Source: Asanoa ferruginea (GTDB taxonomy: Bacteria > Actinomycetota > Actinomycetes > Mycobacteriales > Micromonosporaceae). From it: 64,000 nt of DNA. The translations under genes were made by a program, and so were the position numbers. The stretch is from positions 1,674,001 to 1,738,000 of the forward strand of contig NZ_QUMQ01000001.1 of NCBI RefSeq assembly GCF_003387075.1, written 5' to 3'. The notes beneath the pieces are model-generated. The model did not search any database, had not been told where the DNA came from, and saw only the letters and a program-made list of their open reading frames with translations. The number at the start of each line of letters is the position of its first letter. Position 1 is the first letter of the stretch. Below are positions 1 to 64,000 of the stretch, piece by piece.

Positions 1-152
1 AAACCGGTGCCGACGGACTCGCCGACCGAGGCGACGAAACCCTGCCGCTGCACCAGCCAGCCATAGAGGAACCAGCCGACCAGAAACGCGCCCAGCAGCG
101 CGTAGGCGGCGACGGTCAGCCGCGAGACCGGTGCGGATTCATCGACGTCCAT
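1..152 (-). CDS. Small membrane protein, N-terminal fragment
   Basis: Only the first 50 codons are inside the window; the gene continues past the left edge. It starts at an ATG (complement of 150-152). The N-terminus has a short acidic head, a basic residue, and then one clear hydrophobic segment of about 22 residues rich in Ala, Leu, Val, Phe, Gly and Trp. A polar stretch (QRQGF) follows, so this looks like an inner-membrane protein. It lies 21 bp downstream of the L,D-transpeptidase gene on the same strand, so the two may be cotranscribed. I do not recognise the family from this fragment. Confidence 0.6.
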   Translation of the reverse strand, partial: MDVDESAPVSRLTVAAYALLGAFLVGWFLYGWLVQRQGFVASVGESVGTG

Positions 153-173
153 GCCATCCAGCGTCGCACACCG

Positions 174-1022
174 TCACGTTCCTGGGCGACGCCCGTACAC
201 GTGGACCGGGGTGCCGACCTTGCCAAGGCTCCACAGCTTCCGCGCGTCGGCGGGCAACAGGTTGACGCAGCCGTGCGACCCGATCGCGCCGTTGTGGATG
301 TAGGTGGTCGTCTCGTGGAAGCCGATCCCGTTGATGAAGTGCTGCCAGTAGGGCAGCCACACCTTGTAGGGGTTGGACCACTCTTTGATGTTGCGGAAGT
401 TGATCTTGTAGTTGCCGGCCGGCGTCTGGAACCCGCCGGCCATGCCGGTGCGGGTCACGGTCGGGCCGAGGATCACCTTGCCGTCGCGGATGGCCAGCAC
501 GGTCTGGTTGGTCAGGTCGACGCAGAACGTCAAGCCCTTGCCGGCCTTGCACTTGCGCGGGTCGGTGGCCGCTATGCGCTTCGCCACATTGGCGGTGGTC
601 GGCCCGGCGCGCCCCTCGGCCGGCGAGACGCCGAACCGCTGCTGGAAGTTTTTGATGGTCTTGCAGTCCTGCTCCGACTGCTTGCCGTCGATCGTGATCG
701 GGCCGAACGAGCCGAGGTCGGCCAGGATCGCCTCCACCTCGCGCTGGTGGTCGCCGGTCGGGCACCCAAGCTGCTTGGACTGCGGCTTTGGTTTGGGTTT
801 TTGGGTAGTTTTGCTCGGCTTCGGGGTCGCTGGGGCCGGTGGTTTCGTGGCAGTCGGGTCCGGCGGGCCGCTCGCCCCCGTTCCGACCGTCGCGCTCACC
901 GGCACCGGATTCGCACCCGCCGCCGATGGCTGCGACGGCGCGAACGCACACGCGCCGGCACCGACCACCGTGACGATCGCGACGGCTACGAGACGCACGG
1001 TCGTTCCGCGCACACCATGCAT
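174..1022 (-). CDS. L,D-transpeptidase with peptidoglycan-binding domain (lipoprotein)
   Basis: This 282-residue exported enzyme is expected to form 3-3 cross-links in peptidoglycan. The N-terminus has a basic start, a hydrophobic core and a Gly-Ala-Cys sequence at about residue 25 that fits the loose Gram-positive lipobox. A Pro/Lys-rich wall-spanning linker follows (about 50-85). Next is a PG_binding_1-like domain (about 85-155), then a YkuD catalytic domain. The YkuD signature is complete: a His in GFHETTT and the catalytic Cys in SHGCVNL. The ATG start is preceded by a GGGGAGGG ribosome site with 7-nt spacing. It is divergent from the XPB helicase. Confidence 0.9.
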   Translation of the reverse strand: MHGVRGTTVRLVAVAIVTVVGAGACAFAPSQPSAAGANPVPVSATVGTGASGPPDPTATKPPAPATPKPSKTTQKPKPKPQSKQLGCPTGDHQREVEAILADLGSFGPITIDGKQSEQDCKTIKNFQQRFGVSPAEGRAGPTTANVAKRIAATDPRKCKAGKGLTFCVDLTNQTVLAIRDGKVILGPTVTRTGMAGGFQTPAGNYKINFRNIKEWSNPYKVWLPYWQHFINGIGFHETTTYIHNGAIGSHGCVNLLPADARKLWSLGKVGTPVHVYGRRPGT

Positions 1023-1148
1023 CGAGAGGCCCTCCCCAGAGCGGTCGTCGATTGATAGACGTTCGAGAGCCCCGGACGGTTGCGGATCGCCTCACGTTTT
1101 CTTCCGTGCAACACTGGAGGGTCGCCTTCCGGACCCTGGAGTGCCCGC

Positions 1149-2789
1149 GTGAACAACGGCCCGCTGATCGTCCAGTCCGACAAGACCCTGCTGCTAGAGG
1201 TGGATCACCCAGACGCGGTCGCCTGCCGGATGGCCATCGCACCCTTCGCCGAACTCGAACGCTCACCCGAACACGTGCACACCTACCGGCTGACCCCGCT
1301 CGGCCTGTGGAACGCGCGCGCCGCCGGCCACGATGCCGAGAGCGTGGTCGACGCGTTGATCAAGTTCTCCCGTTACCCGGTGCCACACGCGCTGCTGGTC
1401 GACGTCGCCGACACGATGGACCGCTACGGGCGGCTGCAACTGGTCAACCACCCCACCCACGGGCTGACGCTGCGCGCCACCGACCGGATGGTGCTGATCG
1501 AGGTCGCCAAGAGCAAGAAGCTCGCCGGGATGCTCGGCGCCAAGATCGACGACGACACCATCGTGGTCCACCCCTCCGAGCGCGGCCGGCTCAAGCAGGC
1601 CCTCCTCAAGCTCGGCTGGCCGGCCGAAGACCTGGCCGGTTACGTCGACGGCGAGGCCCACGAGATCGACCTCGCGCAAGACGGCTGGCACCTGCGCTCC
1701 TACCAGACCGAGGCCGTCCAGTCGTTCTGGGCCGGCGGCTCCGGCGTGGTGGTGCTCCCCTGCGGCGCCGGCAAGACGCTGGTCGGCGCGGCGGCGATGG
1801 CCGAGGCCAAGGCGACCACGCTGATCCTGGTGACCAACACGGTCGCCGGCCGGCAGTGGAAGCGCGAGTTGATCGCCCGCACCTCGCTGACCGAGGAGGA
1901 GATCGGCGAATACTCCGGCGAGCGCAAGGAGATCCGGCCGGTCACCATCGCTACCTACCAGGTGCTGACCACCCGGCGAAACGGATCGTTCGCCCACCTC
2001 GACCTGTTCGGGGCGCGCGACTGGGGCCTGGTGATCTACGACGAGGTGCACCTGCTGCCGGCGCCGATCTTCCGGTTCACCGCCGACCTCCAGGCCCGCC
2101 GCCGGCTCGGCCTGACCGCGACGCTGGTCCGCGAAGACGGCCGCGAGGGCGACGTGTTCTCGCTGATCGGGCCGAAGCGCTACGACGCGCCGTGGAAAGA
2201 CATCGAGGCGCAGGGCTGGATCGCGCCCGCCGAGTGCATCGAGGTGCGGGTCACCCTCACCGACGAAGAGCGGATGGCGTACGCGACGGCCGAGACCGAC
2301 GAGCGCTACCGGGCGGCGGCGACCGCACGCACCAAGCTGCCCGTCGTGCGGGCCCTGGTCGACAAGCACAAGGGCGACCAGATCCTGGTGATCGGCGCCT
2401 ACATCGACCAGCTACACCAGATCGGCGACTATCTCGACGCGCCGATCGTGCAGGGCGCCACCACCAACAAGGAGCGCGAGCGGCTCTTCGAGGCGTTCCG
2501 CACCGGCGAGATCCCCACCCTGGTCATCTCCAAGGTCGGCAACTTCTCGATCGACCTGCCCGAGGCGGCGGTGGCGATCCAGGTGTCCGGCACCTTCGGC
2601 TCCCGCCAGGAGGAGGCGCAGCGGCTCGGCCGGGTGCTGCGCCCGAAGGCCGACGGGCGGCAGGCACACTTCTACACCGTGGTGTCGCGGGACACGATCG
2701 ACACCGAATACGCCGCACACCGGCAGCGATTCCTGGCCGAGCAGGGGTACGCGTACACCATCGTCGACGCCGACGACGTCTTGGCCTAG
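1149..2789 (+). CDS. DNA repair helicase XPB (3'-5' SF2 helicase)
   Basis: The 546-residue protein closely resembles the mycobacterial XPB homologue (Rv0861c) as I know it, in length and sequence, including the N-terminal VQSDKTLLLEVDH segment. It is a 3'-5' DNA helicase thought to act in nucleotide excision repair. Visible motifs are Walker A GAGKT (K209), the DEVH box (D298-H301), a RED-type segment (VREDGREGD) and motif VI with QRLGRVLRPK. I chose the GTG at 1149 because a CTGGAG ribosome site lies 7 nt upstream and it matches the family N-terminus; an open frame from 1080 lacks such support. It converges on the LigD polymerase gene across 21 bp. Confidence 0.93.
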   Translation: MNNGPLIVQSDKTLLLEVDHPDAVACRMAIAPFAELERSPEHVHTYRLTPLGLWNARAAGHDAESVVDALIKFSRYPVPHALLVDVADTMDRYGRLQLVNHPTHGLTLRATDRMVLIEVAKSKKLAGMLGAKIDDDTIVVHPSERGRLKQALLKLGWPAEDLAGYVDGEAHEIDLAQDGWHLRSYQTEAVQSFWAGGSGVVVLPCGAGKTLVGAAAMAEAKATTLILVTNTVAGRQWKRELIARTSLTEEEIGEYSGERKEIRPVTIATYQVLTTRRNGSFAHLDLFGARDWGLVIYDEVHLLPAPIFRFTADLQARRRLGLTATLVREDGREGDVFSLIGPKRYDAPWKDIEAQGWIAPAECIEVRVTLTDEERMAYATAETDERYRAAATARTKLPVVRALVDKHKGDQILVIGAYIDQLHQIGDYLDAPIVQGATTNKERERLFEAFRTGEIPTLVISKVGNFSIDLPEAAVAIQVSGTFGSRQEEAQRLGRVLRPKADGRQAHFYTVVSRDTIDTEYAAHRQRFLAEQGYAYTIVDADDVLA

Positions 2790-2810
2790 GCCCAGTTATG
2801 AAACAGGGCC

Positions 2811-3755
2811 TTAACGACCGACGCGAGGGCCGACCGCGGGTGGGCTGTTCGGGACCTTGGGGCCCTTCTCCAGCAGGGGGGCCATCAGGTCGCCGAACTC
2901 CGCCACGCGGTCGAGCACCTCGCCGGCCGTAAACTGCCGCACCGCGCCGTCTTCGACCTCGTCCCAGGTCAGCGGCGTGGAGACGGTGGGCGTCGGCTGG
3001 GCCCGCAGCGAATAGGCCGCGACCGTGGTCTTGGCCGCCGCGTTCTGGCTCCAGTCGATGAACACCTTGCCGGGGCGCAGGTTCTTGGCCATCTTCGAGG
3101 TGATCAGGCGCGGGTGTGCCTTCTCCAGTTCTTCGGCGACCACCTTCGCGTACCCGGTGACGATTTCGGCGGGTTGGGTTCCGGCGATCGGGCAGCAGAG
3201 CTGCATGCCCTTCTTGCCGGAGGTCTTCGGGTAGCTGTCGATGCCGTCGGCGGCCAGCCGCTCCCGCAACAGCGCGGCGACCGCGGCGCACTCAGGCAGC
3301 CCGGCCGGCGCTCCCGGGTCGAGGTCGACCACCATCAGGTCGGGCTTGGGCTCCTTGCTCCGGCCGATCCGCCACTGTGGAGTGTGCAGTTCCAGGCCGG
3401 CCATGTTGGCCACCCAGACCAGCGTAGGCAGGTCGTCGCAGACGACGAAGTCGATGGTCTCCCGGCCCTGGCTGGACCCGGGCGTCGGCAACTCCTTGAG
3501 CCGCACCCACTTCGGCGTGCCACCGGGCGCGTTCTTCTCGAAGAACGACGGCCCGTCGACGCCGTTGGGGTAGCGGATCCGGGTCAGCGGCCGGTCGCGC
3601 AGGTGCGGCAACAGGATCGGGCCGACCTGGGTGTAGTAGTGGATCACCTCGCCCTTGGTGAACCCGGCGGCCGGGTAGAGCACCTTGTCCAGGTTGGACA
3701 GCTCCACCTCCTGGCCCTCGACCTCCACCCGGATGCGGGTCGGCTGCTTAACCAT
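2811..3755 (-). CDS. LigD-type primase-polymerase for non-homologous end joining
   Basis: This 314-residue protein is a stand-alone LigD polymerase (archaeo-eukaryotic primase-like) domain. It extends and fills DNA or RNA-primed ends during end joining. The metal-binding pair is visible in VVDLDPG, the third acidic residue in FIDWSQN, and the nucleotide-contacting His in the LHTPQWR segment. In mycobacteria this domain is fused to ligase and nuclease in LigD; here it is a separate gene. Its ATG lies inside the end of the upstream ligase gene (8-bp overlap), which implies translational coupling. No nuclease domain is present nearby. Confidence 0.9.
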   Translation of the reverse strand: MVKQPTRIRVEVEGQEVELSNLDKVLYPAAGFTKGEVIHYYTQVGPILLPHLRDRPLTRIRYPNGVDGPSFFEKNAPGGTPKWVRLKELPTPGSSQGRETIDFVVCDDLPTLVWVANMAGLELHTPQWRIGRSKEPKPDLMVVDLDPGAPAGLPECAAVAALLRERLAADGIDSYPKTSGKKGMQLCCPIAGTQPAEIVTGYAKVVAEELEKAHPRLITSKMAKNLRPGKVFIDWSQNAAAKTTVAAYSLRAQPTPTVSTPLTWDEVEDGAVRQFTAGEVLDRVAEFGDLMAPLLEKGPKVPNSPPAVGPRVGR

Positions 3756-4707
3756 CGGTCACGTCCTCCGGCGTCATGTCGGGCCGCAGCCGCAGGAACC
3801 GCGGGAACCGCAGGCGTCCGTCAGGCGTTCGCTGGCCATATCTCACTTCGAGCACAATGTCGGGCTTTACCCAGATGGCGCCGCGGGCATCCTCCCGGGG
3901 CACCGACTGGTCGCCGGTGACGAACGGGCTGCCCGGCACGACCAGCGGCTCGAGCACCTTGAGCAGCGCCCGCTCCGCCGCGGCGCTGATGCCGCCGCCG
4001 ACCCGGCCACGGAAGGCCAGGCCCGCGTCGGTGGGCGCGCCGACCAGCAGCCCACCGATCTTGCGGACGCCGGGGCGCCAGCCGCCGATCACGAACTCGG
4101 CGGTGCTCTCCAACTTGACCTTGACCCAGTCGGGGGTACGGACTCCGACCCGGTAGAGCGAGCCGGCGCGCTTGGCGACCACGCCTTCGAGCTGGTATTC
4201 CTCCGCCGCCGCCAGGGTCGCCTCGCCGTCGGTGAAGGTCGGCGGCACCTGCCAGTGCGACGCGCCGAGCCCGAGCCCGTCGAGAGCGGCCCGCCGCTCG
4301 GCCAGCGGGCGGCCGGTCAGGTCTTCTCCACCGAGCCGGAGCAGGTCGAAGATCATGTAGGTGACCGGGAGGGTGGCCGCGAGCCGGGCCGCCCGGGCCT
4401 TGTCGCGGACATGCATCCGCTCGGCGAGTTGGGTGAACGACGGCACGCCCTTGGCGTCGAAAACCACGACCTCGCCATCGAAGAGTGCGTCGTCGGTCAC
4501 GTCGCGAAGCCCGGTCAGCTCGGGATAAGCGGCGGTGATCTCCGCACCGGAACGCGCCCATAAGCGCCGCTCGCCGCGGGAAATATCGGCAATCGCGCGT
4601 ACGCCGTCCCATTTGAACTCGTAAATCCAGCCGGCGCCGGACGGCAGCTCACCCGTGCTGGCCAGCATCGGTCTGATCGGCACGCTCCCAGCGTAGGTGC
4701 CTCGCAC
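3748..4707 (-). CDS. ATP-dependent DNA ligase (LigD ligase domain)
   Basis: This is an ATP-dependent DNA ligase of the LigD/LigC type, about 319 residues. It seals nicks and ends, probably with the polymerase encoded immediately downstream and the Ku protein encoded divergently. The adenylation motif FKWDGVRA, with its nucleotidyl Lys, is at about residue 33. The FDGEVV and FDLL segments of the nucleotidyltransferase domain follow, then an OB-fold region with VEVRYGQR. The start is uncertain. The coordinates use a GTG at 4707; a second GTG at 4683 would give a protein beginning at PIRPMLAS, but its GGGAG is only one base away. Confidence 0.88.
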   Translation of the reverse strand: MRGTYAGSVPIRPMLASTGELPSGAGWIYEFKWDGVRAIADISRGERRLWARSGAEITAAYPELTGLRDVTDDALFDGEVVVFDAKGVPSFTQLAERMHVRDKARAARLAATLPVTYMIFDLLRLGGEDLTGRPLAERRAALDGLGLGASHWQVPPTFTDGEATLAAAEEYQLEGVVAKRAGSLYRVGVRTPDWVKVKLESTAEFVIGGWRPGVRKIGGLLVGAPTDAGLAFRGRVGGGISAAAERALLKVLEPLVVPGSPFVTGDQSVPREDARGAIWVKPDIVLEVRYGQRTPDGRLRFPRFLRLRPDMTPEDVTDG

Positions 4708-4798
4708 GCTGGTAAGTAGCCCGTAACGGTGCGAGCATGGTCGGTGTCCGGGCTGCTATCGGGCGGCGGGGGTTTTCGGGCAGCACGATGGGAGCGTC

Positions 4799-5770
4799 AT
4801 GCGCGCAATCTGGAAGGGCGCCGTTTCGTTCGGCTTGGTGTCGATCGCGGTTCGGCTCTATTCGGCGACCGAGGAAAAGGACATCCGGTTCCACCAGGTG
4901 CACCGGGAAGACGGCGGCCGCATCCGTTACAAGCGCACCTGCTCGGTCTGCGGCGAAGAGGTCACCTACGACGACATCGCCAAGGGCTACGACATCGGCG
5001 GCGGCGAGATGGTCATCCTGAGCGATGAGGACTTCGCCGAGCTGCCGCTTTCCACCTCTCGGGCGATCGACGTGCTGGAGTTCGTGCCCGCTGAGCAGGT
5101 CGACCCGATCCTCTACAACAAGGCCTACTTCATGGAGCCCGAGGGCACGGCCACCAAGCCCTACGTGCTGCTCCGCGACGCCCTGCGCGACTCCGACCGG
5201 GTGGCGATCGTCAAGGTCGCCCTGCGCCAGCGGGAGCAGTTGGCGACGCTGCGCGTCCGCGACGGCGTGCTGCTGCTCAACACGATGTTGTGGCCCGACG
5301 AGATCCGCAAGGCCGACTTCGGCTTCCTCGACGAAGACATCTCGGTGCGGCCGCCCGAGCTCGCGATGGCCAGCTCCTTGATCGACTCGATGGCCGGCGA
5401 CTTCGTGCCCGACGCGTTCACCGACGACTACCGGGCCGCGCTCCAGGAGGTCATCGACGCCAAGGTCGAGGGCCGCGAGATCGTCCAGCCGGAGGAGCAG
5501 GAAGAGGCCCCGTCCGCGGCGGTCGACCTGATGGCGGCGCTGAAGGCATCGGTCGAACGCGCCCGCGCCGCCCGCGGCGAGGCACCGGCCGACTCCGACG
5601 AGGGCGAGGCCCGCCCGGCGACGCCGATCACGTCGGCGAAGAAGGCGGCCAAGAAGGCCGAGCCGGCGGCGAAGAAGGCCGCACCCGCGAAGAAGACGGC
5701 GGCGGCGAAGAAGGCCGAGCCCGCCGCGAAGAAGGCCCCGGCCAAGAAGACAACCCGCAAGTCGGCCTAG
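4799..5770 (+). CDS. ku: Ku protein for non-homologous end joining
   Basis: The 323-residue protein matches bacterial Ku from its first residue (MRAIWKGAVSFGLVSIAVRLYS). Bacterial Ku forms a homodimeric ring on double-strand ends and recruits LigD. The core β-barrel covers about residues 1-250. It is followed by an acidic patch and a long C-terminal tail of AKK repeats (about 270-323), like histone H1, which in actinobacterial Ku proteins aids DNA binding. It is divergently arranged with the ligase-polymerase operon, so all end-joining functions sit within 3 kb. Its stop codon shares the CTAG tetranucleotide with the stop of the convergent toxin gene. Confidence 0.95.
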   Translation: MRAIWKGAVSFGLVSIAVRLYSATEEKDIRFHQVHREDGGRIRYKRTCSVCGEEVTYDDIAKGYDIGGGEMVILSDEDFAELPLSTSRAIDVLEFVPAEQVDPILYNKAYFMEPEGTATKPYVLLRDALRDSDRVAIVKVALRQREQLATLRVRDGVLLLNTMLWPDEIRKADFGFLDEDISVRPPELAMASSLIDSMAGDFVPDAFTDDYRAALQEVIDAKVEGREIVQPEEQEEAPSAAVDLMAALKASVERARAARGEAPADSDEGEARPATPITSAKKAAKKAEPAAKKAAPAKKTAAAKKAEPAAKKAPAKKTTRKSA

Positions 5771-6288
5771 GGCGCGACGGCGCGGCGGAGGTCTTTGATC
5801 AGTAGGAACAGGTGCATCGGGTCGGTGGGGCTGGGCTCGAACTTGGCCAGGGTCAGGTAGAAGTCGCGAGCCGACTCAGACTCGCAGTGGATCAGCAGCG
5901 CGCGGACGCCGATAACTTCGGCGGCGCCCGCGACCCGGCGGAGGGCGTCGACGACCAGCGCTCGGCCGAGGCCAACCCCCTGCACCGTCTTGTCGACGCC
6001 GAGCCGGGTGAGGATCACGACGGGCTGGTAGTAGCGACCCGCGCCCTGCATCATCCGCCGGGAGGCGGACGCCGGTGCGACGCTGCCAGCCGCCAACGCG
6101 TAGAAGCCGACAACCCGATCTTCGTCGTCGTCGACGCCGCGCACGACGTAGACCCGGGACAGGCCAGCCCGGTGGGCCTGGAGGGCGTGGTCGACCAGCC
6201 ACTCCGACTGCGCGGCCGAGCCGCAGTCGAAGCCGTCAAGGGCGTGTGCCGGCGACAGCGACTCGACCGCGGCGAACCGGAAGCTCAC
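5767..6288 (-). CDS. GNAT acetyltransferase toxin (TacT/AtaT-like)
   Basis: The 173-residue protein is a GNAT-fold acetyltransferase of the type that acetylates charged tRNA when unopposed. It has the N-terminal signature of this toxin group, FDCGSAAQSEWLVDHA at about residue 20. It also has the acetyl-CoA pyrophosphate loop QGVGLG at about 105, and the C-terminal SARDFY with the conserved Tyr. It starts at a GTG whose last bases are the stop of the upstream antitoxin gene (GTGA overlap). That arrangement and the partner identify a type II toxin-antitoxin pair. The tRNA target is family knowledge and not read from the sequence. Confidence 0.82.
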   Translation of the reverse strand: MSFRFAAVESLSPAHALDGFDCGSAAQSEWLVDHALQAHRAGLSRVYVVRGVDDDEDRVVGFYALAAGSVAPASASRRMMQGAGRYYQPVVILTRLGVDKTVQGVGLGRALVVDALRRVAGAAEVIGVRALLIHCESESARDFYLTLAKFEPSPTDPMHLFLLIKDLRRAVAP

Positions 6289-6575
6289 GTGCCGTCTCCG
6301 GACCGGTCCGGGTCGAGCACGGTCGGCGCCGTCAGCAGGTCGCGCAGGCCGGAGACCTCGGCAGCGGGCCGGTCAAGGGCCTCGTCGAAGGCGCGCCAGG
6401 CATCGTCATCGAGCACGAAGACGCGCCGGTCGGCGAGGACGCTGGCCGCCGCGTCGGTGGCAGCCGTCAGCACGAACGTCGAAACCGTCGAACCCGTGGC
6501 CTCGCTCGCGGCCTCGAGCAGAGCCTTCTGCTCGGGGTCGAGACGTAGGTGCAGCCGCTCAGCCTTCGCACTCAT
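6285..6575 (-). CDS. DUF1778 ribbon-helix-helix antitoxin (TacA-like)
   Basis: This 96-residue protein begins with a short RLHLRLDPEQKALLEAASEATG segment typical of DUF1778 ribbon-helix-helix antitoxins. It should bind both its own promoter and the GNAT toxin encoded immediately downstream. The C-terminal part (about 60-96) has the FVLDDDAWRAFDEALDRP segment that wraps the toxin in this family. The ATG at 6575 has no obvious Shine-Dalgarno sequence, so the message may be leaderless or nearly so. Two CGTACG palindromes lie 9 bp upstream of the start and are likely its operator. Confidence 0.85.
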   Translation of the reverse strand: MSAKAERLHLRLDPEQKALLEAASEATGSTVSTFVLTAATDAAASVLADRRVFVLDDDAWRAFDEALDRPAAEVSGLRDLLTAPTVLDPDRSGDGT

Positions 6576-6583
6576 GGTCCGAG

Positions 6584-6600
6584 CGTACGCACAACGTACG
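6584..6600. promoter_or_regulatory. Candidate antitoxin operator: two CGTACG palindromes
   Basis: CGTACG occurs at 6584-6589 and again at 6595-6600. The 11-bp centre-to-centre distance is about one helical turn, so both sites face the same side of the DNA. The pair sits just upstream of the antitoxin ATG. Ribbon-helix-helix antitoxins typically bind such paired palindromes to repress their own operon. Assignment is inferred from position and geometry. Confidence 0.55.
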
Positions 6601-6616
6601 CCACCGGCAACCGCGT

Positions 6617-8236
6617 TCAGGCGAGCGTGTGCACCTCCAGGGTGCCGCCGGCGTAGTCGGAGCGGACTCGCTTCTTGTCGAACTTGCCGACCGAGGTCTT
6701 GGGGACTTCCTGGATGAAGCTCCATCGTTCCGGGAGCTGCCACTTCGGCAGCCGCTCGCCCAGGAACGCGCGCAGTTCGTCGGCGGTCGCGGTGGTGCCC
6801 TCGCGGAGCACCACGGTCGCCAGCGGGCGTTCGTCCCAGCGCTCGTCGGGCACGCCGACCACGCAGGCCTCGAGCACCGCCGGGTGGGCCATCAGCACGT
6901 TTTCCAGCTCGACCGACGAGATCCATTCGCCGCCCGACTTGATCACGTCTTTGGCTCGGTCGGTCAGGGTCAGGAAGCCGTTGGCCGAGAGGGTGCCGAC
7001 GTCGCCGGTGCGCAGCCAGCCGTCGCGGAACTTCTCCGGGTCGGGCTCTTCCTCGCCCAGGTAGTGGGCGGTCACCCAGGGGCCGCGGACCTCGAGTTCG
7101 CCGACCGACTCGCCGTCGGCGGGGACCTGCTCGCCGAGCGGGCCGATGATCCGCGCCTGGACGCCGGCCGGGAAGCGGCCCTGGGTGTAGCGGTAGGCCC
7201 ATTCCTCGTCGCCGGTCACGCCGGCCGGCGGGCGGGACACCGAGCCCAGCGGGGACATCTCGGTCATCCCCCAGGCGTGCACGATCTGCACGTCGTGCCG
7301 CTCCTTGTAGGCGTTCATCAGCGCCGGCGGGCAGGCCGAGCCCCCGACGATCGCCTCGCGCAGCGCGGAGCCGGGCTGGATGTGGTCGAGCGCGTCGTTC
7401 CAGATGGTCGGGACGGCGCCGGCCTTGGTCGGTTGCAGCGCCGCGATCATCTGCGCGATCGGCGCCCCCTGCAGGAAGCGGTCGGGCATGACCAGCGACG
7501 CGCCCGACATGAACGCGGCGAACGGGATGCCCCACGACATGGCGTGGAACATCGGGACGATCGCGAGCTCGCGGTCGGTCGAGCTGAGGCCGAAGGCCTC
7601 CGGCATGCAGACCTCCATCGAATGCAGCCAGATCGACCGGTGCGAGTAGGCGACGCCCTTCGGGTTGCCGGTGGTGCCCGACGTGTAGCAGAGCGCGGCC
7701 GCGTCGCGCTCGTCGACCTCGGGCCAGTCGAAGGTGGTCGGCTTGCCGGCGAGCAGGTCGTCCCAGTGGTGCACGGTGACCCGCCCGAGCAGCGGCGCCG
7801 GGTCGCCGCCCCCGACGACCACGACGTGCTCGACGGTGCTCATCTGCGGCAACACCTTGGCCAGCAACGGGATCAACGTCGAGTCGACGAGGACCACGCG
7901 GTCTTGCGCGTGGTTGGCGATGAACGCCACCTGGTCGGGGAACAGCCGGATGTTGAGCGTGTGCAGCACGGCACCCATGCTCGGCACCGCGAAGTAGGCG
8001 ACCAGGTGCTCGTTGTTGTTCCACATGAACGTCGCGACCCGCTGGTCGCCGGTCACGCCGAGGTCGTCGCGAAGCGCATGGGCCAGTTGTGCGGCCGTCG
8101 CGCCGACCTCGGCGTAGGTCATCCGCCGTGGCTCGGCCCCGGTCCAGGTCACCACCTCCGACGCGCCGTGCACGGTCGCGCCGTGATCGAGGATCCGGGA
8201 GACAAGGAGCGGGGCGTCCATCATCGTGCTGCGCAT
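6617..8236 (-). CDS. Fatty acid-CoA ligase (AMP-forming, AlkK-like)
   Basis: The 539-residue enzyme belongs to the ANL superfamily and should activate medium- or long-chain fatty acids to acyl-CoA through an acyl-AMP. The P-loop is TSGTTGNPKG at about residue 190. The adenine-binding WGMTEMSP motif is at about 325, the hinge segment TDRAKDVIKSGGEWIS at about 435, and the C-terminal catalytic Lys in TSVGKFDKK near 520. The N-terminal GAVLHTLNIRLFPDQ segment resembles the AlkK/FadD group rather than acetyl-CoA synthetase. The coordinates use the longest ATG start; an ATG five codons in (MDAPLLVSR) is also possible. Substrate length cannot be told from sequence. Confidence 0.9.
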   Translation of the reverse strand: MRSTMMDAPLLVSRILDHGATVHGASEVVTWTGAEPRRMTYAEVGATAAQLAHALRDDLGVTGDQRVATFMWNNNEHLVAYFAVPSMGAVLHTLNIRLFPDQVAFIANHAQDRVVLVDSTLIPLLAKVLPQMSTVEHVVVVGGGDPAPLLGRVTVHHWDDLLAGKPTTFDWPEVDERDAAALCYTSGTTGNPKGVAYSHRSIWLHSMEVCMPEAFGLSSTDRELAIVPMFHAMSWGIPFAAFMSGASLVMPDRFLQGAPIAQMIAALQPTKAGAVPTIWNDALDHIQPGSALREAIVGGSACPPALMNAYKERHDVQIVHAWGMTEMSPLGSVSRPPAGVTGDEEWAYRYTQGRFPAGVQARIIGPLGEQVPADGESVGELEVRGPWVTAHYLGEEEPDPEKFRDGWLRTGDVGTLSANGFLTLTDRAKDVIKSGGEWISSVELENVLMAHPAVLEACVVGVPDERWDERPLATVVLREGTTATADELRAFLGERLPKWQLPERWSFIQEVPKTSVGKFDKKRVRSDYAGGTLEVHTLA

Positions 8237-8268
8237 ACCAACAACTTAGTGTCGCAGCTCACATCCGA

Positions 8269-9873
8269 CTAGATGAGCGACTCCGCCTTGGCTTCCATCT
8301 CGGCCGCGGTCGGCGGCTGGCCGGCCGGGCCGCCGCGCAGCTCCCGGTCGGGAAGCAGCACCGTGACCACCACCGCGACGATCGCGATCAGGCCGGCGAC
8401 CAGGAACACGGTGTGCAGCGAGTCGACGAACGACACCTGGATCGCGTTGCGGACCGCGTCCGGCAGCGCCAGGATCTTCGACGGTTCGTTGATCGAGATG
8501 GTGCCGGTGCCGAGGGTCCCCTGCACCGACGCGGTCTGCTCCGGGGTGAGCCCGCGGAGCGAGTCCGGCACCCGGAGGGCCGTCTCGGTGGCCAGCCGGC
8601 TGCTCAGCACCGCGCCGAGGATCGCCACGCCGAACGAGCCGCCGAGCGAGCGGAAGAACGTGACGGCGCTCGTACCCGCGCCCAGGTCCTTCATCTCGAC
8701 CGCGTTCTGCACCGCCATGATCAGCGACTGCATCGACAGGCCGAGGCCGATGCCGATCAGCACCATGTAGCAGAACGCGACGCCGAGCGAGCTGTCCACC
8801 TGGAGTTGGGTGAAGAGCAGGATGCCGAGGCCGAGCAGCACCGAGCCGGCGACCGGGAACCACTTGTAGCGGCCGATCCGGCTCATCGCCCGGCCGGTGA
8901 GCACCGACGTCACGATCACGCCGGCCATCATCGGCAGCATCAGCAGGCCGCTCTTGGTCGGCGACGCGCCCTTGACGATCTGGAGGTAGAGCGGGATGAA
9001 GATGATCGACCCGAACATCACCAGGCCGAGGATGAAGCCCGCGCCGTTGGCCAGGGCGAACGTCGGCCGGCGGAACAGGCGCAGCGGCAGGATCGGCTCC
9101 GACGCCCGGCTCTCCTGGACGAGGAACAACACGGTGAACACGGCGCCGATCGCGAACAGGCCGAGGATCGTGCCGGAGGTCCACGCGTACTCGGAACCGC
9201 CCCAGCTCAGGGCCAGCAGCAGCGCGCTGACGCCGATCACCAGCAGGCCGGCGCCCAGCCAGTCGATCTTGTGCTCGCGCTTGTGGAACGGGATCAACCG
9301 CATCACCCGGTACGCGACGATGATGGCCACGATCGCCAGCGGCACGTTGATGTAGAAGATCCAGCGCCAGTTGGTCTCGGCGAAGTAGCCACCGACCAGC
9401 GGGCCGGCGACCGACGCGACACCGAAGACAGCACCGAAGAGGCCCTGGTAGCGACCGCGCTCCCGGGGCGAGACCACGTCCGAGATGATCGTGAACGCGA
9501 GCGTCATCAGGCCGCCGGCGCCGATGCCCTGGATGCCGCGGGTGAAGATCAGCTCGGTCATGTTCTGCGACAGGCCGGCCAGCAGCGAGCCGACCAGGAA
9601 CGTGCCGATCGAGAACAGGAAGACCGGGCGGCGCCCGATCAGGTCGGAGATCTTGCCGTAGAGCGGGGTCGACGCCGTCGACGCCAGCAGGTAGGCCGTG
9701 ACCACCCACGAGTAGTGGTTGATCCCGCCGAGCTCGCCGACGATGGTCGGCAGCGCGGTTCCCACGATCGTCTGGTCGAGGGCCGCGAGCAGCATGCCGA
9801 GCATGAGGCCCGACATGAGTAGCAGGATCTGGCGATGGCTTAACTGGGGGCGGGCGGGGGTGTCGGTGCTCAT
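8269..9873 (-). CDS. DHA2-family MFS drug exporter (14 TM)
   Basis: The 534-residue protein is an integral membrane transporter with about 14 hydrophobic segments and a large extracytoplasmic loop before the last helix. That is the layout of the DHA2 drug:H+ antiporter family (EmrB/QacA). The family motif LDQTIVGTALPTI is in helix 1, the RGIQGIGAGGLM motif in helix 4 and a motif C-like Gly-rich segment in helix 5. I chose the ATG at 9873 (MSTDTPARP). An in-frame ATG at 9903 would add ten residues, and neither has a strong ribosome site. No regulator lies beside it, and the substrate is unknown. Confidence 0.9.
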   Translation of the reverse strand: MSTDTPARPQLSHRQILLLMSGLMLGMLLAALDQTIVGTALPTIVGELGGINHYSWVVTAYLLASTASTPLYGKISDLIGRRPVFLFSIGTFLVGSLLAGLSQNMTELIFTRGIQGIGAGGLMTLAFTIISDVVSPRERGRYQGLFGAVFGVASVAGPLVGGYFAETNWRWIFYINVPLAIVAIIVAYRVMRLIPFHKREHKIDWLGAGLLVIGVSALLLALSWGGSEYAWTSGTILGLFAIGAVFTVLFLVQESRASEPILPLRLFRRPTFALANGAGFILGLVMFGSIIFIPLYLQIVKGASPTKSGLLMLPMMAGVIVTSVLTGRAMSRIGRYKWFPVAGSVLLGLGILLFTQLQVDSSLGVAFCYMVLIGIGLGLSMQSLIMAVQNAVEMKDLGAGTSAVTFFRSLGGSFGVAILGAVLSSRLATETALRVPDSLRGLTPEQTASVQGTLGTGTISINEPSKILALPDAVRNAIQVSFVDSLHTVFLVAGLIAIVAVVVTVLLPDRELRGGPAGQPPTAAEMEAKAESLI

Positions 9874-9977
9874 TGCGCAAGTGTTCTGCTGAACTACCTG
9901 CATCTGCCAGCGAATGTGCAGCGCACCACTGCCGGACCCCCTGGTCAGCCGGGATCAGGAGACACGTGCCACTTTGA

Positions 9978-10451
9978 TCACGGCGTCGCGTCGGGGCTGT
10001 GCATCTCCCGGTCAGCGGCCGGATCGGAGTGCGTCGGCCGGCCGCCCTCGATCGTGTTGCGCCCACCGGACCCGAGGACGATCGTTCGCCGCCCGCCGCG
10101 CACGACCCGGGGCAGCGTCGCGGTCAGCAGCCCGTGATCCATGACGGCGTCCACCCGGTCGGGGTCGACGTCGGCCGGCAGCGCCACCCGGTATTCGAAC
10201 GCCCGCTCCGCACCGGCCTCGGGCTCGGTCCGGGCGCGGATGACGACCTCGCGCACATCGACGTCGAGCGCCACTTCCTCGGGCGCCACGCCGGGCAGCC
10301 GCGCGGTGATCGTGAAGGCTTCGTCGGTCTGGTCCAGGTCGATGTTGTTCAACGCGGCACGACCGAAGCCGGACCCGACGAGCCGGCCGAGTTCGGCCCG
10401 GAGAGACTGGAGTTCTGCGAAGGGGTCCCAGCGCCGTTCGGGTGCGTTCAT
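9978..10451 (-). CDS. Hsp20 / alpha-crystallin small heat-shock protein
   Basis: The 157-residue protein has a short N-terminal arm (WDPFAELQSLRAELGRLVG), an alpha-crystallin domain (about 35-130), and an extended polar C-terminal tail. It begins with MNAPERRWDPF. The domain contains the expected TARLPGVAPEEVALDV and GLLTATLPR segments. Small heat-shock proteins bind unfolding proteins without ATP. I placed the start at 10451; the open frame upstream runs into the tRNA and is not coding. I see no HAIR or CIRCE-like operator in front of it. Confidence 0.88.
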   Translation of the reverse strand: MNAPERRWDPFAELQSLRAELGRLVGSGFGRAALNNIDLDQTDEAFTITARLPGVAPEEVALDVDVREVVIRARTEPEAGAERAFEYRVALPADVDPDRVDAVMDHGLLTATLPRVVRGGRRTIVLGSGGRNTIEGGRPTHSDPAADREMHSPDATP

Positions 10452-10493
10452 AGGGTTATCGCTACCCACGGCGGGGTTGGCAAAACTTGGTTT

Positions 10494-10570
10494 TGGAGCC
10501 GCCTCCGAGAATCGAACTCGGGACCTACGCATTACGAGTGCGTCGCTCTGACCGACTGAGCTAAGGCGGC
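10494..10570 (-). tRNA. tRNA-Thr (anticodon CGU)
   Basis: The complement folds as a full cloverleaf. It has a 7-bp acceptor stem (GCCGCCT with AGGCGGC), a D-arm, an anticodon stem ACGCA/TGCGT around loop CTCGTAA, and a T-arm CCGAG/CTCGG around TTCGATT. The anticodon is CGT (CGU in RNA), which reads the threonine codon ACG. The discriminator base is U, and the 3' CCA is encoded at 10494-10496. The body is 74 nt. Confidence 0.97.
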
Positions 10571-10700
10571 GTGCCCACCGCCGGGCGTGCCCGTGGTACG
10601 GCCCGCCCAGCATACGACACAGGGTCGGGTGTCACGCCACCGGTCAGACTCCCGATCGACGGCTGTCCGTCGCCCGGCGGCCGGGACTAGGCTCCCGCAC

Positions 10701-12452
10701 GTGACGGATGATGCCACCGTGTCGCCCCCCGTCGAGCGCCTCCCGCAGTCTGAGGCCACGCCCACCCGGCGACCCCGCCCGCGCACGATGAACCCGATCG
10801 AGCTCGGCTTCAACCCCCGCCCGCCGGTGCCGTGGCTCGGACCGCTGCTGCTGTTGAGCACCGGCGTGCGTACCCTCCTGGCCATTCTCTTCGGCGCTTA
10901 TCTCGACAAGCGCGAACTCCAGAACGCGCTGCCCGGCGACGTGATCGAGGAGCCCGGAACCGACGGCGAGCTGTGGCTCGACTACGTGGCCGACCTGGGC
11001 GACGGCTTCAACTCCACCTACTCGATCGCCTACCTGCTGGCCCAGCCCGAGCTCGAGCTCGACGGCCAAACACTGCCGCGCGGCCAGATGCTGGTGATGG
11101 GCGGCGACCAGGTCTATCCGACGGCGAGCGCGCCGGCCTACGAAGACCGGTGCAAGGGCCCCTACACCGCGGCGCTGCCGTGCTCGCCGGATTCCACGCC
11201 GCAGCCGACGCTCTACGCGGTGCCCGGCAACCACGACTGGTATGACGGCCTGACCGCGTTCCTGCGCCTGTTCGCCCGGCAGCGGGACGCGTCGCTCGGC
11301 GGCTGGCGTACCAAACAGGCTCGTTCCTATTTTGCCGTGCGACTGCCGGCCGACTGGTGGCTGCTGGCGCTCGACGAGCAGTTCGGCGCCTACGTCGACG
11401 ACCCGCAGCTCAACTATTTCGAGGCGGCGGCCCGCCAGTTCGGCCCCGACAGCAAGGTCATCCTGGCGGTGCCGGAGCCGTCGTGGGTCAAGGCGACCAC
11501 CGAGCACCCCGACGCCTACGGTGCGGTCGACTACTTCATCCGCACGATCATCGCGCCGACCGGAGCCCGGGTCCGCCTCATGCTCTCCGGCGACCTGCAC
11601 CACTACGCGCGCTATTCGGGCGTCGACCGCGAGCTGGTCACCTGCGGCGGTGGCGGCGCCTACATGTATCCCACCCATCAGTTGCCGCCCGAGATCACCG
11701 TGCCGCCGACGGACACCCTGTCGAGGCGGTCCAGCCAGTCACGCCCGTTCCAGCTGACGGCGACCTACCCCGACGCGCCGACCTCGCGCCGCCTGGGTTG
11801 GGGCATCTTCGGCCGGCTCCCGACCCGCAACGCGGGCTTCACGACGCTGCTCGGCGGCGTGCAAACGCTGCTGATGCTGGCGATGGCGGGGATAGCGACC
11901 CAGCAGCGCAACGAGACCGGCCTGCGCCTGTTCAGCATCCCGCTGGTCAGCATGCTGGTGATCACCCTGCTCGCGACAGTCTTCTTCGCCAAGCCACCAA
12001 CGGCGACCGGCAAACGCTCCTGGCGCCACGCAATCCTGGGCGTCGGTCATGGGTTGGGACAAATCGGCCTGGCCGCGCTAGGCACCTGGGTCTGGCTGAT
12101 GACCCCGATCCCGGACTGGCCGTGGCCGCTGTCCCTGATCGGCGCGCTGGCCGTCTACTGGCCGGTATCCGGCCTGATCGGCTCCCAGTTGGTAGCGCTC
12201 TACCTGCTCATCGCCAGCCGCTTCGGTGTCAACATCAACGAGCTCTACGCCGGCCAGGGCATCGACGACGTCAAAAGCTTCCTGCGCCTGCACATCGCGG
12301 CCGACGGGGCGCTGACGGTCTACCCGTTCGCGGTCGACCGCATCTGCCGCGAGTGGCGCACCAACCCAACCGCTCCCGACGACCGGCCTTGGCTGGAGCC
12401 CGCGCAAAACCTCGTCTACCGCCCCGCCGACGAACCCTTCGTCCTCCGCTAG
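10701..12452 (+). CDS. Membrane-anchored calcineurin-like metallophosphoesterase
   Basis: The 583-residue protein combines a metallophosphoesterase domain with membrane segments. One hydrophobic helix lies near residue 55. Then come the metal-binding motifs in order: DLGDGFNS, GGDQVYP, GNHDW and SGDLHHYARY. About four hydrophobic helices fill residues 390-510, followed by a cytoplasmic-looking C-terminus. The GTG at 10701 was chosen because the sequence before it (10587-10700) overlaps the tRNA flank and is not protein-like. This is an actinobacterial family of unknown substrate. The catalytic set looks complete, so a phosphodiesterase or phosphatase at the membrane is likely. Confidence 0.82.
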   Translation: MTDDATVSPPVERLPQSEATPTRRPRPRTMNPIELGFNPRPPVPWLGPLLLLSTGVRTLLAILFGAYLDKRELQNALPGDVIEEPGTDGELWLDYVADLGDGFNSTYSIAYLLAQPELELDGQTLPRGQMLVMGGDQVYPTASAPAYEDRCKGPYTAALPCSPDSTPQPTLYAVPGNHDWYDGLTAFLRLFARQRDASLGGWRTKQARSYFAVRLPADWWLLALDEQFGAYVDDPQLNYFEAAARQFGPDSKVILAVPEPSWVKATTEHPDAYGAVDYFIRTIIAPTGARVRLMLSGDLHHYARYSGVDRELVTCGGGGAYMYPTHQLPPEITVPPTDTLSRRSSQSRPFQLTATYPDAPTSRRLGWGIFGRLPTRNAGFTTLLGGVQTLLMLAMAGIATQQRNETGLRLFSIPLVSMLVITLLATVFFAKPPTATGKRSWRHAILGVGHGLGQIGLAALGTWVWLMTPIPDWPWPLSLIGALAVYWPVSGLIGSQLVALYLLIASRFGVNINELYAGQGIDDVKSFLRLHIAADGALTVYPFAVDRICREWRTNPTAPDDRPWLEPAQNLVYRPADEPFVLR

Positions 12453-12604
12453 GCCAAATTCACATTCATGGCTCGGGTTCGCGGTGGGCGCGACCGTCGC
12501 TCCCGCCAGAGCCCGCTCCGCTTCGCTCCGCTGCGGCGTCCGCCGCCGGTCGCCCTCACCCCAAAGCCCGACCTACCGCCGACGGGTCGGGTATGCCTTT
12601 CGCG

Positions 12605-12648
12605 GCGTACATGTTTTGGCATGTGCGTACATGCCAAAACATGTACGC
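12605..12648. terminator. Perfect 19-bp inverted repeat, possible terminator
   Basis: Arms 12605-12623 and 12630-12648 are perfectly complementary and flank a 6-nt loop (TGCGTA). The arms contain TTTTGGCATG and are clearly richer in A+T than the surroundings. The site lies 153 bp after the metallophosphoesterase stop, between convergent genes. There is no T-run, so it would be a U-less terminator if it ends transcription; a protein-binding site is the alternative. Confidence 0.5.
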
Positions 12649-12792
12649 CCGAACAGACACCCGCCGCGCCGGCAGGCATGCCCGCATCGACGATGCGTAA
12701 GGCCGGACCGCCACCGTCGACCGTGCCCGACACCAGTCAGCCCCGCGCGTGCCGAGCGGACACCGTTAGCGGCCAGACCGCAGGCCAGAGGC

Positions 12793-13071
12793 CGCAAACT
12801 GGCGGCGGCAAGACGGAAGCCGCGAACTGGCGGCCGCAGGCCAGAGACCACGAACTGGCGGCCGCAAGACGGAAGCCGCGAACTGGCGGCCGCAGGCCAG
12901 AGACCGCGAACTGGCGGCCGCAGGCCAGAGACCGCGAACCGGCGGCCGCAAAGCGGAAGCCGCGCACTAGCGGCCGCAGGACAGAGACCGCGAACTGGCG
13001 GCCGCAAGCCAGAGACCGCGAACCGGCGGCCGCAAGACGGAAGCCGCGAACCGGCGGCCGCAAGGCGGAGC
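12793..13071. repeat. 28-bp tandem repeat array, ten copies, two variants
   Basis: Ten head-to-tail copies of a 28-bp unit run without spacers. Each copy begins CGCGAACTGGCGGCCGCA (a NotI-type GCGGCCGC core) and ends in one of two tails, GGCCAGAGAC or AGACGGAAGC. The order of tails is mixed (by copy roughly B A B A A B A A B B). The last copy lacks one base. Because 28 is not a multiple of three, each copy shifts frame, so the array is not a protein repeat. With no unique spacers it is not CRISPR. Confidence 0.85.
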
Positions 13072-13268
13072 CGCGGGAGCCGCAGTCGCGGACCCGCGCG
13101 GTGGTCTAAGGCCTCGCCCAAGCGGCAGTCCCAAGGCCGCTGGCGCTCGCCGGCCACGCCGCGCGCGAGCCGCGAATCGCAGGTCGCGAGCCGCAAAGGC
13201 GCCTGCGTGCCAGCAGTCCCTCCGTCGCATCCGCTGCGGCGCGGCCTCGTGTGCCGGCTGGGACTCGG

Positions 13269-14114
13269 TCAGGCGTCGGCGCTGTTGTATTGGGCGTCGT
13301 GGGCCTTGCGGGGGCCGCAGACGCTGGCGCGGCTGCACGAGCAGCGGGAGCCGTCGGCGTCGAGGCGGACCACCACCGAGTCGCGGGGGACGCTGTGTGC
13401 GACCACCCGGCCGTCGCCCTCTGGAGTGGTGACCTTGGTGCCGACTGCGGGCGCGCTGGCCTGGAAGCTTTGGTACAAAGGATGTTCATATTTCAGGCAA
13501 CACATGAGACGTCCGCATGCGCCCGAAATGCGCAGAGGGTTGAGTGGTAGGTCCTGGTCTTTCGCCATCCGGATCGTCACCGGCTCGAAGTCGGTGAGGA
13601 ACGTCGCGCAGCACAGGTCGCGACCGCAGGAGCCGATGCCGCCCTGCACGCGGGCCGAGTCGCGGGCGGAGAGTTGGCGTAGCTCGACCCGGCAGTGCAG
13701 GGTCGCGCCCAAGTCGCGGACCAGCGACCGGAAGTCGACCCGGTGCGGCGCGGTGAAGTAGATCGTCGTGCGGGCGCTCGCTCCGGACGGGTCGAGCACG
13801 TGGTCGACGGCGACCACCTTCATCGGCAGGGCGTGTTCGCGGATCAGCTTCTTGGCCGCCGCCTTGGCCTCGGCCTTGCGCTTGCGCTGGGTCTCGTCAC
13901 GCTGGAGGTCGACCTCGGTGGCCATGCCGGCCAGCTTGGGGAAGCCCGACGTGTCGTCGTCGACCCACTGCGCGGCCCAGACGCACTCCGCCACCTCGGG
14001 GCCGTCGTCCGTCGGGACGAGCACCCGGTCGCCGACCACGGGGGTCAGGTCGACCGGATCGAGGTAGTAGAGGCGGCCGTAACGGTTGAAGCTGACCGCG
14101 CACAGCATGCCCAT
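13269..14114 (-). CDS. PSP1 / RicT (YaaT) family protein
   Basis: The 281-residue protein has the PSP1 C-terminal domain and the cysteine motifs typical of the RicT/YaaT family, including GGIGSCGRDLCC and GACGRLMCCLKYE. In Bacillus, RicT acts with RicA and RicF in a complex that binds iron-sulfur clusters and tunes RNase Y; in actinobacteria the role is not settled. The C-terminal tail is Cys-rich (SRCSCSRASVCGPRK). I chose the ATG at 14114 (MGMLCAVSFNRYGRLYYL) with AAGGTGG upstream; a GTG at 14123 is possible. The gene usually lies close to holB in actinobacteria, but here about 4.9 kb of other genes separates them. Confidence 0.88.
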   Translation of the reverse strand: MGMLCAVSFNRYGRLYYLDPVDLTPVVGDRVLVPTDDGPEVAECVWAAQWVDDDTSGFPKLAGMATEVDLQRDETQRKRKAEAKAAAKKLIREHALPMKVVAVDHVLDPSGASARTTIYFTAPHRVDFRSLVRDLGATLHCRVELRQLSARDSARVQGGIGSCGRDLCCATFLTDFEPVTIRMAKDQDLPLNPLRISGACGRLMCCLKYEHPLYQSFQASAPAVGTKVTTPEGDGRVVAHSVPRDSVVVRLDADGSRCSCSRASVCGPRKAHDAQYNSADA

Positions 14115-14487
14115 GCCCGCCACCTTACGTCGCTAGGTGTGGCGTACACGACCGTGCGCCTTTCGGACGATTTGCATTGTCCGTACGAATGGGACACATC
14201 CCTGTGCCGCAACCCTCCATGCGGGTCGTCGTTGGCCGAGGTGCGTCAAGCTTCGGGGGTCGGCACACTCGGGTCGTGCCGACCCCCGATTCGTATCGAT
14301 GTCGGTCGCCGGAAGGTTGAAAGCCGCATCGATCGCGGGACAAGTCCCGCCGGTTGGCGTTGAGTGATAACACCAAGCCTGCGGGGGGTGCAGGAAAGGG
14401 CCACGGCGTCGCTGCCGGAGCGGTTGCTCCCGAGCGCGACGCCGTCGCCGTGTCCGGGCCGTTGCACCCGCCGGGCACCATGCATTG
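14115..14487. other. Intergenic region with two structured inverted repeats
   Basis: No gene is seen in these 373 bp between divergent genes. Two inverted repeats stand out. The first has 13-bp perfect arms at 14254-14266 and 14276-14288 with a 9-nt loop. The second has 10-bp arms at 14403-14412 and 14436-14445 that enclose a further 5-bp hairpin at 14417-14430. The second lies about 40 bp upstream of the small membrane-protein ATG and could form a leader RNA structure. No T-run follows either repeat. Confidence 0.45.
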
Positions 14488-14766
14488 ATGACCAGCACCC
14501 CGGCATGGCGCGCCTGGCTCCGCTTCCCCATCGACAACTGGCCCAGCCGGATCTATCTGCTGCTGGTCGCAGCGGCAGTGGCGTTCGCCGCGGTCGACTC
14601 CGCGCTGACCAGCCCGGACGCCTCCTTCAGCGCGATCTACATGCTGATCCTGACCGCACCGATCTCGCTGCTGGCGGCGATCCCGCTGGTCGGGGTAGCG
14701 ATAGGCGCCCTGGTCAACGCCACGGTCATCGGCGCCCTGGCCCACCTCGCCCGAGCCCGCCACTGA
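14488..14766 (+). CDS. Small integral membrane protein
   Basis: This 92-residue protein has a short amphipathic N-terminus (MTSTPAWRAWLRFPIDNWPS) and two or three hydrophobic helices: about 22-40, 48-68 and 68-88. It ends in a basic tail (ARARH). It resembles a family of short actinobacterial membrane proteins that I recall being named after Streptomyces SCO4225, although I am not certain of that link. The ATG is at 14488; a TTG just before it is less likely. Codon use is typical of the window. The function is unknown, and no enzyme motif is seen. Confidence 0.6.
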   Translation: MTSTPAWRAWLRFPIDNWPSRIYLLLVAAAVAFAAVDSALTSPDASFSAIYMLILTAPISLLAAIPLVGVAIGALVNATVIGALAHLARARH

Positions 14767-14773
14767 CCTGCGA

Positions 14774-14877
14774 CTGATCCTTCGCACCAGCCGCGCCGCC
14801 CCGCTCATCCCTCGGCCGCGGGCGGCTGGTCCTTCACGCAGCCCCGGCCGCGCGGCGGCTAGTCCTTCGCGCAGGCC
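14774..14877. repeat. Imperfect duplications of the 3' end of the downstream regulator gene
   Basis: A short motif of the form CT(A/G)(G/A)TCCTTCRC begins at 14859 (where it contains the regulator's stop codon), at 14826 and at 14774. Flanking bases such as GCGGCT and GCAGCC are also shared. The copies appear to be degraded duplications of the gene end. They resemble, at smaller scale, the duplicated tadE end at 44530-45012. Confidence 0.45.
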
Positions 14878-15593
14878 TGGGCGTCGGTCGGCGAGTGGCC
14901 GCCGTCGGTGCGGAGTTCGACGCAGCAGTGCCCTGGGCGGGGCGCCAGCGCGGCGTCGACGCCGTTGGTTTCCAGGCCCGCGAGCAATCCGCCGAGGTAG
15001 GCGTGGTTGATCCCGCACACCAGCTCGGGTGAGCGGCTGGCCAGCGCGTGGAACGGGCAGTTGAGCAACCGGATCTCGGTCGGCGCGGTGCGGACTGGCT
15101 CGAAGCCGCGGCGCTCCAGCAGCGCCTCGGTCAAGGTCAGTGAGCGTTCCGGGCCGAGTCGCCCAGGGCGGAGGCGGGCGCGTTCGCCGGCGCCGAGTTG
15201 CTCGCCTCGCACGCGGGCGGCGCGCAGCGCGGCAGCTTGGCCGTCGTCTCCCGGCGCATGGGAGAGGACCGCGTCCAACAGGATCTCGGCGATCACGTCG
15301 GGGCGGCGCTCGGGGATGCTGACCTGGAGGTCGGCGTCGGCCGGCTCGTAGACCTTTGGCTTGCGGCCGACCTTCCGGACCCCGCCCGGGCTTTCCTCTC
15401 GGGCGCACAGCAGACCGGCGGCCACGAGTTTGTCGAGGTGGAACGCGGCGAGCTTGGTCGAGGTCCCCGCGTGGGCGGCCACTTCTTCGCGGGTGACCGG
15501 CCGGCGGGCGCGGCGGATGAAGCCGAACATCCGTCGGCGCTGCTCGTCGGCGAGCACCGCGAGGGCTTCGACGGGGCTGCCCGGGGCGGTCAT
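14859..15593 (-). CDS. SufR-like winged-helix regulator with Cys cluster
   Basis: The 244-residue protein has an N-terminal ArsR/DeoR-type winged helix (about 10-75, with REEVAAHAGTSTKLAAFHLDKLVAAGLL). Its C-terminal domain carries cysteines C179, C193, C223 and C224. The spacing C-x13-C-x29-C is close to that of the three cluster ligands of cyanobacterial SufR, so the protein probably holds an iron-sulfur cluster and senses redox or Fe-S status. It is divergent from folE and a ferredoxin reductase, its likely targets. An AT-rich TATTGT sits about 9 bp before the ATG, so its transcript may be nearly leaderless. The ligand is inferred. Confidence 0.72.
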   Translation of the reverse strand: MTAPGSPVEALAVLADEQRRRMFGFIRRARRPVTREEVAAHAGTSTKLAAFHLDKLVAAGLLCAREESPGGVRKVGRKPKVYEPADADLQVSIPERRPDVIAEILLDAVLSHAPGDDGQAAALRAARVRGEQLGAGERARLRPGRLGPERSLTLTEALLERRGFEPVRTAPTEIRLLNCPFHALASRSPELVCGINHAYLGGLLAGLETNGVDAALAPRPGHCCVELRTDGGHSPTDAQACAKD

Positions 15594-15617
15594 CTATTCA
15601 CAATAACGCAAACTTTT

Positions 15618-15628
15618 GTTGGCACAAC
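15618..15628. promoter_or_regulatory. GTTG-N3-CAAC inverted repeat in the divergent promoter
   Basis: A GTTG/CAAC dyad lies between the SufR-like regulator and folE. Cyanobacterial SufR is known to bind a CAAC-N6-GTTG element, so this dyad is a candidate operator, though its half-sites are in the opposite order. A related TTGTTGG sequence recurs at 15677, 61 bp away, near the folE start. Confidence 0.35.
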
Positions 15629-15647
15629 TCCGTACACCCGCAGGCCC

Positions 15648-15677
15648 TTGACCTTTCTCGGAAATAAGTCCAATACT
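15648..15677 (+). promoter_or_regulatory. Candidate sigma-70-type promoter for folE
   Basis: TTGACC at 15648-15653 fits a -35 box. After an 18-bp spacer, AATACT at 15672-15677 is an acceptable -10 box. Transcription would start about 7 bp downstream, a few bases before the folE ATG at 15692, giving a very short leader. Confidence 0.4.
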
Positions 15678-15691
15678 TGTTGGTGCATGAA

Positions 15692-16273
15692 ATGACTTTG
15701 CAGCGAACCGCGGGCGACGGCGTCAACCTCGCCGCTGCCGAGCAGGCCGCCGGGCAGTTTCTGCGTGCGCTCGGCCTGCGCACCGACACCGAGAGCATGC
15801 GGGGGACGCCGGGGCGGATGGCGCGCGCCTACGCCGAGCTTTTCAGCCCGCGGCCGTTCGACCTGACCACGTTTCCCAACGACGAGGGCTACGACGAGCT
15901 GGTCCTGGCCCGCGCCATCCCGCTGCGCTCGGTCTGCGAGCACCACCTGCTGCCGTTCGTCGGCACCGCGCACGTCGGCTATCTGCCGGGGCAGCGGATT
16001 CTGGGCCTCTCGAAGCTCGCCCGCGTGGTCGAACACTTCGCCTGCCGGCCGCAGGTGCAGGAACGGCTCACCAAGCAGATCGCCGACTGGCTGCAGACCC
16101 AGCTCACCCCGAAGGGTGTCGGCGTCGTCATCGAGGCCGAGCACACCTGCATGACGCTGCGCGGCGTGCAAGCCACCGGCTCGACCACCATCACCTCGAC
16201 CATGCTGGGGCTGCTCCGCGACGACCCGCGCTCCCGAAGCGAGTTCCTCGCGCTCACCCGTGTCGTCGGCTGA
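15692..16273 (+). CDS. folE: GTP cyclohydrolase I (FolE)
   Basis: The 193-residue enzyme converts GTP to dihydroneopterin triphosphate, the entry to folate and pterin synthesis. The zinc ligands are visible in SVCEHHLLPF and in the Cys of HTCMTLRGV. The substrate-binding segments PGQRILGLSKLARVVEHFACRPQVQE and STMLGLLRDD are intact. I chose the ATG at 15692; the open frame allows an upstream TTG. It is followed 10 bp later by a ferredoxin reductase gene. The usual folate genes (folP, folB, folK) are not nearby, so this may be a second, regulated copy. Confidence 0.92.
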   Translation: MTLQRTAGDGVNLAAAEQAAGQFLRALGLRTDTESMRGTPGRMARAYAELFSPRPFDLTTFPNDEGYDELVLARAIPLRSVCEHHLLPFVGTAHVGYLPGQRILGLSKLARVVEHFACRPQVQERLTKQIADWLQTQLTPKGVGVVIEAEHTCMTLRGVQATGSTTITSTMLGLLRDDPRSRSEFLALTRVVG

Positions 16274-16283
16274 GAGGAAAACC

Positions 16284-17519
16284 ATGACCAAGCACGACGC
16301 GTACGCGATCGTCGGAGCCGGCCTCGGTGGCGCCAAGGCCGCACAGACCCTGCGCGAGCAGGGCTTCACCGGGCCGGTGGTGCTGATCGGCGAGGAGCAC
16401 GAACGCCCCTACGAGCGCCCGCCGCTGTCCAAGGGCTATCTGTCCGGCAAGGACGAGCGCGAGAAGATCTATGTCCACGATGCCGGGTGGTATGCGGAGC
16501 ACGACGTCGACCTGCGGCTGAACACCCGGGTCATAGCGCTCGATCCCGGCGCGCACCAGCTCACGTTCGCCGACGGGAGCACGCTGGGCTACGCGAAGCT
16601 GTTGCTGACCACCGGATCCTCGCCGCGCCCGCTCACCGTGCCGGGTGCCGAGCTCGACGGGGTCCTTTATCTGCGGCGGGTGCAGCACAGCGATCGGCTC
16701 AAGGAAGCGTTCCGGCCCGGTGCTCGCATCGTCGTCATCGGCGCGGGCTGGATCGGCTTGGAGACGGCCGCCGCCGCCCGCGAGGCCGGAGCCGCCGTCA
16801 CGGTGCTGGAGAGCGCGGAGCTGCCGCTGCTGCGGGTGCTCGGGCGCGAGGTGGCCCAGGTCTTCGCCGACCTCCACCTGCGCCACGGTGTCGACCTGCA
16901 GCCGAGCGTGCAGGTCGCCGAGATCAGCGGCGCAGCGGGCACTGTGGATGGTGTGCTGCTCGCCGACGGCACCCGGATCGATGCCGACACGGTGATCGTC
17001 GGGGTCGGCATCACGCCCAACGTCGGGCTCGCGGCGGCGGCCGGGTTGGCCGTCGACAATGGCATCGTCACCGACGAATACCTGCGCACCTCCGCGCCCG
17101 ACGTCTACGCGGCGGGCGACGTGGCCAATGCCTTCCATCCGTTCCTCGACCGGCATATCCGCGTCGAGCACTGGGCCAACGCGCTCAACCAGCCGCAGAC
17201 CGCGGCCCGGGCGATGCTGGGCCAGGACGCCAGCTACGACCGGCTGCCCTATTTCTTCACCGACCAATACGAGCTGGGCATGGAATACACCGGGTATGTC
17301 GAGCCCGATGGCTATGGCCAGGTCGTCTTCCGCGGCGACCCGGCCACCGGCGAGTTCATTGCGTTCTGGCTGGCCGGCGGCCGGGTCCTGGCCGGGATGA
17401 ACGTCAACGTCTGGGACGTCACCAAGCCCATCCAGGAACTCATCCGCTCGCGCGCGCTCGTCGACCCGGCCCGGCTGGCGGACCCGAAGGTGCCGCTGGA
17501 GGCGTTGGTCGAGGGTTAG
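16284..17519 (+). CDS. FAD-dependent ferredoxin/rubredoxin reductase
   Basis: This 411-residue flavoprotein belongs to the pyridine nucleotide-disulfide oxidoreductase group, of the putidaredoxin reductase type. The N-terminal FAD-binding motif is VGAGLGGAKAAQTLR. PYERPPLSKGYL is at about 43. The NAD(P)-binding motif VIGAGWIGLETAAAAREAG is at about 152. The second FAD motif is VYAAGDVANAF near 275. A reductase C-terminal domain closes the protein. The ATG is preceded by GAGAGGA. The gene lies 10 bp after folE, and both are divergent from the SufR-like regulator. No ferredoxin or P450 partner is present in the window. Confidence 0.88.
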   Translation: MTKHDAYAIVGAGLGGAKAAQTLREQGFTGPVVLIGEEHERPYERPPLSKGYLSGKDEREKIYVHDAGWYAEHDVDLRLNTRVIALDPGAHQLTFADGSTLGYAKLLLTTGSSPRPLTVPGAELDGVLYLRRVQHSDRLKEAFRPGARIVVIGAGWIGLETAAAAREAGAAVTVLESAELPLLRVLGREVAQVFADLHLRHGVDLQPSVQVAEISGAAGTVDGVLLADGTRIDADTVIVGVGITPNVGLAAAAGLAVDNGIVTDEYLRTSAPDVYAAGDVANAFHPFLDRHIRVEHWANALNQPQTAARAMLGQDASYDRLPYFFTDQYELGMEYTGYVEPDGYGQVVFRGDPATGEFIAFWLAGGRVLAGMNVNVWDVTKPIQELIRSRALVDPARLADPKVPLEALVEG

Positions 17520-18151
17520 AAGCTCAGCCGGGTGATCCGCTCGTAGCTGGCCGGCGGCAACGCGGCCGGCCTCGGGTTGCCGGCGACCTGCCGCCGGTGC
17601 AGCAGGCTCTCGCCGTCGGTCACCGCTTCGTCGATCGCCGCCAGCACCCGGGTGGCGATCGCCGACGCGGACCGGGGCGCGTCGGCCAGGCCGAGCACGA
17701 CCGAGACCGCCTCGGCCGAACCCAGCGCATCCGCCAGCACCGCCGCCAGTCGTGAACGCGTGCGGGCGATCCAGGCGGCGACCTCGTCGGCCAGCCGGGC
17801 GGTCGCCGCCAGCGCGTCGGCGGCGTCGCCGAGGTCACGGGCCAGCCGCTGGGCGTGTGCGGCGAACGCCTCGCCCGCCGGACCTTCCCAGGCCACCGGC
17901 GCGGCCAAAGCGGCCTGGGCGTCGGCATAGGGGCCGGCCCGCTCGCGCACGGTCGCGGCCGCCGCCGCAACTGGCGCCGCCGACAGCGTCGGCGTCAGTG
18001 CCGTCACCGCCTCGCCCGGCAAAGCCCGCACCCGGCGCAGCAGCATCCACACAGGATCGTCGCCCGCGGAACCGAACCGGGCCAGCACGTCATCGACCCG
18101 CGCGAGCAACTCACCCGCCGGCCCAGCGAGATGATCGAGCGCGTCAGCCAT
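17516..18151 (-). CDS. WXG-like helical protein, third gene of YbaB operon
   Basis: The 211-residue protein is almost entirely alpha-helical and Ala-rich. Its central segment (about 70-140) has the shape of a WXG100 hairpin, with PVAWEGPAGEAFAAHAQ at the turn. It is the last gene of a probable operon with a smaller WXG-like protein and a YbaB-like protein. No ESX ATPase or EccB-E gene is near. The GTG just before the ATG at 18151 is an alternative start, with GAGGGCGG upstream. Its stop overlaps that of the convergent reductase gene. It could be a type VII secretion substrate or scaffold; this is inferred from fold and context only. Confidence 0.55.
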   Translation of the reverse strand: MADALDHLAGPAGELLARVDDVLARFGSAGDDPVWMLLRRVRALPGEAVTALTPTLSAAPVAAAAATVRERAGPYADAQAALAAPVAWEGPAGEAFAAHAQRLARDLGDAADALAATARLADEVAAWIARTRSRLAAVLADALGSAEAVSVVLGLADAPRSASAIATRVLAAIDEAVTDGESLLHRRQVAGNPRPAALPPASYERITRLSF

Positions 18152-18230
18152 CACCCACCGCCCTCACGAGAGGACACCGGCGCGACCCGCGCCCGAACAG
18201 CGGGTCACCGCCGATCCCAAGCAGATGTGA

Positions 18231-18533
18231 TCATGACTCGCCCGCCCGATTGGAGCGCTGGGCCGACGACCCTTCCACGCCCGAGTAAGCCTCACCCGCC
18301 GCGCGGAGGGTCGAGGCCGTCTCCGTCATGCGGCCCGCCAGAGCCGCAGCCGCCCGGGCGTGCTCAGCAAGCTCGCCTTGAAACCGCCCGTGCAACTCGC
18401 GGCCGAGCGCACCCAGCGCACCCGGCACCCCAGCGCCGAAGGCGGACGCGCCCGGATCCAGGCCGGCCAACCCGCCCAGCGAGGCCGCCGCCGAGTCGAG
18501 GCGCCCGGCCGTGCCCGAAAGCGGCGACGTCAT
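18231..18533 (-). CDS. WXG100-like small helical protein
   Basis: This 100-residue Ala/Gly-rich protein has two predicted helices (about 5-22 and 42-85). The central region (GALGALGRELHGRFQGELAEHARAAAALAGRM) and the C-terminal AGEAYSGVE resemble type VII secretion target proteins. There is no canonical Trp-x-Gly, so the family match is weak. Its ATG overlaps the stop of the YbaB-like gene by 4 bp, so the two are translationally coupled. A 79-bp gap separates it from the next WXG-like gene. Confidence 0.55.
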   Translation of the reverse strand: MTSPLSGTAGRLDSAAASLGGLAGLDPGASAFGAGVPGALGALGRELHGRFQGELAEHARAAAALAGRMTETASTLRAAGEAYSGVEGSSAQRSNRAGES

Positions 18534-18856
18534 GGCTCCTCCAACCGCGGATAGTCGGCGAACGTCTCGGCCCGCAGCTTCTCGCGGGCCCAGCGCGCCG
18601 CATCGGTCGCCGCCGCGATCGTCGTGGTCAATGAGACGGAGACGTCACGGTTGCCGCGCCCGCGCAGATCGCCCACCACCCGCACCTCCGTCACCTCCCC
18701 CGCCGCCGTCACGACCACCTCGACGAGACCGTCCGGCGAGCGGACCGTCACCTCGGTCGCCCGCACCGCCCGGTCGAACTCGTCGCGTAAGGAATCGATG
18801 CGGCGGTAGCGCGCAATCGCCTCTTCGACCCAGGCCTCGTCGATCTCTCGCGGCAT
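18530..18856 (-). CDS. YbaB/EbfC-like DNA-binding protein
   Basis: The 108-residue protein has the YbaB/EbfC layout. A long N-terminal helix (about 5-35) is followed by a β-sheet with VRSPDGLVEVVVTAAGEVTEVRV, then a C-terminal helix. Canonical YbaB binds DNA as a dimer. Actinobacteria also have divergent versions next to WXG100-like genes, as here. It is the first gene of the three-gene operon and is preceded by two DnaA-box-like sites between it and holB. It is probably not the housekeeping ybaB, which normally lies beside dnaX and recR. Confidence 0.7.
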   Translation of the reverse strand: MPREIDEAWVEEAIARYRRIDSLRDEFDRAVRATEVTVRSPDGLVEVVVTAAGEVTEVRVVGDLRGRGNRDVSVSLTTTIAAATDAARWAREKLRAETFADYPRLEEP

Positions 18857-18947
18857 TCGGCTCCCTCACCGACGGTGTCGCGACCACCACCACACGTCGT
18901 CCAGGCATCGAACCGTACCGCTGGATCACAGGCCGCGAAAGCCCGCC

Positions 18948-18974
18948 TGTGGATAACCGACCGCCTGTGGATAT
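18948..18974. promoter_or_regulatory. Pair of DnaA-box-like sites, 18 bp apart
   Basis: TGTGGATAA at 18948-18956 is an exact complement of the DnaA box TTATCCACA. TGTGGATAT at 18966-18974 differs by one base. The pair lies in the 118-bp gap between the holB stop and the YbaB-like start, so it is in the promoter region of the latter. A pair with the same 18-bp spacing occurs at 49573-49599. Confidence 0.5.
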
Positions 18975-20159
18975 CTATTGCCAGAGGGAGAGCATCATCG
19001 CCTCGACGGCGATGCGGGGTTTGACGTTGGCGTCGATCGCCGTGCGGCATTCGAGCACCGCCTCCAGGCGACGGAGGGCGTCGTCGGGGCTCCACTTGCG
19101 GGCGGCGGCCTCGGCCAGCGACACCGCGTCGGTGTGCACCGGCGCCACCGGCGCCGACATGGTGCGGACCAGCACGTCGCGGTAGAAGCCGGCCAAGTCG
19201 ACCAGTGCCCGGTCGAGCGCGTCGCGCTGTGCCCGGGTGGCCCGCGACTTCTGCCGCTTCTCCAGTTCTTTGAGCTGCCCGGCCGACCCGCGGGTGGCGC
19301 CGGCCGCGCCCCGGCCGGTGCCGCCGGCACCCAGCGCCGTCTCCAGCGCCGACCGCTCGTTGGTGTCCACCTCGGACACCGCCGACGCGGCCTCGGCCTC
19401 GGCCGACTCGATCAGCGCCGACGCCGCGTCGAAGCAGGCGCCGACCCCGGTCAACCGGCGCGGCACCGCGAGCACGGCCTCACGCCGGCGGCGGGCGTCG
19501 ACGTCGCGGGCCAGCCGGCGGGCCCGGCCGACGTGCCCCTGTGCGGCGGCAGCGGCCCAGGCCGCCGTGTCGGGCTCGATTCCGTCGCGCGCGGTCAGGA
19601 CCGATGCCACCGCTAAAGCCGGCGGCTGGCGCAACGTCACCACCCGGCAACGGGACCGGATCGTCACGGAGATGTCGTCGGGGTGCGTCGAGGGGGTGCA
19701 GAGCAGGAAGACCGTGCGCGGTGGCGGCTCTTCGATCGCCTTGAGCAACGCGTTGCCGGCCTGCTCGGTCAACCGGTCGGCGTCTTCGATCACCACGGCC
19801 TGCCAGCGCCCACCGGTCGGTGAACTGGCCGCCCGCAGCACGAGGGCGCGCATCTCGTTGACGCCGATCGACAACCCGTCGGGGGTGACCATCCGCACGT
19901 CGGCGTGGGTGCCACCGAGGGTGGTGTGACAGCCGGGGCACTCGCCGCAGCCGACGCCGGTCTTGCACTGCAGCGCCGCCGCGAAGGCCCGAGCCGCGAC
20001 CGAGCGGCCGGAACCGGGCGGGCCGGTGAAGATCCACGCGTGCGTCATCGCCGAACCGGTGCCGGAGCCGTCGAGGATCGCGGCCGCACCCGCCGCCGCT
20101 CGGCGCAGGGTCTCGACCGCCTCCTCCTGGCCCACCAGGTCGGCGAAAACGTCAGCCAC
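18975..20159 (-). CDS. holB: DNA polymerase III subunit delta' (clamp loader)
   Basis: The 394-residue protein is the delta' subunit of the clamp loader, which loads the sliding clamp at replication forks. It begins VADVFADLVGQEEAV at a GTG with GGAG 5 nt upstream. The P-loop reads GPPGSGRS, where Arg replaces the catalytic Lys, consistent with a subunit that does not hydrolyse ATP. Four zinc-binding cysteines follow (C-GVGC-GEC-PGC) at about 75-90. The SRC motif is in IRSRCRVV. A polar insertion at about 270-310 (GAGGTGRGAAGATRG) is low complexity. It overlaps the end of tmk by 8 bp. Confidence 0.93.
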   Translation of the reverse strand: MADVFADLVGQEEAVETLRRAAAGAAAILDGSGTGSAMTHAWIFTGPPGSGRSVAARAFAAALQCKTGVGCGECPGCHTTLGGTHADVRMVTPDGLSIGVNEMRALVLRAASSPTGGRWQAVVIEDADRLTEQAGNALLKAIEEPPPRTVFLLCTPSTHPDDISVTIRSRCRVVTLRQPPALAVASVLTARDGIEPDTAAWAAAAAQGHVGRARRLARDVDARRRREAVLAVPRRLTGVGACFDAASALIESAEAEAASAVSEVDTNERSALETALGAGGTGRGAAGATRGSAGQLKELEKRQKSRATRAQRDALDRALVDLAGFYRDVLVRTMSAPVAPVHTDAVSLAEAAARKWSPDDALRRLEAVLECRTAIDANVKPRIAVEAMMLSLWQ

Positions 20160-22530
20160 GTGGCTCCAACTCCCGATCCGGCGGCCCGCTGCGCTGGACG
20201 GCTGCCATCCGGGCGGAGGGCTTGCCGTCGCCAGAAGAGTCGTTTTCGTCCGAATCATCCGGCAGATCGCGCTTGGCCGCGTCGGCTATCGAGGCTATCT
20301 CCTGCTCGGAGAGTTCCGGCTCGGTCGTCGTGTCGGGTTGCTTGGCCGGCGACGGGTGCTCCGGGCCCGGGTCGCCGAGCATCGGGGTCACCCGGTCGAA
20401 CACCGCGAGCGCGATCTCGTCGCTCGGCCGGGTGCCGTCGAGCACCAGGTAGCGGCGCGGGTCGCCGGCCGCCAGGTCGAGGAACGCGTAGCGGACCCGC
20501 TCGTGGAACGCCAGTGACTCGGTCTCGAGCCGGTCGTGTGCGCCGCGGGCCGCCGCGCGGGACAGCCCGATGGTCGGCTCGACGTCGAGCAACACGACCA
20601 GGTCGGGCTTGAGCCCGCCGGTGGCCCAGGACGAGAGCCAGGAAACCTCTTCGACCGGCAGGGTACGACCGGCGCCCTGATACGCCAGCGACGAGTCGAC
20701 GTAGCGGTCGCTGATCACCACCGCACCGCGGGCCAGCCCCGGCCGCACGACGCTGGCCACGTGATCGGCGCGATCGGCCGCATAGAGCAGAGCCTCGGCC
20801 CGGGGTGACAGGTCGTCGTCGCCGTCGAGCACCATCGAGCGGATCCGGCGGCCGACCGCAGTGGCGCCCGGCTCGCGGGTGACCACGACGTCGCGCCCCT
20901 CCGCCCGCAGCGCGTCGGCGAGCGCCGCGACCTGGGTCGACTTGCCGCTGCCCTCGCCGCCCTCGAAGACCACGAAGACGCCGCGCCAGGCCGACGGCTC
21001 GGCCGGGGAGAGCGGCCGGCCGCGCATCGAGCCCCAGAGGTCGGCCAGCACGCCGACGCCGGGCTTGTCGTCCATCTGCTTGAACGCGCTGATCCCGGAC
21101 AGGATGCCGGCGATGCCGGCGGCCAGCAGCAGCAATCGGGTCGACGAGATGGAGATGCCGAGCGAGGCGATGTCGAGCTTGCGCGAGCCACCGACGCCGA
21201 CCAGCAGGCTGCTCAGTGCGATCGCGATCATCAGCACGATGCGGGTGCCGGTCTGCACGACCGCGAACACCCGGCCGCGCACCTCGTCGGCGACCTCGAT
21301 GCCGAGCAGCGTGATGCCGGCCAGGAACGCCATGCCCGCACCGGCGCCGACCAGGATGCAGCCGACGATGGCCATGGACAGGTGGATAGAGGCAGCCAGC
21401 ACGATCACGGACGCGGCGGCGAGCACGATGCTCATGCCGAACCAGCGCCGCCGGGACAGGTCTTTGATGATCGCCGGGCCGAGGCCGATGCCGACCGAGA
21501 GGCCGACGAAGAGGAACGCGAAGAGCAGGTAGAAGGCCGCGTCGCCGGCGTTGAGCGACTGGGTGAAGAACCGGGCGGTGCCGATCACCACGCCGCCGCC
21601 GGCGAACGCGCCGAAGATGCCCAGCACGAGGCCGCGGACCAGCGGCGAGTTGCCGATGAACTTCCAGCCGTCGATGAACTGCCGGACCATGCTGGTGTTG
21701 ACCCGGTCGGCGGCCGCGGTGCGCCCGCTGATCTCTTTGATCCCGTAGAACACGACGATCGCGGTCGCCAGCCGGGAGAACGAGTTGAACCAGAGGGCGA
21801 GTTGGGCCGGCTCGGCCCAGTTGGACGGCTCGCTGCCGCCGGTGATGCCGCGCACGCTGGCGTCCAGCGCCGACAGGGCGACGGCGGCGAGCACCGGCGT
21901 CAACCCGTACGTCGTGATCAGGGTCAGTTGGTTGGAGACCTCGAGGCGGGACTTGGGGATCAGGTTGGGTACCGCGGCTTCCTTCGCCGGGATCCAGATC
22001 AGCGTGATCGCCTCGATGATGAAGGTGGCGATCGCCGCCCAGCCGACGACGATGCCGCCGGAGAAGCCGAGGAGGGCGACCAGCGGGATCGACGCGAACA
22101 GCAGGAACCGCAGGATGTCGCAGATGACCATCGTGTAGCGGCGGTCGAACCGGTCGGCGAGCACGCCCGCGACGGGGCCGAGCAGCAGCGCCGGCAGCAG
22201 CCGGACGGCGATCACGCCACCGAACGCGAGGCCCTTCGCGGTGTCGCCGCTGACCTGCGCGGACGCGAAGATGGAAGTGGCCAGCAGGCCGAGCCAGTCA
22301 CCGAACGACGCGACACCGAGCACGAGCCAGAGGCGTCGGAAGGGCCGGATCCGGAGCACCGCGCGCAGCGCGCCGACGCCGGACAGGTCGACCTGCTGGG
22401 CGCGGTTGGTGGTGGCGGGCCCCTCGGGCCGGGTGCTTTCGGCGGGCCGATCCAGCTCTTCGCCGCTGACGTTCGTGTCGATGGCCGTACCTCCGCGTGA
22501 CGGCCCATCGCTGGGCTCCCCCGCACACAC
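20152..22530 (-). CDS. tmk: Membrane MFS-like domain fused to thymidylate kinase
   Basis: This large protein joins two modules. The N-terminal half (about 55-495) has roughly 12 hydrophobic helices and resembles MFS permeases of the DitE/MFS_3 type. The C-terminal module (about 520-715) is a thymidylate kinase with P-loop EGGEGSGKST and the DRY segment SDRYVDSSLAYQGAGR. A polar acidic tail of about 80 residues follows. Streptomyces has similar fusions. Tmk makes dTDP for DNA synthesis, and the operon with holB fits. The start is unclear: 22530 is an in-frame GTG without a good ribosome site. A strong GGAGGT (22489-22494) precedes only an ATC at 22482. The transport function is unproven. Confidence 0.88.
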   Translation of the reverse strand: MCAGEPSDGPSRGGTAIDTNVSGEELDRPAESTRPEGPATTNRAQQVDLSGVGALRAVLRIRPFRRLWLVLGVASFGDWLGLLATSIFASAQVSGDTAKGLAFGGVIAVRLLPALLLGPVAGVLADRFDRRYTMVICDILRFLLFASIPLVALLGFSGGIVVGWAAIATFIIEAITLIWIPAKEAAVPNLIPKSRLEVSNQLTLITTYGLTPVLAAVALSALDASVRGITGGSEPSNWAEPAQLALWFNSFSRLATAIVVFYGIKEISGRTAAADRVNTSMVRQFIDGWKFIGNSPLVRGLVLGIFGAFAGGGVVIGTARFFTQSLNAGDAAFYLLFAFLFVGLSVGIGLGPAIIKDLSRRRWFGMSIVLAAASVIVLAASIHLSMAIVGCILVGAGAGMAFLAGITLLGIEVADEVRGRVFAVVQTGTRIVLMIAIALSSLLVGVGGSRKLDIASLGISISSTRLLLLAAGIAGILSGISAFKQMDDKPGVGVLADLWGSMRGRPLSPAEPSAWRGVFVVFEGGEGSGKSTQVAALADALRAEGRDVVVTREPGATAVGRRIRSMVLDGDDDLSPRAEALLYAADRADHVASVVRPGLARGAVVISDRYVDSSLAYQGAGRTLPVEEVSWLSSWATGGLKPDLVVLLDVEPTIGLSRAAARGAHDRLETESLAFHERVRYAFLDLAAGDPRRYLVLDGTRPSDEIALAVFDRVTPMLGDPGPEHPSPAKQPDTTTEPELSEQEIASIADAAKRDLPDDSDENDSSGDGKPSARMAAVQRSGPPDRELEPRG

Positions 22531-22656
22531 TCTAGCGGCGCGGACGTTCTGCTTAACCCCGACATTCCCCTGACCGGACCAGGTCAGAACCACCCCTACG
22601 GGGTGTTCGTACGTGAGGGTGTTTCGGATTCCACAGCGACCCGATACCGTTCAGCT

Positions 22657-23862
22657 GTGCCCGCAAAAACCACCGAAAACCCCCAAAGGGCGAGACTCGA
22701 CCGCGCTACGGCCGCGCTCGACCCGCCGTTCGCGGTCGTCGATCTCGCCGCGTTCGACGCCAACGCCGACGCGCTGGTCGCCCGCGCCGCCGGCAAGCCC
22801 TTGCGGGTAGCGAGCAAGTCGGTGCGCTGCCGCGCGTTGCTGACCCGGGTGCTGGCCCGTCCGGGCTGGTCAGGGGTGCTCGCCTTCACCCTCGCCGAGG
22901 CTAACTGGCTGGTCCGGACCGGGGTGACAAACGACGCGGTAGTCGCATATCCGACGGCCGACCGCGCCGCCCTGCGCGACCTCGCGGGCGACGAGGGGCT
23001 GCGCGCCGGCGTCACCCTGATGGTCGACAGCGCCGAGCAGCTCGACTTCATCGAGTCGGTCACCGGCGCGACGGACATCCGGCTCTGCCTCGACCTCGAC
23101 GCCTCCTACCGGCTCGCCGGCGGCCGCGTCCACCTCGGTGTGTTCCGTTCACCGGTGCACGCACCCGACCACGCCCGCGCGCTGGCCGAGACGATCGCGA
23201 AGCGCGCCGGCTTCCGGTTGACGGGCATCATGTCGTACGAGGCTCAGATCGCCGGTCTCGGCGACGCACCACCCGGCCGCCGCGCCCGCGGCCTCGCGAT
23301 CCGCGCGCTACAGAGCCGGTCCTACAAGGAACTGCTCGAACGCCGCGGCAAAGCGGTGGCCGCGGTCCGCGAGGTCGCCGAGTTGGAGTTCGTCAACGGC
23401 GGCGGCACCGGCAGCGTGCGACTCACCGGCGAAGACCCGTCGGTCACCGAGATCACCGCCGGCTCCGGGCTCTACGGCCCGACGTTGTTCGACGCCTACC
23501 GGGCCTGGCGCCCGAGCCCGGCCGCGTTCTTCGCCCAGCCGGTGGTCCGCCGGCCCGGCCCGGGTCTGGTCACCGTGCTGGGCGGCGGCTGGATCGCCTC
23601 CGGCCCGGCCGAGCAGAGCCGGCAGCCCAGCCCCTGGCTGCCCGCCGGCCTCAAGCTGATCGGCACCGAGGGCGCCGGCGAGGTGCAGACCCCGCTGCGC
23701 GGCGCGGCCGCCGATTCACTGAAGGTCGGCGACCGGGTCTGGTTCCGTCACGCCAAGGCCGGCGAGCTGTGCGAGCACGTCAACGAGGTGCACCTGCTCG
23801 ACGGAGACCAGGCGACGGCAGTGGCCCCCACCTACCGCGGTGAGGGCCACGCCTTCCTGTAA
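22657..23862 (+). CDS. PLP-dependent amino acid deaminase/aldolase (fold type III)
   Basis: The 401-residue protein resembles the D-threonine aldolase/D-serine dehydratase branch of fold-III PLP enzymes. The N-terminal domain is an alanine racemase-like TIM barrel. The PLP Lys is probably that of LRVASKSVRC at about residue 50. A conserved FVNGGGTGS phosphate-binding segment is at about 247, and the C-terminal β-domain has LVTVLGGGWIASG and the metal-site-like GDRVWFRHAKAGELCEH. The GTG at 22657 gives the family-like N-terminus. It is divergent from tmk and converges on a TetR gene. The substrate is unknown. Confidence 0.8.
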   Translation: MPAKTTENPQRARLDRATAALDPPFAVVDLAAFDANADALVARAAGKPLRVASKSVRCRALLTRVLARPGWSGVLAFTLAEANWLVRTGVTNDAVVAYPTADRAALRDLAGDEGLRAGVTLMVDSAEQLDFIESVTGATDIRLCLDLDASYRLAGGRVHLGVFRSPVHAPDHARALAETIAKRAGFRLTGIMSYEAQIAGLGDAPPGRRARGLAIRALQSRSYKELLERRGKAVAAVREVAELEFVNGGGTGSVRLTGEDPSVTEITAGSGLYGPTLFDAYRAWRPSPAAFFAQPVVRRPGPGLVTVLGGGWIASGPAEQSRQPSPWLPAGLKLIGTEGAGEVQTPLRGAAADSLKVGDRVWFRHAKAGELCEHVNEVHLLDGDQATAVAPTYRGEGHAFL

Positions 23863-23871
23863 TACAGAGAG

Positions 23872-24501
23872 CTAGACCGAGACGTGCCGGTGCAGGTATT
23901 CGCGGATGAGCGCTTTCGCTTCCGCCAGCACCTGCTCATCGCCCTCGGTGCGGCGGCGGAACGCGAGCTTGATCAGCGCGTCGGCCGCCTCGACGGCGAT
24001 CTCCAGGGCGAACCGCAGGCGCGGTTCGTCGGCCACGTGGAACTGCTCGACAAGCAGCCGGGCGAGCTGCTCGGCGATGACCGCGTTGTTGTCGCGCTCC
24101 TCGTCGAGCAGGTGCACGTCGACGACGTCGCCGAAGTGCAGGGTCCGGAAGCCGGGCACGGTGCGGTGCATCTCGATGTATTCGTCGATGCCCGCGTCGA
24201 CGCCTTCCCACCAGTCAGCGAACGTGCCGCTGCCGAAGCGGGTGGCCAGCCGCTCCAGGTAGGCCTCCATGTTGCGCAGGGTGAGCGCCTGCACGATGGC
24301 CCGCTTGTCGGGGAAGAACTGGTAGACGGAGCCGATCGCCACCTCGGCGCGCTCGGCGAGCAATGTGGTCGTCAGGCCCTCGTAGCCGACCTCGTCGACG
24401 ATCTCGGCGCACGCATCGAGCATCCGCTGAACGCGGGCCACACTGCGGCCCTGCACCGGCACGCGGCGCAGGGGGCCCGTGGTGACGGCTGAAGTCGTCA
24501 T
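23872..24501 (-). CDS. TetR-family transcriptional regulator
   Basis: The 209-residue protein has an N-terminal TetR helix-turn-helix (about 20-65: ACAEIVDEVGYEGLTTTLLAERAEVAIGSVYQFFPDKRAIVQAL). A divergent helical ligand-binding domain fills the rest. A GGTGAGG ribosome site precedes the ATG. It is divergent from the sugar-lactone oxidase gene, which is its likely target together with itself. An inverted repeat in the shared promoter (24548-24569) is a candidate operator. The inducer is unknown. Confidence 0.9.
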   Translation of the reverse strand: MTTSAVTTGPLRRVPVQGRSVARVQRMLDACAEIVDEVGYEGLTTTLLAERAEVAIGSVYQFFPDKRAIVQALTLRNMEAYLERLATRFGSGTFADWWEGVDAGIDEYIEMHRTVPGFRTLHFGDVVDVHLLDEERDNNAVIAEQLARLLVEQFHVADEPRLRFALEIAVEAADALIKLAFRRRTEGDEQVLAEAKALIREYLHRHVSV

Positions 24502-24547
24502 GCCTCACCACATCCTTCCTCTTTCGGCCCCGCTGCGCGGGGGGAAC

Positions 24548-24569
24548 GTTACTCGGCTCAACGAGCAAC
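24548..24569. promoter_or_regulatory. Candidate TetR operator
   Basis: GTTACTCG and CGAGCAAC form an 8-bp dyad with one mismatch around a 6-bp centre (GCTCAA). It lies between the divergent tetR and lactone-oxidase genes. The size and position fit a TetR-family operator; binding is inferred. Confidence 0.4.
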
Positions 24570-24683
24570 CCGGATGAGAGGTATTCAGCAGAAGGGCGGT
24601 ATTTGCGCGGAGTATGGCCACCACGCTCTTACGTGCTGCCCCGGGATACTGATATGAAGGCTGTTCACATTATGGAGGGCGCC

Positions 24684-25985
24684 GTGAACGCGAGTCGAGC
24701 GACTGACTGGCGCAACTGGGCCGGCAACCAGCAGAGCGCCGCGCGGGTCGCCCGGCCGGGCAGCACCGACGAGCTGGCCGAGCTGATCAAGGGGTCGGCG
24801 GGCGAGCGGGTCAAGCCGGTGGGCTCGGGTCACTCCTTCACCGACATCGCCGTCACCGACGGGATCCGCCTCGACGTCACCAGCCTGGCCGGCCCGGTCG
24901 ACGTCGACCGCGAGCAGCGCCGGGTGACCGTTCCGGCGGGGATGACCCTCGCGACCCTCAACGCCCTGCTCGCCACGCACGGCCTGGCGCTGCCCAACCT
25001 CGGCGACATCGACGCGCAGACGATCGCGGGCGCGATCTCCACCGGCACTCACGGCACCGGCGCGGCCTTCGGCTGCCTGTCGACGTTTGTCGCCGGCCTG
25101 ACCCTGGTGACCGGGACCGGCGAGGTGTTGCGCTGCGACGCCGGCAGCAACCCCGAGGTGTTCGCCGCTGCCCGGGTCGGGCTCGGCGCGCTCGGCGTGC
25201 TCACCGAGGTCACCCTGCAGTGCGTCGACGCGTTCGTGCTGCGCGCGCATGAGCGCCCCGGGCGGCTGGCCGACGTGCTGTCCGGCTGGCCGGAGCTGGT
25301 CGCCGACAACGACCACTGCGACCTCTACTGGTTCCCCTACACCGACCGGGTCCAGGTCAAGACCAACAACCGGGTGGCCGCCGACGACAACCCGTTGCCC
25401 AGCTGGCGCGGCTGGCTCGACGACGACTTCCTCGCCAACACCGTGTTCGCCGGCGTCTGCCGGGTCGGTCGCGCGGTCCCGGCGGCGGTGGGCCCGATCA
25501 ACGCGGTCTCCGCCCGGGCGCTCACCGAGCGGGTCTACACCGGACGGTCCGACGCGGTCTTCTGCACGCCGCGCCGGGTGCGGTTCACGGAGATGGAGTA
25601 CGGCCTGCCCCGTGAGGCGTTCCCGACGATGCTGGGCGAACTGCCCCGGCTCATCGAACGGCTGCCGTTCAAGGTGCAGTTCCCGGTCGAGGTGCGGTTC
25701 ACCGCGGCCGACGACATCCCGCTCTCGCACGGCTACGGCCGGGACTCCGTCTACGTCGCCGTGCACCAGTTCAAGGGCGCGCCCTACGAGCCCTACTTCC
25801 GGGCCGTCGAGAACCTGGCCCGCGACCTCGGTGGCCGGCCGCACTGGGGCAAGCTGCACTATCGCGACGCCGAGTCGCTGCGCCCGGTCTACCCGCTGTT
25901 CGACGAGTTCGTCGCGCTGCGCGACCGGCTCGACCCGCACCGGGTCTTCGCGAACGCGTACACGGAGAGGGTTCTAGGCAGTTAG
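24684..25985 (+). CDS. FAD-linked sugar 1,4-lactone oxidase/dehydrogenase
   Basis: The 433-residue flavoenzyme belongs to the VAO family of aldonolactone oxidases, such as L-gulono- or D-arabinono-1,4-lactone oxidase. The N-terminal FAD domain contains GSGHSFTDIA; its His is the usual covalent FAD attachment site. GDIDAQTIAGAISTGTHGTG follows at about 110. The C-terminal ALO domain ends with the family HWGK motif (PHWGKLHY). I chose the GTG at 24684, preceded by GGAGGG, because upstream ATGs (24654, 24672) have weaker sites. It overlaps the convergent PP2C gene by 12 bp. The exact lactone cannot be read from sequence. Confidence 0.88.
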   Translation: MNASRATDWRNWAGNQQSAARVARPGSTDELAELIKGSAGERVKPVGSGHSFTDIAVTDGIRLDVTSLAGPVDVDREQRRVTVPAGMTLATLNALLATHGLALPNLGDIDAQTIAGAISTGTHGTGAAFGCLSTFVAGLTLVTGTGEVLRCDAGSNPEVFAAARVGLGALGVLTEVTLQCVDAFVLRAHERPGRLADVLSGWPELVADNDHCDLYWFPYTDRVQVKTNNRVAADDNPLPSWRGWLDDDFLANTVFAGVCRVGRAVPAAVGPINAVSARALTERVYTGRSDAVFCTPRRVRFTEMEYGLPREAFPTMLGELPRLIERLPFKVQFPVEVRFTAADDIPLSHGYGRDSVYVAVHQFKGAPYEPYFRAVENLARDLGGRPHWGKLHYRDAESLRPVYPLFDEFVALRDRLDPHRVFANAYTERVLGS

Positions 25986-26681
25986 CACGTCCGCCACGAC
26001 CACCGTGACGTTGTCGAAGGTGCCGGCGGTCAGCGCGAGCGACACCAGTTCCCGGGCGCACGCCTCAAGATCAGAAATCTCCCGCAGGGTACGCCCGATG
26101 ACCGCGTCTTCGACATAGTCGGAGAGCCCGTCGCTGCACAGCAGCACCCGGTCACCGGGTTCGACCGGCAGCAGGGCCGTCGCGGCCCGGTAGCTCTCGC
26201 CCTGCACCGCCTGGGTGATCACCGACCGCCGCGGGTGCCCGCGGGCCTCCTCGGCCGTCAGCGTGCCCTTGTCGACCAGCATCTGCACGAAGGTGTCGTC
26301 GCGGGTGAGCCGGACCACGTCGGGCGCGCCGGCGGCGAGCAGGTAGCCGCGCGAGTCACCGACGTGCAGCAGGCCGAGCCGGTCGCCGTGCAGCAGGCCG
26401 GCCGTCACCGTCGTGCCGGCGCCCTGCCCGTCGGTGGCGATCAGCGCGTTGGCCTGTTCGACCGCGGCCGCCAGCGCGAGGTCCGGATCCGGGTGGTCGG
26501 CGTCTTCCAGGCCGCGCAGCGAGTCGATCACGATCTCGCTGGCCATCTCGCCGGCCGGCATGCCGCCGACACCGTCGGCGATGACCACGAGGCGGCGACC
26601 CGCGAACGCGGCGTCCTCGTTGTTTGGCCGGACCGGACCGACGTCGGTCGCGGTCACAGCATGCAAGATCAAGCGGGGCAT
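25974..26681 (-). CDS. PP2C-family serine/threonine phosphatase
   Basis: The 235-residue protein is a soluble PP2C phosphatase. The metal-binding motifs are in order: VGPVRPNNEDA near the N-terminus, VIADGVGGMPAGE at about 35, GDSRGYLL at about 105, LLCSDGLSDYV at about 180 and TFDNVTVVV at the end. It has no membrane anchor, unlike PstP. The start is either the ATG at 26681 (MPRLILHAV) or an in-frame ATG at 26693. It is divergent from the LuxR-type ATPase regulator. No Ser/Thr kinase is adjacent. Confidence 0.9.
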   Translation of the reverse strand: MPRLILHAVTATDVGPVRPNNEDAAFAGRRLVVIADGVGGMPAGEMASEIVIDSLRGLEDADHPDPDLALAAAVEQANALIATDGQGAGTTVTAGLLHGDRLGLLHVGDSRGYLLAAGAPDVVRLTRDDTFVQMLVDKGTLTAEEARGHPRRSVITQAVQGESYRAATALLPVEPGDRVLLCSDGLSDYVEDAVIGRTLREISDLEACARELVSLALTAGTFDNVTVVVADVLTA

Positions 26682-26746
26682 GGCTACGAGCATCTCAAAC
26701 CCGTCGATCGCAGTCTCTACGCAGTATTTCGTAGGGTGTGTGCGTG

Positions 26747-27730
26747 ATGCCGGTGACGCTGGTCGGTCGGGCGCGGGAGCGTGCCGAGCTGGCCGCTGCG
26801 TGGGCCGCGCTGACCAGCGGCTCCGCCGGCCCGCAGGTGGCGGTGCTGACCGGCGAGCCGGGCACCGGCAAGAGCGCCCTCGTCGCCGCCGTGCTCGGTG
26901 CGCTCGACCCCGCACCGGTGACAGTGCTGGCCGGCCAGGCCCGGATCCACTCGCCGGCACCCTACGACTGGCTGGCCGCCGTGCTCAGCGGCCGCGACAC
27001 CCGCGGCCTGCCGGCACCGGCACCCGCGCTGGCGTGGCTGGCCCAGCACGACGCCGCCCCGGTCGAGCGGTTCGCGCCCGGCGCGCTGCTGCGGGTCGCC
27101 GCCCGGGTGGTCCGCTCGCTCGCCGGCGACGGCCCGGCCGTGCTGGTGGTCGAAGACCTGCACGCGCTCGACCCGGCCAGCCTCAACCTGATCGGCGAGC
27201 TGGCCGCAGCACCCGGCCTGCCCGCGTTGCTGCTGGTGACCAGCCGGCCCAGCGCCGACCCGCTGGTCGCGCGGACGCTGGCGCGGCTCACCGGCACCCC
27301 CGGGGCGGTCCGCCAGCATCTCGGCCCGCTCCGGCCGGCCGACGTCGCGGAGGTGCTGGCCCAGGTTTACCCGGGCCGGGAGATCCCGCCGGACGCCGCC
27401 GAGGCCGTCTGGACCCGCACCGGCGGCAACGCCTACCGGCTGACCGAGCTGATCGCGACCTGGCCGGCCGACGACCTGCCCCGGCTGGTGGAACCCGAGA
27501 GCGCGCCCGCGGAGCTGACCGCGCGCGAGGTCGAGGTGCTGGTCTGCCTGCGCGACGGGATGGCCAACAAGCAGATCGCCCGGGCGCTGGGCATCTCCGT
27601 GCGCACGGTCACCGTGCACGTCTCCAACCTGCTGCGCAAGACCGGCACCGCCTCGCGGACCGAGGCCGCGCTCTGGGCCGTCCGCCACAGTCCGGCGGCT
27701 CCGTCGTTGACCCCGCGTAGCCAGCCGTAA
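26747..27730 (+). CDS. AAA-type ATPase with C-terminal LuxR HTH domain
   Basis: The 327-residue regulator is a short LAL-type protein. The N-terminal AAA-16-like ATPase has Walker A GEPGTGKSAL at about 37 and Walker B VLVVEDLHALD at about 132. The C-terminal LuxR domain (about 255-310) contains LTAREVEVLVCLRDGMANKQIARALGISVRTVTVH. The TPR-like middle of full-size LAL proteins is absent. The ATG at 26747 is preceded by two in-frame GTGs, the nearer with GTAGGG at good spacing. The target genes are unknown; the secreted carboxypeptidase downstream is one candidate. Confidence 0.85.
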   Translation: MPVTLVGRARERAELAAAWAALTSGSAGPQVAVLTGEPGTGKSALVAAVLGALDPAPVTVLAGQARIHSPAPYDWLAAVLSGRDTRGLPAPAPALAWLAQHDAAPVERFAPGALLRVAARVVRSLAGDGPAVLVVEDLHALDPASLNLIGELAAAPGLPALLLVTSRPSADPLVARTLARLTGTPGAVRQHLGPLRPADVAEVLAQVYPGREIPPDAAEAVWTRTGGNAYRLTELIATWPADDLPRLVEPESAPAELTAREVEVLVCLRDGMANKQIARALGISVRTVTVHVSNLLRKTGTASRTEAALWAVRHSPAAPSLTPRSQP

Positions 27731-27761
27731 ACCGTAGGGATCTGTCAAGGGTCGCGATCCA

Positions 27762-27790
27762 TTGACCCCCGCCTACGCAGTCGGCAGGCT
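27762..27790 (+). promoter_or_regulatory. Candidate promoter of the M14 carboxypeptidase gene
   Basis: TTGACC at 27762-27767 is a good -35 box. A weak -10-like CAGGCT lies 17 bp further at 27785-27790. It is 57 bp upstream of the carboxypeptidase ATG. The -10 element is poor, so this is tentative. Confidence 0.3.
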
Positions 27791-27846
27791 CCACATTGGT
27801 GCTCTTCGACGTCGAGGAGCCCCTTTGTCATGAGCGAGGGGGATGG

Positions 27847-30800
27847 ATGAGATCGAGACGATGGCTGGCGGCGACAACCGCGGCCACGCTGGTGGCCGCA
27901 CTGGTCGTGGCGTCACCGGCCCGGGCCAAGGCACCCGACGCGGGTGACCGCCTCGAGGTCTACGTCGGCACGGTGACACCGGCCCAGCTCGGTGAGTTGC
28001 GCGCGGCCGGCGTCGACGTCGGCGAGGCCACCGCCGGCACCGATGGCGCCAACACCCGGATCGAGACCGTGCTCAGCGGGCGCGAGGCCGACCGGATGGC
28101 CGACCGGGGCGTCAAGCTCTCGGTCAAGAAGATCCGCGGCAAGGCGGCGTCACAGGTGCTGCGCGAGCAGGCGCAGGCCGGCTGGGACGCGTTCCGGCCC
28201 TACAACGCGCCCGGTGGCATCCGCGACGAGTTGGTCGCGACCGCCGCCCGCTATCCCAAGCTCACCGAGGTGGTCAACTTCGGCAAGAGCACCCAGGGCA
28301 AGACGATGACCGCGGTCCGGGTGACCAAGAACGCGAAGAACGTGCGTGACGGTTCCCGCCCGGCGACGCTCTACCTGGGCGCGCAGCACGCGCGCGAGTG
28401 GATCACCGTCGAGATGAACCGGCGCCTGTTGCACTACGTGCTCGACAACTACGGCAAGGACCCGGCGATCACCAACCTGGTCGACAAGACCGAGCTGTGG
28501 TTCGTGCCGGTCGCCAACCCCGACGGCTACGACTACACGTTCACCGCCGACCACCGGCTGTGGCGCAAGAACCTGCGCGACAACGACGGTGACGGCCAGC
28601 TCACCACCGTCGACGGCGTCGACCTCAACCGCAACATGGCCTACAAGTGGGGCTACGACAACGAGGGCTCGTCGCCCAACCCGACCAGCGACACCTACCG
28701 CGGCCCGGGGCCCAACTCGGAGCCGGAGACGAAGGCGCTCGACGGGCTCTACGGCAAGATCCGCCCCGAGTTCTTCATCAACTACCACTCGGCCGCGCAG
28801 TTGCTGCTCTACGGGGTGGGCTGGCAGGTCAGCACGCCGTCGCCAGACGACGTGATCTCCGTGACGATGGCCGGTGACGACGCCCACCCGGCGGTGCCCG
28901 GCTATGACCCGGACATCTCGGCCGAGCTCTACACCACCAACGGCGACTCCGACTCGGGCCTGTCGGCGCGCTATGGCGGCCTGGGCTTCACACCGGAGAT
29001 GAGCACCTGCGCGTCGGCCGCCGACTCGGTGCCCGACGACGAGTGGGTCGCCGAAGACTGCGTCAGCGACTTCATCTTCCCCGACGACGAAGACCTGATC
29101 CAGGCGGAGTTCCAGAAGAACATCCCGTTCGCGATCGCCACCGCGCAGTCGGCGCTCGACCCGGACGACCCGGTGTCGGTGGTCGGCCGCAGCACGCCCG
29201 ACTTCGTCGTCGACAAGTTCGACCTCTCCTCCGGCACCAAGCAGCCGGTCGCGGTGACCGCCCGCCGGGCGCTGCGCGACGTCGAGATGCACTACGTGAT
29301 CAACGGCGGCCGGCCGCGCACCACCAACGTGCGCGAATGGCGCGGCGGTGAGCGCTACGGCAACGAGGGCAACGAGTTCTACGCCGAACTACGCGGCAAC
29401 GTCACCGGCCAGAAGAAGGGTGACAAGGTCGAGGTCTGGTTCAGCGGACGCAAGTCGGGCAAGGGCACGGTCGCCAGCGAGCACTTCACCTACACGGTGT
29501 CGCAGGACATCGGCGGCGACGTGCTGGTGCTGGCCGCCGAAGACGTCACGGGCCTGAGCCCGGTGCAGACCGGCACGTCGGCCAAATACGCCGACGAGAT
29601 GGTCGCCTCGCTGACCGCGGCCGGCCGCAGCAGCGACGTCTACGACTTCGACACCCAGGGCCGCAAGGCGCCCCACCCGCTGGGCGTGCTCTCGCACTAC
29701 AAGGCGGTGGTCTGGGAGACCGGTGACGACATCATCATGCGGTCGCAGGGCCAGGCCGGTGGCACGACGACCAAGTCGGCGCTGGAGACCGAACTCGCCG
29801 TACGCGACTACCTCAACGAGGGCGGCAAGGTCTTCATCACCGGCAAGAACGCGATGTACGCACAAGGGATCAACGGTTCCTACCTCTACCAGCCGGATGT
29901 CCCGGCCAAGCCGGAGTGTGCGAACACGGCCGACCTGACGTGTCTGCCGCTGTTCAACGACTTCCAGCAGTACTACCTCGGTGCCTACGCCTACATCGAC
30001 GGCTCGGGCTCCGACGACGAGGGCAACCCGCAGCCGCTGAGTGGCAACAGCGGGCGGTTCAACGGGTTCACCGGCACGCTCAACGCACCGGGCTCGGCGG
30101 AAAACCAGGACCACACCGCGTCGTTCCTGGCCACCTCGAGCATCCTGCCGCAGGACGAGTTCCCGTGGTTCGGCCCGAGTTCGGCACCGGTCGGCTGGGT
30201 CCGCCCGGGCGCGCCGCCGTTCGACCCCTACGAGGGTGACTACTACGCCTTCAGCGGTCGCGGCGACACGGCCTACAAGCGGCTGGCCCGCACCGTCGAC
30301 CTGACCGGGTCGACGTCCGGGGACCTGAAGTTCTGGAGCTCCTACGACGCCGAGGCCAACTGGGACTTCATGTTCGTCGAGGCGCACGTGGTGGGCACCG
30401 ACGACTGGACGACCTTGCCCGACCGCAACGGCAAGACCACCCAGGACCCCGGCGACAGTTGCTCGGCCAACCTGCCCAACCGGCTGCACCCGCAGGTCAA
30501 CCACTACGTCACGTTCGTCGCCACCGATCAGCCGTGTGAGGCCACCGGCACGACCGGCAGCTGGAACGCGGCGACCGGCTCGTCCGGCGGGTGGAAGGAA
30601 TGGTCGGTTGACCTCACGCCCTACGCGGGCAAGCAGGTCGAGTTCTCGATCACCTACATGACCGACTGGTCGACCGAGGGTCTGGGCGTCTTCGTCGACG
30701 ACGTCCGGGTCACCGCCGACGGCCAGCCGGTCGCGACGACCGGGTTCGAGACCGACCTGGGTGGCTTCACGGTTCCTGGGCCGCCCGCCGGTTCCGGACC

Positions 30801-30957
30801 CAACCCGTCTGACTGGACCCGCACCCAACTCGGCTTCGAAGAGGGTGCGGTCGTGGTGACCCGGGACAGCGTCTACACCGGGTTCGGCTTCGAGGGCCTC
30901 GCGCCCACGGAGCGCAACGACCTGGTCAAGCGCGCCATCCGGCACCTGCTCGGCTGA
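27847..30957 (+). CDS. Secreted M14 zinc carboxypeptidase with C-terminal accessory domains
   Basis: The 1036-residue precursor has a Sec signal peptide (MRSRRW start, cleavage after ARA near 27). A propeptide-like region (about 30-105) precedes the M14 domain. Zinc ligands are H181 and E184 (QHAREW) and H314 (NYHSAAQ); the catalytic Glu is E384 (FTPEMS). The DLNRNM substrate-binding segment is present. After the catalytic domain there are a β-rich segment, a segment resembling a gene-regulatory/GATase-like fold (about 555-700) and a C-terminal MAM-like β-sandwich also found in immune inhibitor A proteases. GAGGGGG precedes the ATG. It should act outside the cell on peptides. Confidence 0.9.
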   Translation: MRSRRWLAATTAATLVAALVVASPARAKAPDAGDRLEVYVGTVTPAQLGELRAAGVDVGEATAGTDGANTRIETVLSGREADRMADRGVKLSVKKIRGKAASQVLREQAQAGWDAFRPYNAPGGIRDELVATAARYPKLTEVVNFGKSTQGKTMTAVRVTKNAKNVRDGSRPATLYLGAQHAREWITVEMNRRLLHYVLDNYGKDPAITNLVDKTELWFVPVANPDGYDYTFTADHRLWRKNLRDNDGDGQLTTVDGVDLNRNMAYKWGYDNEGSSPNPTSDTYRGPGPNSEPETKALDGLYGKIRPEFFINYHSAAQLLLYGVGWQVSTPSPDDVISVTMAGDDAHPAVPGYDPDISAELYTTNGDSDSGLSARYGGLGFTPEMSTCASAADSVPDDEWVAEDCVSDFIFPDDEDLIQAEFQKNIPFAIATAQSALDPDDPVSVVGRSTPDFVVDKFDLSSGTKQPVAVTARRALRDVEMHYVINGGRPRTTNVREWRGGERYGNEGNEFYAELRGNVTGQKKGDKVEVWFSGRKSGKGTVASEHFTYTVSQDIGGDVLVLAAEDVTGLSPVQTGTSAKYADEMVASLTAAGRSSDVYDFDTQGRKAPHPLGVLSHYKAVVWETGDDIIMRSQGQAGGTTTKSALETELAVRDYLNEGGKVFITGKNAMYAQGINGSYLYQPDVPAKPECANTADLTCLPLFNDFQQYYLGAYAYIDGSGSDDEGNPQPLSGNSGRFNGFTGTLNAPGSAENQDHTASFLATSSILPQDEFPWFGPSSAPVGWVRPGAPPFDPYEGDYYAFSGRGDTAYKRLARTVDLTGSTSGDLKFWSSYDAEANWDFMFVEAHVVGTDDWTTLPDRNGKTTQDPGDSCSANLPNRLHPQVNHYVTFVATDQPCEATGTTGSWNAATGSSGGWKEWSVDLTPYAGKQVEFSITYMTDWSTEGLGVFVDDVRVTADGQPVATTGFETDLGGFTVPGPPAGSGPNPSDWTRTQLGFEEGAVVVTRDSVYTGFGFEGLAPTERNDLVKRAIRHLLG

Positions 30958-30963
30958 GTTCGA

Positions 30964-31011
30964 AGGAAGGGCCCCTTCTTATCGCTTTCCGCATAAGAAG
31001 GGGCCCTTCCT
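30964..31011. terminator. Bidirectional terminator, 18-bp perfect stem
   Basis: Arms 30964-30981 and 30994-31011 are perfectly complementary around a 12-nt loop. The stem contains AAGGGGCCCTT and ends in TAAG/CTTA steps that give short T-runs on both strands. It separates the convergent carboxypeptidase and DUF1801 genes, and overlaps the stop codon of the latter. Confidence 0.85.
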
Positions 31012-31363
31012 AACGTCCCCTTTGCTCGTGCAGCACGCGGACGACCCGGGTGATCAGGTCGTGCGGGATCGGCTCGGTCCAGCGGAACTGGAGCGCGTCC
31101 TTGGCACCGCGGTAGGGCGCGACGGCCCGCTCGAAGTCGTCGTCGGCGCGCGGCGCCGGGTAGAGCGAGACGAACTTCTTCCACGCGGCGTAGTAGACGA
31201 GCACCTTGCCGCCGACCGTCACCGCCGGGATGTTGTAGCTGATCTTCTCGCCGGGATCCGGCAGGGCGGCCAGGACGGTGCGCCGGACCTCGCGGGTGAT
31301 CTCCTGCTGGTCGTCGGGCAGCGCGCTGAGGTAGTCGTCGACGCTCGCGAACTTTGCGGCCAT
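31010..31363 (-). CDS. DUF1801 protein (YdhG-like)
   Basis: The 117-residue protein matches the DUF1801 family. It starts FASVDDYLSALPDDQQEITREVRRTVLAALPDPGEKISYNIPA, has central VYYAAWKKFVSLYP, and ends PIPHDLITRVVRVLHEQ. The family has a TATA-box-binding-like fold; some members are discussed as iron chaperone-like. No catalytic residues are obvious. It is 5 bp downstream of the GNAT gene on the same strand, so they may be cotranscribed. Its stop lies in the terminator arm. Confidence 0.8.
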   Translation of the reverse strand: MAAKFASVDDYLSALPDDQQEITREVRRTVLAALPDPGEKISYNIPAVTVGGKVLVYYAAWKKFVSLYPAPRADDDFERAVAPYRGAKDALQFRWTEPIPHDLITRVVRVLHEQRGR

Positions 31364-31368
31364 AGTGC

Positions 31369-32181
31369 CTAGGATGCCCGATCCCGCGGCCGGAACATGT
31401 AGACCTGTCGGTCTTCGACCGGCTGGTAGCCGATCTTCTGGTAGATCGAGTTGCTGATCGGGTTGTCGAGGTCGGTGAACAGCACGGCCTCGTGTGGACG
31501 GGCCGCGGCGCTGACCGCGGCCGTCACCGCTGACCCGTAGCCGTAGCCGCGCTGGCGCGGCGGGGTGTAGACCGGGCCGACCCGCACAACGCCGCCGGCC
31601 GGTTGCCGGACCCCGGCCGTGGCGACCGGCGCGCCGTCGACCTCCCAGACGCTGAACCCGCCGTAGGCCAGGCCGGCGTTGACCGACTCGGTGGCCGAGC
31701 CGGACTGCTCCTCGATCTCCTCTTCGAACGCGGTCAGCCAGTCGACCAGCAGGTCGCGGTCGGCGGCGCCGGCGACCCGGGCCTGGCCGGGCACCGAGGG
31801 CGGGACCAACTCGCCGAGCCGGTAGAGGCGCGACCGCCGACCGAGGCGGTGGGCCACACCGGTGCGGCGGCTCCAGGCGTCGGCGAACGCCTTGGCCGCC
31901 TCGTCGGTGGAGTTGACCCCGGGCACATCGTCGAGCAGCGCCGCCAGTTGCGCCGCCGCCTCGGGGGTCGCGGCACCGCCGAACAACACCGGGCGGGGCG
32001 GGGTCCAGACGAAGGCGGAGCCGTCGGGGTGCCAGCCGTAGACCCCGCCGGCGGCCCTCGGGCCGCGGGCGGCCGCGATAGCCGAAACGGTCAGCAGCAG
32101 CGTGTTTTCGACCGGGCGGGCCAGCAGGCCCGGACCCGCGGTGGCGCGGAACTCATCGACGTCTGACGTGGTGGACCACAT
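31369..32181 (-). CDS. GNAT-family N-acetyltransferase (FR47-like)
   Basis: The 270-residue protein has two parts. The N-terminal half (about 1-125) is a variable helical domain seen in actinobacterial GNATs. The C-terminal half (about 130-262) holds the acetyl-CoA-binding core, with VGPVYTPPRQRGYGYGSAVTAAVS. The QRGYGYG loop is the pyrophosphate-binding motif. IYQKIGYQPVEDRQVYMF is the usual C-terminal strand-helix unit. It lies 10 bp downstream of topA on the same strand. The acceptor substrate is unknown. Confidence 0.85.
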   Translation of the reverse strand: MWSTTSDVDEFRATAGPGLLARPVENTLLLTVSAIAAARGPRAAGGVYGWHPDGSAFVWTPPRPVLFGGAATPEAAAQLAALLDDVPGVNSTDEAAKAFADAWSRRTGVAHRLGRRSRLYRLGELVPPSVPGQARVAGAADRDLLVDWLTAFEEEIEEQSGSATESVNAGLAYGGFSVWEVDGAPVATAGVRQPAGGVVRVGPVYTPPRQRGYGYGSAVTAAVSAAARPHEAVLFTDLDNPISNSIYQKIGYQPVEDRQVYMFRPRDRAS

Positions 32182-32191
32182 CGGACGAAGG

Positions 32192-35038
32192 CTAGTCGGT
32201 CGTCTTCTTCGCCGCAGTCGCCTTCTTCGCCGCCGTGGTCTTCTTGGCGGCAGTGGTCTTCTTGGCCGCCGTGGTCTTCTTCGCCGCGGTCGTCTTCTTG
32301 GCCGTGGTCTTCTTGGCCGCCGTGCCGGCCTTGGCCGTCGTGGCCTTGGCGCCGGTCGACTTGCTGGCCGCCTTCTTCGCCGCCTTCTTGCGCGGCGCCG
32401 GACCCTTGGCCCGCTTCTCGGCGAGCATCTCCGACGCCTGCTCGATGGAGAGCGACTCCGGCGTCTGGCCGCGTCGCAGCGACGCGTTGACCTCGCCGTC
32501 GGTCACGTAGGGGCCGAACCGGCCGTCCTTGATCACCAGGGGCAGCTCGGTCAGCGGGTCGGGACCCATCTCGCGCAGCGGCGGCGCGGCCGCCCGGCGC
32601 TGGCGGGTCTTCGGCGCCGCGAGCAGCGCCTTGGCCTCGTCGAGGGTGACCGTGAAGAGCTTGTCTTCCGACTCGAGCGACCGGAACTCGTCGCCCTTCT
32701 TCACGTAGGGGCCGTAGCGGCCGGACGCCGCCAGGATCTCCACGCCGTCGTCGTCTTTGCCGACGACCCGGGGCAGCGAGAGCAGCCGCAGCGCGTCTTC
32801 GAGCGAGAGCGTCTCAGGCGAGTGCGACTTGAACAGTGACGAGTTGCGCTCGCCGCTGGACACGTAGGGGCCGTAGCGGCCGGACTTGAGGACGATGTCC
32901 TCACCGGTCTCCGGGTGGGTGCCCAGGCTCCGCTCGCCACCGCCGCCCAGGAACAGCTCGTCGACCTTCTCCGGGGTGAGCTCGTCGGGCGCCACGCCCT
33001 CGGGGATCGACGCGCGGTCTTCGTGGTCGCTGCCGTCACCGTTGCCGTTGGCCGACGCGTGGTCGGCGCCGCGCTGCAGGTAGGGGCCGTAGCGACCGAC
33101 CCGCACCACGATCTCGCGACCCTGGTCGTCTTTGAACAGCGGGATCGAGTTGACGCTGCGCGCGTCGATCTCGCTGAGGTTGTCGGTGACCAGCCGCTTG
33201 AGCCCGCCCGACGCGGCGATCGTGCCGTCGGCGGAGACGTCGCTGCCGAAGTAGAACGAGGTCAGGAAGGTGGCCGCGGCCATGTCGCCGCCGGCGATCT
33301 CGTCGAGCTCGTTTTCCATCGTCGCGGTGAAGTTGTAGTCGACCAGCCGGGGGTAGTGCCCCTCCAGCAGCCCTATCACGGCGAACGCGAGGAACGACGG
33401 GATCAGCGCCTGGCCGCGCTTGACCACGTAACCCCGGTCTTGGATGGTCGCCATGATCGACGAGTAGGTCGACGGCCGGCCGATGCCCAGCTCTTCCAGG
33501 GCCTTGACCAGCGACGCCTCCGTGTAGCGCGAGGGCGGCTGGGTGCTGTGACCCTGCGCCTCGAGCTGCTCGGCGGTCAGCGGCTGGTCCTTGACCAGGT
33601 TGGGCAGCCGGCGCTCGGCGTCTTCGGCCTCGGCGGACTCGTCGTCAGACGACTCCACGTAGGCGCGCAGGAAGCCGGGGTCGGTGATGGTCTTGCCGGT
33701 GGCGCCGAAGTCGGCCTCTTCACCCGCGGTGGAGACCGCCCGGATCCGGATCGACACCGACATGCCGACCGCGTCGGTCATCTGGGACGCGATCGTGCGC
33801 CGCCAGATCAGCTCGTAGAGCTTGAACTCCTCGGCCGACAGCTCGTTGGCGACCTCGCCGGGTGTGCGGAAGTGGTCACCGGCGGGGCGGATCGCCTCGT
33901 GCGCCTCCTGCGCGTTTTTCACCTTGCCGGTGTAACGACGCGGCTCCGGCGGGACGCTGCCCTGACCGTAGAGCTCGGCGATCTGCCGGCGGGCCGCCGC
34001 GATGGCGGTCTCCGACAGGTTGACCGAGTCTGTACGCATATAAGTGATGTAGCCGTTTTCGTACAAACGCTGCGCAGTGCGCATTGTCTGTTGTGAGGAG
34101 AAGCGCATCTTGCGCGCCGCCTCCTGCTGAAGGGTGGAGGTGATGAACGGCGCATAGGGCTTACGCCGGTAGGGCTTTTCCTCCACCCGGGTGACAGTGA
34201 ACGGCCGCCCGTCAAGGCGGGCGGCCAGGCCCCGGGCGCCGTCGGCGTCGAGATGAACAACCGCAGCTCCCGGCTTCACCCGGCCCGTCGTGGGCTCGAA
34301 GTCCTTACCGGTGGCGACCCGGTCGCCGTCGAGAGCGACCAGGGTGGCGCTGAACGTGCGCGGGCCCTCCTTGGCGGCGGCCGCGTCGACCGCGAGAAGC
34401 GCCTGGATGTCCCAATAGTCGGCGGAGCGGAACGCCATCCGCTGGCGCTCACGCTCGACCACGATGCGGGTCGCGACCGACTGCACCCGGCCCGCCGAGA
34501 GCCGCGGCATGACCTTCTTCCAGAGGACCGGCGACACCTCGTAGCCGTAGAGGCGGTCGAGGATCCGCCGCGCTTCCTGTGCGTCGACGAGGTCGCGGTC
34601 GATGTCGCGGGGGTTGGCCACCGCCGCCTGGATCGCCTGCCGGGTGATCTCGTGGAAGACCATCCGCTTGACCGGGACCTTGGGCTTGAGCGTCTCGACC
34701 AGGTGCCAGGCGATCGCCTCGCCCTCGCGGTCCTCATCCGTCGCGAGGAAGACCTCGTCGACCTCCTTGGCCAGCTTGGTCAACTTGGTGATCTGCTGCT
34801 TGCGGTCGGCGGAGACGACATAGAGGGCGGCGAAGCCGTTGTCGACGTCGACGCCGAGGCGGGCCCAGGGCTCCTTCTTATATTTGGCCGGCACGTCCGC
34901 GGCGTTGCGCGGCAGGTCACGGACGTGACCCAGGCTGGCCTCCACCACGTAGCCCGGGCCGAGATAGCCCGAGATCGTCTTGGCCTTCGCCGGTGACTCG
35001 ACGATGACAAGACGGGTGCTCCTGGCGTTGCTCGGCAC
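32192..35038 (-). CDS. topA: DNA topoisomerase I
   Basis: The 948-residue type IA topoisomerase relaxes negative supercoils. The TOPRIM domain starts with LVIVESPAKAKTI and contains the DEDREGEAIAWH metal site near 110. The catalytic Tyr is Y333 in GYITYMRTDS. The C-terminus has several topoisomerase C-terminal repeats of the GRYGPYV/GRFGPYV type instead of zinc fingers. A Lys/Ala tail (AKKTTAAKK repeats, about 905-948) follows, as in mycobacterial TopA where it aids strand passage. It starts with GTG, preceded by GAGGGAG at 5 nt. The 186 bp upstream include a CACCGG-AA-CCGGTG palindrome at 35186-35199. Confidence 0.97.
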   Translation of the reverse strand: MPSNARSTRLVIVESPAKAKTISGYLGPGYVVEASLGHVRDLPRNAADVPAKYKKEPWARLGVDVDNGFAALYVVSADRKQQITKLTKLAKEVDEVFLATDEDREGEAIAWHLVETLKPKVPVKRMVFHEITRQAIQAAVANPRDIDRDLVDAQEARRILDRLYGYEVSPVLWKKVMPRLSAGRVQSVATRIVVERERQRMAFRSADYWDIQALLAVDAAAAKEGPRTFSATLVALDGDRVATGKDFEPTTGRVKPGAAVVHLDADGARGLAARLDGRPFTVTRVEEKPYRRKPYAPFITSTLQQEAARKMRFSSQQTMRTAQRLYENGYITYMRTDSVNLSETAIAAARRQIAELYGQGSVPPEPRRYTGKVKNAQEAHEAIRPAGDHFRTPGEVANELSAEEFKLYELIWRRTIASQMTDAVGMSVSIRIRAVSTAGEEADFGATGKTITDPGFLRAYVESSDDESAEAEDAERRLPNLVKDQPLTAEQLEAQGHSTQPPSRYTEASLVKALEELGIGRPSTYSSIMATIQDRGYVVKRGQALIPSFLAFAVIGLLEGHYPRLVDYNFTATMENELDEIAGGDMAAATFLTSFYFGSDVSADGTIAASGGLKRLVTDNLSEIDARSVNSIPLFKDDQGREIVVRVGRYGPYLQRGADHASANGNGDGSDHEDRASIPEGVAPDELTPEKVDELFLGGGGERSLGTHPETGEDIVLKSGRYGPYVSSGERNSSLFKSHSPETLSLEDALRLLSLPRVVGKDDDGVEILAASGRYGPYVKKGDEFRSLESEDKLFTVTLDEAKALLAAPKTRQRRAAAPPLREMGPDPLTELPLVIKDGRFGPYVTDGEVNASLRRGQTPESLSIEQASEMLAEKRAKGPAPRKKAAKKAASKSTGAKATTAKAGTAAKKTTAKKTTAAKKTTAAKKTTAAKKTTAAKKATAAKKTTD

Positions 35039-35224
35039 TGCACTCCCTCACATGTTCGTGGATGTCCAAGGTAACGCGCCCCGCCGTGGCGAGGTCGCGA
35101 TACGGAGGCGACCCGTGCCCTGGACGCAGCGTCACGCTGGACGGCGACACCGTACACCCAGGTAGAAGGGTGACGGGTGCCACCGCACCGGAACCGGTGT
35201 CGATCGAACAGTTGAACAACGCGT

Positions 35225-35812
35225 TCACCCAGGCCAGCATTCCTGCGGGGCGGGTGCTGGACGATCACCGACAAGCTCACCCAGTCGAGCCAGCCGGCGC
35301 CGACCGGTCACCCGGTAGGCGGGGCCGCCGGCGCGCGGCCCGAGCAGTGCGGCGGGCAGGCCGACCGCGGCGAGTGCGGCACCGACCTGGTCCCACTGGC
35401 CCTCGTCGTTGGCGCCCAGCCGGAGGGTATAGCCAGCATCGTCCGGTCCGCCCGCCGCCGCCACCCATAGGCGGAGTCTTCGCCCATCCAGGAAAAAACC
35501 GGGCGGAGGGCGTTTAACTGCCCCGCGCAACCACGAGACCCCGAGAGAGGCCAGAGCAGTGGAATAAGAGGTACGCACGCCCAGGTGCCCGTCGACCTCG
35601 GTCGGCGACCAGGTCGGCGCCAGCCCGCGCAACGTCAACTCGGCGACCAGCACATGCACCCGCCAGGCGGCGTCGACCACCACCGAGACCCGGGCGGTGC
35701 CGCCCATCCGCACGACCTGGCCGGGCCCGGCGAGCAGGCCCGCGAGGTCTCCCGGCGTCGGTTCGCGGGCCTCGACGCCAAACAGCGAGAGCTGCCGCGG
35801 CGTCAGCGACAC
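35225..35812 (-). CDS. Conserved hypothetical protein upstream of topA
   Basis: The 195-residue protein begins with a GTG inside the end of the lipoprotein gene (10-bp overlap), giving VSLTPRQLSLFGVEAREP. Its middle (VRMGGTARVSVVVDAAWRVHVLVAELTLRGLAPTW) and end (PAYRVTGRRRLARLGELVG) look like a folded α/β protein. There are no catalytic motifs or membrane segments. I recognise it only as an actinobacterial conserved protein. The SLFG start recalls a beta-clamp-binding-like peptide (QLSLFG), which could mean that it contacts the replication clamp; that is speculative. Confidence 0.65.
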   Translation of the reverse strand: MSLTPRQLSLFGVEAREPTPGDLAGLLAGPGQVVRMGGTARVSVVVDAAWRVHVLVAELTLRGLAPTWSPTEVDGHLGVRTSYSTALASLGVSWLRGAVKRPPPGFFLDGRRLRLWVAAAGGPDDAGYTLRLGANDEGQWDQVGAALAAVGLPAALLGPRAGGPAYRVTGRRRLARLGELVGDRPAPAPQECWPG

Positions 35813-36324
35813 TCCGGGACCTCGTCGAAGGCGCGCACCAACTCCGGGGAGTTGAGCTTGCTGGTGTCCAGCGCGCTCGCGTCGTACTCCTTGTTGAGGG
35901 TCTCGACCGCCGCACCGACCTCGTCGTAGAACTTGGGGCCGGTGTCCAGTCCCTCGATCGTGCGCTTGGCCTTGCCGTAGGCGTCGCGGACCGCGGCCAG
36001 CGAGCCGACGAAACCGCTCGCCACCGGCGCGCCCTGGTCGACGGCGGGCACCCCGGCCTGCTCGACCAGCCCGCGGGCCTTCTCGCTGGCCTGCTCGGCA
36101 CCGCCCAGCAGCCGGACCAGATTCTCCTTGGCCTGCGCCGGGGTGGTCTTGGCGGTCATCTGCTGCTCGGTGCCCGAGGTGAGGGTGTCGATCTCGTCGC
36201 GCCAGGGGCCGAGGGCGTCGCACACATCTGCCGCCCAGGCCCGTGGCGCCGGCCCATCGCTGCCACAGCCGGCGAGCGCCAGCACCACCAGCACGGCGAC
36301 CATGACAGCGCGGGGGGAACGCAT
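35803..36324 (-). CDS. Lipoprotein of unknown function
   Basis: The 173-residue precursor starts MRSPRAVMVAVLVVLALAGCGS, a standard lipoprotein signal with lipobox LAGC. The mature part (about 20-173) is mostly helical, with WAADVCDALGPWRDEIDTL and a C-terminal Cys (VPECR) that may pair with the Cys of ADVCDAL. An ATG four codons upstream (36336) is possible. Its end overlaps the start of the next gene by 10 bp, so the two are likely translated together. Confidence 0.78.
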   Translation of the reverse strand: MRSPRAVMVAVLVVLALAGCGSDGPAPRAWAADVCDALGPWRDEIDTLTSGTEQQMTAKTTPAQAKENLVRLLGGAEQASEKARGLVEQAGVPAVDQGAPVASGFVGSLAAVRDAYGKAKRTIEGLDTGPKFYDEVGAAVETLNKEYDASALDTSKLNSPELVRAFDEVPECR

Positions 36325-36343
36325 GCCGTGCAGCATAGAAGCA

Positions 36344-36382
36344 AAGGCCCCCGGCCGACGCGCTGCGTCAACCGGGGGCCTT
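36344..36382 (-). terminator. Hairpin terminator after hppA
   Basis: Arms AAGGCCCCCGG (36344-36354) and CCGGGGGCCTT (36372-36382) pair perfectly. The 17-nt loop itself contains a GACGC/GCGTC dyad (36357-36369), so a stacked hairpin is possible. It lies between the hppA stop and the lipoprotein start, both on the minus strand. Confidence 0.7.
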
Positions 36383-36401
36383 CAGCTTGCTGGGCGCCGG
36401 G

Positions 36402-38768
36402 TCAGACGTTCACCCGCTCCTCATCGGACGCGCCCGCGTCCTCATCGGCTTTTCCCGCTTCGGCCTCCGACATGGCGATCGGCTTGCGCTTGCTGAACAG
36501 CACCGCGCCGACGATCACCGCGACCGCGGCGAGAGTGATGCCGACCCGCACACCGGTGTTGGCGTCGTCGCCGACGCTGAAGGTGATGACGGCCGGCGCG
36601 ATGAGCAGCGCGACCAGGTTCATCACCTTGAGCAGCGGGTTGATGGCCGGGCCGGCGGTGTCCTTGAACGGGTCACCGACGGTGTCACCGATGATGGTCG
36701 CGGCGTGGGCCTCGGAGCCCTTGCCGCCGTAGTGACCGTCTTCGACCAGCTTCTTCGCGTTGTCCCAGGCGCCACCGGAGTTGGCCAGGAACACCGCCAT
36801 CAGCGTGCCCGTGCCGATCGCACCGGCCAGGTAGCAGGCCAGCGCGCCGGCACCGAGGCCGAAGCCGACCGCGATCGGCGCCAGGATCGCCAGCAGACCC
36901 GGGGTGATCAGCTCGCGCTGAGCGTCGCGGGTGCAGATGTCGACGACCTTGCCGTATTCGGGCCGCTGGGTGCGGTCCATGATGCCCGGGAACTCCCGGA
37001 ACTGGCGGCGCACCTCGACGACGACCGCACCGGCCGACCGGGCCACCGCGTTGATCGCGAGACCGGAGAAGAGGAACACCACCGCGGCGCCGATGATCAG
37101 GCCGACCAGGTTCCGCGGGTTGCTGATGTTGAGCAGGTTGAGCAGGTAGTCGTCCACGTTCTGCACGTTGGCGTCGGCCAGCGACGACAACAGCGAGTTG
37201 GTGTAGGACCCGAACAGCGCGGTCGCGGCGAGGACGGCCGTAGCGATCGCGATGCCCTTGGTGATGGCCTTCGTGGTGTTGCCGACCGCGTCGAGCTCGG
37301 TCAGCGTCTTCGCACCCTGCTCGTCGATGTCACCGGACATCTCGGCGATGCCCTGCGCGTTGTCGGAGATGGGCCCGAAGGTGTCCATCGCGACGATGAC
37401 GCCGACCGTGGTCAGCAGGCCGGTGCCGGCCAGCGCGACCGCGAACAGCGACAGCGTCAGTGAGCCGCCACCGAGCAGGAACGCGCCGAACACGCCGGCG
37501 CCGATGAGCAGCGCCGAGTAGACCGCCGACTCCAGGCCGACGCTGATGCCGGCCAGCACGACGGTGGCCGCGCCGGTCTGCGAGCTCTTGCCGATGTCCT
37601 GCACCGGACGTCGCTCGACCTCGGTGAAGTAGCCCGTCAGCGCCTGGATGGCGGCGGCGAGGACGATGCCGATGACAACCGCGCCGATGGCGACCCAGCG
37701 GGGGTCGCGGGTGATCGCGGCGACCGACGGGTCGACGCCCTCGAAGTCGGCGAACGACGGCTTGAGGTAGAACCAGGAAACCACCGCGACCGCGACCGCG
37801 GAGATCACCGCGGAGATGTAGAAGGCACGGTTGATCGCCTGGAGGCCGTTGCGGTCCGAGGTGCGCAGCCGGGTGATGAACACGCCGATGATCGCGATGA
37901 CCACGCCGATGCCGGAGATGATCAGCGGGAAGACCAGGCCGTCCTGGCCGAACGCGGCCCGGCCCAGGATCAGGGCGGCAACCAGGGTCACGGCGTACGA
38001 CTCGAACAGGTCGGCCGCCATGCCGGCGCAGTCACCGACGTTGTCGCCCACGTTGTCGGCGATGGTCGCCGCGTTGCGCGGGTCGTCTTCCGGGATGCCC
38101 TGCTCGACCTTGCCGACCAGGTCGGCGCCGACGTCGGCGGCCTTGGTGAAGATGCCGCCGCCGACCCGCATGAACATCGCGAGCAGCGCGGCGCCGAAGC
38201 CGAAGCCCTCCAGCACGGTCGGTGCGTTGCCCTTGTAGAACAGCACGACCAGGGTCGCCCCGACCAGGCCGAGGCCGACGGTGAGGAAGCCGACGACGCC
38301 ACCGGTGCGGAACGCGATCTGCATCGCCTTCTCACGACCGCCCTCGGACTCCCGGGCAGCGGCCGCGACGCGCAGGTTGGCGCGGGTCGCCAGCGCCATG
38401 CCGGCACCGCCGATGAACGCGCTGAACACGGCGCCGACGACGAAGAACGCCGAGCGGCCGAGCTTGACCATCGTCTCGTTGCCGTCCACACCGTGTACCG
38501 GCAGGATGAACAGCAGGATCACGGCGATCACTACGAAGATCGCAAGCGTTCTGAACTGGCGGCGCAGGTAAGCTGAAGCGCCCTCCTGCACAGCAGCAGC
38601 GATCTCCTGCATGTTGGTGGTGCCCTTACCAGTCGCCAGAACCGTCCTACGCAGTGCGGCCGCGAAGCCAAGCGCCACAAGGGCGATGACCAAGGCAACG
38701 ATCACGTACGAGAAGTTCGCATTGGTAAGGGACAGCCCGCCGCTTTCGGCGGCCAAGGTCCCGGACAT
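36402..38768 (-). CDS. hppA: H+-translocating membrane pyrophosphatase
   Basis: The 788-residue enzyme pumps protons using pyrophosphate hydrolysis. About 16 hydrophobic helices are visible. The substrate-binding loops are conserved: DVGADLVGKVEQGIPEDDPRNAATIADNVGDNVGDCAGMAADLFESY near 210-255, and NSGGAWDNAKK with DTVGDPFKDTAGPA near the C-terminus. The GNTTKA segment has Lys where K+-dependent enzymes have Ala, which predicts a K+-independent H+ pump. The C-terminal tail is acidic. A TAGAGT -10-like box lies on the same strand at 38900-38905. The family-based ion prediction is not tested. Confidence 0.95.
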   Translation of the reverse strand: MSGTLAAESGGLSLTNANFSYVIVALVIALVALGFAAALRRTVLATGKGTTNMQEIAAAVQEGASAYLRRQFRTLAIFVVIAVILLFILPVHGVDGNETMVKLGRSAFFVVGAVFSAFIGGAGMALATRANLRVAAAARESEGGREKAMQIAFRTGGVVGFLTVGLGLVGATLVVLFYKGNAPTVLEGFGFGAALLAMFMRVGGGIFTKAADVGADLVGKVEQGIPEDDPRNAATIADNVGDNVGDCAGMAADLFESYAVTLVAALILGRAAFGQDGLVFPLIISGIGVVIAIIGVFITRLRTSDRNGLQAINRAFYISAVISAVAVAVVSWFYLKPSFADFEGVDPSVAAITRDPRWVAIGAVVIGIVLAAAIQALTGYFTEVERRPVQDIGKSSQTGAATVVLAGISVGLESAVYSALLIGAGVFGAFLLGGGSLTLSLFAVALAGTGLLTTVGVIVAMDTFGPISDNAQGIAEMSGDIDEQGAKTLTELDAVGNTTKAITKGIAIATAVLAATALFGSYTNSLLSSLADANVQNVDDYLLNLLNISNPRNLVGLIIGAAVVFLFSGLAINAVARSAGAVVVEVRRQFREFPGIMDRTQRPEYGKVVDICTRDAQRELITPGLLAILAPIAVGFGLGAGALACYLAGAIGTGTLMAVFLANSGGAWDNAKKLVEDGHYGGKGSEAHAATIIGDTVGDPFKDTAGPAINPLLKVMNLVALLIAPAVITFSVGDDANTGVRVGITLAAVAVIVGAVLFSKRKPIAMSEAEAGKADEDAGASDEERVNV

Positions 38769-38967
38769 CTATGTCCTCCAATAACCGACCATCGCGCCCT
38801 GCCGGAGGACTAGCCCGGCACGGACGTCTCCAGGTGGAGAGCAACGACTCACCTGACCACGCGGATGGCGAGGTCAGGGCGTTAGCTGATAACCCGCGTA
38901 CTCTAGCCGTACACAGTGTTGACATTCACATCGGCGCGGTGTTGTTGGCCACAAACCGTGATCTCGG

Positions 38968-39402
38968 TTAGCGCGCGACGGGCCAAACCATGCGTACTTC
39001 GGTGCCGATCCCGTCGTCGACGGGACGCACCTGGAGATCTTCGACGAACCCGGCGAGCAGGGCGAACCCGACACCCACCGTCAACGCTTCGTCGGTCAGC
39101 GACTCGTTGGCCAGCTCGTCCGGCGGCAGCGCGGCGATGCCGAGCCCGGCCTCGATAGGCGCGCGGTCGATGACCCGCACGATGTAGCTGCCGCCGTCGG
39201 ACATCTCGACCAGCACCAGGTCGGCCAGGCCGTATTGCCGGTGCAGCGCGACCGCCCGGGTGCACGCCTCACCGATCGCGAGGCGCACCTCGTCGAGCAG
39301 TTCCTCGGCCACCCCGGCGCGCCGGGCCACCGCCACGCCGACCAGGCGGGCGGTGCGGACGTGCACCGGAGCGGGAGAGAACGAAAGACGAACTGTCGCC
39401 AT
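38968..39402 (-). CDS. Anti-sigma factor, HATPase type (BldG partner)
   Basis: The 144-residue protein has the GHKL/RsbW-type kinase fold. EVRLAIGEACTRAVALH is the N-box-like helix (with Glu-Ala-Cys in place of Glu-Ala-x-Asn), and VGVGFALLAGFVEDLQVRP covers the G-box region. Its ATG shares a base with the stop of the STAS-protein gene (TGATG), so translation is coupled. In Streptomyces the gene after bldG encodes an anti-sigma factor of this type. The changed N-box residue may mean weak kinase activity. The target sigma factor is not in the window. Confidence 0.82.
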   Translation of the reverse strand: MATVRLSFSPAPVHVRTARLVGVAVARRAGVAEELLDEVRLAIGEACTRAVALHRQYGLADLVLVEMSDGGSYIVRVIDRAPIEAGLGIAALPPDELANESLTDEALTVGVGFALLAGFVEDLQVRPVDDGIGTEVRMVWPVAR

Positions 39403-39749
39403 CACGCGGCCGGACCGGCCTCGGTCGCCGCGTCGACGCTCGCGTACAACGGGAAGACCTGGTCGAGGGCGGTGATCCGGAAGATCTTGAGCAACGGCTC
39501 CTTGTCGCACACCAGGCTCAGGCCGCCGCCCGCCTGTCGCAGCCGTTTGAGGGCGCCGACCAGCACACCGAGCCCCGTCGAGTCGAGGAAGTCGACCCGG
39601 CCGAGGTCGACCACGATCTCGGTCGCACCCCCGTCGACCAACTCGATCAGGCGCTCACGGAGCCGGGGAGCGGTGTAGACATCGACCTCGCCGCCGACCT
39701 CCAGCACAGTGTGCTCGCCCTGGGTCCGGGTCGAGAGCGACAGCTCCAT
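39402..39749 (-). CDS. bldG: Anti-sigma factor antagonist (STAS domain, BldG-like)
   Basis: The 115-residue STAS protein closely matches Streptomyces BldG in length and layout. Its phosphorylatable serine is S57 in [20 protein letters not shown], the same position as in BldG. Unphosphorylated protein should bind the anti-sigma factor encoded next and release a sigma factor; in Streptomyces BldG is needed for development. A 27-bp palindrome lies 26 bp upstream of its ATG. The gene is divergent from the DUF1998 helicase. Confidence 0.88.
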
Positions 39750-39774
39750 CGAACGCCTCCCGCGGGGGGTCGTT

Positions 39775-39801
39775 GGGTCGACCGAACGGTTCGGTCGACC
39801 C
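39775..39801. promoter_or_regulatory. 27-bp palindrome upstream of bldG
   Basis: GGGTCGACCGAAC (39775-39787) is followed after one base by its exact reverse complement (39789-39801). With a one-base centre it is better suited to a dimeric DNA-binding protein than to a hairpin. It lies in the 136-bp gap between the divergent bldG and helicase genes. A smaller ACTGATCAGT palindrome is at 39854-39863. Confidence 0.5.
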
Positions 39802-39885
39802 CGATCTAACCATCGACACGCTGTGCATGCAGCGACGACCCGACCCGACGTCGACTGATCAGTACATCAGTGCGAGAGTGCAGGC

Positions 39886-42879
39886 ATGACCACCGCGGTT
39901 GGGGCGCCGGCAGCGCTGCTCGCCGGCATGCTGGCCCGGCCGCCGGTCACCCACGTCGAAGAGGTCGCCGCTCGATCCGGTGATTCCGTTCCGTGGCCTC
40001 CGTGGGTGCCACCGTCGGTGGTCGACGCGTTCGCGGCGCGCGGCGTGACCGAGCCCTGGCGACACCAGGCGGAGGCGGCGTCGCTGGCCTTCGAGGGCCG
40101 ACACGTGGTGATCGCGACCGGCACCGCGTCCGGAAAGTCGCTCGCCTACCAGTTGCCGGCGCTGTCCCGGTTGACCCTCGACCCGCGCGCGACGGCGCTC
40201 TACCTGGCGCCGACCAAGGCACTAGCCGCCGACCAGTTACGCTCCGTCGCCGGCCTGGACGTCGAGGGTGTCCGGCCCGCGTGTTACGACGGAGACACCC
40301 CGCGCGCGGAGCGCGAATGGATCCGCCAGCATTCCCGTTTCGTGCTGACAAATCCCGACATGCTGCACCGAAGCATGCTGCCCGGCCACGCCGCCTGGGG
40401 CACGTTCCTGCGCCGGTTGTCGGTGGTCGTGGTCGACGAGTGCCACACCTACCGGGGCGTGTTCGGCTCGCATGTCGCACACGTGCTGCGGCGACTGCGG
40501 CGGGCGGCGGCGCGCTACGGGCGCAGCCCCGTCTTCGTGCTCGCGTCCGCGACGGCGGGTGACCCGGAGACGGCGGCGGCGCGGTTGACCGGGTTGCGGG
40601 TCGAGGCGGTCACGGAAGACGCGTCACCGCGGGGTGGTGTGACGTTCGCGCTGTGGGAACCACCCCTGGAGGCCACGTCGCCGGCCCCCGTTCGCCGGTC
40701 GGCGGTGCGCGAGACGGCCTCCCTGCTGACTGACGCGGTCACCGCGGGCGTACGCACCGTAGCCTTCGTCCGCTCCCGCCGCGGCGCCGAAACGGTGGCG
40801 ACGATGGCGCGCCGGTCGTTGGCCGAGGTCTCCCCCGCGCTGGCCGGGCAGGTCGCGGCCTACCGCGCCGGCTATCTGCGCGAAGAGCGGCGCTCCCTCG
40901 AAGAGGGTCTGCTGTCCGGGTCGCTGCTCGGCCTGGCATCCACCAACGCGTTGGAGCTAGGTGTCGACCTGGTCGGCCTGGACGCGGTGCTGATCTGCGG
41001 CTACCCCGGCACCCGGGCGTCGCTGTGGCAGCAGGCCGGCCGCGCGGGCCGCGCCGGCGGCGACGCGCTGGCGGTGCTGGTGGCCCGCGACGACCCGCTC
41101 GACACCTACCTGGTCCATCACCCGGAAGCGCTGTTCGGCCACCCGGTCGAGGCAACGGTCCTGGATCCGTCCAACCCCTATGTGCTGGGCCCCCAACTCT
41201 GCTGCGCGGCGGCCGAGGGCCCGCTGACCCAGGCCGACCTGTCCCTGTTCGGCCCCGCCGCGGCGCCGGTCCTGGAGGAGTTGGTCGCGGCCGGCCTGCT
41301 CCGCCGCCGCCCCTCGGGTTGGTACTGGCGCCCCTACAAACGCCCCGACGTCGACATCCGCGGCAGCGGCGGCGAGCCGATCTGCATCGTCGAGGCGTCA
41401 ACGGGCCGGCTGCTCGGAATGACCGACGCGGGCTCGTCGCACTTCATGCTCCACGACGGCGCCGTCTACCTCCATCAGGGCGCCTCCTTCGTGGTCGACT
41501 CACTCGACCTCGACGACGGTTGCGCCCTGGTCCACGCGGAGGAGCCCGACTACACCACCCACGCCCGCGACGTCACCACGCTGTCGGTGGCCGGGGTGGG
41601 CTCGTCGGTGACGTCAGGCCCGGTGTCGATGCACCTGGGCGAGGTCGACGTGACCAGCCAGGTGGTCTCCTACCAGCGCCGCCGCATCGGCTCCGGCGAG
41701 GTCATCGACACCCGCCCGTTGGAGCTACCGGCCCGCGAACTGCGCACGGTCGCGGTCTGGTTCACCGTGTCGCCGTCAGCGCTGGCTTCCTGCGGTGTCG
41801 CCGAGGCCGACATCCCGGGCGCGCTGCACGCGGCCGAGCATGCGGCGATCGGGTTGCTGCCGCTGGTCGCGACCTGCGACCGCTGGGACATCGGCGGCCT
41901 GTCCACCGCGTCGCATCCCGACACCGGCCTGCCCACGGTCTTCGTCTACGACGGTCACCCCGGGGGTGCCGGGTTCGCGGAACGCGCTTTCGCGGCCGCG
42001 TCATCGTGGCTGCGGGCGACCCGGGATGTGATCGCCGAGTGCGCCTGTGAAGCTGGATGCCCGTCGTGCGTCCAGTCGCCCAAGTGCGGCAACGGAAACA
42101 ACCCGCTGGCCAAACCCGAGGCGGTCAAGGTCCTCGACGTGGTCCTGGCCAACCTGGCCGTCGCCGGTGACGTGGTGGTCCACCCACCGGCGCTCCCTGT
42201 GGCCACTGACGCGGGCGCGGTTGGCGCCGTCATCGCTTCGCCGGCAAGTTCTGTGCCCGAGACTCCCGCTCCCGGCCGCCCTTCGGCGGCCGTCGCATTC
42301 GCCGCGCAGGCCGTCGGCGCTGCAGGCCTCATCGCGGCCGGCGCGATCGAGACGAACGCGAGCGGCCTGATCTCCGACGCGGGGCGTGCCGCCCGCATCG
42401 CGCCGTCCGCGAGCGACCCGACGTCCGACGCGGAGTCCGCGGCCCGCATCACGCCGAACGACCCGATCTCCGCCGCAGCCTTTGCCGGCGAAGAGATGTC
42501 CGCCGCTGGACGCGGCCCGGCAAGCGGGCGGCGGCTCAGTGCCGCCGGCAGGCGACGCACGCCTGCGGATCCGGCCGCCACGCATGAGCCGGTCGCCGCG
42601 CATGAGCCGGTCGCCGCGCATGAGCCCGTCGCCGCGGGCGAGGCGAAGCGCTCGCGGGTGCCGAACTCCCGCGCCAAGCCGGCCGCGACGAAGCCGCCGC
42701 CGTGGGACGCGCACGTGGCGGCGGCCGTGCGGCACCGGCAGGCCCGCGAGACGCAGGCCCCCGGCCGCGACGAGCTCGCCCAGGCCCGCCAGAACGACGC
42801 CGCGCTGGCCGAAGAGCGGATCGCCGAGGCAGACGGAGTCGGCGTGGCTTCGGCCCTGCTGGCCGAGGACGCCGCCTAG
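39886..42879 (+). CDS. DEAD/DEAH-box helicase with DUF1998 Cys cluster (MrfA/Hrq1-like)
   Basis: The 997-residue SF2 helicase has motif I TGTASGKS near 85, DECH in VVVDECHTYRG near 185, a helicase C domain with GRAGRAGGDALAVLV, and a DUF1998 region. The last holds the four Cys of ECACEAGCPSCVQSPKC near 718-735. MrfA and Hrq1 enzymes of this group act in repair of mitomycin-type lesions. The last 240 residues are an extra, Ala/Pro-rich tail with three HEPVAA repeats and a basic end segment; it looks disordered. The ATG at 39886 has only a weak ribosome site. It may be cotranscribed with the Rieske oxygenase gene, 36 bp downstream. Confidence 0.9.
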   Translation: MTTAVGAPAALLAGMLARPPVTHVEEVAARSGDSVPWPPWVPPSVVDAFAARGVTEPWRHQAEAASLAFEGRHVVIATGTASGKSLAYQLPALSRLTLDPRATALYLAPTKALAADQLRSVAGLDVEGVRPACYDGDTPRAEREWIRQHSRFVLTNPDMLHRSMLPGHAAWGTFLRRLSVVVVDECHTYRGVFGSHVAHVLRRLRRAAARYGRSPVFVLASATAGDPETAAARLTGLRVEAVTEDASPRGGVTFALWEPPLEATSPAPVRRSAVRETASLLTDAVTAGVRTVAFVRSRRGAETVATMARRSLAEVSPALAGQVAAYRAGYLREERRSLEEGLLSGSLLGLASTNALELGVDLVGLDAVLICGYPGTRASLWQQAGRAGRAGGDALAVLVARDDPLDTYLVHHPEALFGHPVEATVLDPSNPYVLGPQLCCAAAEGPLTQADLSLFGPAAAPVLEELVAAGLLRRRPSGWYWRPYKRPDVDIRGSGGEPICIVEASTGRLLGMTDAGSSHFMLHDGAVYLHQGASFVVDSLDLDDGCALVHAEEPDYTTHARDVTTLSVAGVGSSVTSGPVSMHLGEVDVTSQVVSYQRRRIGSGEVIDTRPLELPARELRTVAVWFTVSPSALASCGVAEADIPGALHAAEHAAIGLLPLVATCDRWDIGGLSTASHPDTGLPTVFVYDGHPGGAGFAERAFAAASSWLRATRDVIAECACEAGCPSCVQSPKCGNGNNPLAKPEAVKVLDVVLANLAVAGDVVVHPPALPVATDAGAVGAVIASPASSVPETPAPGRPSAAVAFAAQAVGAAGLIAAGAIETNASGLISDAGRAARIAPSASDPTSDAESAARITPNDPISAAAFAGEEMSAAGRGPASGRRLSAAGRRRTPADPAATHEPVAAHEPVAAHEPVAAGEAKRSRVPNSRAKPAATKPPPWDAHVAAAVRHRQARETQAPGRDELAQARQNDAALAEERIAEADGVGVASALLAEDAA

Positions 42880-42915
42880 TTTCGCCGGCTGTTCGGGTCG
42901 GGTGATGATGGTGGC

Positions 42916-44037
42916 ATGGTGAGTGCGCCGATCGATCCGTCCGCGCTCGAGTCCGCCCTCCGTCCGTTCGGCGAGTCGACCATGTTGCCCGCGGCGGCCT
43001 ACCTCGACGAGCGCGTACTCGCCTGGGAACGCCGCCACCTGTTCGCCGGGTCGTGGGTGCCGGTCGGTCGCACGGTGGCCCTGGCCCAGGGCGGCAACCA
43101 GCGAGCGGTCACGGTCGGCGACGTCGGCGTGCTCCTGACCTTCGACGGCGCCGCACCACGAGCGTTCGCCAACGTCTGCCGACACCGTGGGCACGAGTTG
43201 CTGCCCACCGGCGAGACCGCGGACCGACCGGCAGTGCTCTGCCCCTACCACGGCTGGTCCTACGGCCTCGACGGCCGCATGCGGACCGCGCCCCGGATGG
43301 GCGAGACCTTCGACGGCACCGCCTACGGCCTTGTCGAACTGCCGGCCGTCGACTGGCACGGCTGGCTGTTCGTCAACGCGACGGGCACCGCCCGGCCGTT
43401 CGCCGCCCACATCGGTGCGCTCGCCGCGCACGTCTCGCCGTACCGTCCGGAGTCGTTGGTCAGCAAGGCCCGCCACGAGTATGAGGTCGCGGCCAACTGG
43501 AAGATCGTGGCGGAGAACTACCACGAGTGCTACCACTGCCCGCTGATCCACCCCGAGCTGTGCGCGGTCTCGCCACCCAACTCGGGCAGCAACTGGCGCG
43601 AGCCGGGCACCTGGGTAGGCGGCTCGATGGACCTACGCGACCACGCGCAGACGATGTCGCTCGACGGCCGCTCCCACGGCCTCGCCCTCGACGGCGTCGA
43701 CCCGCGCCTGGTGCGCTACCTCGGCCTCTTCCCCAAAATGCTCATCTCGCTGCACCCCGACTACGTCATGACTCACCTCCTCGAACCGCTGTCGCCGGGC
43801 CGCACCCGGATCACCTGCGAGTGGCTGTTCCGGGATGAGGTCACAGATCCGTCCTATGCCGTGGAGTTCTGGGATCTGACCAACCGCCAGGACTGGCAGG
43901 CGTGCGAGTCTGTCCAACGTGGTGTGTCGTCACCGCACTTCGTGCCAGGACCGTTGGCGCCCAACGAGAACGCGGTCTACGACTGGGTCACGCTGATCGC
44001 CCGCGCCTATCGCGATCCTGCTGCCGAGCTCTCATAA
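42916..44037 (+). CDS. Rieske-type ring-hydroxylating oxygenase alpha subunit
   Basis: The 373-residue protein has a Rieske [2Fe-2S] site (CRHRGHE and CPYHGWSYG, at about 80-115) and a mononuclear iron site. The latter is the two His of ENYHECYHCPLIH near 200-210 plus an Asp in RQDWQACE near 330. It resembles the choline/carnitine/glycine-betaine monooxygenase and phenylpropionate dioxygenase groups. No reductase or ferredoxin gene is adjacent; the FolE-linked ferredoxin reductase at 16284 is far away. The start may be the ATG at 42916 or the GTG next to it. The substrate is unknown. Confidence 0.88.
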   Translation: MVSAPIDPSALESALRPFGESTMLPAAAYLDERVLAWERRHLFAGSWVPVGRTVALAQGGNQRAVTVGDVGVLLTFDGAAPRAFANVCRHRGHELLPTGETADRPAVLCPYHGWSYGLDGRMRTAPRMGETFDGTAYGLVELPAVDWHGWLFVNATGTARPFAAHIGALAAHVSPYRPESLVSKARHEYEVAANWKIVAENYHECYHCPLIHPELCAVSPPNSGSNWREPGTWVGGSMDLRDHAQTMSLDGRSHGLALDGVDPRLVRYLGLFPKMLISLHPDYVMTHLLEPLSPGRTRITCEWLFRDEVTDPSYAVEFWDLTNRQDWQACESVQRGVSSPHFVPGPLAPNENAVYDWVTLIARAYRDPAAELS

Positions 44038-44059
44038 CGCTCCTTCCGTTTCGGAGGTG

Positions 44060-44443
44060 CTAGGCCACCAGTCCGGCTCGCGCACGGGCGGTCGCTACCC
44101 GGATCCCGCGCGACGGCAGGTGGACGACGACCTCCACCGTCACGATCACGTCGAACCCTTGGACAGCGCACGCCGTCACCCGACCGCCGTTGGCGGCGGC
44201 GATGTCGGTCGCCCTTGCGCATGCGGCGGCTGGGCCTTCGAGGCTGCGCGCGGCGCCGGCGAGCGCGCCGAGGTCGGCTGCGGTCTGCGCCCGGTGCCGC
44301 CCGATCGCGGCGACACCAACGGTCGCGCATGCGAGTCCCAGCAACACAAACGCCAACCCAACAGCAAGAACCCAAATGGTCGCGGAACCACGATCGCCAG
44401 CCACCCGGCGCCGCACGGCAGGAGTCTCCAGCAGGCACCGCAT
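44060..44443 (-). CDS. TadE-like pilus-assembly protein (Rv3654c family)
   Basis: The protein of about 127 residues has a prepilin-like segment DRGSATIWVLAVGLAFVLLGLACATVGVAAI followed by HRAQTAADLGALAGAARSLEG. That matches the Rv3654c-type helicase/secretion-neighbourhood TadE-like proteins. Trp replaces the usual Glu-5 after the cleavage Gly. The ATG at 44443 has no clear ribosome site. The same frame stays open upstream through the whole 69-bp repeat array, with an ATG at 44533 that would add 30 residues, and more in each repeat. It is the last gene of the Ssd-Tad operon. Confidence 0.75.
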   Translation of the reverse strand: MRCLLETPAVRRRVAGDRGSATIWVLAVGLAFVLLGLACATVGVAAIGRHRAQTAADLGALAGAARSLEGPAAACARATDIAAANGGRVTACAVQGFDVIVTVEVVVHLPSRGIRVATARARAGLVA

Positions 44444-44529
44444 GATCGGGTTGGGGTGGCGTGCCGCTGTCGAGCCATTGACTGCGACCGTCGGCGGCGG
44501 CGCCCAGCCGTAGGCGGGCGTCGCGGTCG

Positions 44530-45012
44530 CCATAGCGGGTCCATCGCCTCCGGCTCGCGGGCCGCCACCGCGGTCGCCGCAGGCGTGCGTCGCTGTCACC
44601 ATGGCGGGTCCATCCCTTCCGGCTCGCGGGCCGCCACCGCGCTCGCCGCAGGCCGGCGTCGCCGTCGCCATAGCGGGTCCATCGCCTCCGGCTCGCGGGC
44701 CGCCACCGCGGTCGCCGCAGGCGTGCGTCGCTGTCACCATGGCGGGTCCATCCCTTCCGGCTCGCGGGCCGCCACCGCGCTCGCCGCAGGCCGGCGTCGC
44801 CGTCGCCATAGCGGGTCCATCGCCTCCGGCTCGCGGGCCGCCACCGCGGTCGCCGCAGGCGTGCGTCGCTGTCACCATGGCGGGTCCATCCCTTCCGGCT
44901 CGCGGGCCGCCACCGCGCTCGCCGCAGGCCGGCGTCGCCGTCGCCATAGCGGGTCCATCGCCTCCGGCTCGCGGGCCGCCACCGCGGTCGCCGCAGGCGT
45001 GCGTCGCCGTCA
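44530..45012 (-). repeat. Seven 69-bp tandem repeats derived from the tadE 3' end
   Basis: Units start at 44530, 44599, 44668, 44737, 44806, 44875 and 44944. An eighth, incomplete match at 45013-45059 is the end of tadE itself. Two sub-types alternate strictly, so the higher-order period is 138 bp. On the coding strand each unit repeats tadE codons for VAAREPEGMDPPW or VAAREPEAMDPLW. Because 69 is a multiple of three, the tadG frame is open across all units as a Gly-rich 23-residue repeat. Units contain GGAAGGG or GGAGG and ATG triplets. A partial unit is at about 44508-44529. Confidence 0.92.
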
Positions 45013-45483
45013 CCATGGCGGGTCCATCCCTTCCGGCTCGCGAGCCGCTACCGCGGTGGCGGATACCTCGATCGCCGGCAGGTGGCCGCCAACCACGCGT
45101 GCCGGGGCGCGGACTGTCGCGGTGACCGTGTCGCCGTTGACCTGGATCGTGATGGTGGCGCCGTTGGGCGCTGTGCGGTTGGCGGTCAGGGTTCCTTGTT
45201 GGCCGCGGGCGGCGGCCAACGCGGCGTCGCGGGCCGCGTCGGCGCACTGGAGTTTGGTTTGGGTGGCCGCGACCGCGGCTATACCGACAAAGAGCAGCAG
45301 CGCCAACGCCGGTAAGGCGGCTGCCATCTCTGCCGTTGCCGAACCGCGGTCGCGGCCACGGCCCGTCAACCGCGACCACACCGGGTCGCGCCGGCCCCGT
45401 AGGACTCCCGGCGGCGTCGGAGGTTCGCCGCTCGGGAGTCGGCGCGCCAGTCGGTGGTGTCGCATGTGACGGGCCATTGCCAT
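45010..45483 (-). CDS. TadE-family pseudopilin-like protein
   Basis: The 157-residue protein has a basic N-terminal leader (about 1-47), then a prepilin-type site GSATAEMAAALPALALLLFVGIAAVAATQTKLQCADAARDAALAAARG. This has Glu-5 after the Gly, as in TadE proteins (Rv3655c-like). The rest is a small β-domain (TANRTAPNGATITIQVNGDTVTATVRAPA). It starts at an ATG that shares a base with the pilin stop (TGATG). Its last 13 residues and stop are the source of the 69-bp repeat array that follows. Confidence 0.82.
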   Translation of the reverse strand: MAMARHMRHHRLARRLPSGEPPTPPGVLRGRRDPVWSRLTGRGRDRGSATAEMAAALPALALLLFVGIAAVAATQTKLQCADAARDAALAAARGQQGTLTANRTAPNGATITIQVNGDTVTATVRAPARVVGGHLPAIEVSATAVAAREPEGMDPPW

Positions 45484-45650
45484 CAGCCGAGCGCTCGGCT
45501 GATGACGGCGGAAAGCGCGGCGGTCACTTTCTCCGAGCTGACAACCTTCAGCAACGCCGCGGCGAAGGCCACGGCCGCGACGGTGCCGACCGCGTACTCC
45601 GCGGTGGTCATGCCAGCGTCGTCGCGCAGACGGACAAGAAGCTTGCGCAC
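45483..45650 (-). CDS. Flp-type pilin (DUF4244-like)
   Basis: This 55-residue protein is encoded between tadC and tadE. The sequence starts with a GTG (GGGAG 7 nt upstream), then VRKLLVRLRDDAG and the prepilin peptidase site before MTTAEYAVGTVAAVAFAAAL. The Gly and Glu-5-Tyr are as in Flp pilins. The hydrophobic helix and a short tail (SEKVTAALSAVISRALG) complete it. It should be the major subunit of a Tad-like pilus or surface structure. It ends in the TGATG that starts tadE. No prepilin peptidase gene is nearby. Confidence 0.85.
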   Translation of the reverse strand: MRKLLVRLRDDAGMTTAEYAVGTVAAVAFAAALLKVVSSEKVTAALSAVISRALG

Positions 45651-45671
45651 GATGTGACTCCCTTCAGTGGG

Positions 45672-46391
45672 TCAGAGGACGTCGCCGAGGAGGGCGACGA
45701 TCACCGGTATGAGACCGGCGAGGACGAAGGCGGGCAGGAAGCAGAGCCCTAGTGGCAACACGATCAGGACGCCCGCGCGGCGGGCGGCGGCCTCCATCGC
45801 GGCGGCCCGGTCGGCGCGCAGGTCGTCGGCGAGGCGGGTGAGCGCACCGGCCAGGGCCGAACCGCTGGCCGAGGACCGGACCGCCGCAGCGGCGATCCGC
45901 GTGCCGCCCGGCATCCCGGCGACATGGCTCCACGCCTCATCGGGCTCGGCACCGAGCCGCAGCGACCGGGCGACGGTCGTCAGCCGCTCTCGCAAGGGCC
46001 CGCCAAGGGCTTCGGCGACACCGAGGACAGCGACATCAACCGGCGCACCGGCGCGCAAGGCCGCGGCGATCAGGTCGGCGCAGATCGGTGCGTCGGCCTC
46101 TTCGCGCAGCCGCCGCTCCTTGGCCTCGGCCGATTCGAGCCGCCTGATCGCACGATGACCGACGAGCGCCGCCGGTGCGGCAAGGGCTAGACCCCACCAC
46201 CCGTCGACGACCGCGGCGGTGGCGGCTCCGATCGCGAACCCACCGAGCTTCGCGAGGTCGGGACGCCGACGTGCCTTTGGCGGCGCGGTGATGCGCGCCA
46301 ACCGCCGCCGGGCGGCGACCCTTCGAAGGGTCCACGCCATCCGGTCGTCCCTCGTCTCGAAGCTGGCAGGCGCGAAGCCGGAGGTGGTCAT
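45672..46391 (-). CDS. TadC-like type II secretion F-domain protein
   Basis: The 239-residue membrane protein carries the T2SSF domain in its C-terminal part (about 95-215: ADLIAAALRAGAPVDVAVLGVAEALGGPLRERLTTVARSLRLG). One or two hydrophobic helices are at about 50-80 and one is at the C-terminus. It pairs with TadB to form the inner-membrane platform of the Tad apparatus. Its ATG overlaps the tadB stop by 4 bp. It corresponds to Rv3657c in gene order. Confidence 0.85.
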   Translation of the reverse strand: MTTSGFAPASFETRDDRMAWTLRRVAARRRLARITAPPKARRRPDLAKLGGFAIGAATAAVVDGWWGLALAAPAALVGHRAIRRLESAEAKERRLREEADAPICADLIAAALRAGAPVDVAVLGVAEALGGPLRERLTTVARSLRLGAEPDEAWSHVAGMPGGTRIAAAAVRSSASGSALAGALTRLADDLRADRAAAMEAAARRAGVLIVLPLGLCFLPAFVLAGLIPVIVALLGDVL

Positions 46392-47206
46392 GCCTGCCTC
46401 GGCTGAAGGTGTTGGGACCAGATCAGGCCGACGGTCTGCAACGCGACCGCGGCGAGCGCGCAGGCCGCACCCAACGGTGTGTGCAGCAGGATGGCCAGCG
46501 GGTCGGTGCCGATCGCGAAGCCCAACCCCAGCCCGGCGACCGGCAATGCGGCCAGCATGAGCCCAGTCGCCTGCGCACCGGCGGCCTGTGCGGCCGCGGC
46601 CGCTCGGGCCCGATCGCCGGCGCGGGCGTCGGCCTCGATCCGGTCGATCAGCTCGGCCAACGGCGCACCCGTGCGCTCCGCCAACGTCGCCGCCGCCCGG
46701 GCCAGCGCGACCAGCCCGGCACCGGCACCGGGACCGGCACCGGTGGTTGCCGGATCAAGGAGTGCTAACGCCGACGGCATCGGGATGCCGGCGCGTAGAT
46801 CCGCGGCCAGGCCGGTAAGGCGATCGAGCAACGCGGACCGCGCCTCCCGGTGGGCTTTCGCAGCGTGGCGACGACGCAGGAAGAGGGTGGCCACCGTCGC
46901 ATACAGGCCCAAGGCGACGGCCGCCACCGGACCACCAAGCAGGTACCCGGCCGCCGCACCGAGCAGGAAAGACAACGACATCAGGCGCCAACGAGGAGCC
47001 GCCATGACCATCGCAAGCGACGGCCGCGCGAATGAGAATCGGGCAACGAGCGCCCGCGAGAGATGATCGCCGGACGCCACCGAGAGGCGGTCAGCGGACG
47101 ATAGGACCGCCCGCTGCCGACGCCGCAACGCTCGCGACCGTCGGAGCGGCAGGAGCACCACCGCGATAGCGCCCACACCCCCAACGAGCAGAAGAAGCGT
47201 CGTCAT
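46388..47206 (-). CDS. TadB-like type II secretion F-domain protein
   Basis: The 272-residue membrane protein begins at an ATG that overlaps the tadA stop (ATGA). It has an N-terminal helix (TTLLLLVGGVGAIAVVLLPL), a pair of helices near 85-120, a T2SSF domain (ARSALLDRLTGLAADLRAGIPMPSALALL) and C-terminal helices. With TadC it forms the platform for the TadA motor. A GTG at 47221 is a less likely start. Confidence 0.85.
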   Translation of the reverse strand: MTTLLLLVGGVGAIAVVLLPLRRSRALRRRQRAVLSSADRLSVASGDHLSRALVARFSFARPSLAMVMAAPRWRLMSLSFLLGAAAGYLLGGPVAAVALGLYATVATLFLRRRHAAKAHREARSALLDRLTGLAADLRAGIPMPSALALLDPATTGAGPGAGAGLVALARAAATLAERTGAPLAELIDRIEADARAGDRARAAAAAQAAGAQATGLMLAALPVAGLGLGFAIGTDPLAILLHTPLGAACALAAVALQTVGLIWSQHLQPRQA

Positions 47207-48417
47207 CGCGACGGGCTCCACAACAGCTCCGGCACGCGGGCGCCGCGGGCGGCCAGCAACCGGGCCAGGTCGGCCCCCGCGGCAGAGACGCCGGAAGAGC
47301 GGTCCCAGACCGGCCGCACGGTGACCATGCGGTCTGGGCCTTCGGCGGCCACCAAACCGACCGTCGACAACACCCGGCCCGTCGCGGTCCGCCGCATCTG
47401 GAGCACCACCTGCAAAGCCGCCGCGGCCTGCGCGTGCAATGCCGCCCGGGGCAAGCCGCCCAACAAGCCCAACGCCTCGAGTCGCGCGGGCACATCGGCG
47501 ATGGCGTTGGCGTGCAACGTGCCGGCGCCACCTTCATGACCGGTGTTGAGAGCGCGCAGCAGGTCGACGATCTCCGCACCCCGGCACTCGCCGACCACCA
47601 GCCGGTCGGGACGCATTCGCAAGGCCTGCCGGACCAGGTCGGTCATCTCGACCGCGCCCGCTCCCTCCACGTTGGACGTCTTGCACTGCAGGCCGACCAC
47701 GTGTGGATGGGCCGGTCGCAGCTCGGCCGCGTCTTCCACCAGGACGATCCGCTCGTCGCGCGGCACCAGCTCGATCAGCGTGTTGAGCAGGGTGGTCTTG
47801 CCGGATCCGGTGCCACCGACCACGAGGTAGGCCAGGCGAGCAGCGACGACCGCCGCCAGCAGGTCGGCGACCGGGGGCGGCACCGTGTTGCACGAGACCA
47901 GGTCGACCAGCGTGAACGGACGGCGACGGAAGGTGCGCAGCGACAGGTAGGGGCCGCCGGTCGCCACCGGTGGCAGCACCGCGTGCAAGCGGGTGCCGTC
48001 GGGCAGGATCGCGTCGGCGTAGGGCGAACCGTCGTCTAGCCGCCGGCCCGTCGCCGCGACCAGGCGCTGCGCCAAGCGGCGGGTGGCCTCGGGCGAGGCG
48101 ATGGTGATCCGCTCGCGGCGCAGCCCGTCGCCCCGGTCGACCCAGACCTCGGTTCCGTTGACCAGCACGTCGGTCACCGCAGGGTCGGCCAGCAGCGGGC
48201 CCAGCGGGCCGGCACCGACCAGGTCGTCGTGCACGCGGGCCGCCAGCCGCAGCACGTCGCGATCGCCGAGCACCGCGCCGCCGGTCGAGCGGACCGCCTC
48301 GACCACCGCGGCCGGGCTCACCTCGCGGTGGCCGGTGGCGAAGCGCCGACGCACTGTGCCGGCCAGGTCGGCTTCGCCGCCGAACGGTGGTGGGTTGGCG
48401 GGCAACGTCGTGGTCAT
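47203..48417 (-). CDS. TadA/CpaF-type secretion ATPase
   Basis: The 404-residue motor ATPase of the Tad pilus has Walker A VGGTGSGKTTLLNTL near 175, Walker B-like RMPDRLVVGECRGAE near 240 and the His box GHEGGAGTLHANAI near 265. These are the GspE/VirB11 family marks. It is the Rv3659c counterpart. Its ATG at 48417 overlaps the Ssd stop (ATGA), so the operon is tightly coupled. An open frame allows 17 more residues upstream, but these lie inside the ssd gene. Confidence 0.92.
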   Translation of the reverse strand: MTTTLPANPPPFGGEADLAGTVRRRFATGHREVSPAAVVEAVRSTGGAVLGDRDVLRLAARVHDDLVGAGPLGPLLADPAVTDVLVNGTEVWVDRGDGLRRERITIASPEATRRLAQRLVAATGRRLDDGSPYADAILPDGTRLHAVLPPVATGGPYLSLRTFRRRPFTLVDLVSCNTVPPPVADLLAAVVAARLAYLVVGGTGSGKTTLLNTLIELVPRDERIVLVEDAAELRPAHPHVVGLQCKTSNVEGAGAVEMTDLVRQALRMRPDRLVVGECRGAEIVDLLRALNTGHEGGAGTLHANAIADVPARLEALGLLGGLPRAALHAQAAAALQVVLQMRRTATGRVLSTVGLVAAEGPDRMVTVRPVWDRSSGVSAAGADLARLLAARGARVPELLWSPSR

Positions 48418-49490
48418 GCCGCCGCCACCCCGCCATTGCCGAAGAGGTCGGTGATGACCCGGCGGCACAGGTCTGCCAACGGGCCGCGGCCACCCGACGC
48501 CGGCGCCTCGCCGTGTTCCAGACCGCGGACCAGGCCTGGCTCGGACGGCAGCAGGCCCGCCAGCGGGAAGCCCACCGAACGGGCCACCTCGGTCGCCGAC
48601 AGGTTGCCCGGCGCGGGGCCGCGGACGACCACCGACGCCGCCGCGCAGTGCATCGTGACCGCCTTGGCCACCTGGGTGGCCGCCGCCGTCGCTCGCAGCT
48701 CGGCCGGCACCACCAGCAGCGTGTGGTCGGCGGCCTGCAACGCGGCAACGGCCGCGTCGTCGAGACGGCGGGGCAGGTCGACCACGATCAGGTCGCGGGC
48801 GCGCCGGCCGGCATCGAGGGCCGCCGCCAGCGCCTCGGCCGGTAGGGGCAGCGGGTCGCCACGGTCGAACGAGAGCATCACCAGGTCGCCGCGTTGAGGC
48901 AGGGCGCGGACGAGTGCGAGCGGGTCGAACCGACCTTCCGCAGCGGTGAGGCCGGGCCAGCGCAGACCTTCGACGGTCTCCCAGCCCAGGATCAGGTCTA
49001 GGCCGCCGCCGAACGGGTCGGCGTCGATGAGCAGGGTGCGCTTGCCGTCGCGGGCCGCGGTCACCGCCAGTGCGCCGGCCAGCACGCTCGCGCCGGCACC
49101 GCCGCGCCCGCCGAGCACCGCCACGACCCGGCCGCCGGCATCAACAGACGGACCTAAGCGGCGTAGGAGCCACTCTTCGGCCTCGGGCAGTTGCAGCACG
49201 TATTCGGCGCCCAGGGGCTCGGCGAGATCCCAACCAGGAGCCGGGCCGCGACCGACGATGACCACACGTTGCCGTCTGGGCAGGCGGGCGCGCAGGCAGG
49301 CCGCCGCCTGGTCCTGACCGACGATCACGAGCGGCGCCCGGGACCAGCGTGGTCGTGCGGCGGTCGGGTCGGGCGCGACGTCGACCTCGGTGCCGGCGGC
49401 CGCCGCGATCCGCAGCAACTCGTCGAGCAGGTCGGCGTCGGCCGTGACGAGCAGCGGCAGCCGGAAACCGGGTCGAACGGGAGCAGGCAT
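48414..49490 (-). CDS. ssd: Septum-site-determining protein Ssd (CpaE-like)
   Basis: The 358-residue protein is a MinD/CpaE-type P-loop protein. Its N-terminal receiver-like half (about 1-120) has no phosphoacceptor Asp signature. The ATPase half begins VVAVLGGRGGAGASVLAGALAVTAA, a deviant Walker A in which the usual Lys is lost, then LLIDADPFGGGLDL. Mycobacterial Ssd (Rv3660c) influences septum placement; CpaE-like proteins localise Tad pili. GGAGG lies 8 nt before the ATG. It opens the Ssd-Tad operon. Confidence 0.88.
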   Translation of the reverse strand: MPAPVRPGFRLPLLVTADADLLDELLRIAAAAGTEVDVAPDPTAARPRWSRAPLVIVGQDQAAACLRARLPRRQRVVIVGRGPAPGWDLAEPLGAEYVLQLPEAEEWLLRRLGPSVDAGGRVVAVLGGRGGAGASVLAGALAVTAARDGKRTLLIDADPFGGGLDLILGWETVEGLRWPGLTAAEGRFDPLALVRALPQRGDLVMLSFDRGDPLPLPAEALAAALDAGRRARDLIVVDLPRRLDDAAVAALQAADHTLLVVPAELRATAAATQVAKAVTMHCAAASVVVRGPAPGNLSATEVARSVGFPLAGLLPSEPGLVRGLEHGEAPASGGRGPLADLCRRVITDLFGNGGVAAA

Positions 49491-49572
49491 CGCGGGGCCT
49501 CCAGGAGCGGGCGGAAGGGACTGACACACCATCCGCCGCCACGGGAGACCGAAGCGGGACAAGCTCAGCGTC

Positions 49573-49599
49573 TGTGGATAACCGAAAACCTGTGGAAAA
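49573..49599. promoter_or_regulatory. Pair of DnaA-box-like sites, 18 bp apart
   Basis: TGTGGATAA at 49573-49581 is an exact reverse complement of the DnaA box. TGTGGAAAA at 49591-49599 is a two-base variant. The first site is 83 bp upstream of the ssd ATG and the pair lies between it and the 6C RNA terminator. The bases between the two sites (CCGA...CC) are shared with the pair at 18948-18974. Confidence 0.5.
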
Positions 49600-49627
49600 C
49601 CGGAAACCACCCACAGAGGACGGACGC

Positions 49628-49740
49628 AAAAACGACGACCCCCGTCGGGGGGAGACGGGGGTCGCCTGAGGTTCGGCTCCGGGGGGGTCGAGCCGAACCC
49701 ACTCAGCGGTTACGGGGGGTGCAACCGCCGAGGGTCGGAA
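49628..49740 (-). ncRNA. 6C small RNA
   Basis: The minus strand forms a chain of stem-loops with runs of C in their loops, the hallmark of the actinobacterial 6C RNA. The first is GCGGTT/AACCGC (49706-49728) with C6 in the loop. The second is GGTTCGGCTC/GAGCCGAACC (49670-49699) with C7. The third is an 11-bp stem (49636-49664) whose loop again has C6, followed by TTTTT at 49628-49632, so it is an intrinsic terminator. Mycobacterial 6C (B11) lies in the same place, between Ssd and the HAD gene. A fourth hairpin just upstream (49741-49759) may belong to the 5' end. The exact 5' end is not known. Confidence 0.88.
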
Positions 49741-49951
49741 ACACGACTGGAAATCGTGTCTCAACTAGCATGCCTGATATGCGCGGTGCGCGTCGAGTGG
49801 CGTTTGCCCCAACTCGCACGACACGCCGATGGAGATCCGTGACATCCATCGCCGTGTTGTAGGCCCGGTACCAAGTTGTACCAGGCTATGCGCTAGGCGT
49901 CCTACCCCGGGAGGGCCAACACATTTCGCGCCGCACATTAGACTTTCGATC

Positions 49952-50767
49952 GTGGGCCGCAGCGCCGCGTTTTTCGATCTGGACAAGACCGTCATCGCCA
50001 AGTCCAGTGCCTTGGCTTTCGGTCGGCCGTTCTACCGTGATGGCCTCATCACGCGTCGTGACGTCGTCAAGTCGGCGTACGCGCAGCTGATGTTCCGCCT
50101 GGGCGGCACAGACGACCAGTCGATGGCGCGCATCCGTGACTACCTGGCTACCCTCTGCAAGGGCTGGCCCGTTGACCAGGTCGGTCAGATCGTCACCGAG
50201 ACGCTGCACGAGCTGATCAACCCCTACATCTACGCCGAGGCCGCGGCCCTGATCGACGAGCACCAGGCGGCCGGCCGCGACGTGGTCCTGGTCTCCGCCT
50301 CCGGCGAAGAGATCGTCAAGCCGATCGGCGCCCTGCTCGGCATCACCGACGTGATCGCGACCCGGATGGGCGTCACCGACGGTCGCTACAACGGCGAGGT
50401 CGAGTTCTACGCCGCCGGCAGTGCCAAGGTCGACGCGGTCACCGCGCTGGCCAAGGAGCGCGGCTACGACCTGGCCGACTGCTACGCCTACTCCGACTCG
50501 ACCTCCGACATCCCGCTGCTCGAATGCGTCGGTCACCCGAGCGCCGTCAACCCGCCCCGCGCGTTGCGCCGGCTGGCCACCGACAACGGCTGGCCGGTCC
50601 TCGAGTTCCGGCACCCCATCCCGATCGGCCGCCGGCTGCGCGAGCGCCCGGCCGTCCCGGTCGCCGCCGCCGCCATCGGCGTCGGCGTGGGCGTCGCGAT
50701 CGGCATCGCCTGGTACGGCCGCCACCGCCGCACCCGCACCGCCCTCCCCGGCCCAGCGAACGCCTGA
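49952..50767 (+). CDS. HAD-IB family phosphatase (SerB-like, Rv3661-like)
   Basis: The 271-residue protein is a HAD hydrolase of the IB subfamily. Motif I is FFDLDKTVI with the nucleophile Asp; motif II is VLVSASGEE; the Lys of motif III is in AGSAKVDAV; motif IV is YSDSTSDIPLLE. A C-terminal hydrophobic helix (VAAAAIGVGVGVAIGIAWYG) then a basic tail suggests membrane attachment. The GTG at 49952 is the likely start. It matches Rv3661 of M. tuberculosis in position beside Ssd. The substrate is unknown; related proteins act on phosphoserine or on lipid phosphates. Confidence 0.88.
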   Translation: MGRSAAFFDLDKTVIAKSSALAFGRPFYRDGLITRRDVVKSAYAQLMFRLGGTDDQSMARIRDYLATLCKGWPVDQVGQIVTETLHELINPYIYAEAAALIDEHQAAGRDVVLVSASGEEIVKPIGALLGITDVIATRMGVTDGRYNGEVEFYAAGSAKVDAVTALAKERGYDLADCYAYSDSTSDIPLLECVGHPSAVNPPRALRRLATDNGWPVLEFRHPIPIGRRLRERPAVPVAAAAIGVGVGVAIGIAWYGRHRRTRTALPGPANA

Positions 50768-51027
50768 CCGACCAGCCAACGCGCAACGGACGCAGGACAA
50801 GGGCGACACACCCAGGTCAAAGCCTTCCGATCAAGCGGTCAGAGGCGTAGAAAAGGGATGCGGACCCCAGACCATCGGGCTCCGTGCACGGCCACCGGGC
50901 ACCCACGCGCGACCAGCCGCGGCAGGCGCGTCGCGGCGGATCGAGCCGCCCGCACCGCGGGCCAACGACCGTTGACGACGACTACGGTGCACGCTTGATA
51001 ACCCGGCCGGACGTGAGTGACGGCGCC

Positions 51028-51783
51028 TCAGGACTGGGGCGCCGTCCACGTCTGTTCGGCCACCTCGGTCAGGTCCGCGGCGGCCAGCGACACAGCGGCC
51101 GCGCAGTGCCGCAACCAGGACCGCACCCCGTCCGGCGTCCCGGTCGCGAACGCACCCGCCGCGCCGACATACTCCGGCTCCCGCGCCAGATGCCCCACCT
51201 CGGGCGCGATCAGCCCGCGCGGGTCGAATCCCGACGACATCAGCGTCAACCGGGCAGCCGCGCGCGCGACCACACCGGGGGCACCGGCAAAAGGCGCAAG
51301 AGCCAACAGCTCACCGTGTACGACGGCCGCCAGCACCAGTGGCGGCGCCGATGTGCCCCCGGTCACCAGCGCGGAGAGCGCGTCGAGCCGGGGCGAGGCA
51401 AACCCGTCGACCGGATGCCCCAGCAGTTCCGGGGCGACCGACCCGCGGGCGGCCAGCACGTGCAGCCGCGCCAGCACCTGGCGGGGCGCCTTCGGCCAGG
51501 TCTCGACCAGCGACGGCAGCGCCGCGGCGACCCGCAGGCAGCCCTGCACGACCGGGTCCGTCACGACGCCGGCGCGCACCTGTTCGCGCTCGTGCGCGTA
51601 CCCCGCCAAAGCCGCCGAAGCGACCGCGGACCGCAGGCTGACCTCGGCGGCGACCGCACCGCCCTGCCGGCGCAGCGCCCGATGCCGCATCGCGGCGTCG
51701 GCGGCGTCCCGGGCCTCCACCACGGCGTCTTGCACATCGGCGAGCGCCAGCAACGGCGAGAGCGGGTCAACGGGTGCGGTCAC
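51028..51783 (-). CDS. Conserved helical protein (Rv3662c-like)
   Basis: The 251-residue protein is mostly helical and Ala-rich. It starts with a GTG ([39 protein letters not shown]). The length and location next to the HAD gene match Rv3662c. Central [37 protein letters not shown] resembles the Fic-like His-x-Phe-region surroundings without the Fic catalytic motif (HPFRDGNGR), so it is not a working Fic enzyme. It converges with the HAD gene across a 260-bp gap in which I see nothing, and is divergent from acs. Confidence 0.75.
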
Positions 51784-51883
51784 GGTCGCAACGCTAGCCG
51801 AGGGCCCGCGACCTGCACGAAACCGCGCGCTGGTGGCAGGATTCGTCCGAGGACCCCGACCCCCCGGTGCAAGGAGCGTGACG

Positions 51884-53848
<1,965 letters not shown>

Positions 53849-53867
53849 GTATTAGTCCGTGTTGATG

Positions 53868-53898
53868 GCGGGCGAACCCCCTCAGGGGGTTCGCCCGC
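53868..53898 (+). terminator. Terminator after acs
   Basis: A 14-bp perfect stem (53868-53881 with 53885-53898) encloses a 3-nt loop, and TTTCG follows. It lies 20 bp after the acs stop. It should end acs transcription before the protease gene. Confidence 0.85.
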
Positions 53899-54091
53899 TT
53901 TCGTATGCAGGTAGCAGGCGTCGATGTGACGCTCGACGGCACACTCACCAAGATTTTTGCAATAAATCGACGCGTCCGACTTCCCTCACGCCCCAGTAGT
54001 GCTTAGTTTCCTCATTGGCCCCTTATTAGGTGCCTGTTCTTCCGTTCCCGCTACCCCCCGGGGACGGCACCCTCACACCGGAGGTATCCAC

Positions 54092-56524
54092 GTGCGCAAA
54101 GTCGCAGTGGGGCTGCTAGGTCTGTCGCTGGCCGCGACAACCAGCTTCGCGCTGAGCGGCGCGGCGTTTGGCCAGGCGCCAAAAGCCGCGGCGACGGCGG
54201 TGGCCCCCTCGTCGTCCGAACCCCAGCCGGCGGATGACGATCTAACTGACCCGCTCGAGTCGAAGCGTCGCGAGCTGCGCGACGTCGCGATCCAAGACGT
54301 CATCGCGGGCAAGAAGACGCCGCAGATGATCAACGGCAGCAAGGTCGTCAAGATCGGCTCGAAGAACCTGAGCAAGGCCGACCAGAAGCGGACCGGCAAG
54401 AAGAAGGTCGACCAGTACGTCGAGCTCCAGCGGGAGAAGTCCGACAAGATCTTCGTGATCCTGACGGAGTTCGGCAACCAGCGGCACCCGTCCTTCCCCG
54501 ACAAGGACACCGACCCGACCACGGCCGGACCGACCACATTCGACGGTCCGCTGCACAACGCGATCCCGGCACCCAACCGGGCCACGGACAACTCCACTAT
54601 CTGGCAGAGCGACTTCAACCAGGCGCACTTCCAGAAGCTCTACTTCGGCACCGGCAAGAACGACGAGTCGCTGAAGCAATACATGGAGACGCAGTCCTCG
54701 GGTCGTTACACGGTCGACGGCACGGTGACCGACTGGGTCAAGGTGCCCTACAACGAGGCTCGCTACGGCCGTTCAGGCGACCCCAACGACGGTGAGGCCG
54801 GCGACGACCCCGCTGTCTGCGGCGGCAACGTCTGCAGCAACACCTGGGCCCTGATCCGCGACGCCGCCAACACCTGGTACAACGACCAGATCGCCAAGGG
54901 TCGGCCGGTCGCCGAGGTCAACGCCGAGCTGAAGAGCTTCGACCAGTGGGACCGTAACGACTACGACGGCGACGGCAACTTCAACGAGCCCGACGGCTAC
55001 ATGGACCACTTCCAGATCGTCCACGCCGGCGGTGACGAGGCCGACGGTGACCCGCACCAGGGTGAAGACGCGATCTGGAGCCACCGCTGGTCGGTCTTCC
55101 CGAGCAACACGACGGGCCCGGCCGACAACCTCCACGGCGGCACCCAGATCGGCAACAGTGGCGTGTGGATCTACGACTACACGATCCAGCCGGAAAACGG
55201 TGGTCGCAGCGTCTTCTACCACGAATACACCCACGACCTGGGCCTGCCGGACGACTATGACACGACCGGCGCCGGCGACAACCCCAACGAATACTGGACC
55301 CTGATGGCGCAAAGCCGTCTCGGCGCCAAGGGCGAGCAGTTCATCGGCGACCGCGCCGGTGACATGGGCGCCTGGAACAAGCTGCAGCTCGGTTGGCTCG
55401 ACTACGTCGTCACCCCCGTCGGCGTCAAGGACAGCTGGACCCTCGGGCCGGAGGAATACAACTCCGCCAAGCCGCAGGCGCTGGTCGTTCCGCTCGGCCT
55501 CAAGGACGTGGTCCACGATGTCGGTGCGGTCGCGGACGGCACACACCAGTGGTGGAGCGGCGACGGCGACGATCTCAACAACACGCTGTCCCGTCAGGTG
55601 ACCCTGCCAGCCGGCACGTCGACGCTGACCTTCAAGGCCCGTTGGGACATCGAGGACTGCGGTCCTGACCCGTGCGACTTCGCCTACGTCGAGGTCGACT
55701 CGGGCAGCGGCTTCGTCCCGATCAAGGGCAACATCACCAACGCCACGGAGGCCGACGGCGGCCTGGGTATCGACGGTGTGCAGGAGACCTACACCGACGC
55801 GACGTTCGACCTGTCGGCGTTCGCCGGCAAGACGATCGGCCTGCGGTTCCGTTACTGGACCGACGGTGCCCAGCGCGGCAACCCGGACACCCCGCTGCCC
55901 AACGGCCTGTTCGTCGACAAGATCGCCATCACCAACGGTGCCACCACGGTGTTCGCCGACGGCGACGCCGACGGCAACATGGGCTGGACGGTCAACGGTT
56001 TCCAGAACGTGACGTCGTCGTTCACGACCCACCACCCGCACTACTACATCGCCGGGTGGCGTACCTACGTCAGCTATGACAAATACCTGCAGTACGGCCC
56101 CTACTACTTCAACCGGCCGACCGAGGACAAGGTCGACCACTTCCCGTACCAGACGGGTCTGTTGGTCTCCTACTGGGACACCTCGCAGGGCGACAACAAC
56201 GTCAGCGAGCACCCCGGTGCCGGCCTCAACCTCTACGTCGATGCCCGCCCGAAGACCCTCTACCGCCTCGACGGCCTGCCGTGGCGCACCCGGGTCCAGA
56301 TCTACGACGCGCCGTTCAGCCTGCGCAAGGCCGACTCGTTCACGGTCCACGTGAACGACCAGGCCATGTATGTGCGTGGGCCCGACGGCAACCCGCTGTT
56401 CGACGACACCAAGAACTACTTCGACGAGGCGGTGCCGAGCCACGGCGTCAAGCTGCCTGCGCTCGGTGTGAAGATCAAGGTGGTCCAGGAGAACGGCACT
56501 TCCGTCAAGATCAAGGTCAACTGA
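54092..56524 (+). CDS. Secreted M6 family (immune inhibitor A-like) metalloprotease
   Basis: The 810-residue precursor has a signal peptide (VRKVAVGLLGLSLAATTSFALSGAAFG, GTG start, GGAGGT upstream). A propeptide (about 50-120) is followed by an M6 catalytic domain. The zinc motif is H377-E378-x-x-H381 with D387 as the third ligand (HEYTHDLGLPDDYD). The downstream region has two immune inhibitor A-type β-domains, one of them MAM-like (LPAGTSTLTFKARWDIEDCGPDPCDFAYVEVD), and a C-terminal β-segment. It should degrade extracellular protein. It is preceded by an AT-rich stretch (TTTTGCAATAAA at about 53954) that may hold its promoter. Confidence 0.9.
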   Translation: MRKVAVGLLGLSLAATTSFALSGAAFGQAPKAAATAVAPSSSEPQPADDDLTDPLESKRRELRDVAIQDVIAGKKTPQMINGSKVVKIGSKNLSKADQKRTGKKKVDQYVELQREKSDKIFVILTEFGNQRHPSFPDKDTDPTTAGPTTFDGPLHNAIPAPNRATDNSTIWQSDFNQAHFQKLYFGTGKNDESLKQYMETQSSGRYTVDGTVTDWVKVPYNEARYGRSGDPNDGEAGDDPAVCGGNVCSNTWALIRDAANTWYNDQIAKGRPVAEVNAELKSFDQWDRNDYDGDGNFNEPDGYMDHFQIVHAGGDEADGDPHQGEDAIWSHRWSVFPSNTTGPADNLHGGTQIGNSGVWIYDYTIQPENGGRSVFYHEYTHDLGLPDDYDTTGAGDNPNEYWTLMAQSRLGAKGEQFIGDRAGDMGAWNKLQLGWLDYVVTPVGVKDSWTLGPEEYNSAKPQALVVPLGLKDVVHDVGAVADGTHQWWSGDGDDLNNTLSRQVTLPAGTSTLTFKARWDIEDCGPDPCDFAYVEVDSGSGFVPIKGNITNATEADGGLGIDGVQETYTDATFDLSAFAGKTIGLRFRYWTDGAQRGNPDTPLPNGLFVDKIAITNGATTVFADGDADGNMGWTVNGFQNVTSSFTTHHPHYYIAGWRTYVSYDKYLQYGPYYFNRPTEDKVDHFPYQTGLLVSYWDTSQGDNNVSEHPGAGLNLYVDARPKTLYRLDGLPWRTRVQIYDAPFSLRKADSFTVHVNDQAMYVRGPDGNPLFDDTKNYFDEAVPSHGVKLPALGVKIKVVQENGTSVKIKVN

Positions 56525-56552
56525 TCTTTTCGGGTACGCACCAAAGCGCGTC

Positions 56553-56590
56553 GCGCCCCCCGCCCCGCCGTCCGGTGGAGCGGGGGGCGC
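56553..56590. terminator. GC-rich hairpin after the M6 protease gene
   Basis: Arms GCGCCCCCCGC (56553-56563) and GCGGGGGGCGC (56580-56590) pair perfectly around a 16-nt loop. It is 28 bp after the protease stop, with no T-run, as is usual for high-GC terminators. Confidence 0.65.
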
Positions 56591-56640
56591 TCCCGTTCGC
56601 GGAACCGTCGAACAGGCCGTAGCGTCCAAGGAAGGTGCAG

Positions 56641-57114
56641 ATGAGAAGACCCGCCGCCATGGTCGCCACGCTCGTTCTGGCCGCCACCGCGCTCAGCGCC
56701 TGCGGGTCGGTGGGAGGCAGCGCCATGCCAGGCACATCGTCGGCCGCATCATCGTCTTCAGCCCCGGAGCCGTCCGGCACTCCGACATCTCCACCGTCGT
56801 CGGTCGCGCCTCGCGACGGTGGTGCCACGCTGTCGCCGATCCCGCCGCCGACGTATCCACCAGGGCTAAACGGTCCGTCCGGGCCGACCGACAACCTCCC
56901 TCGCGACGTCGTCGGCGGGCGGGTGGTGAAGGGCGGGTCCGGCCCCTGCTACGCGGTGGAAACCGACGACGGGCGGCGCTTCGCACTGCACAGCGACGCC
57001 GGGCTGGTCCTCGAGGAGGGCAGCTACATCGTGGCCAAGGTCGGCCCGCTCCTGGCGCGGATCGACTGCGGCGAGGGCATACCCCGGGAGATGATCTCGT
57101 TCAACCGGCTGTGA
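56641..57114 (+). CDS. Small Ser/Pro-rich lipoprotein
   Basis: The 157-residue precursor has a lipoprotein signal (MRRPAAMVATLVLAATALSACGS, lipobox LSAC). A disordered Ser/Pro/Thr linker (about 24-70) leads to a compact C-terminal domain (about 88-157). That domain has two Cys (GPCYAVE and RIDCGEG) that probably form a disulfide. AAGGAAGG precedes the ATG. The end overlaps the convergent hydrolase gene by 14 bp. The function is unknown. Confidence 0.78.
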   Translation: MRRPAAMVATLVLAATALSACGSVGGSAMPGTSSAASSSSAPEPSGTPTSPPSSVAPRDGGATLSPIPPPTYPPGLNGPSGPTDNLPRDVVGGRVVKGGSGPCYAVETDDGRRFALHSDAGLVLEEGSYIVAKVGPLLARIDCGEGIPREMISFNRL

Positions 57115-58207
57115 GCTCGACCCAGTCGAACTCATGGCCGCACGGCGGCCCCTCGGCGACACCGAACCGGCGCTCGTCGAGATCCATCAGCACCGTGTAG
57201 ACGGTCTCCGAGCGCTCGAGATAGACATCGCGCTCGTCGACGTGCCGGCAGATCGCGTTCGGGTAGCTCTGGTGGTCGCGGAGGATCTCCGCCAGGTCGT
57301 CGTCGGTCAGCTTGCCCGGCTCGGCCGCAGCGGTCAGCAGCCGCCGGGCCCGGGCGGCCCGGAAGAGCGTCGACCCGCCGAAGTCGTTGACCAGGTCACG
57401 CACGGGCAACACGGTCTCCAGGTGGTTGGCGTGCGCGATCACCCCGTCGGCCGGGTGCAGCCAGCCGGCCGCACCGGGCACCAACTCCAGGTCGATCAAC
57501 TCGCCACCGGCGGGGCCGGCCTGGCCGAGCAGCAGGTTCATCGAGGCGTTGCGGGGGCTCGGCACGACCGCCTTGAGCGCGCGCCCGAGGGTGTCGGCTT
57601 CGAGCGCCGCGCGCAGCACCACGTGGTAGGGCACCCCGGGACGGTTCGGGTCGGCGCCGTCGCGGTCAGTGGTCAACATGTTGACGCAGATGCCGATTCC
57701 GGCGGAGTTGAGCCCGGCCTTGGCGAGCATGCCGGCCTCGGTGAGCGCGACGACCCGGTGGCCGTGCTCGTCGGTCGTGCTCAGCAGCACCATCGCCTGC
57801 CGCTGGTCAGGGTGCCAGTCCCAGTTTTGCGCCATCAGCGTGTGACCGGTCGCGGTGTGCGTGCCGAGCGCGCCGAGCACCGTGCAGCCACCGGCGGCGC
57901 CGTCGGGCGGCGTACCGTAGATCAATTCGGTTCGGGCATTGACCGCATAAAGGTCACCCACCGCGACCCCAGCGCCCTCGGCGGTGCCATCGAGCATCTC
58001 GGCGATCCGCGGGTAGAGCTTCACGGTCTCGCCGCGGAACGTCTCGCCCGCCGCGCGCGTCACGTCGGGCCCGAGCCCCACGGCCCGGAACCGCCGGGCG
58101 TAGAGATCCAGGTTGGCGGCGATCCGATCGCGTGCGGCCTGCCCGTAGGCGATGCCGCATTCGCCCGGTGTGCCACTGACTTCGACGTAAGGGACAGGCA
58201 GTGTCAT
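57101..58207 (-). CDS. C45-type peptidase / acyltransferase-like Ntn hydrolase
   Basis: The 368-residue protein resembles the C45 family (acyl-CoA:6-aminopenicillanic acid acyltransferase). The new N-terminal nucleophile after self-cleavage would be C108 in GGCTVLGAL. Conserved context includes GECGIAYGQAARDRI at about 15, GDLYAVNARTELIY at about 84, and AQNWDWHPDQ at about 125. The Asn-Trp-Asp segment is typical. The ATG at 58207 is the likely start. It is not next to any beta-lactam genes. The natural substrate is probably an amide, but is unknown. Confidence 0.8.
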   Translation of the reverse strand: MTLPVPYVEVSGTPGECGIAYGQAARDRIAANLDLYARRFRAVGLGPDVTRAAGETFRGETVKLYPRIAEMLDGTAEGAGVAVGDLYAVNARTELIYGTPPDGAAGGCTVLGALGTHTATGHTLMAQNWDWHPDQRQAMVLLSTTDEHGHRVVALTEAGMLAKAGLNSAGIGICVNMLTTDRDGADPNRPGVPYHVVLRAALEADTLGRALKAVVPSPRNASMNLLLGQAGPAGGELIDLELVPGAAGWLHPADGVIAHANHLETVLPVRDLVNDFGGSTLFRAARARRLLTAAAEPGKLTDDDLAEILRDHQSYPNAICRHVDERDVYLERSETVYTVLMDLDERRFGVAEGPPCGHEFDWVELTAG

Positions 58208-58288
58208 GTCCCTGACGGTAATCCCTAAGAGGTCCCTCCGGGAGATCTCCGGAGCCGGACCGGGGCGCGACTGACCTACGCTGGCCGG

Positions 58289-59209
58289 ATGGAACCCGTG
58301 GTAGACGAGACAAGCGTGCTGGTCGACGGCCCCTGGACGCACCGTTCGGTTGGCGCCAACGGCAACCGCTTCCACGTGGTCGAGGCCGGCGCCGGCCCGC
58401 TGGTGCTGTTCCTGCACGGCTTTCCCGAGTTCTGGTGGGCCTGGCACGAGATGCTGCCCGCAGTGGCCGATGCCGGCTTCCGGGCCGTCGCGGTGGATAT
58501 GCGGGGATACGGCGCCAGCGACAAACCGCCCAGGGGGTACGACGGGTTCACGATGGCCGCCGACGTCACCGGCCTGATCCGCGCACTGGGCGAGCGGGAG
58601 GCAACGATCGTCGGCGCCGGCTTCGGCGGGATGGTCGGCTGGGCCGCCGCCGCGTTCCACCCGAAGATGGTGCGCCGGCTGGTGGTGCTCGGCGCCGCGC
58701 ACCCGCTCCGGCTACGCGCGGCGATCTTCGCCGACCCACGCGGCCAGTTCAACGCCGCGACCCCGACACTGCGTTTCCAGCTCCCGCGCTACGAGCACGT
58801 GCTGGTCCGCGACGGCGCGAAGATGGTCGGCGACTTCCTGCGCCAGTGGTCCGGCCCGGCGTGGAAGCAGTCGGCCGGGTTCGACGACTACATCGCGCGC
58901 TGCCAGGAGGCGATGCGGATCCCGCAGGTCGCGTTCTGCGCGCTGGAGGGCTATCGCTGGGCGTTCCGCTCGGCGCTGCGGCTGCACGGCTATCGCTTCG
59001 TCAAGCAGATGCAGACGCCGCTGATCACGCCGACCTTGCAACTGCACGGGGCGCTAGACAACGCGGTGCTGCCGCGGACGGCGCAAGGATCAGGACGTTA
59101 CTGCGTCGCACCGTACGAGTGGCGCCTGCTGGATGGCGTCGGCCACTACCCACATCTCGAGGCACCCGACCTGGTGCTCGGCGAGGTGCTGCGCTGGGCT
59201 AAATCCTAG
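58289..59209 (+). CDS. Alpha/beta-hydrolase, EphE-like, nucleophile replaced by Gly
   Basis: The 306-residue protein has the epoxide hydrolase-type α/β fold, with oxyanion motif HGFPEFWWAWHE near 52 and the RGYGASDKP segment near 80. The nucleophile elbow reads G-A-G111-F-G-G, where epoxide hydrolases have Asp and serine hydrolases Ser at position 111. The acid (D257) and catalytic His (H286, GVGHYPHLEAP) remain. The gene corresponds in position to mycobacterial ephE (Rv3670). It may be a non-catalytic homologue or use another mechanism. The ATG is at 58289. Confidence 0.82.
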   Translation: MEPVVDETSVLVDGPWTHRSVGANGNRFHVVEAGAGPLVLFLHGFPEFWWAWHEMLPAVADAGFRAVAVDMRGYGASDKPPRGYDGFTMAADVTGLIRALGEREATIVGAGFGGMVGWAAAAFHPKMVRRLVVLGAAHPLRLRAAIFADPRGQFNAATPTLRFQLPRYEHVLVRDGAKMVGDFLRQWSGPAWKQSAGFDDYIARCQEAMRIPQVAFCALEGYRWAFRSALRLHGYRFVKQMQTPLITPTLQLHGALDNAVLPRTAQGSGRYCVAPYEWRLLDGVGHYPHLEAPDLVLGEVLRWAKS

Positions 59210-59568
59210 GCGCGTTGTTCGCGCAGGTCGCGGACCTCGTTGGCGGGTGCCCAGCCCTGGTAGACACCGAAGTCGAACGGTTCGAGGCCGAGCGACTCGG
59301 CGATCGGGGCCCGCCCGCCCGTGTATTCGACCCGCAACCAGCCGTCGTGCTCCGCCAGCACGATGAACGGCTCGCCTTTCCAGGAGCAGGTGGTGCGCAC
59401 GTAGGCGACCTCGTCGACCTCGGCCACCGGGACGACCCGGACGTAACGGCCGGTGCGCACTTCGGTGAAGCCGTCGCCGGGATCCGGCTGGTAGATCCGG
59501 ACCTGTTCGCCGTCGGGGCTGGCGTCGTATTCCCGGTCCTGCCAGCGGGCCACGTACCCGTCACGCAT
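59206..59568 (-). CDS. Hypothetical protein, partner gene of the SseB-domain protein
   Basis: The 120-residue protein has no signal peptide or membrane helix. It contains MRDGYVARWQDREYDASPDG, a β-rich middle (YVRVVPVAEVDEVAYVRTTCSWKGEPFIVLAEHDGWLRVEYTGG) and an acidic/basic end (WAPANEVRDLREQRA). The ATG shares a base with the stop of the giant SseB gene (TGATG), so the two are translated together and may interact. I do not recognise the family. It converges on the EphE-like gene with a 4-bp overlap. Confidence 0.7.
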   Translation of the reverse strand: MRDGYVARWQDREYDASPDGEQVRIYQPDPGDGFTEVRTGRYVRVVPVAEVDEVAYVRTTCSWKGEPFIVLAEHDGWLRVEYTGGRAPIAESLGLEPFDFGVYQGWAPANEVRDLREQRA

Positions 59569-62500
59569 CACTGGTCATCAACCCGATTCCACCCCGGCGC
59601 GTCGGCGTCGAGCACGGCGACCAGCTTCTCCGACCCGTCGGCGCGGATCAACCAGAGCTGCGCGCCGTGCGGCAGTCGGGCACTGTCCACCTTGAACTCC
59701 GCGATGACCTCACTGCCCTCACCGGGCGCGAACCCGTTGCCGCGGAAGGGCCCGCGCTCGATGACCCAGCCCTCCATCGCGCGCATCGCGGTCTCGTTCT
59801 GGCCGCCGTAAGGGATCCGGTAGAGGCTCGGCCGGTAGGCGGGCCAACGCAACACATAGACCTCGTCGGCGCCGGCGTCGAAGGGGCTGTTGGCGTAGCC
59901 CAGGCCGAGCGCGGTGAACAGCTGTGCCGGGCTGCTGAGGTGAGAGACTTCGGCGACCCGGTGCACGAACCCGGAAACCCGGTCATACCCGCGCTCCAGG
60001 TAGTAGTCGACCTGGCTCGGCGCGATCGTCTTCTGCATCATCGTCGGCAGCGCCGCATCCACTGCGGCCGGTGCGGGTGCCGGCTTCGGCGCCTCCTGCT
60101 TGGGCGCGGCCGCGACCACCGGCTCGTCGTCGCCGGCGTCGAGCCCAACCTCGGCGGCCCAGCTCGCGAGCGCCACGATCTGGGCCCCGGGTAGCTTCGC
60201 GCCCACCGGCGTGCCCGGGTTGACGGCGAACGACCAGTTTTCCTGCGGCCAGCGACTGATCAGCCGAACGAACTTGACGGTAACCGTCTCGTGCCCGTTG
60301 TCGAGGTGCTCGGCCATCCGCTCCGGCGACGTGAACACCACGACGTAGGGCTGGTCGTCGATCGTCTCGGTGCGCCAGACGAACCCGTCGCCACCCGGCT
60401 TGGCGCCGGCGCTCGAATCGCTGGAGACGGGCAGCAGCACCCGGGCGAGCAGCAACGTCGACAGGAAGGTGTCGGTGTTGCCGCTACCGGCGGCGGTGAG
60501 CAGGCTTTCCTCGACGTCGTTGGCCGGCCGGAAGTCGGCGGGCACCTCAGCGGTGAAAAGGCTGGTGTCGGCGGGCGGCTGGCCCGCCGCGGGCGCGGCC
60601 TGATCCAACCAGGACGGTGTCGGTGCGGTCGCCCAGGCCTGCGAGGTCGACGGAGCGTCTGCCGCCGCGAACGGTGTGACCGGCGTGCTGCTGGACCAAC
60701 CCGCGTGCGGGTCGCTCCCCTGGGTGGCGGCCTCGGTTTGGGTCGCCGGTGCGCTGTCTCGCCAGAGGTCCGCGGCGTCCGGTTGCGCGTCAACCGGTCC
60801 CGGTGCCCACCGCTGGTCTTCGCCGCGCGGCGCTTCTGCCGCGGCCGCCGCATCGTCGTGGTCGAGCCAGAGCTCGGCGTAGCTGGAGTCCGTCGCCGCC
60901 GCCGGCGCGTCGTCGCTCGGCGATGGCGTGCGGTCGTGCCAGATCTCAGTGGCGGAGGGCTCCGGAGCTTTCTCGGCGGCGGCTGCGCGATCCAGCCACA
61001 TCTCCGCCGCGCTGGGCTCCGCGGTCCCCGCCTCGGACGGCGCGGCGCTGTCGGACCATAGTCCGCTCGTCTGCGGCTTCTCGGCAGTGCCGGCTTCCGA
61101 CCATGACTGCGCGGCGGTGTTCGCGTGCGGCTTCACGCCCTCCGGCCCGTCAGTGTCGGGCTGTTGCGGTGCTGCCAGTGCCCCACCGTCCGACCACGTC
61201 TCAGCGGCCACACCGGCATTCGCCGGCTCGCTGCCCGACCACGCCTGCGCGGCGGCCCCAGGAGCCGCTTGCGACCGCTGGGTATCAGCCGGCGGCTTGC
61301 TGTCCGACCACAGGTCCGGGGCGGCATCGGAAGCCGCTGGCGACCGATCGGTGCCAGCCTGCGCTTGCGACGGCGTCTGACTCTCGGACCGCATCCGCGC
61401 CGCATCGGCAGTTGCCGTCGAGCCGGCACCCGCCGACGGCCTACCGTCGGCCCAGAGATCCGCCAGAGCCCCGGCCGCCGAAGACCGCTCGGCCTCAGCC
61501 GGCACATCCGGCGCCTTGCTGTCAGACCACAAGTCCGCCGCAGAGTCGGCCGTTGGGGATCGCCCGGCGCCTGCGGGCGACGTGGCTGACGACTCGTCGG
61601 ACGACGTACTGTCCGACCACAAGTCCGTGGCTGCGCTAGAGGCCGCCCGCGGCCTATCGGCGCCACCCGACACGTCGGACGACGACCCGCTGTCCGACCA
61701 CAAGTCAGTCGCCGCGCCAGAAGCCGCCCGCAGCTCGTCAGCGGCACGCGACATGTCGGAGGACGGCCTACTGTCCGACCACAAGTCCGTGGCTGCGCTA
61801 GAGGCCGCCCGCGGCCCATCGGCGCCACCCGACATGTCGGACGACGACCCACTGTCCGACCACAAGTCGGTCGCCGCAGTAGACGCTGATCGCGGGCCGT
61901 CAGCGCCGGCCGACGACCGGCTATCCGTCCGAGCGCTGGCGGCCGCCTTCGCACTGTCGGACCCGTCCGATACGTCCGCCGAGCTGCTGTCTGACCACAC
62001 GTCGGCCACCGCGCTGCGGGCCGGCTCTGACGACGGCGTGCTGTCTGACCACAGGTCCGTCGCCGCGCTCGGAACGGCCTGCGGCCGGGCGGCGGCGGCC
62101 GGCACGTCGGACGGATTGCCGTCGGACCACCGGTTCGTCGCAGCCGAGGACCGCTCGGCGTCAGAGGGCACGTCGGACGGCGGCTTGCTGTCTGACCACA
62201 GGTCGGTCGTCGCGCTGGGAATCGCTGCCGGCCTGTCGGCACCAGCCGGCACGCCGGGCGACGGTTTGCTGTCGGACCACATCTGCGCCGCGGTTGCCGA
62301 CGAACGGTCAGCGCGACCGGCCTCGGCGGACGAGGTGCCGTCGGGGCGGAGTTGCGACACCGCCGGCGACTGCGCGGTGCCCGGCGATGGCCTGCTGTCC
62401 GAGCCGACCTGCGCCGAGGCGGTGTGCGAGCGGCCGCCGGGTGCCTGGGCCGGCGATGCGTCATTGGGCCATCGCTGCGGCGCGGCCGACGCCGGGCGCG

Positions 62501-64000
62501 GCGGCTCGGCTCGGGCCGGGACCTCGGGAGTCGATGGGGGCTTGCTGTCTGCCCACAACTGCGGCGCCGCTGGTGTTGGGCTGCCGGCGGGGATCGCCGT
62601 CGAGCCCTCGGGAGCCGCGGCGGACCCGCGGTTGGACCACACCTTTGCCAAGGTTGACGCGCTTCGACCGGGCTTGCCGGCCGGCGGCTGCTCGGGCCAG
62701 GCCCGTCCGGGCGGCGTCGCGCCGGGGGTGCCGGCGTCGCTGGGCCGATCATCCGGACGCGGCGGCGCGGCCTCCGCCGCCCTCGTCGGGCCGGTGACCG
62801 GGTGGTCGGGCCAGAGTTGCCCGACGGTCGCCGCGGCGGCGCCGCTCGCGGGCGGACTGCCTGGCCTGCGCACCGGCAAGGGTGCCGAGTCGGTCTGCCG
62901 GGGCGGGTGCTCGGGTCGGGCTTGCGGCCCGCGCGAACCCGGGCTGTCTGATCCGCCGGGTGTCACGGAGCCGGGCCGGGCCTGGGGTGCGGGCGCAGCC
63001 GCGGCCGGCCAGGCCGGCGCCGGACGGGCTGGTGGTGTGCTGTCGGCCCATCCGGGTGCGCCGGGGTCGCGACCAGGCGCGGGCCTGGGCGGCGTCGGGG
63101 AGGCGGTGGGCGTACCCGCGGATGGTCTGGTTTCGGTTGGCACGCTGGCGCTGGCAGCCGCGTTGGCCGGCGACCAGTTGGTCTGGCGTGGGTCGTCGCG
63201 GGCGGCCGGCTGGCCGGGCCAACCCGGTGTGGCCGGGCGCCGTGGCGGCTCGGGGTCGGCCTCGGCTCCGCCGAAGAAGCCACCGCCCGACGTGGGCCTG
63301 GCCGGGGGTTGCGGAACGGGCGGCGGCGCGCCGAAACGGGCGGGCGGGGTCGCCCGCGCCGGGTCGTCGCGGAACGGGGAGCGCGGGCGCATCGGGGGCG
63401 CGGACTGGTCGATGACCTCGCGCGGCGGCTCCACAGGTGGGCGAAGCGGCCGGCGCGGCGGCGGGCCGCCCTGAACGACGGGCGGCGGCCAGGCTGTCGC
63501 CTCGCCGTTGGCCGCGGGCTGGCGGTCGTAGCCGTTGCCGCTCGGCTGCGAACGGTGTGGCGTGACGTCGGTGACCTGCGGCTGCGGGACCGGCCGGTAG
63601 GGCGGCGGGGTCGCGGGCGACGACGGGGTGGCATCGGTCGGGGCAACGCCCGCCCGCCGGCGGATCGAGGCGAGCGGCGAGTCGTAGCCGGGCGGCCGGG
63701 TCGGGCGATTGCGCTGCGGTGGCTCGATGCTGTCGGGCTCGAGGACCGGCCCGACCGCGGCCGCGGCACGGTCGACGAACGGCGGCTCGACGATCTCGCC
63801 CTGGACGACCTGCCCGGGGACAGTGGCCCGGGCGCGGGCGCGCGCGGCTGACTCGGCCCGGTCAAGGCGGGCGCGGGCGCCCATGGTGCGGCCGGGCAGG
63901 CGGACGTCACCGCGGGCTAGCTGCGAGACGAACCAGGCCGGCAGGTAGCCCTCGATCGGCAGGCCCGGGTTGACCGCGAGCCACCACTCCAGGTTGGGCC
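59568..64000 (-). CDS. Giant SseB-domain protein, N-terminal end outside window
   Basis: The reading frame is open from the right edge (64000) to the stop at 59568, at least 1476 codons. The first Met at 63884 is not the start, because the codons before it encode good protein (NLEWWLAVNPGLPIEGYLP...). That segment resembles WSFAVNPGTPVGAKLPG near the C-terminal end, so there are two SseB-like domains, one at each end. The C-terminal part (about the last 310 residues) also has a folded region with YYLERGYDRVSGFVHRV. Between the domains lie about 1000 residues of Pro/Ala/Ser-rich sequence with a repeated Trp-Ser-Asp motif. SseB-type proteins in actinobacteria are often tied to type VII secretion; here that is inference. 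Confidence 0.82.
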   Translation of the reverse strand, partial: PNLEWWLAVNPGLPIEGYLPAWFVSQLARGDVRLPGRTMGARARLDRAESAARARARATVPGQVVQGEIVEPPFVDRAAAAVGPVLEPDSIEPPQRNRPTRPPGYDSPLASIRRRAGVAPTDATPSSPATPPPYRPVPQPQVTDVTPHRSQPSGNGYDRQPAANGEATAWPPPVVQGGPPPRRPLRPPVEPPREVIDQSAPPMRPRSPFRDDPARATPPARFGAPPPVPQPPARPTSGGGFFGGAEADPEPPRRPATPGWPGQPAARDDPRQTNWSPANAAASASVPTETRPSAGTPTASPTPPRPAPGRDPGAPGWADSTPPARPAPAWPAAAAPAPQARPGSVTPGGSDSPGSRGPQARPEHPPRQTDSAPLPVRRPGSPPASGAAAATVGQLWPDHPVTGPTRAAEAAPPRPDDRPSDAGTPGATPPGRAWPEQPPAGKPGRSASTLAKVWSNRGSAAAPEGSTAIPAGSPTPAAPQLWADSKPPSTPEVPARAEPPRPASAAPQRWPNDASPAQAPGGRSHTASAQVGSDSRPSPGTAQSPAVSQLRPDGTSSAEAGRADRSSATAAQMWSDSKPSPGVPAGADRPAAIPSATTDLWSDSKPPSDVPSDAERSSAATNRWSDGNPSDVPAAAARPQAVPSAATDLWSDSTPSSEPARSAVADVWSDSSSADVSDGSDSAKAAASARTDSRSSAGADGPRSASTAATDLWSDSGSSSDMSGGADGPRAASSAATDLWSDSRPSSDMSRAADELRAASGAATDLWSDSGSSSDVSGGADRPRAASSAATDLWSDSTSSDESSATSPAGAGRSPTADSAADLWSDSKAPDVPAEAERSSAAGALADLWADGRPSAGAGSTATADAARMRSESQTPSQAQAGTDRSPAASDAAPDLWSDSKPPADTQRSQAAPGAAAQAWSGSEPANAGVAAETWSDGGALAAPQQPDTDGPEGVKPHANTAAQSWSEAGTAEKPQTSGLWSDSAAPSEAGTAEPSAAEMWLDRAAAAEKAPEPSATEIWHDRTPSPSDDAPAAATDSSYAELWLDHDDAAAAAEAPRGEDQRWAPGPVDAQPDAADLWRDSAPATQTEAATQGSDPHAGWSSSTPVTPFAAADAPSTSQAWATAPTPSWLDQAAPAAGQPPADTSLFTAEVPADFRPANDVEESLLTAAGSGNTDTFLSTLLLARVLLPVSSDSSAGAKPGGDGFVWRTETIDDQPYVVVFTSPERMAEHLDNGHETVTVKFVRLISRWPQENWSFAVNPGTPVGAKLPGAQIVALASWAAEVGLDAGDDEPVVAAAPKQEAPKPAPAPAAVDAALPTMMQKTIAPSQVDYYLERGYDRVSGFVHRVAEVSHLSSPAQLFTALGLGYANSPFDAGADEVYVLRWPAYRPSLYRIPYGGQNETAMRAMEGWVIERGPFRGNGFAPGEGSEVIAEFKVDSARLPHGAQLWLIRADGSEKLVAVLDADAPGWNRVDDQ
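60750..62820 (-). repeat. Repeated W-S-D-S motif region in the SseB-domain protein
   Basis: At least 22 copies of W-(S/A/P/L)-(D/E/N), most often LWSDS, occur at intervals of roughly 20-45 residues. The spacers are rich in Ala, Ser, Pro, Asp and Glu. Some neighbouring copies are almost identical at the DNA level (GTCCGACCACAAGTC at about 61310, 61610, 61690, 61780 and 61855), so part of the array has recently duplicated. The region looks disordered, with tryptophans as evenly placed hydrophobic points. Confidence 0.85.

Follow-up and report, generated by a model that had tools for sequence, protein, structure and literature searches.

Near the right end of the 64,000-nucleotide stretch of the Asanoa ferruginea (Micromonosporaceae) genome analysed here, referred to as the window, lies a giant gene that reads as a single open frame and runs past the right window end (Table 1). 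A preliminary description of this DNA had called for the gene to be completed rightwards, and in the genome its start was found 289 bases beyond the window. The product of about 1,571 amino acids (1,571-1,573 aa) comprises, in order, an SseB domain, a 1,104-aa low-complexity linker, a second SseB domain and a conserved C-terminal module. Because the host genome is a single 9.07-Mb contig and four other Asanoa genomes have the gene whole in one frame (1,494-1,617 aa), it is not an assembly artefact, which settles an earlier worry on this point; in a fifth other Asanoa genome (G004), the gene is split across two contigs.

Table 1. Positions of the giant tandem-SseB gene, its parts and the adjoining gene in the window
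Feature	Window position	Strand	Basis
Giant tandem-SseB gene, in-window part	59568..64000	minus	Open frame (ORF reading); complete gene C1:1733568-1738289, start at C1:1738289 (genome reading)
N-terminal SseB domain, in-window tail	63948..64000	minus	PF07179 at genome 1737948-1738244, 30.1 bits; remainder of the domain outside the window, up to genome 1738244
Linker, 1,104 aa, 34 Trp, 24 W[SAPL][DEN], 10 D[LF]W	60528..63839	minus	Disordered by composition
Most regular part of the Trp array, 81-base (27-aa) tandem units with ATDLWSDS	61600..61914	minus	Tandem Repeats Finder
Second SseB domain	60177..60500	minus	PF07179 at genome 1734177-1734500, 46.6 bits
Conserved C-terminal module, about 155 aa	59580..60047	minus	Alignment; no reliable Pfam or PDB match
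120-residue gene	59206..59571	minus	Overlaps the stop codon of the giant gene

SseB domains and the C-terminal module

The Pfam SseB profile (PF07179) matched the giant protein above its gathering score (66.2 bits, cut-off 21) over two stretches, one at each end, which places the protein in the SseB family and bears out the two SseB-like ends noted earlier. These are the only SseB matches in the host genome at E ≤ 0.001, and the second domain was matched by PF07179 in 20/20 aligned members. The giant protein carries the domain in two copies, separated by some 1,100 aa of linker, and has in addition a C-terminal module without a family name. The Salmonella SseB protein, a component of the type III translocon, shares the name but belongs to a different family. 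According to excerpts of PMC9503650, the SseB domain (PF07179) is related to Tic22 chaperones, and a peptide-binding role is predicted for it. A very large SseB-like gene (6,783 nt) is described for Rathayibacter toxicus in excerpts of PMC7143919; it is likewise described as actinobacterial, SseB-like and unusually long.

The C-terminal part of the giant protein was matched in 200/200 family genomes searched (44 genera), and the 120-residue gene adjoins the giant gene in 125/125 loci (119 without duplicates). Six of these loci are duplicates (L127-L130, L150 and L163), and L159 and L160 are two ends of one contig. Both ends and the linker lie in one frame in 104/125; in a further 17 the frame begins at the end of a contig or locus, and in four (L076, L146, L152 and L201) it begins inside the locus yet is broken or cut. 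Searches of the C-terminal module and the 120-residue protein against Pfam, NCBIfam and PDB sequences gave no reliable family match, and the plasmid collection yielded one distant match, in a Nonomuraea record.

The preliminary description had suggested that the 120-residue protein could be the partner of the Trp motifs described below, in which case the linker would carry a chain of bound copies. The stop-start overlap of the two genes, with the same -1 offset in 111/125 loci, would be in keeping with such a reader, as would a weak SH3-like hint, because SH3 folds bind peptides. However, the best SH3-like Pfam match reached 18.1 bits against a cut-off of 25.8, over 18 residues only, and as all of these partial matches fall below the cut-off, assignment as an SH3-domain protein was dropped. 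Moreover, the gene is equally present beside linkers with 0-1 Trp, and a search for a co-adapted face (substitutions fixed in Asanoa and rare elsewhere) gave one substitution in the first SseB domain, one in the second SseB domain/C-terminal module and none in the 120-residue protein; no such substitution was common to Asanoa and the genus g42. Paralogues of 415-453 aa fuse the C-terminal module to a domain like the 120-residue protein (5/5 examined), and in L213 the 120-residue gene is next to a C-module frame for which no SseB match was found within the stretch examined. Because the paralogues fuse both modules, the 120-residue protein probably binds the C-terminal module and is not the receptor of the Trp motif, a role that we consider very unlikely for it.

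Type VII secretion context

Next to the giant gene lie the genes for two WXG100 proteins and for EccB (268 bits against a cut-off of 154), along with a weak match to EccE; this neighbourhood marks the locus as one of type VII secretion (ESX). WXG100 genes lie at most 4.2 kb upstream in 97/103 testable loci (91/97 without duplicates), which places the gene mostly in type VII secretion loci. A subtilase-like gene stands between the WXG100 genes and the giant gene in L130, and a mycosin match above cut-off lies just upstream of the giant gene in G015. In L210, a WXG100-like neighbour without a Pfam match was dropped, leaving a YbaB-family gene as the only one confirmed. The ESX-4-type loci of Micromonosporales likewise hold EccB, an EsxA-EsxB pair and EccE; the giant gene adjoins these, and SseB is absent from the ESX components named in excerpts of PMC4791881.

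Six loci have no WXG100 gene nearby (L063, L066, L069, L194, L198 and L205). In L063 and L066, EccB shares the contig of the giant gene and ends about 10 and 5 kb upstream of it, respectively. It lies more than 1 Mb away in L069 and L194, and is on other contigs in L198; no EccB match was found in the draft genome behind L205 (G649). Three Salinispora loci and L069 have the gene pair at a distance from WXG100 genes, and no EccB was matched in the genome behind L205, so the core function may not need ESX. The protein could thus be a general peptide chaperone or adaptor, independent of secretion and merely sited in ESX loci, a possibility in line with the Streptomyces SseB genes, which sit with acdB and pirin genes (excerpts of PMC13118837). 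The upstream WXG100 genes in nearly all testable loci argue against this, and we regard it as somewhat unlikely.

Composition of the linker

The preliminary description had put the linker at about 1000 low-complexity residues with at least 22 W motifs, in agreement with the measured values (Table 1); its 24 W[SAPL][DEN] motifs compare with a mean of 2.28 and a maximum of 9 in 2,000 composition-preserving shuffles. Trp residues are spaced more evenly than random (CV 0.58 versus 0.94, P = 0.0008), to which a 27-residue (81-base) tandem period contributes; the even spacing claimed previously was found in 4/5 Asanoa linkers but not in that of G005 (P = 0.85). At the DNA level, the TD[LF]Wx[DE] pattern has six sites in the window, all in the giant gene, a number reached by 0/100 shuffles, and its sites at 61612-61871 lie inside the most regular part of the array. 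The TD[LF]W pattern has 12 sites in the host genome, 6 of them in the giant gene; among the matches listed for 354 family genomes, each genome has a few background sites, which mask small arrays. The recurrence of a W motif stands, but the core recurring across species is ATDLWSx rather than WSD. Likewise, what had been called an acidic chain is only mildly so, with 131 D+E against 88 K+R.

The linker looks disordered as judged from its composition on the TOP-IDP and Uversky scales: the mean TOP-IDP index was 0.25 for the linker versus 0.07 and 0.11 for the ends, and in 5/5 Asanoa the hydropathy fell on the disordered side of the Uversky boundary by a small margin. No membrane-like stretch was found in the giant protein, the highest 19-residue hydropathy mean being 1.14. 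The Trp motif was also considered as a sliding-clamp-binding peptide, the consensus of which is Q-x-[SD]-L-F. As the Gln four residues before the aromatic is missing (Q.[SDP][LMIVF][FW] occurs as one QTDLW in five Asanoa linkers), this reading was rejected.

Variation of the linker across the family

The linkers read span 42 to 1,175 aa, and the longest may exceed this, as G028 has a 1,902-aa frame with its linker outside those read. Among them, the dense Trp array (29-37 W, with 10-19 D[LF]W cores) occurs only in Asanoa, and other genera mostly have 0-7 Trp per linker. Conservation of the repeat number, which the preliminary description had made a test of its proposal, thus holds for the Trp count within Asanoa but not family-wide. 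The linker of g42, a genus distant from Asanoa, carries seven [TA]D[LF]W repeats; because the linkers of the other six members of its clade (support 100/99) measure 42-187 aa and contain 0-1 Trp, these repeats were gained separately in g42. This comparison comprised 113 entries after removal of six duplicates, and the non-Asanoa count run beside the retention and Gln-pattern analysis comprised 119, with about 20 entries in which no linker is present owing to the cut or broken frames mentioned above.

Phenylalanine motifs appear to be the counterpart of the Trp motifs in several other genera. FFEP was present in 41/52 Micromonospora-type linkers (shuffle mean 0.21, maximum 3; loci from L126 on with linkers of at least 300 aa, eight non-Micromonospora loci excluded). 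The broader [SDTE][LF][FW][STEGA]P was present in 54/92 non-Asanoa linkers of at least 80 aa (shuffle mean 2.2, maximum 9), and in only 3/25 non-Asanoa genera in one sub-set of genomes. In linkers of at least 150 aa, total aromatic density was alike (3.8-4.6% in Asanoa, median 3.4% in others) while the residue type differed, and aromatics were evenly spaced at P<0.05 in 15/89 testable family linkers and clustered in 3; the six duplicates were dropped from both sets.

Across the loci read, identity in the ends is about 55-100%, but from genus to genus the linkers have little in common. A plain entropic tether would account for this pattern, the linker merely spacing the SseB domains so that only its length or solubility matters. 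Linker length varies at least 28-fold, however, and is therefore not tightly controlled, and both the conserved FFEP islands and the aromatic retention described below exceed what spacing needs, which makes this explanation unlikely.

Selection on the aromatic residues

Between the linkers of A. hainanensis and A. ishikariensis (dS 0.67, dN/dS 0.28), 48/50 aromatics were kept (W 33/35, F 10/10 and Y 5/5); every non-aromatic residue was kept at 25-71%. Trp was also the best-kept residue in two wider species pairs (23/38 and 19/29). Aligner bias is an unlikely cause, because frames taken as non-genic in the A. hainanensis/A. ishikariensis control mostly keep aromatics worse than other residues. 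In 5/5 Asanoa linkers, the motif core had a pN/pS of 0.68-0.77 versus 0.94-0.99 for the spacers, with pS similar and near saturation; because W and D/E/Q at -2 served to select the motif instances, independence holds only for the remaining motif positions. On these comparisons, the aromatics and short aromatic motifs are selectively kept in a hypervariable linker.

Near-neutral repeat growth, in which GC-rich tandem units expand in a length-tolerant linker and Trp has no role, is consistent with the presence of tandem arrays, the free variation of linker length and motif number, and the low Trp counts of most genera. It could also draw on the EccE of the host species, which alone has an unrelated Trp-containing repeat insert (8 Trp); this insert is absent in four other Asanoa and was rejected as a matched partner of the linker. 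The retention of aromatics at such a linker dS, the conservation of the motif core while synonymous sites are saturated and the fact that g42 gained a very similar motif separately all speak against neutral growth, and we consider it quite unlikely. That the ends are kept and the linker changes fast, yet its aromatics resist change, suggests a tether for multi-point binding. The multivalent or sticker-and-spacer chain proposed earlier thus gains support, because both forms predict a disordered linker with selected aromatic motifs, although the Trp receptor suggested along with it is not supported.

Discussion

We tentatively propose, with somewhat less than even confidence, that the giant protein is a cytoplasmic adaptor of ESX loci with a multivalent aromatic-motif tether; we infer that it remains cytoplasmic. 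The two SseB domains and the C-terminal module, kept across Micromonosporaceae and mostly beside EsxA-EsxB and EccB, would form the constant part: the SseB domains may hold peptides, by their relation to Tic22 chaperones, and the C-terminal module would bind the 120-residue protein. The aromatic motifs would engage either each other or a conserved site, which may be an SseB pocket in cis or in trans or a different ESX-associated client. In this way, several copies of the adaptor, with their clients, would be held together near the secretion apparatus. Motif copy number, which in Asanoa has risen by multiplication of ATDLWS into the dense array, would tune avidity. Several observations speak against this adaptor and tether reading: no co-adapted binding face emerged from the substitution search, some loci lack WXG100 neighbours, Trp-poor linkers serve in most genera, aromatics are evenly spaced in a minority of linkers, the [SDTE][LF][FW][STEGA]P motif is confined to few genera in one sub-set of genomes, and in four loci the frame is interrupted. 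A more specific proposal, which we regard as fairly unlikely, is a 'valency dial', in which a fixed site (an SseB domain or an ESX client) reads an aromatic linear motif multiplied in the hypervariable linker. In Micromonospora and some further genera, one or a few Phe motifs would then serve, and the separately gained Trp arrays (10-19 cores in Asanoa, 7 in g42) could suffice for condensates that concentrate clients at the secretion machine.

Nup98 FG-repeat domains, for which cohesion has reportedly been demonstrated, similarly consist of short aromatic motifs joined by spacers. The disordered tails of vertebrate galectins, in which aromatic-motif repeats expanded separately by lineage and phase separation was shown, resemble the linkers in this separate expansion, in the differing aromatic type and in the similar overall composition (excerpts of PMC12979664). 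They are, however, eukaryotic lectins, and no homology is claimed with either system. Open PubMed Central papers were searched for SseB together with WXG100 or type VII secretion, and for DLW motifs; they yielded nothing on this protein and no comparable system, in keeping with the earlier remark that none was known to have been described; excerpts of PMC3482391 make no mention of SseB. The type VII context, the C-terminal module, the genus restriction with separate gain and the phenylalanine counterpart did not figure in the preliminary description.

In summary, two conserved modules without a family name, the C-terminal module and the 120-residue protein, were found beside SseB domains. If our reading is correct, type VII secretion loci would gain a cytoplasmic adaptor pair that is conserved throughout an actinomycete family. 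The family would also offer linkers that vary in nature (42-1,175 aa, 0-37 Trp, of Phe or Trp type) between conserved ends, suited to asking how multivalent binding in bacteria depends on the number of motifs and the type of aromatic residue.

Results

The open frame reported in the preliminary description is genuine. It lies on the minus strand of a genome assembled as a single contig of 9.07 Mb, with its start codon 289 bases outside the window. The complete protein (~1,571 aa) consists of an SseB domain (PF07179), a 1,104-aa linker, a second SseB domain and a C-terminal module (C-module) of ~155 aa; a whole-genome search at E 0.001 gave no further SseB matches elsewhere in the host genome. 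The count given there for W[SAPL][DEN] motifs was also correct: there are 24 instances compared with 2.3 expected from composition, and tryptophan spacing in the host linker is more even than random.

Coordinates of the giant gene and of associated features (C1, host genome contig; L numbers, examined loci)
Feature	Window	Genome or locus	Strand
Giant SseB gene	59568..64000, plus 289 bases beyond the right end	C1:1733568-1738289	minus
120-aa gene	59206..59571		minus
C45-family autoproteolytic acyltransferase	57101-58297		minus
EccE-like protein of A. ferruginea	right of window	L007:15837-18437 = C1:1740836-1743436	
Weak match to fused C-module/120-aa-like paralogue		C1:3054969-3055163	
Fused C-module/120-aa-like proteins		L022, L023, L024, L025, L113, ~1011-2391 in each	
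Second SseB domain split over two frames		L076:2926-3875	

The genes around it identify the host locus as one of type VII (ESX) secretion. On the strand of the giant gene, a pair of WXG100 genes and EccB lie upstream, and the gene diverging from EccB gives partial EccE matches (74 bits, below the cut-off of 108). In A. ferruginea, ~390 bases separate the SseB gene from the Esx pair, a gap that contains no mycosin-sized frame and is alike in the other Asanoa; a subtilase-like gene occupies it at locus L130, and in genome G015 a mycosin match over the cut-off lies just upstream of the SseB gene. A second EccB is encoded at 2.17 Mb in the host genome, ~9 kb from a mycosin. Of 103 testable loci, 97 have WXG100 genes no more than 4.2 kb upstream (91 of 97 with duplicates removed). 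Among the other six, EccB shared the contig and ended ~10 kb (L063) or ~5 kb (L066) upstream, was more than 1 Mb distant (L069 and S. oceanensis L194) or was on other contigs (S. pacifica L198); a search of the S. cortesiana draft genome (L205) found no EccB. The C45-family acyltransferase in the window scored 239.5 bits (cut-off 85). Between its matched ends, the A. ferruginea EccE-like protein carries ~195 aa with eight tryptophans in NWS[AP]xH[DE]P-type repeats, and four other Asanoa EccE-like proteins have 19-60 aa and no tryptophan at the same place; the insert looks like recent tandem growth.

The C-terminal part was matched in all 200 genomes drawn from the family Micromonosporaceae (44 genera), the match being weak or a paralogue in a few (for example, G172, E 3.3e-9). 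The 120-aa gene, which is downstream of the giant gene and overlaps its stop codon in the host, directly follows the giant gene in 125 of 125 loci (119 of 119 without six duplicates), at an identical offset in 111. Its profile matched in 13 of 296 genomes drawn from the class, ten of these genomes being outside the family. In nine of nine loci examined from these ten, the C-module was near the 120-aa match, and an SseB match was present in four of these nine. Moreover, paralogues of 415-453 aa are fusions of the C-module to a 120-aa-like domain (5/5 examined); the one tested had no Pfam match. From this distribution and the fused paralogues, the stable unit is therefore the C-module with the 120-aa protein, often with SseB. 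At L210, outside the family, the SseB, C-module and 120-aa-like genes stand beside a YbaB-family gene. The split SseB domain of L076, in a single-contig genome, reflects a frameshift or a sequencing error.

The linker is fast-evolving. Among the loci read, its length ranges from 42 to 1,175 aa and its tryptophan number is mostly 0-7 (exceptions: L137, 8; L088, 14; L078, 15), with 29-37 in Asanoa only. In the draft Asanoa genome G004, the linker is in two pieces with 33 tryptophans in sum; the assembly break falls inside the repeats (contigs C27 and C66; L030 and L031), so draft genomes can understate the length of the giant gene. The linker of genus g42 (L078), with its 15 tryptophans, carries [TA]D[LF]WADS-type repeats, and because the linkers of the six other members of its clade (tree support 100/99) span 42-187 aa and contain 0-1 tryptophan, these repeats are best read as a second gain. 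The 14 of L088 (genus g44) occur without the motif.

Outside Asanoa, where the linkers counted are mostly from Micromonospora and kin, [SDTE][LF][FW][STEGA]P is present in 54 of 92 linkers (shuffle mean 2.2); among 52 Micromonospora-type linkers, 41 contain FFEP (shuffle mean 0.21). The first of these patterns is not universal, occurring in 3 of 25 non-Asanoa genera of one locus subset (g4, g32 and g44). Several Micromonospora carry DLWTP-type copies 56-72 residues ahead of the second SseB region, and their relatives carry [SD]LFTP at 41-68 residues. An RSFFEPASGR-type motif, mostly ~105-195 residues into the linker, is strongly conserved in otherwise variable Micromonospora-type linkers (among L134-L205). 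Aromatic density is similar in Asanoa linkers (3.8-4.6%) and elsewhere (median 3.4%), whereas tryptophan makes up 68-74% of linker aromatics in Asanoa and 15% elsewhere.

Relatives of the host within Asanoa (Micromonosporaceae) include A. siamensis, A. ishikariensis, A. hainanensis and A. iriomotensis. Among motif instances within Asanoa linkers, pS was similar in cores (0.55-0.63) and spacers (0.62-0.68), whereas pN was lower in cores (0.40-0.45 versus 0.59-0.65) in five of five species, which shows the motifs to be old and maintained, not recently copied DNA. For the pair A. hainanensis and A. ishikariensis, the linker gave a dN/dS of 0.28 and the folded ends gave 0.05 and 0.13; at a linker dS of 0.67, W was retained at 33/35, F at 10/10 and Y at 5/5 positions, compared with 25-71% for every other residue type. 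In two more diverged pairs, W (23/38 and 19/29) was still the best-kept residue. A rough control paired frames from these same stretches, and the presumed non-genic frames mostly retained aromatics worse than other residues; thus, the aligner is not the source of this retention. In the EccE comparison (65% identity), 29 of 37 aromatics were retained versus 68% of other residues.

Discussion

An intact reading frame under selection encodes the linker, whose aromatics are retained and whose composition suggests disorder. The evolutionary pattern of the linker resembles that of vertebrate galectin tails (PMC12979664). Each element taken singly (SseB domains, ESX loci, motif-repeat tails) is of a known kind; no description of their combination was found in open PubMed Central papers. 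The 120-aa protein had been put forward as a possible partner of the tryptophan motif; a partner role may stand, but judged from sequence the partner is more likely the C-module. The SseB domains may hold peptides, as proposed in PMC9503650. The giant protein may also bind partners, act in secretion and form condensates. Most likely, it would serve as an adaptor associated with ESX, its linker being a multivalent tether of aromatic motifs.
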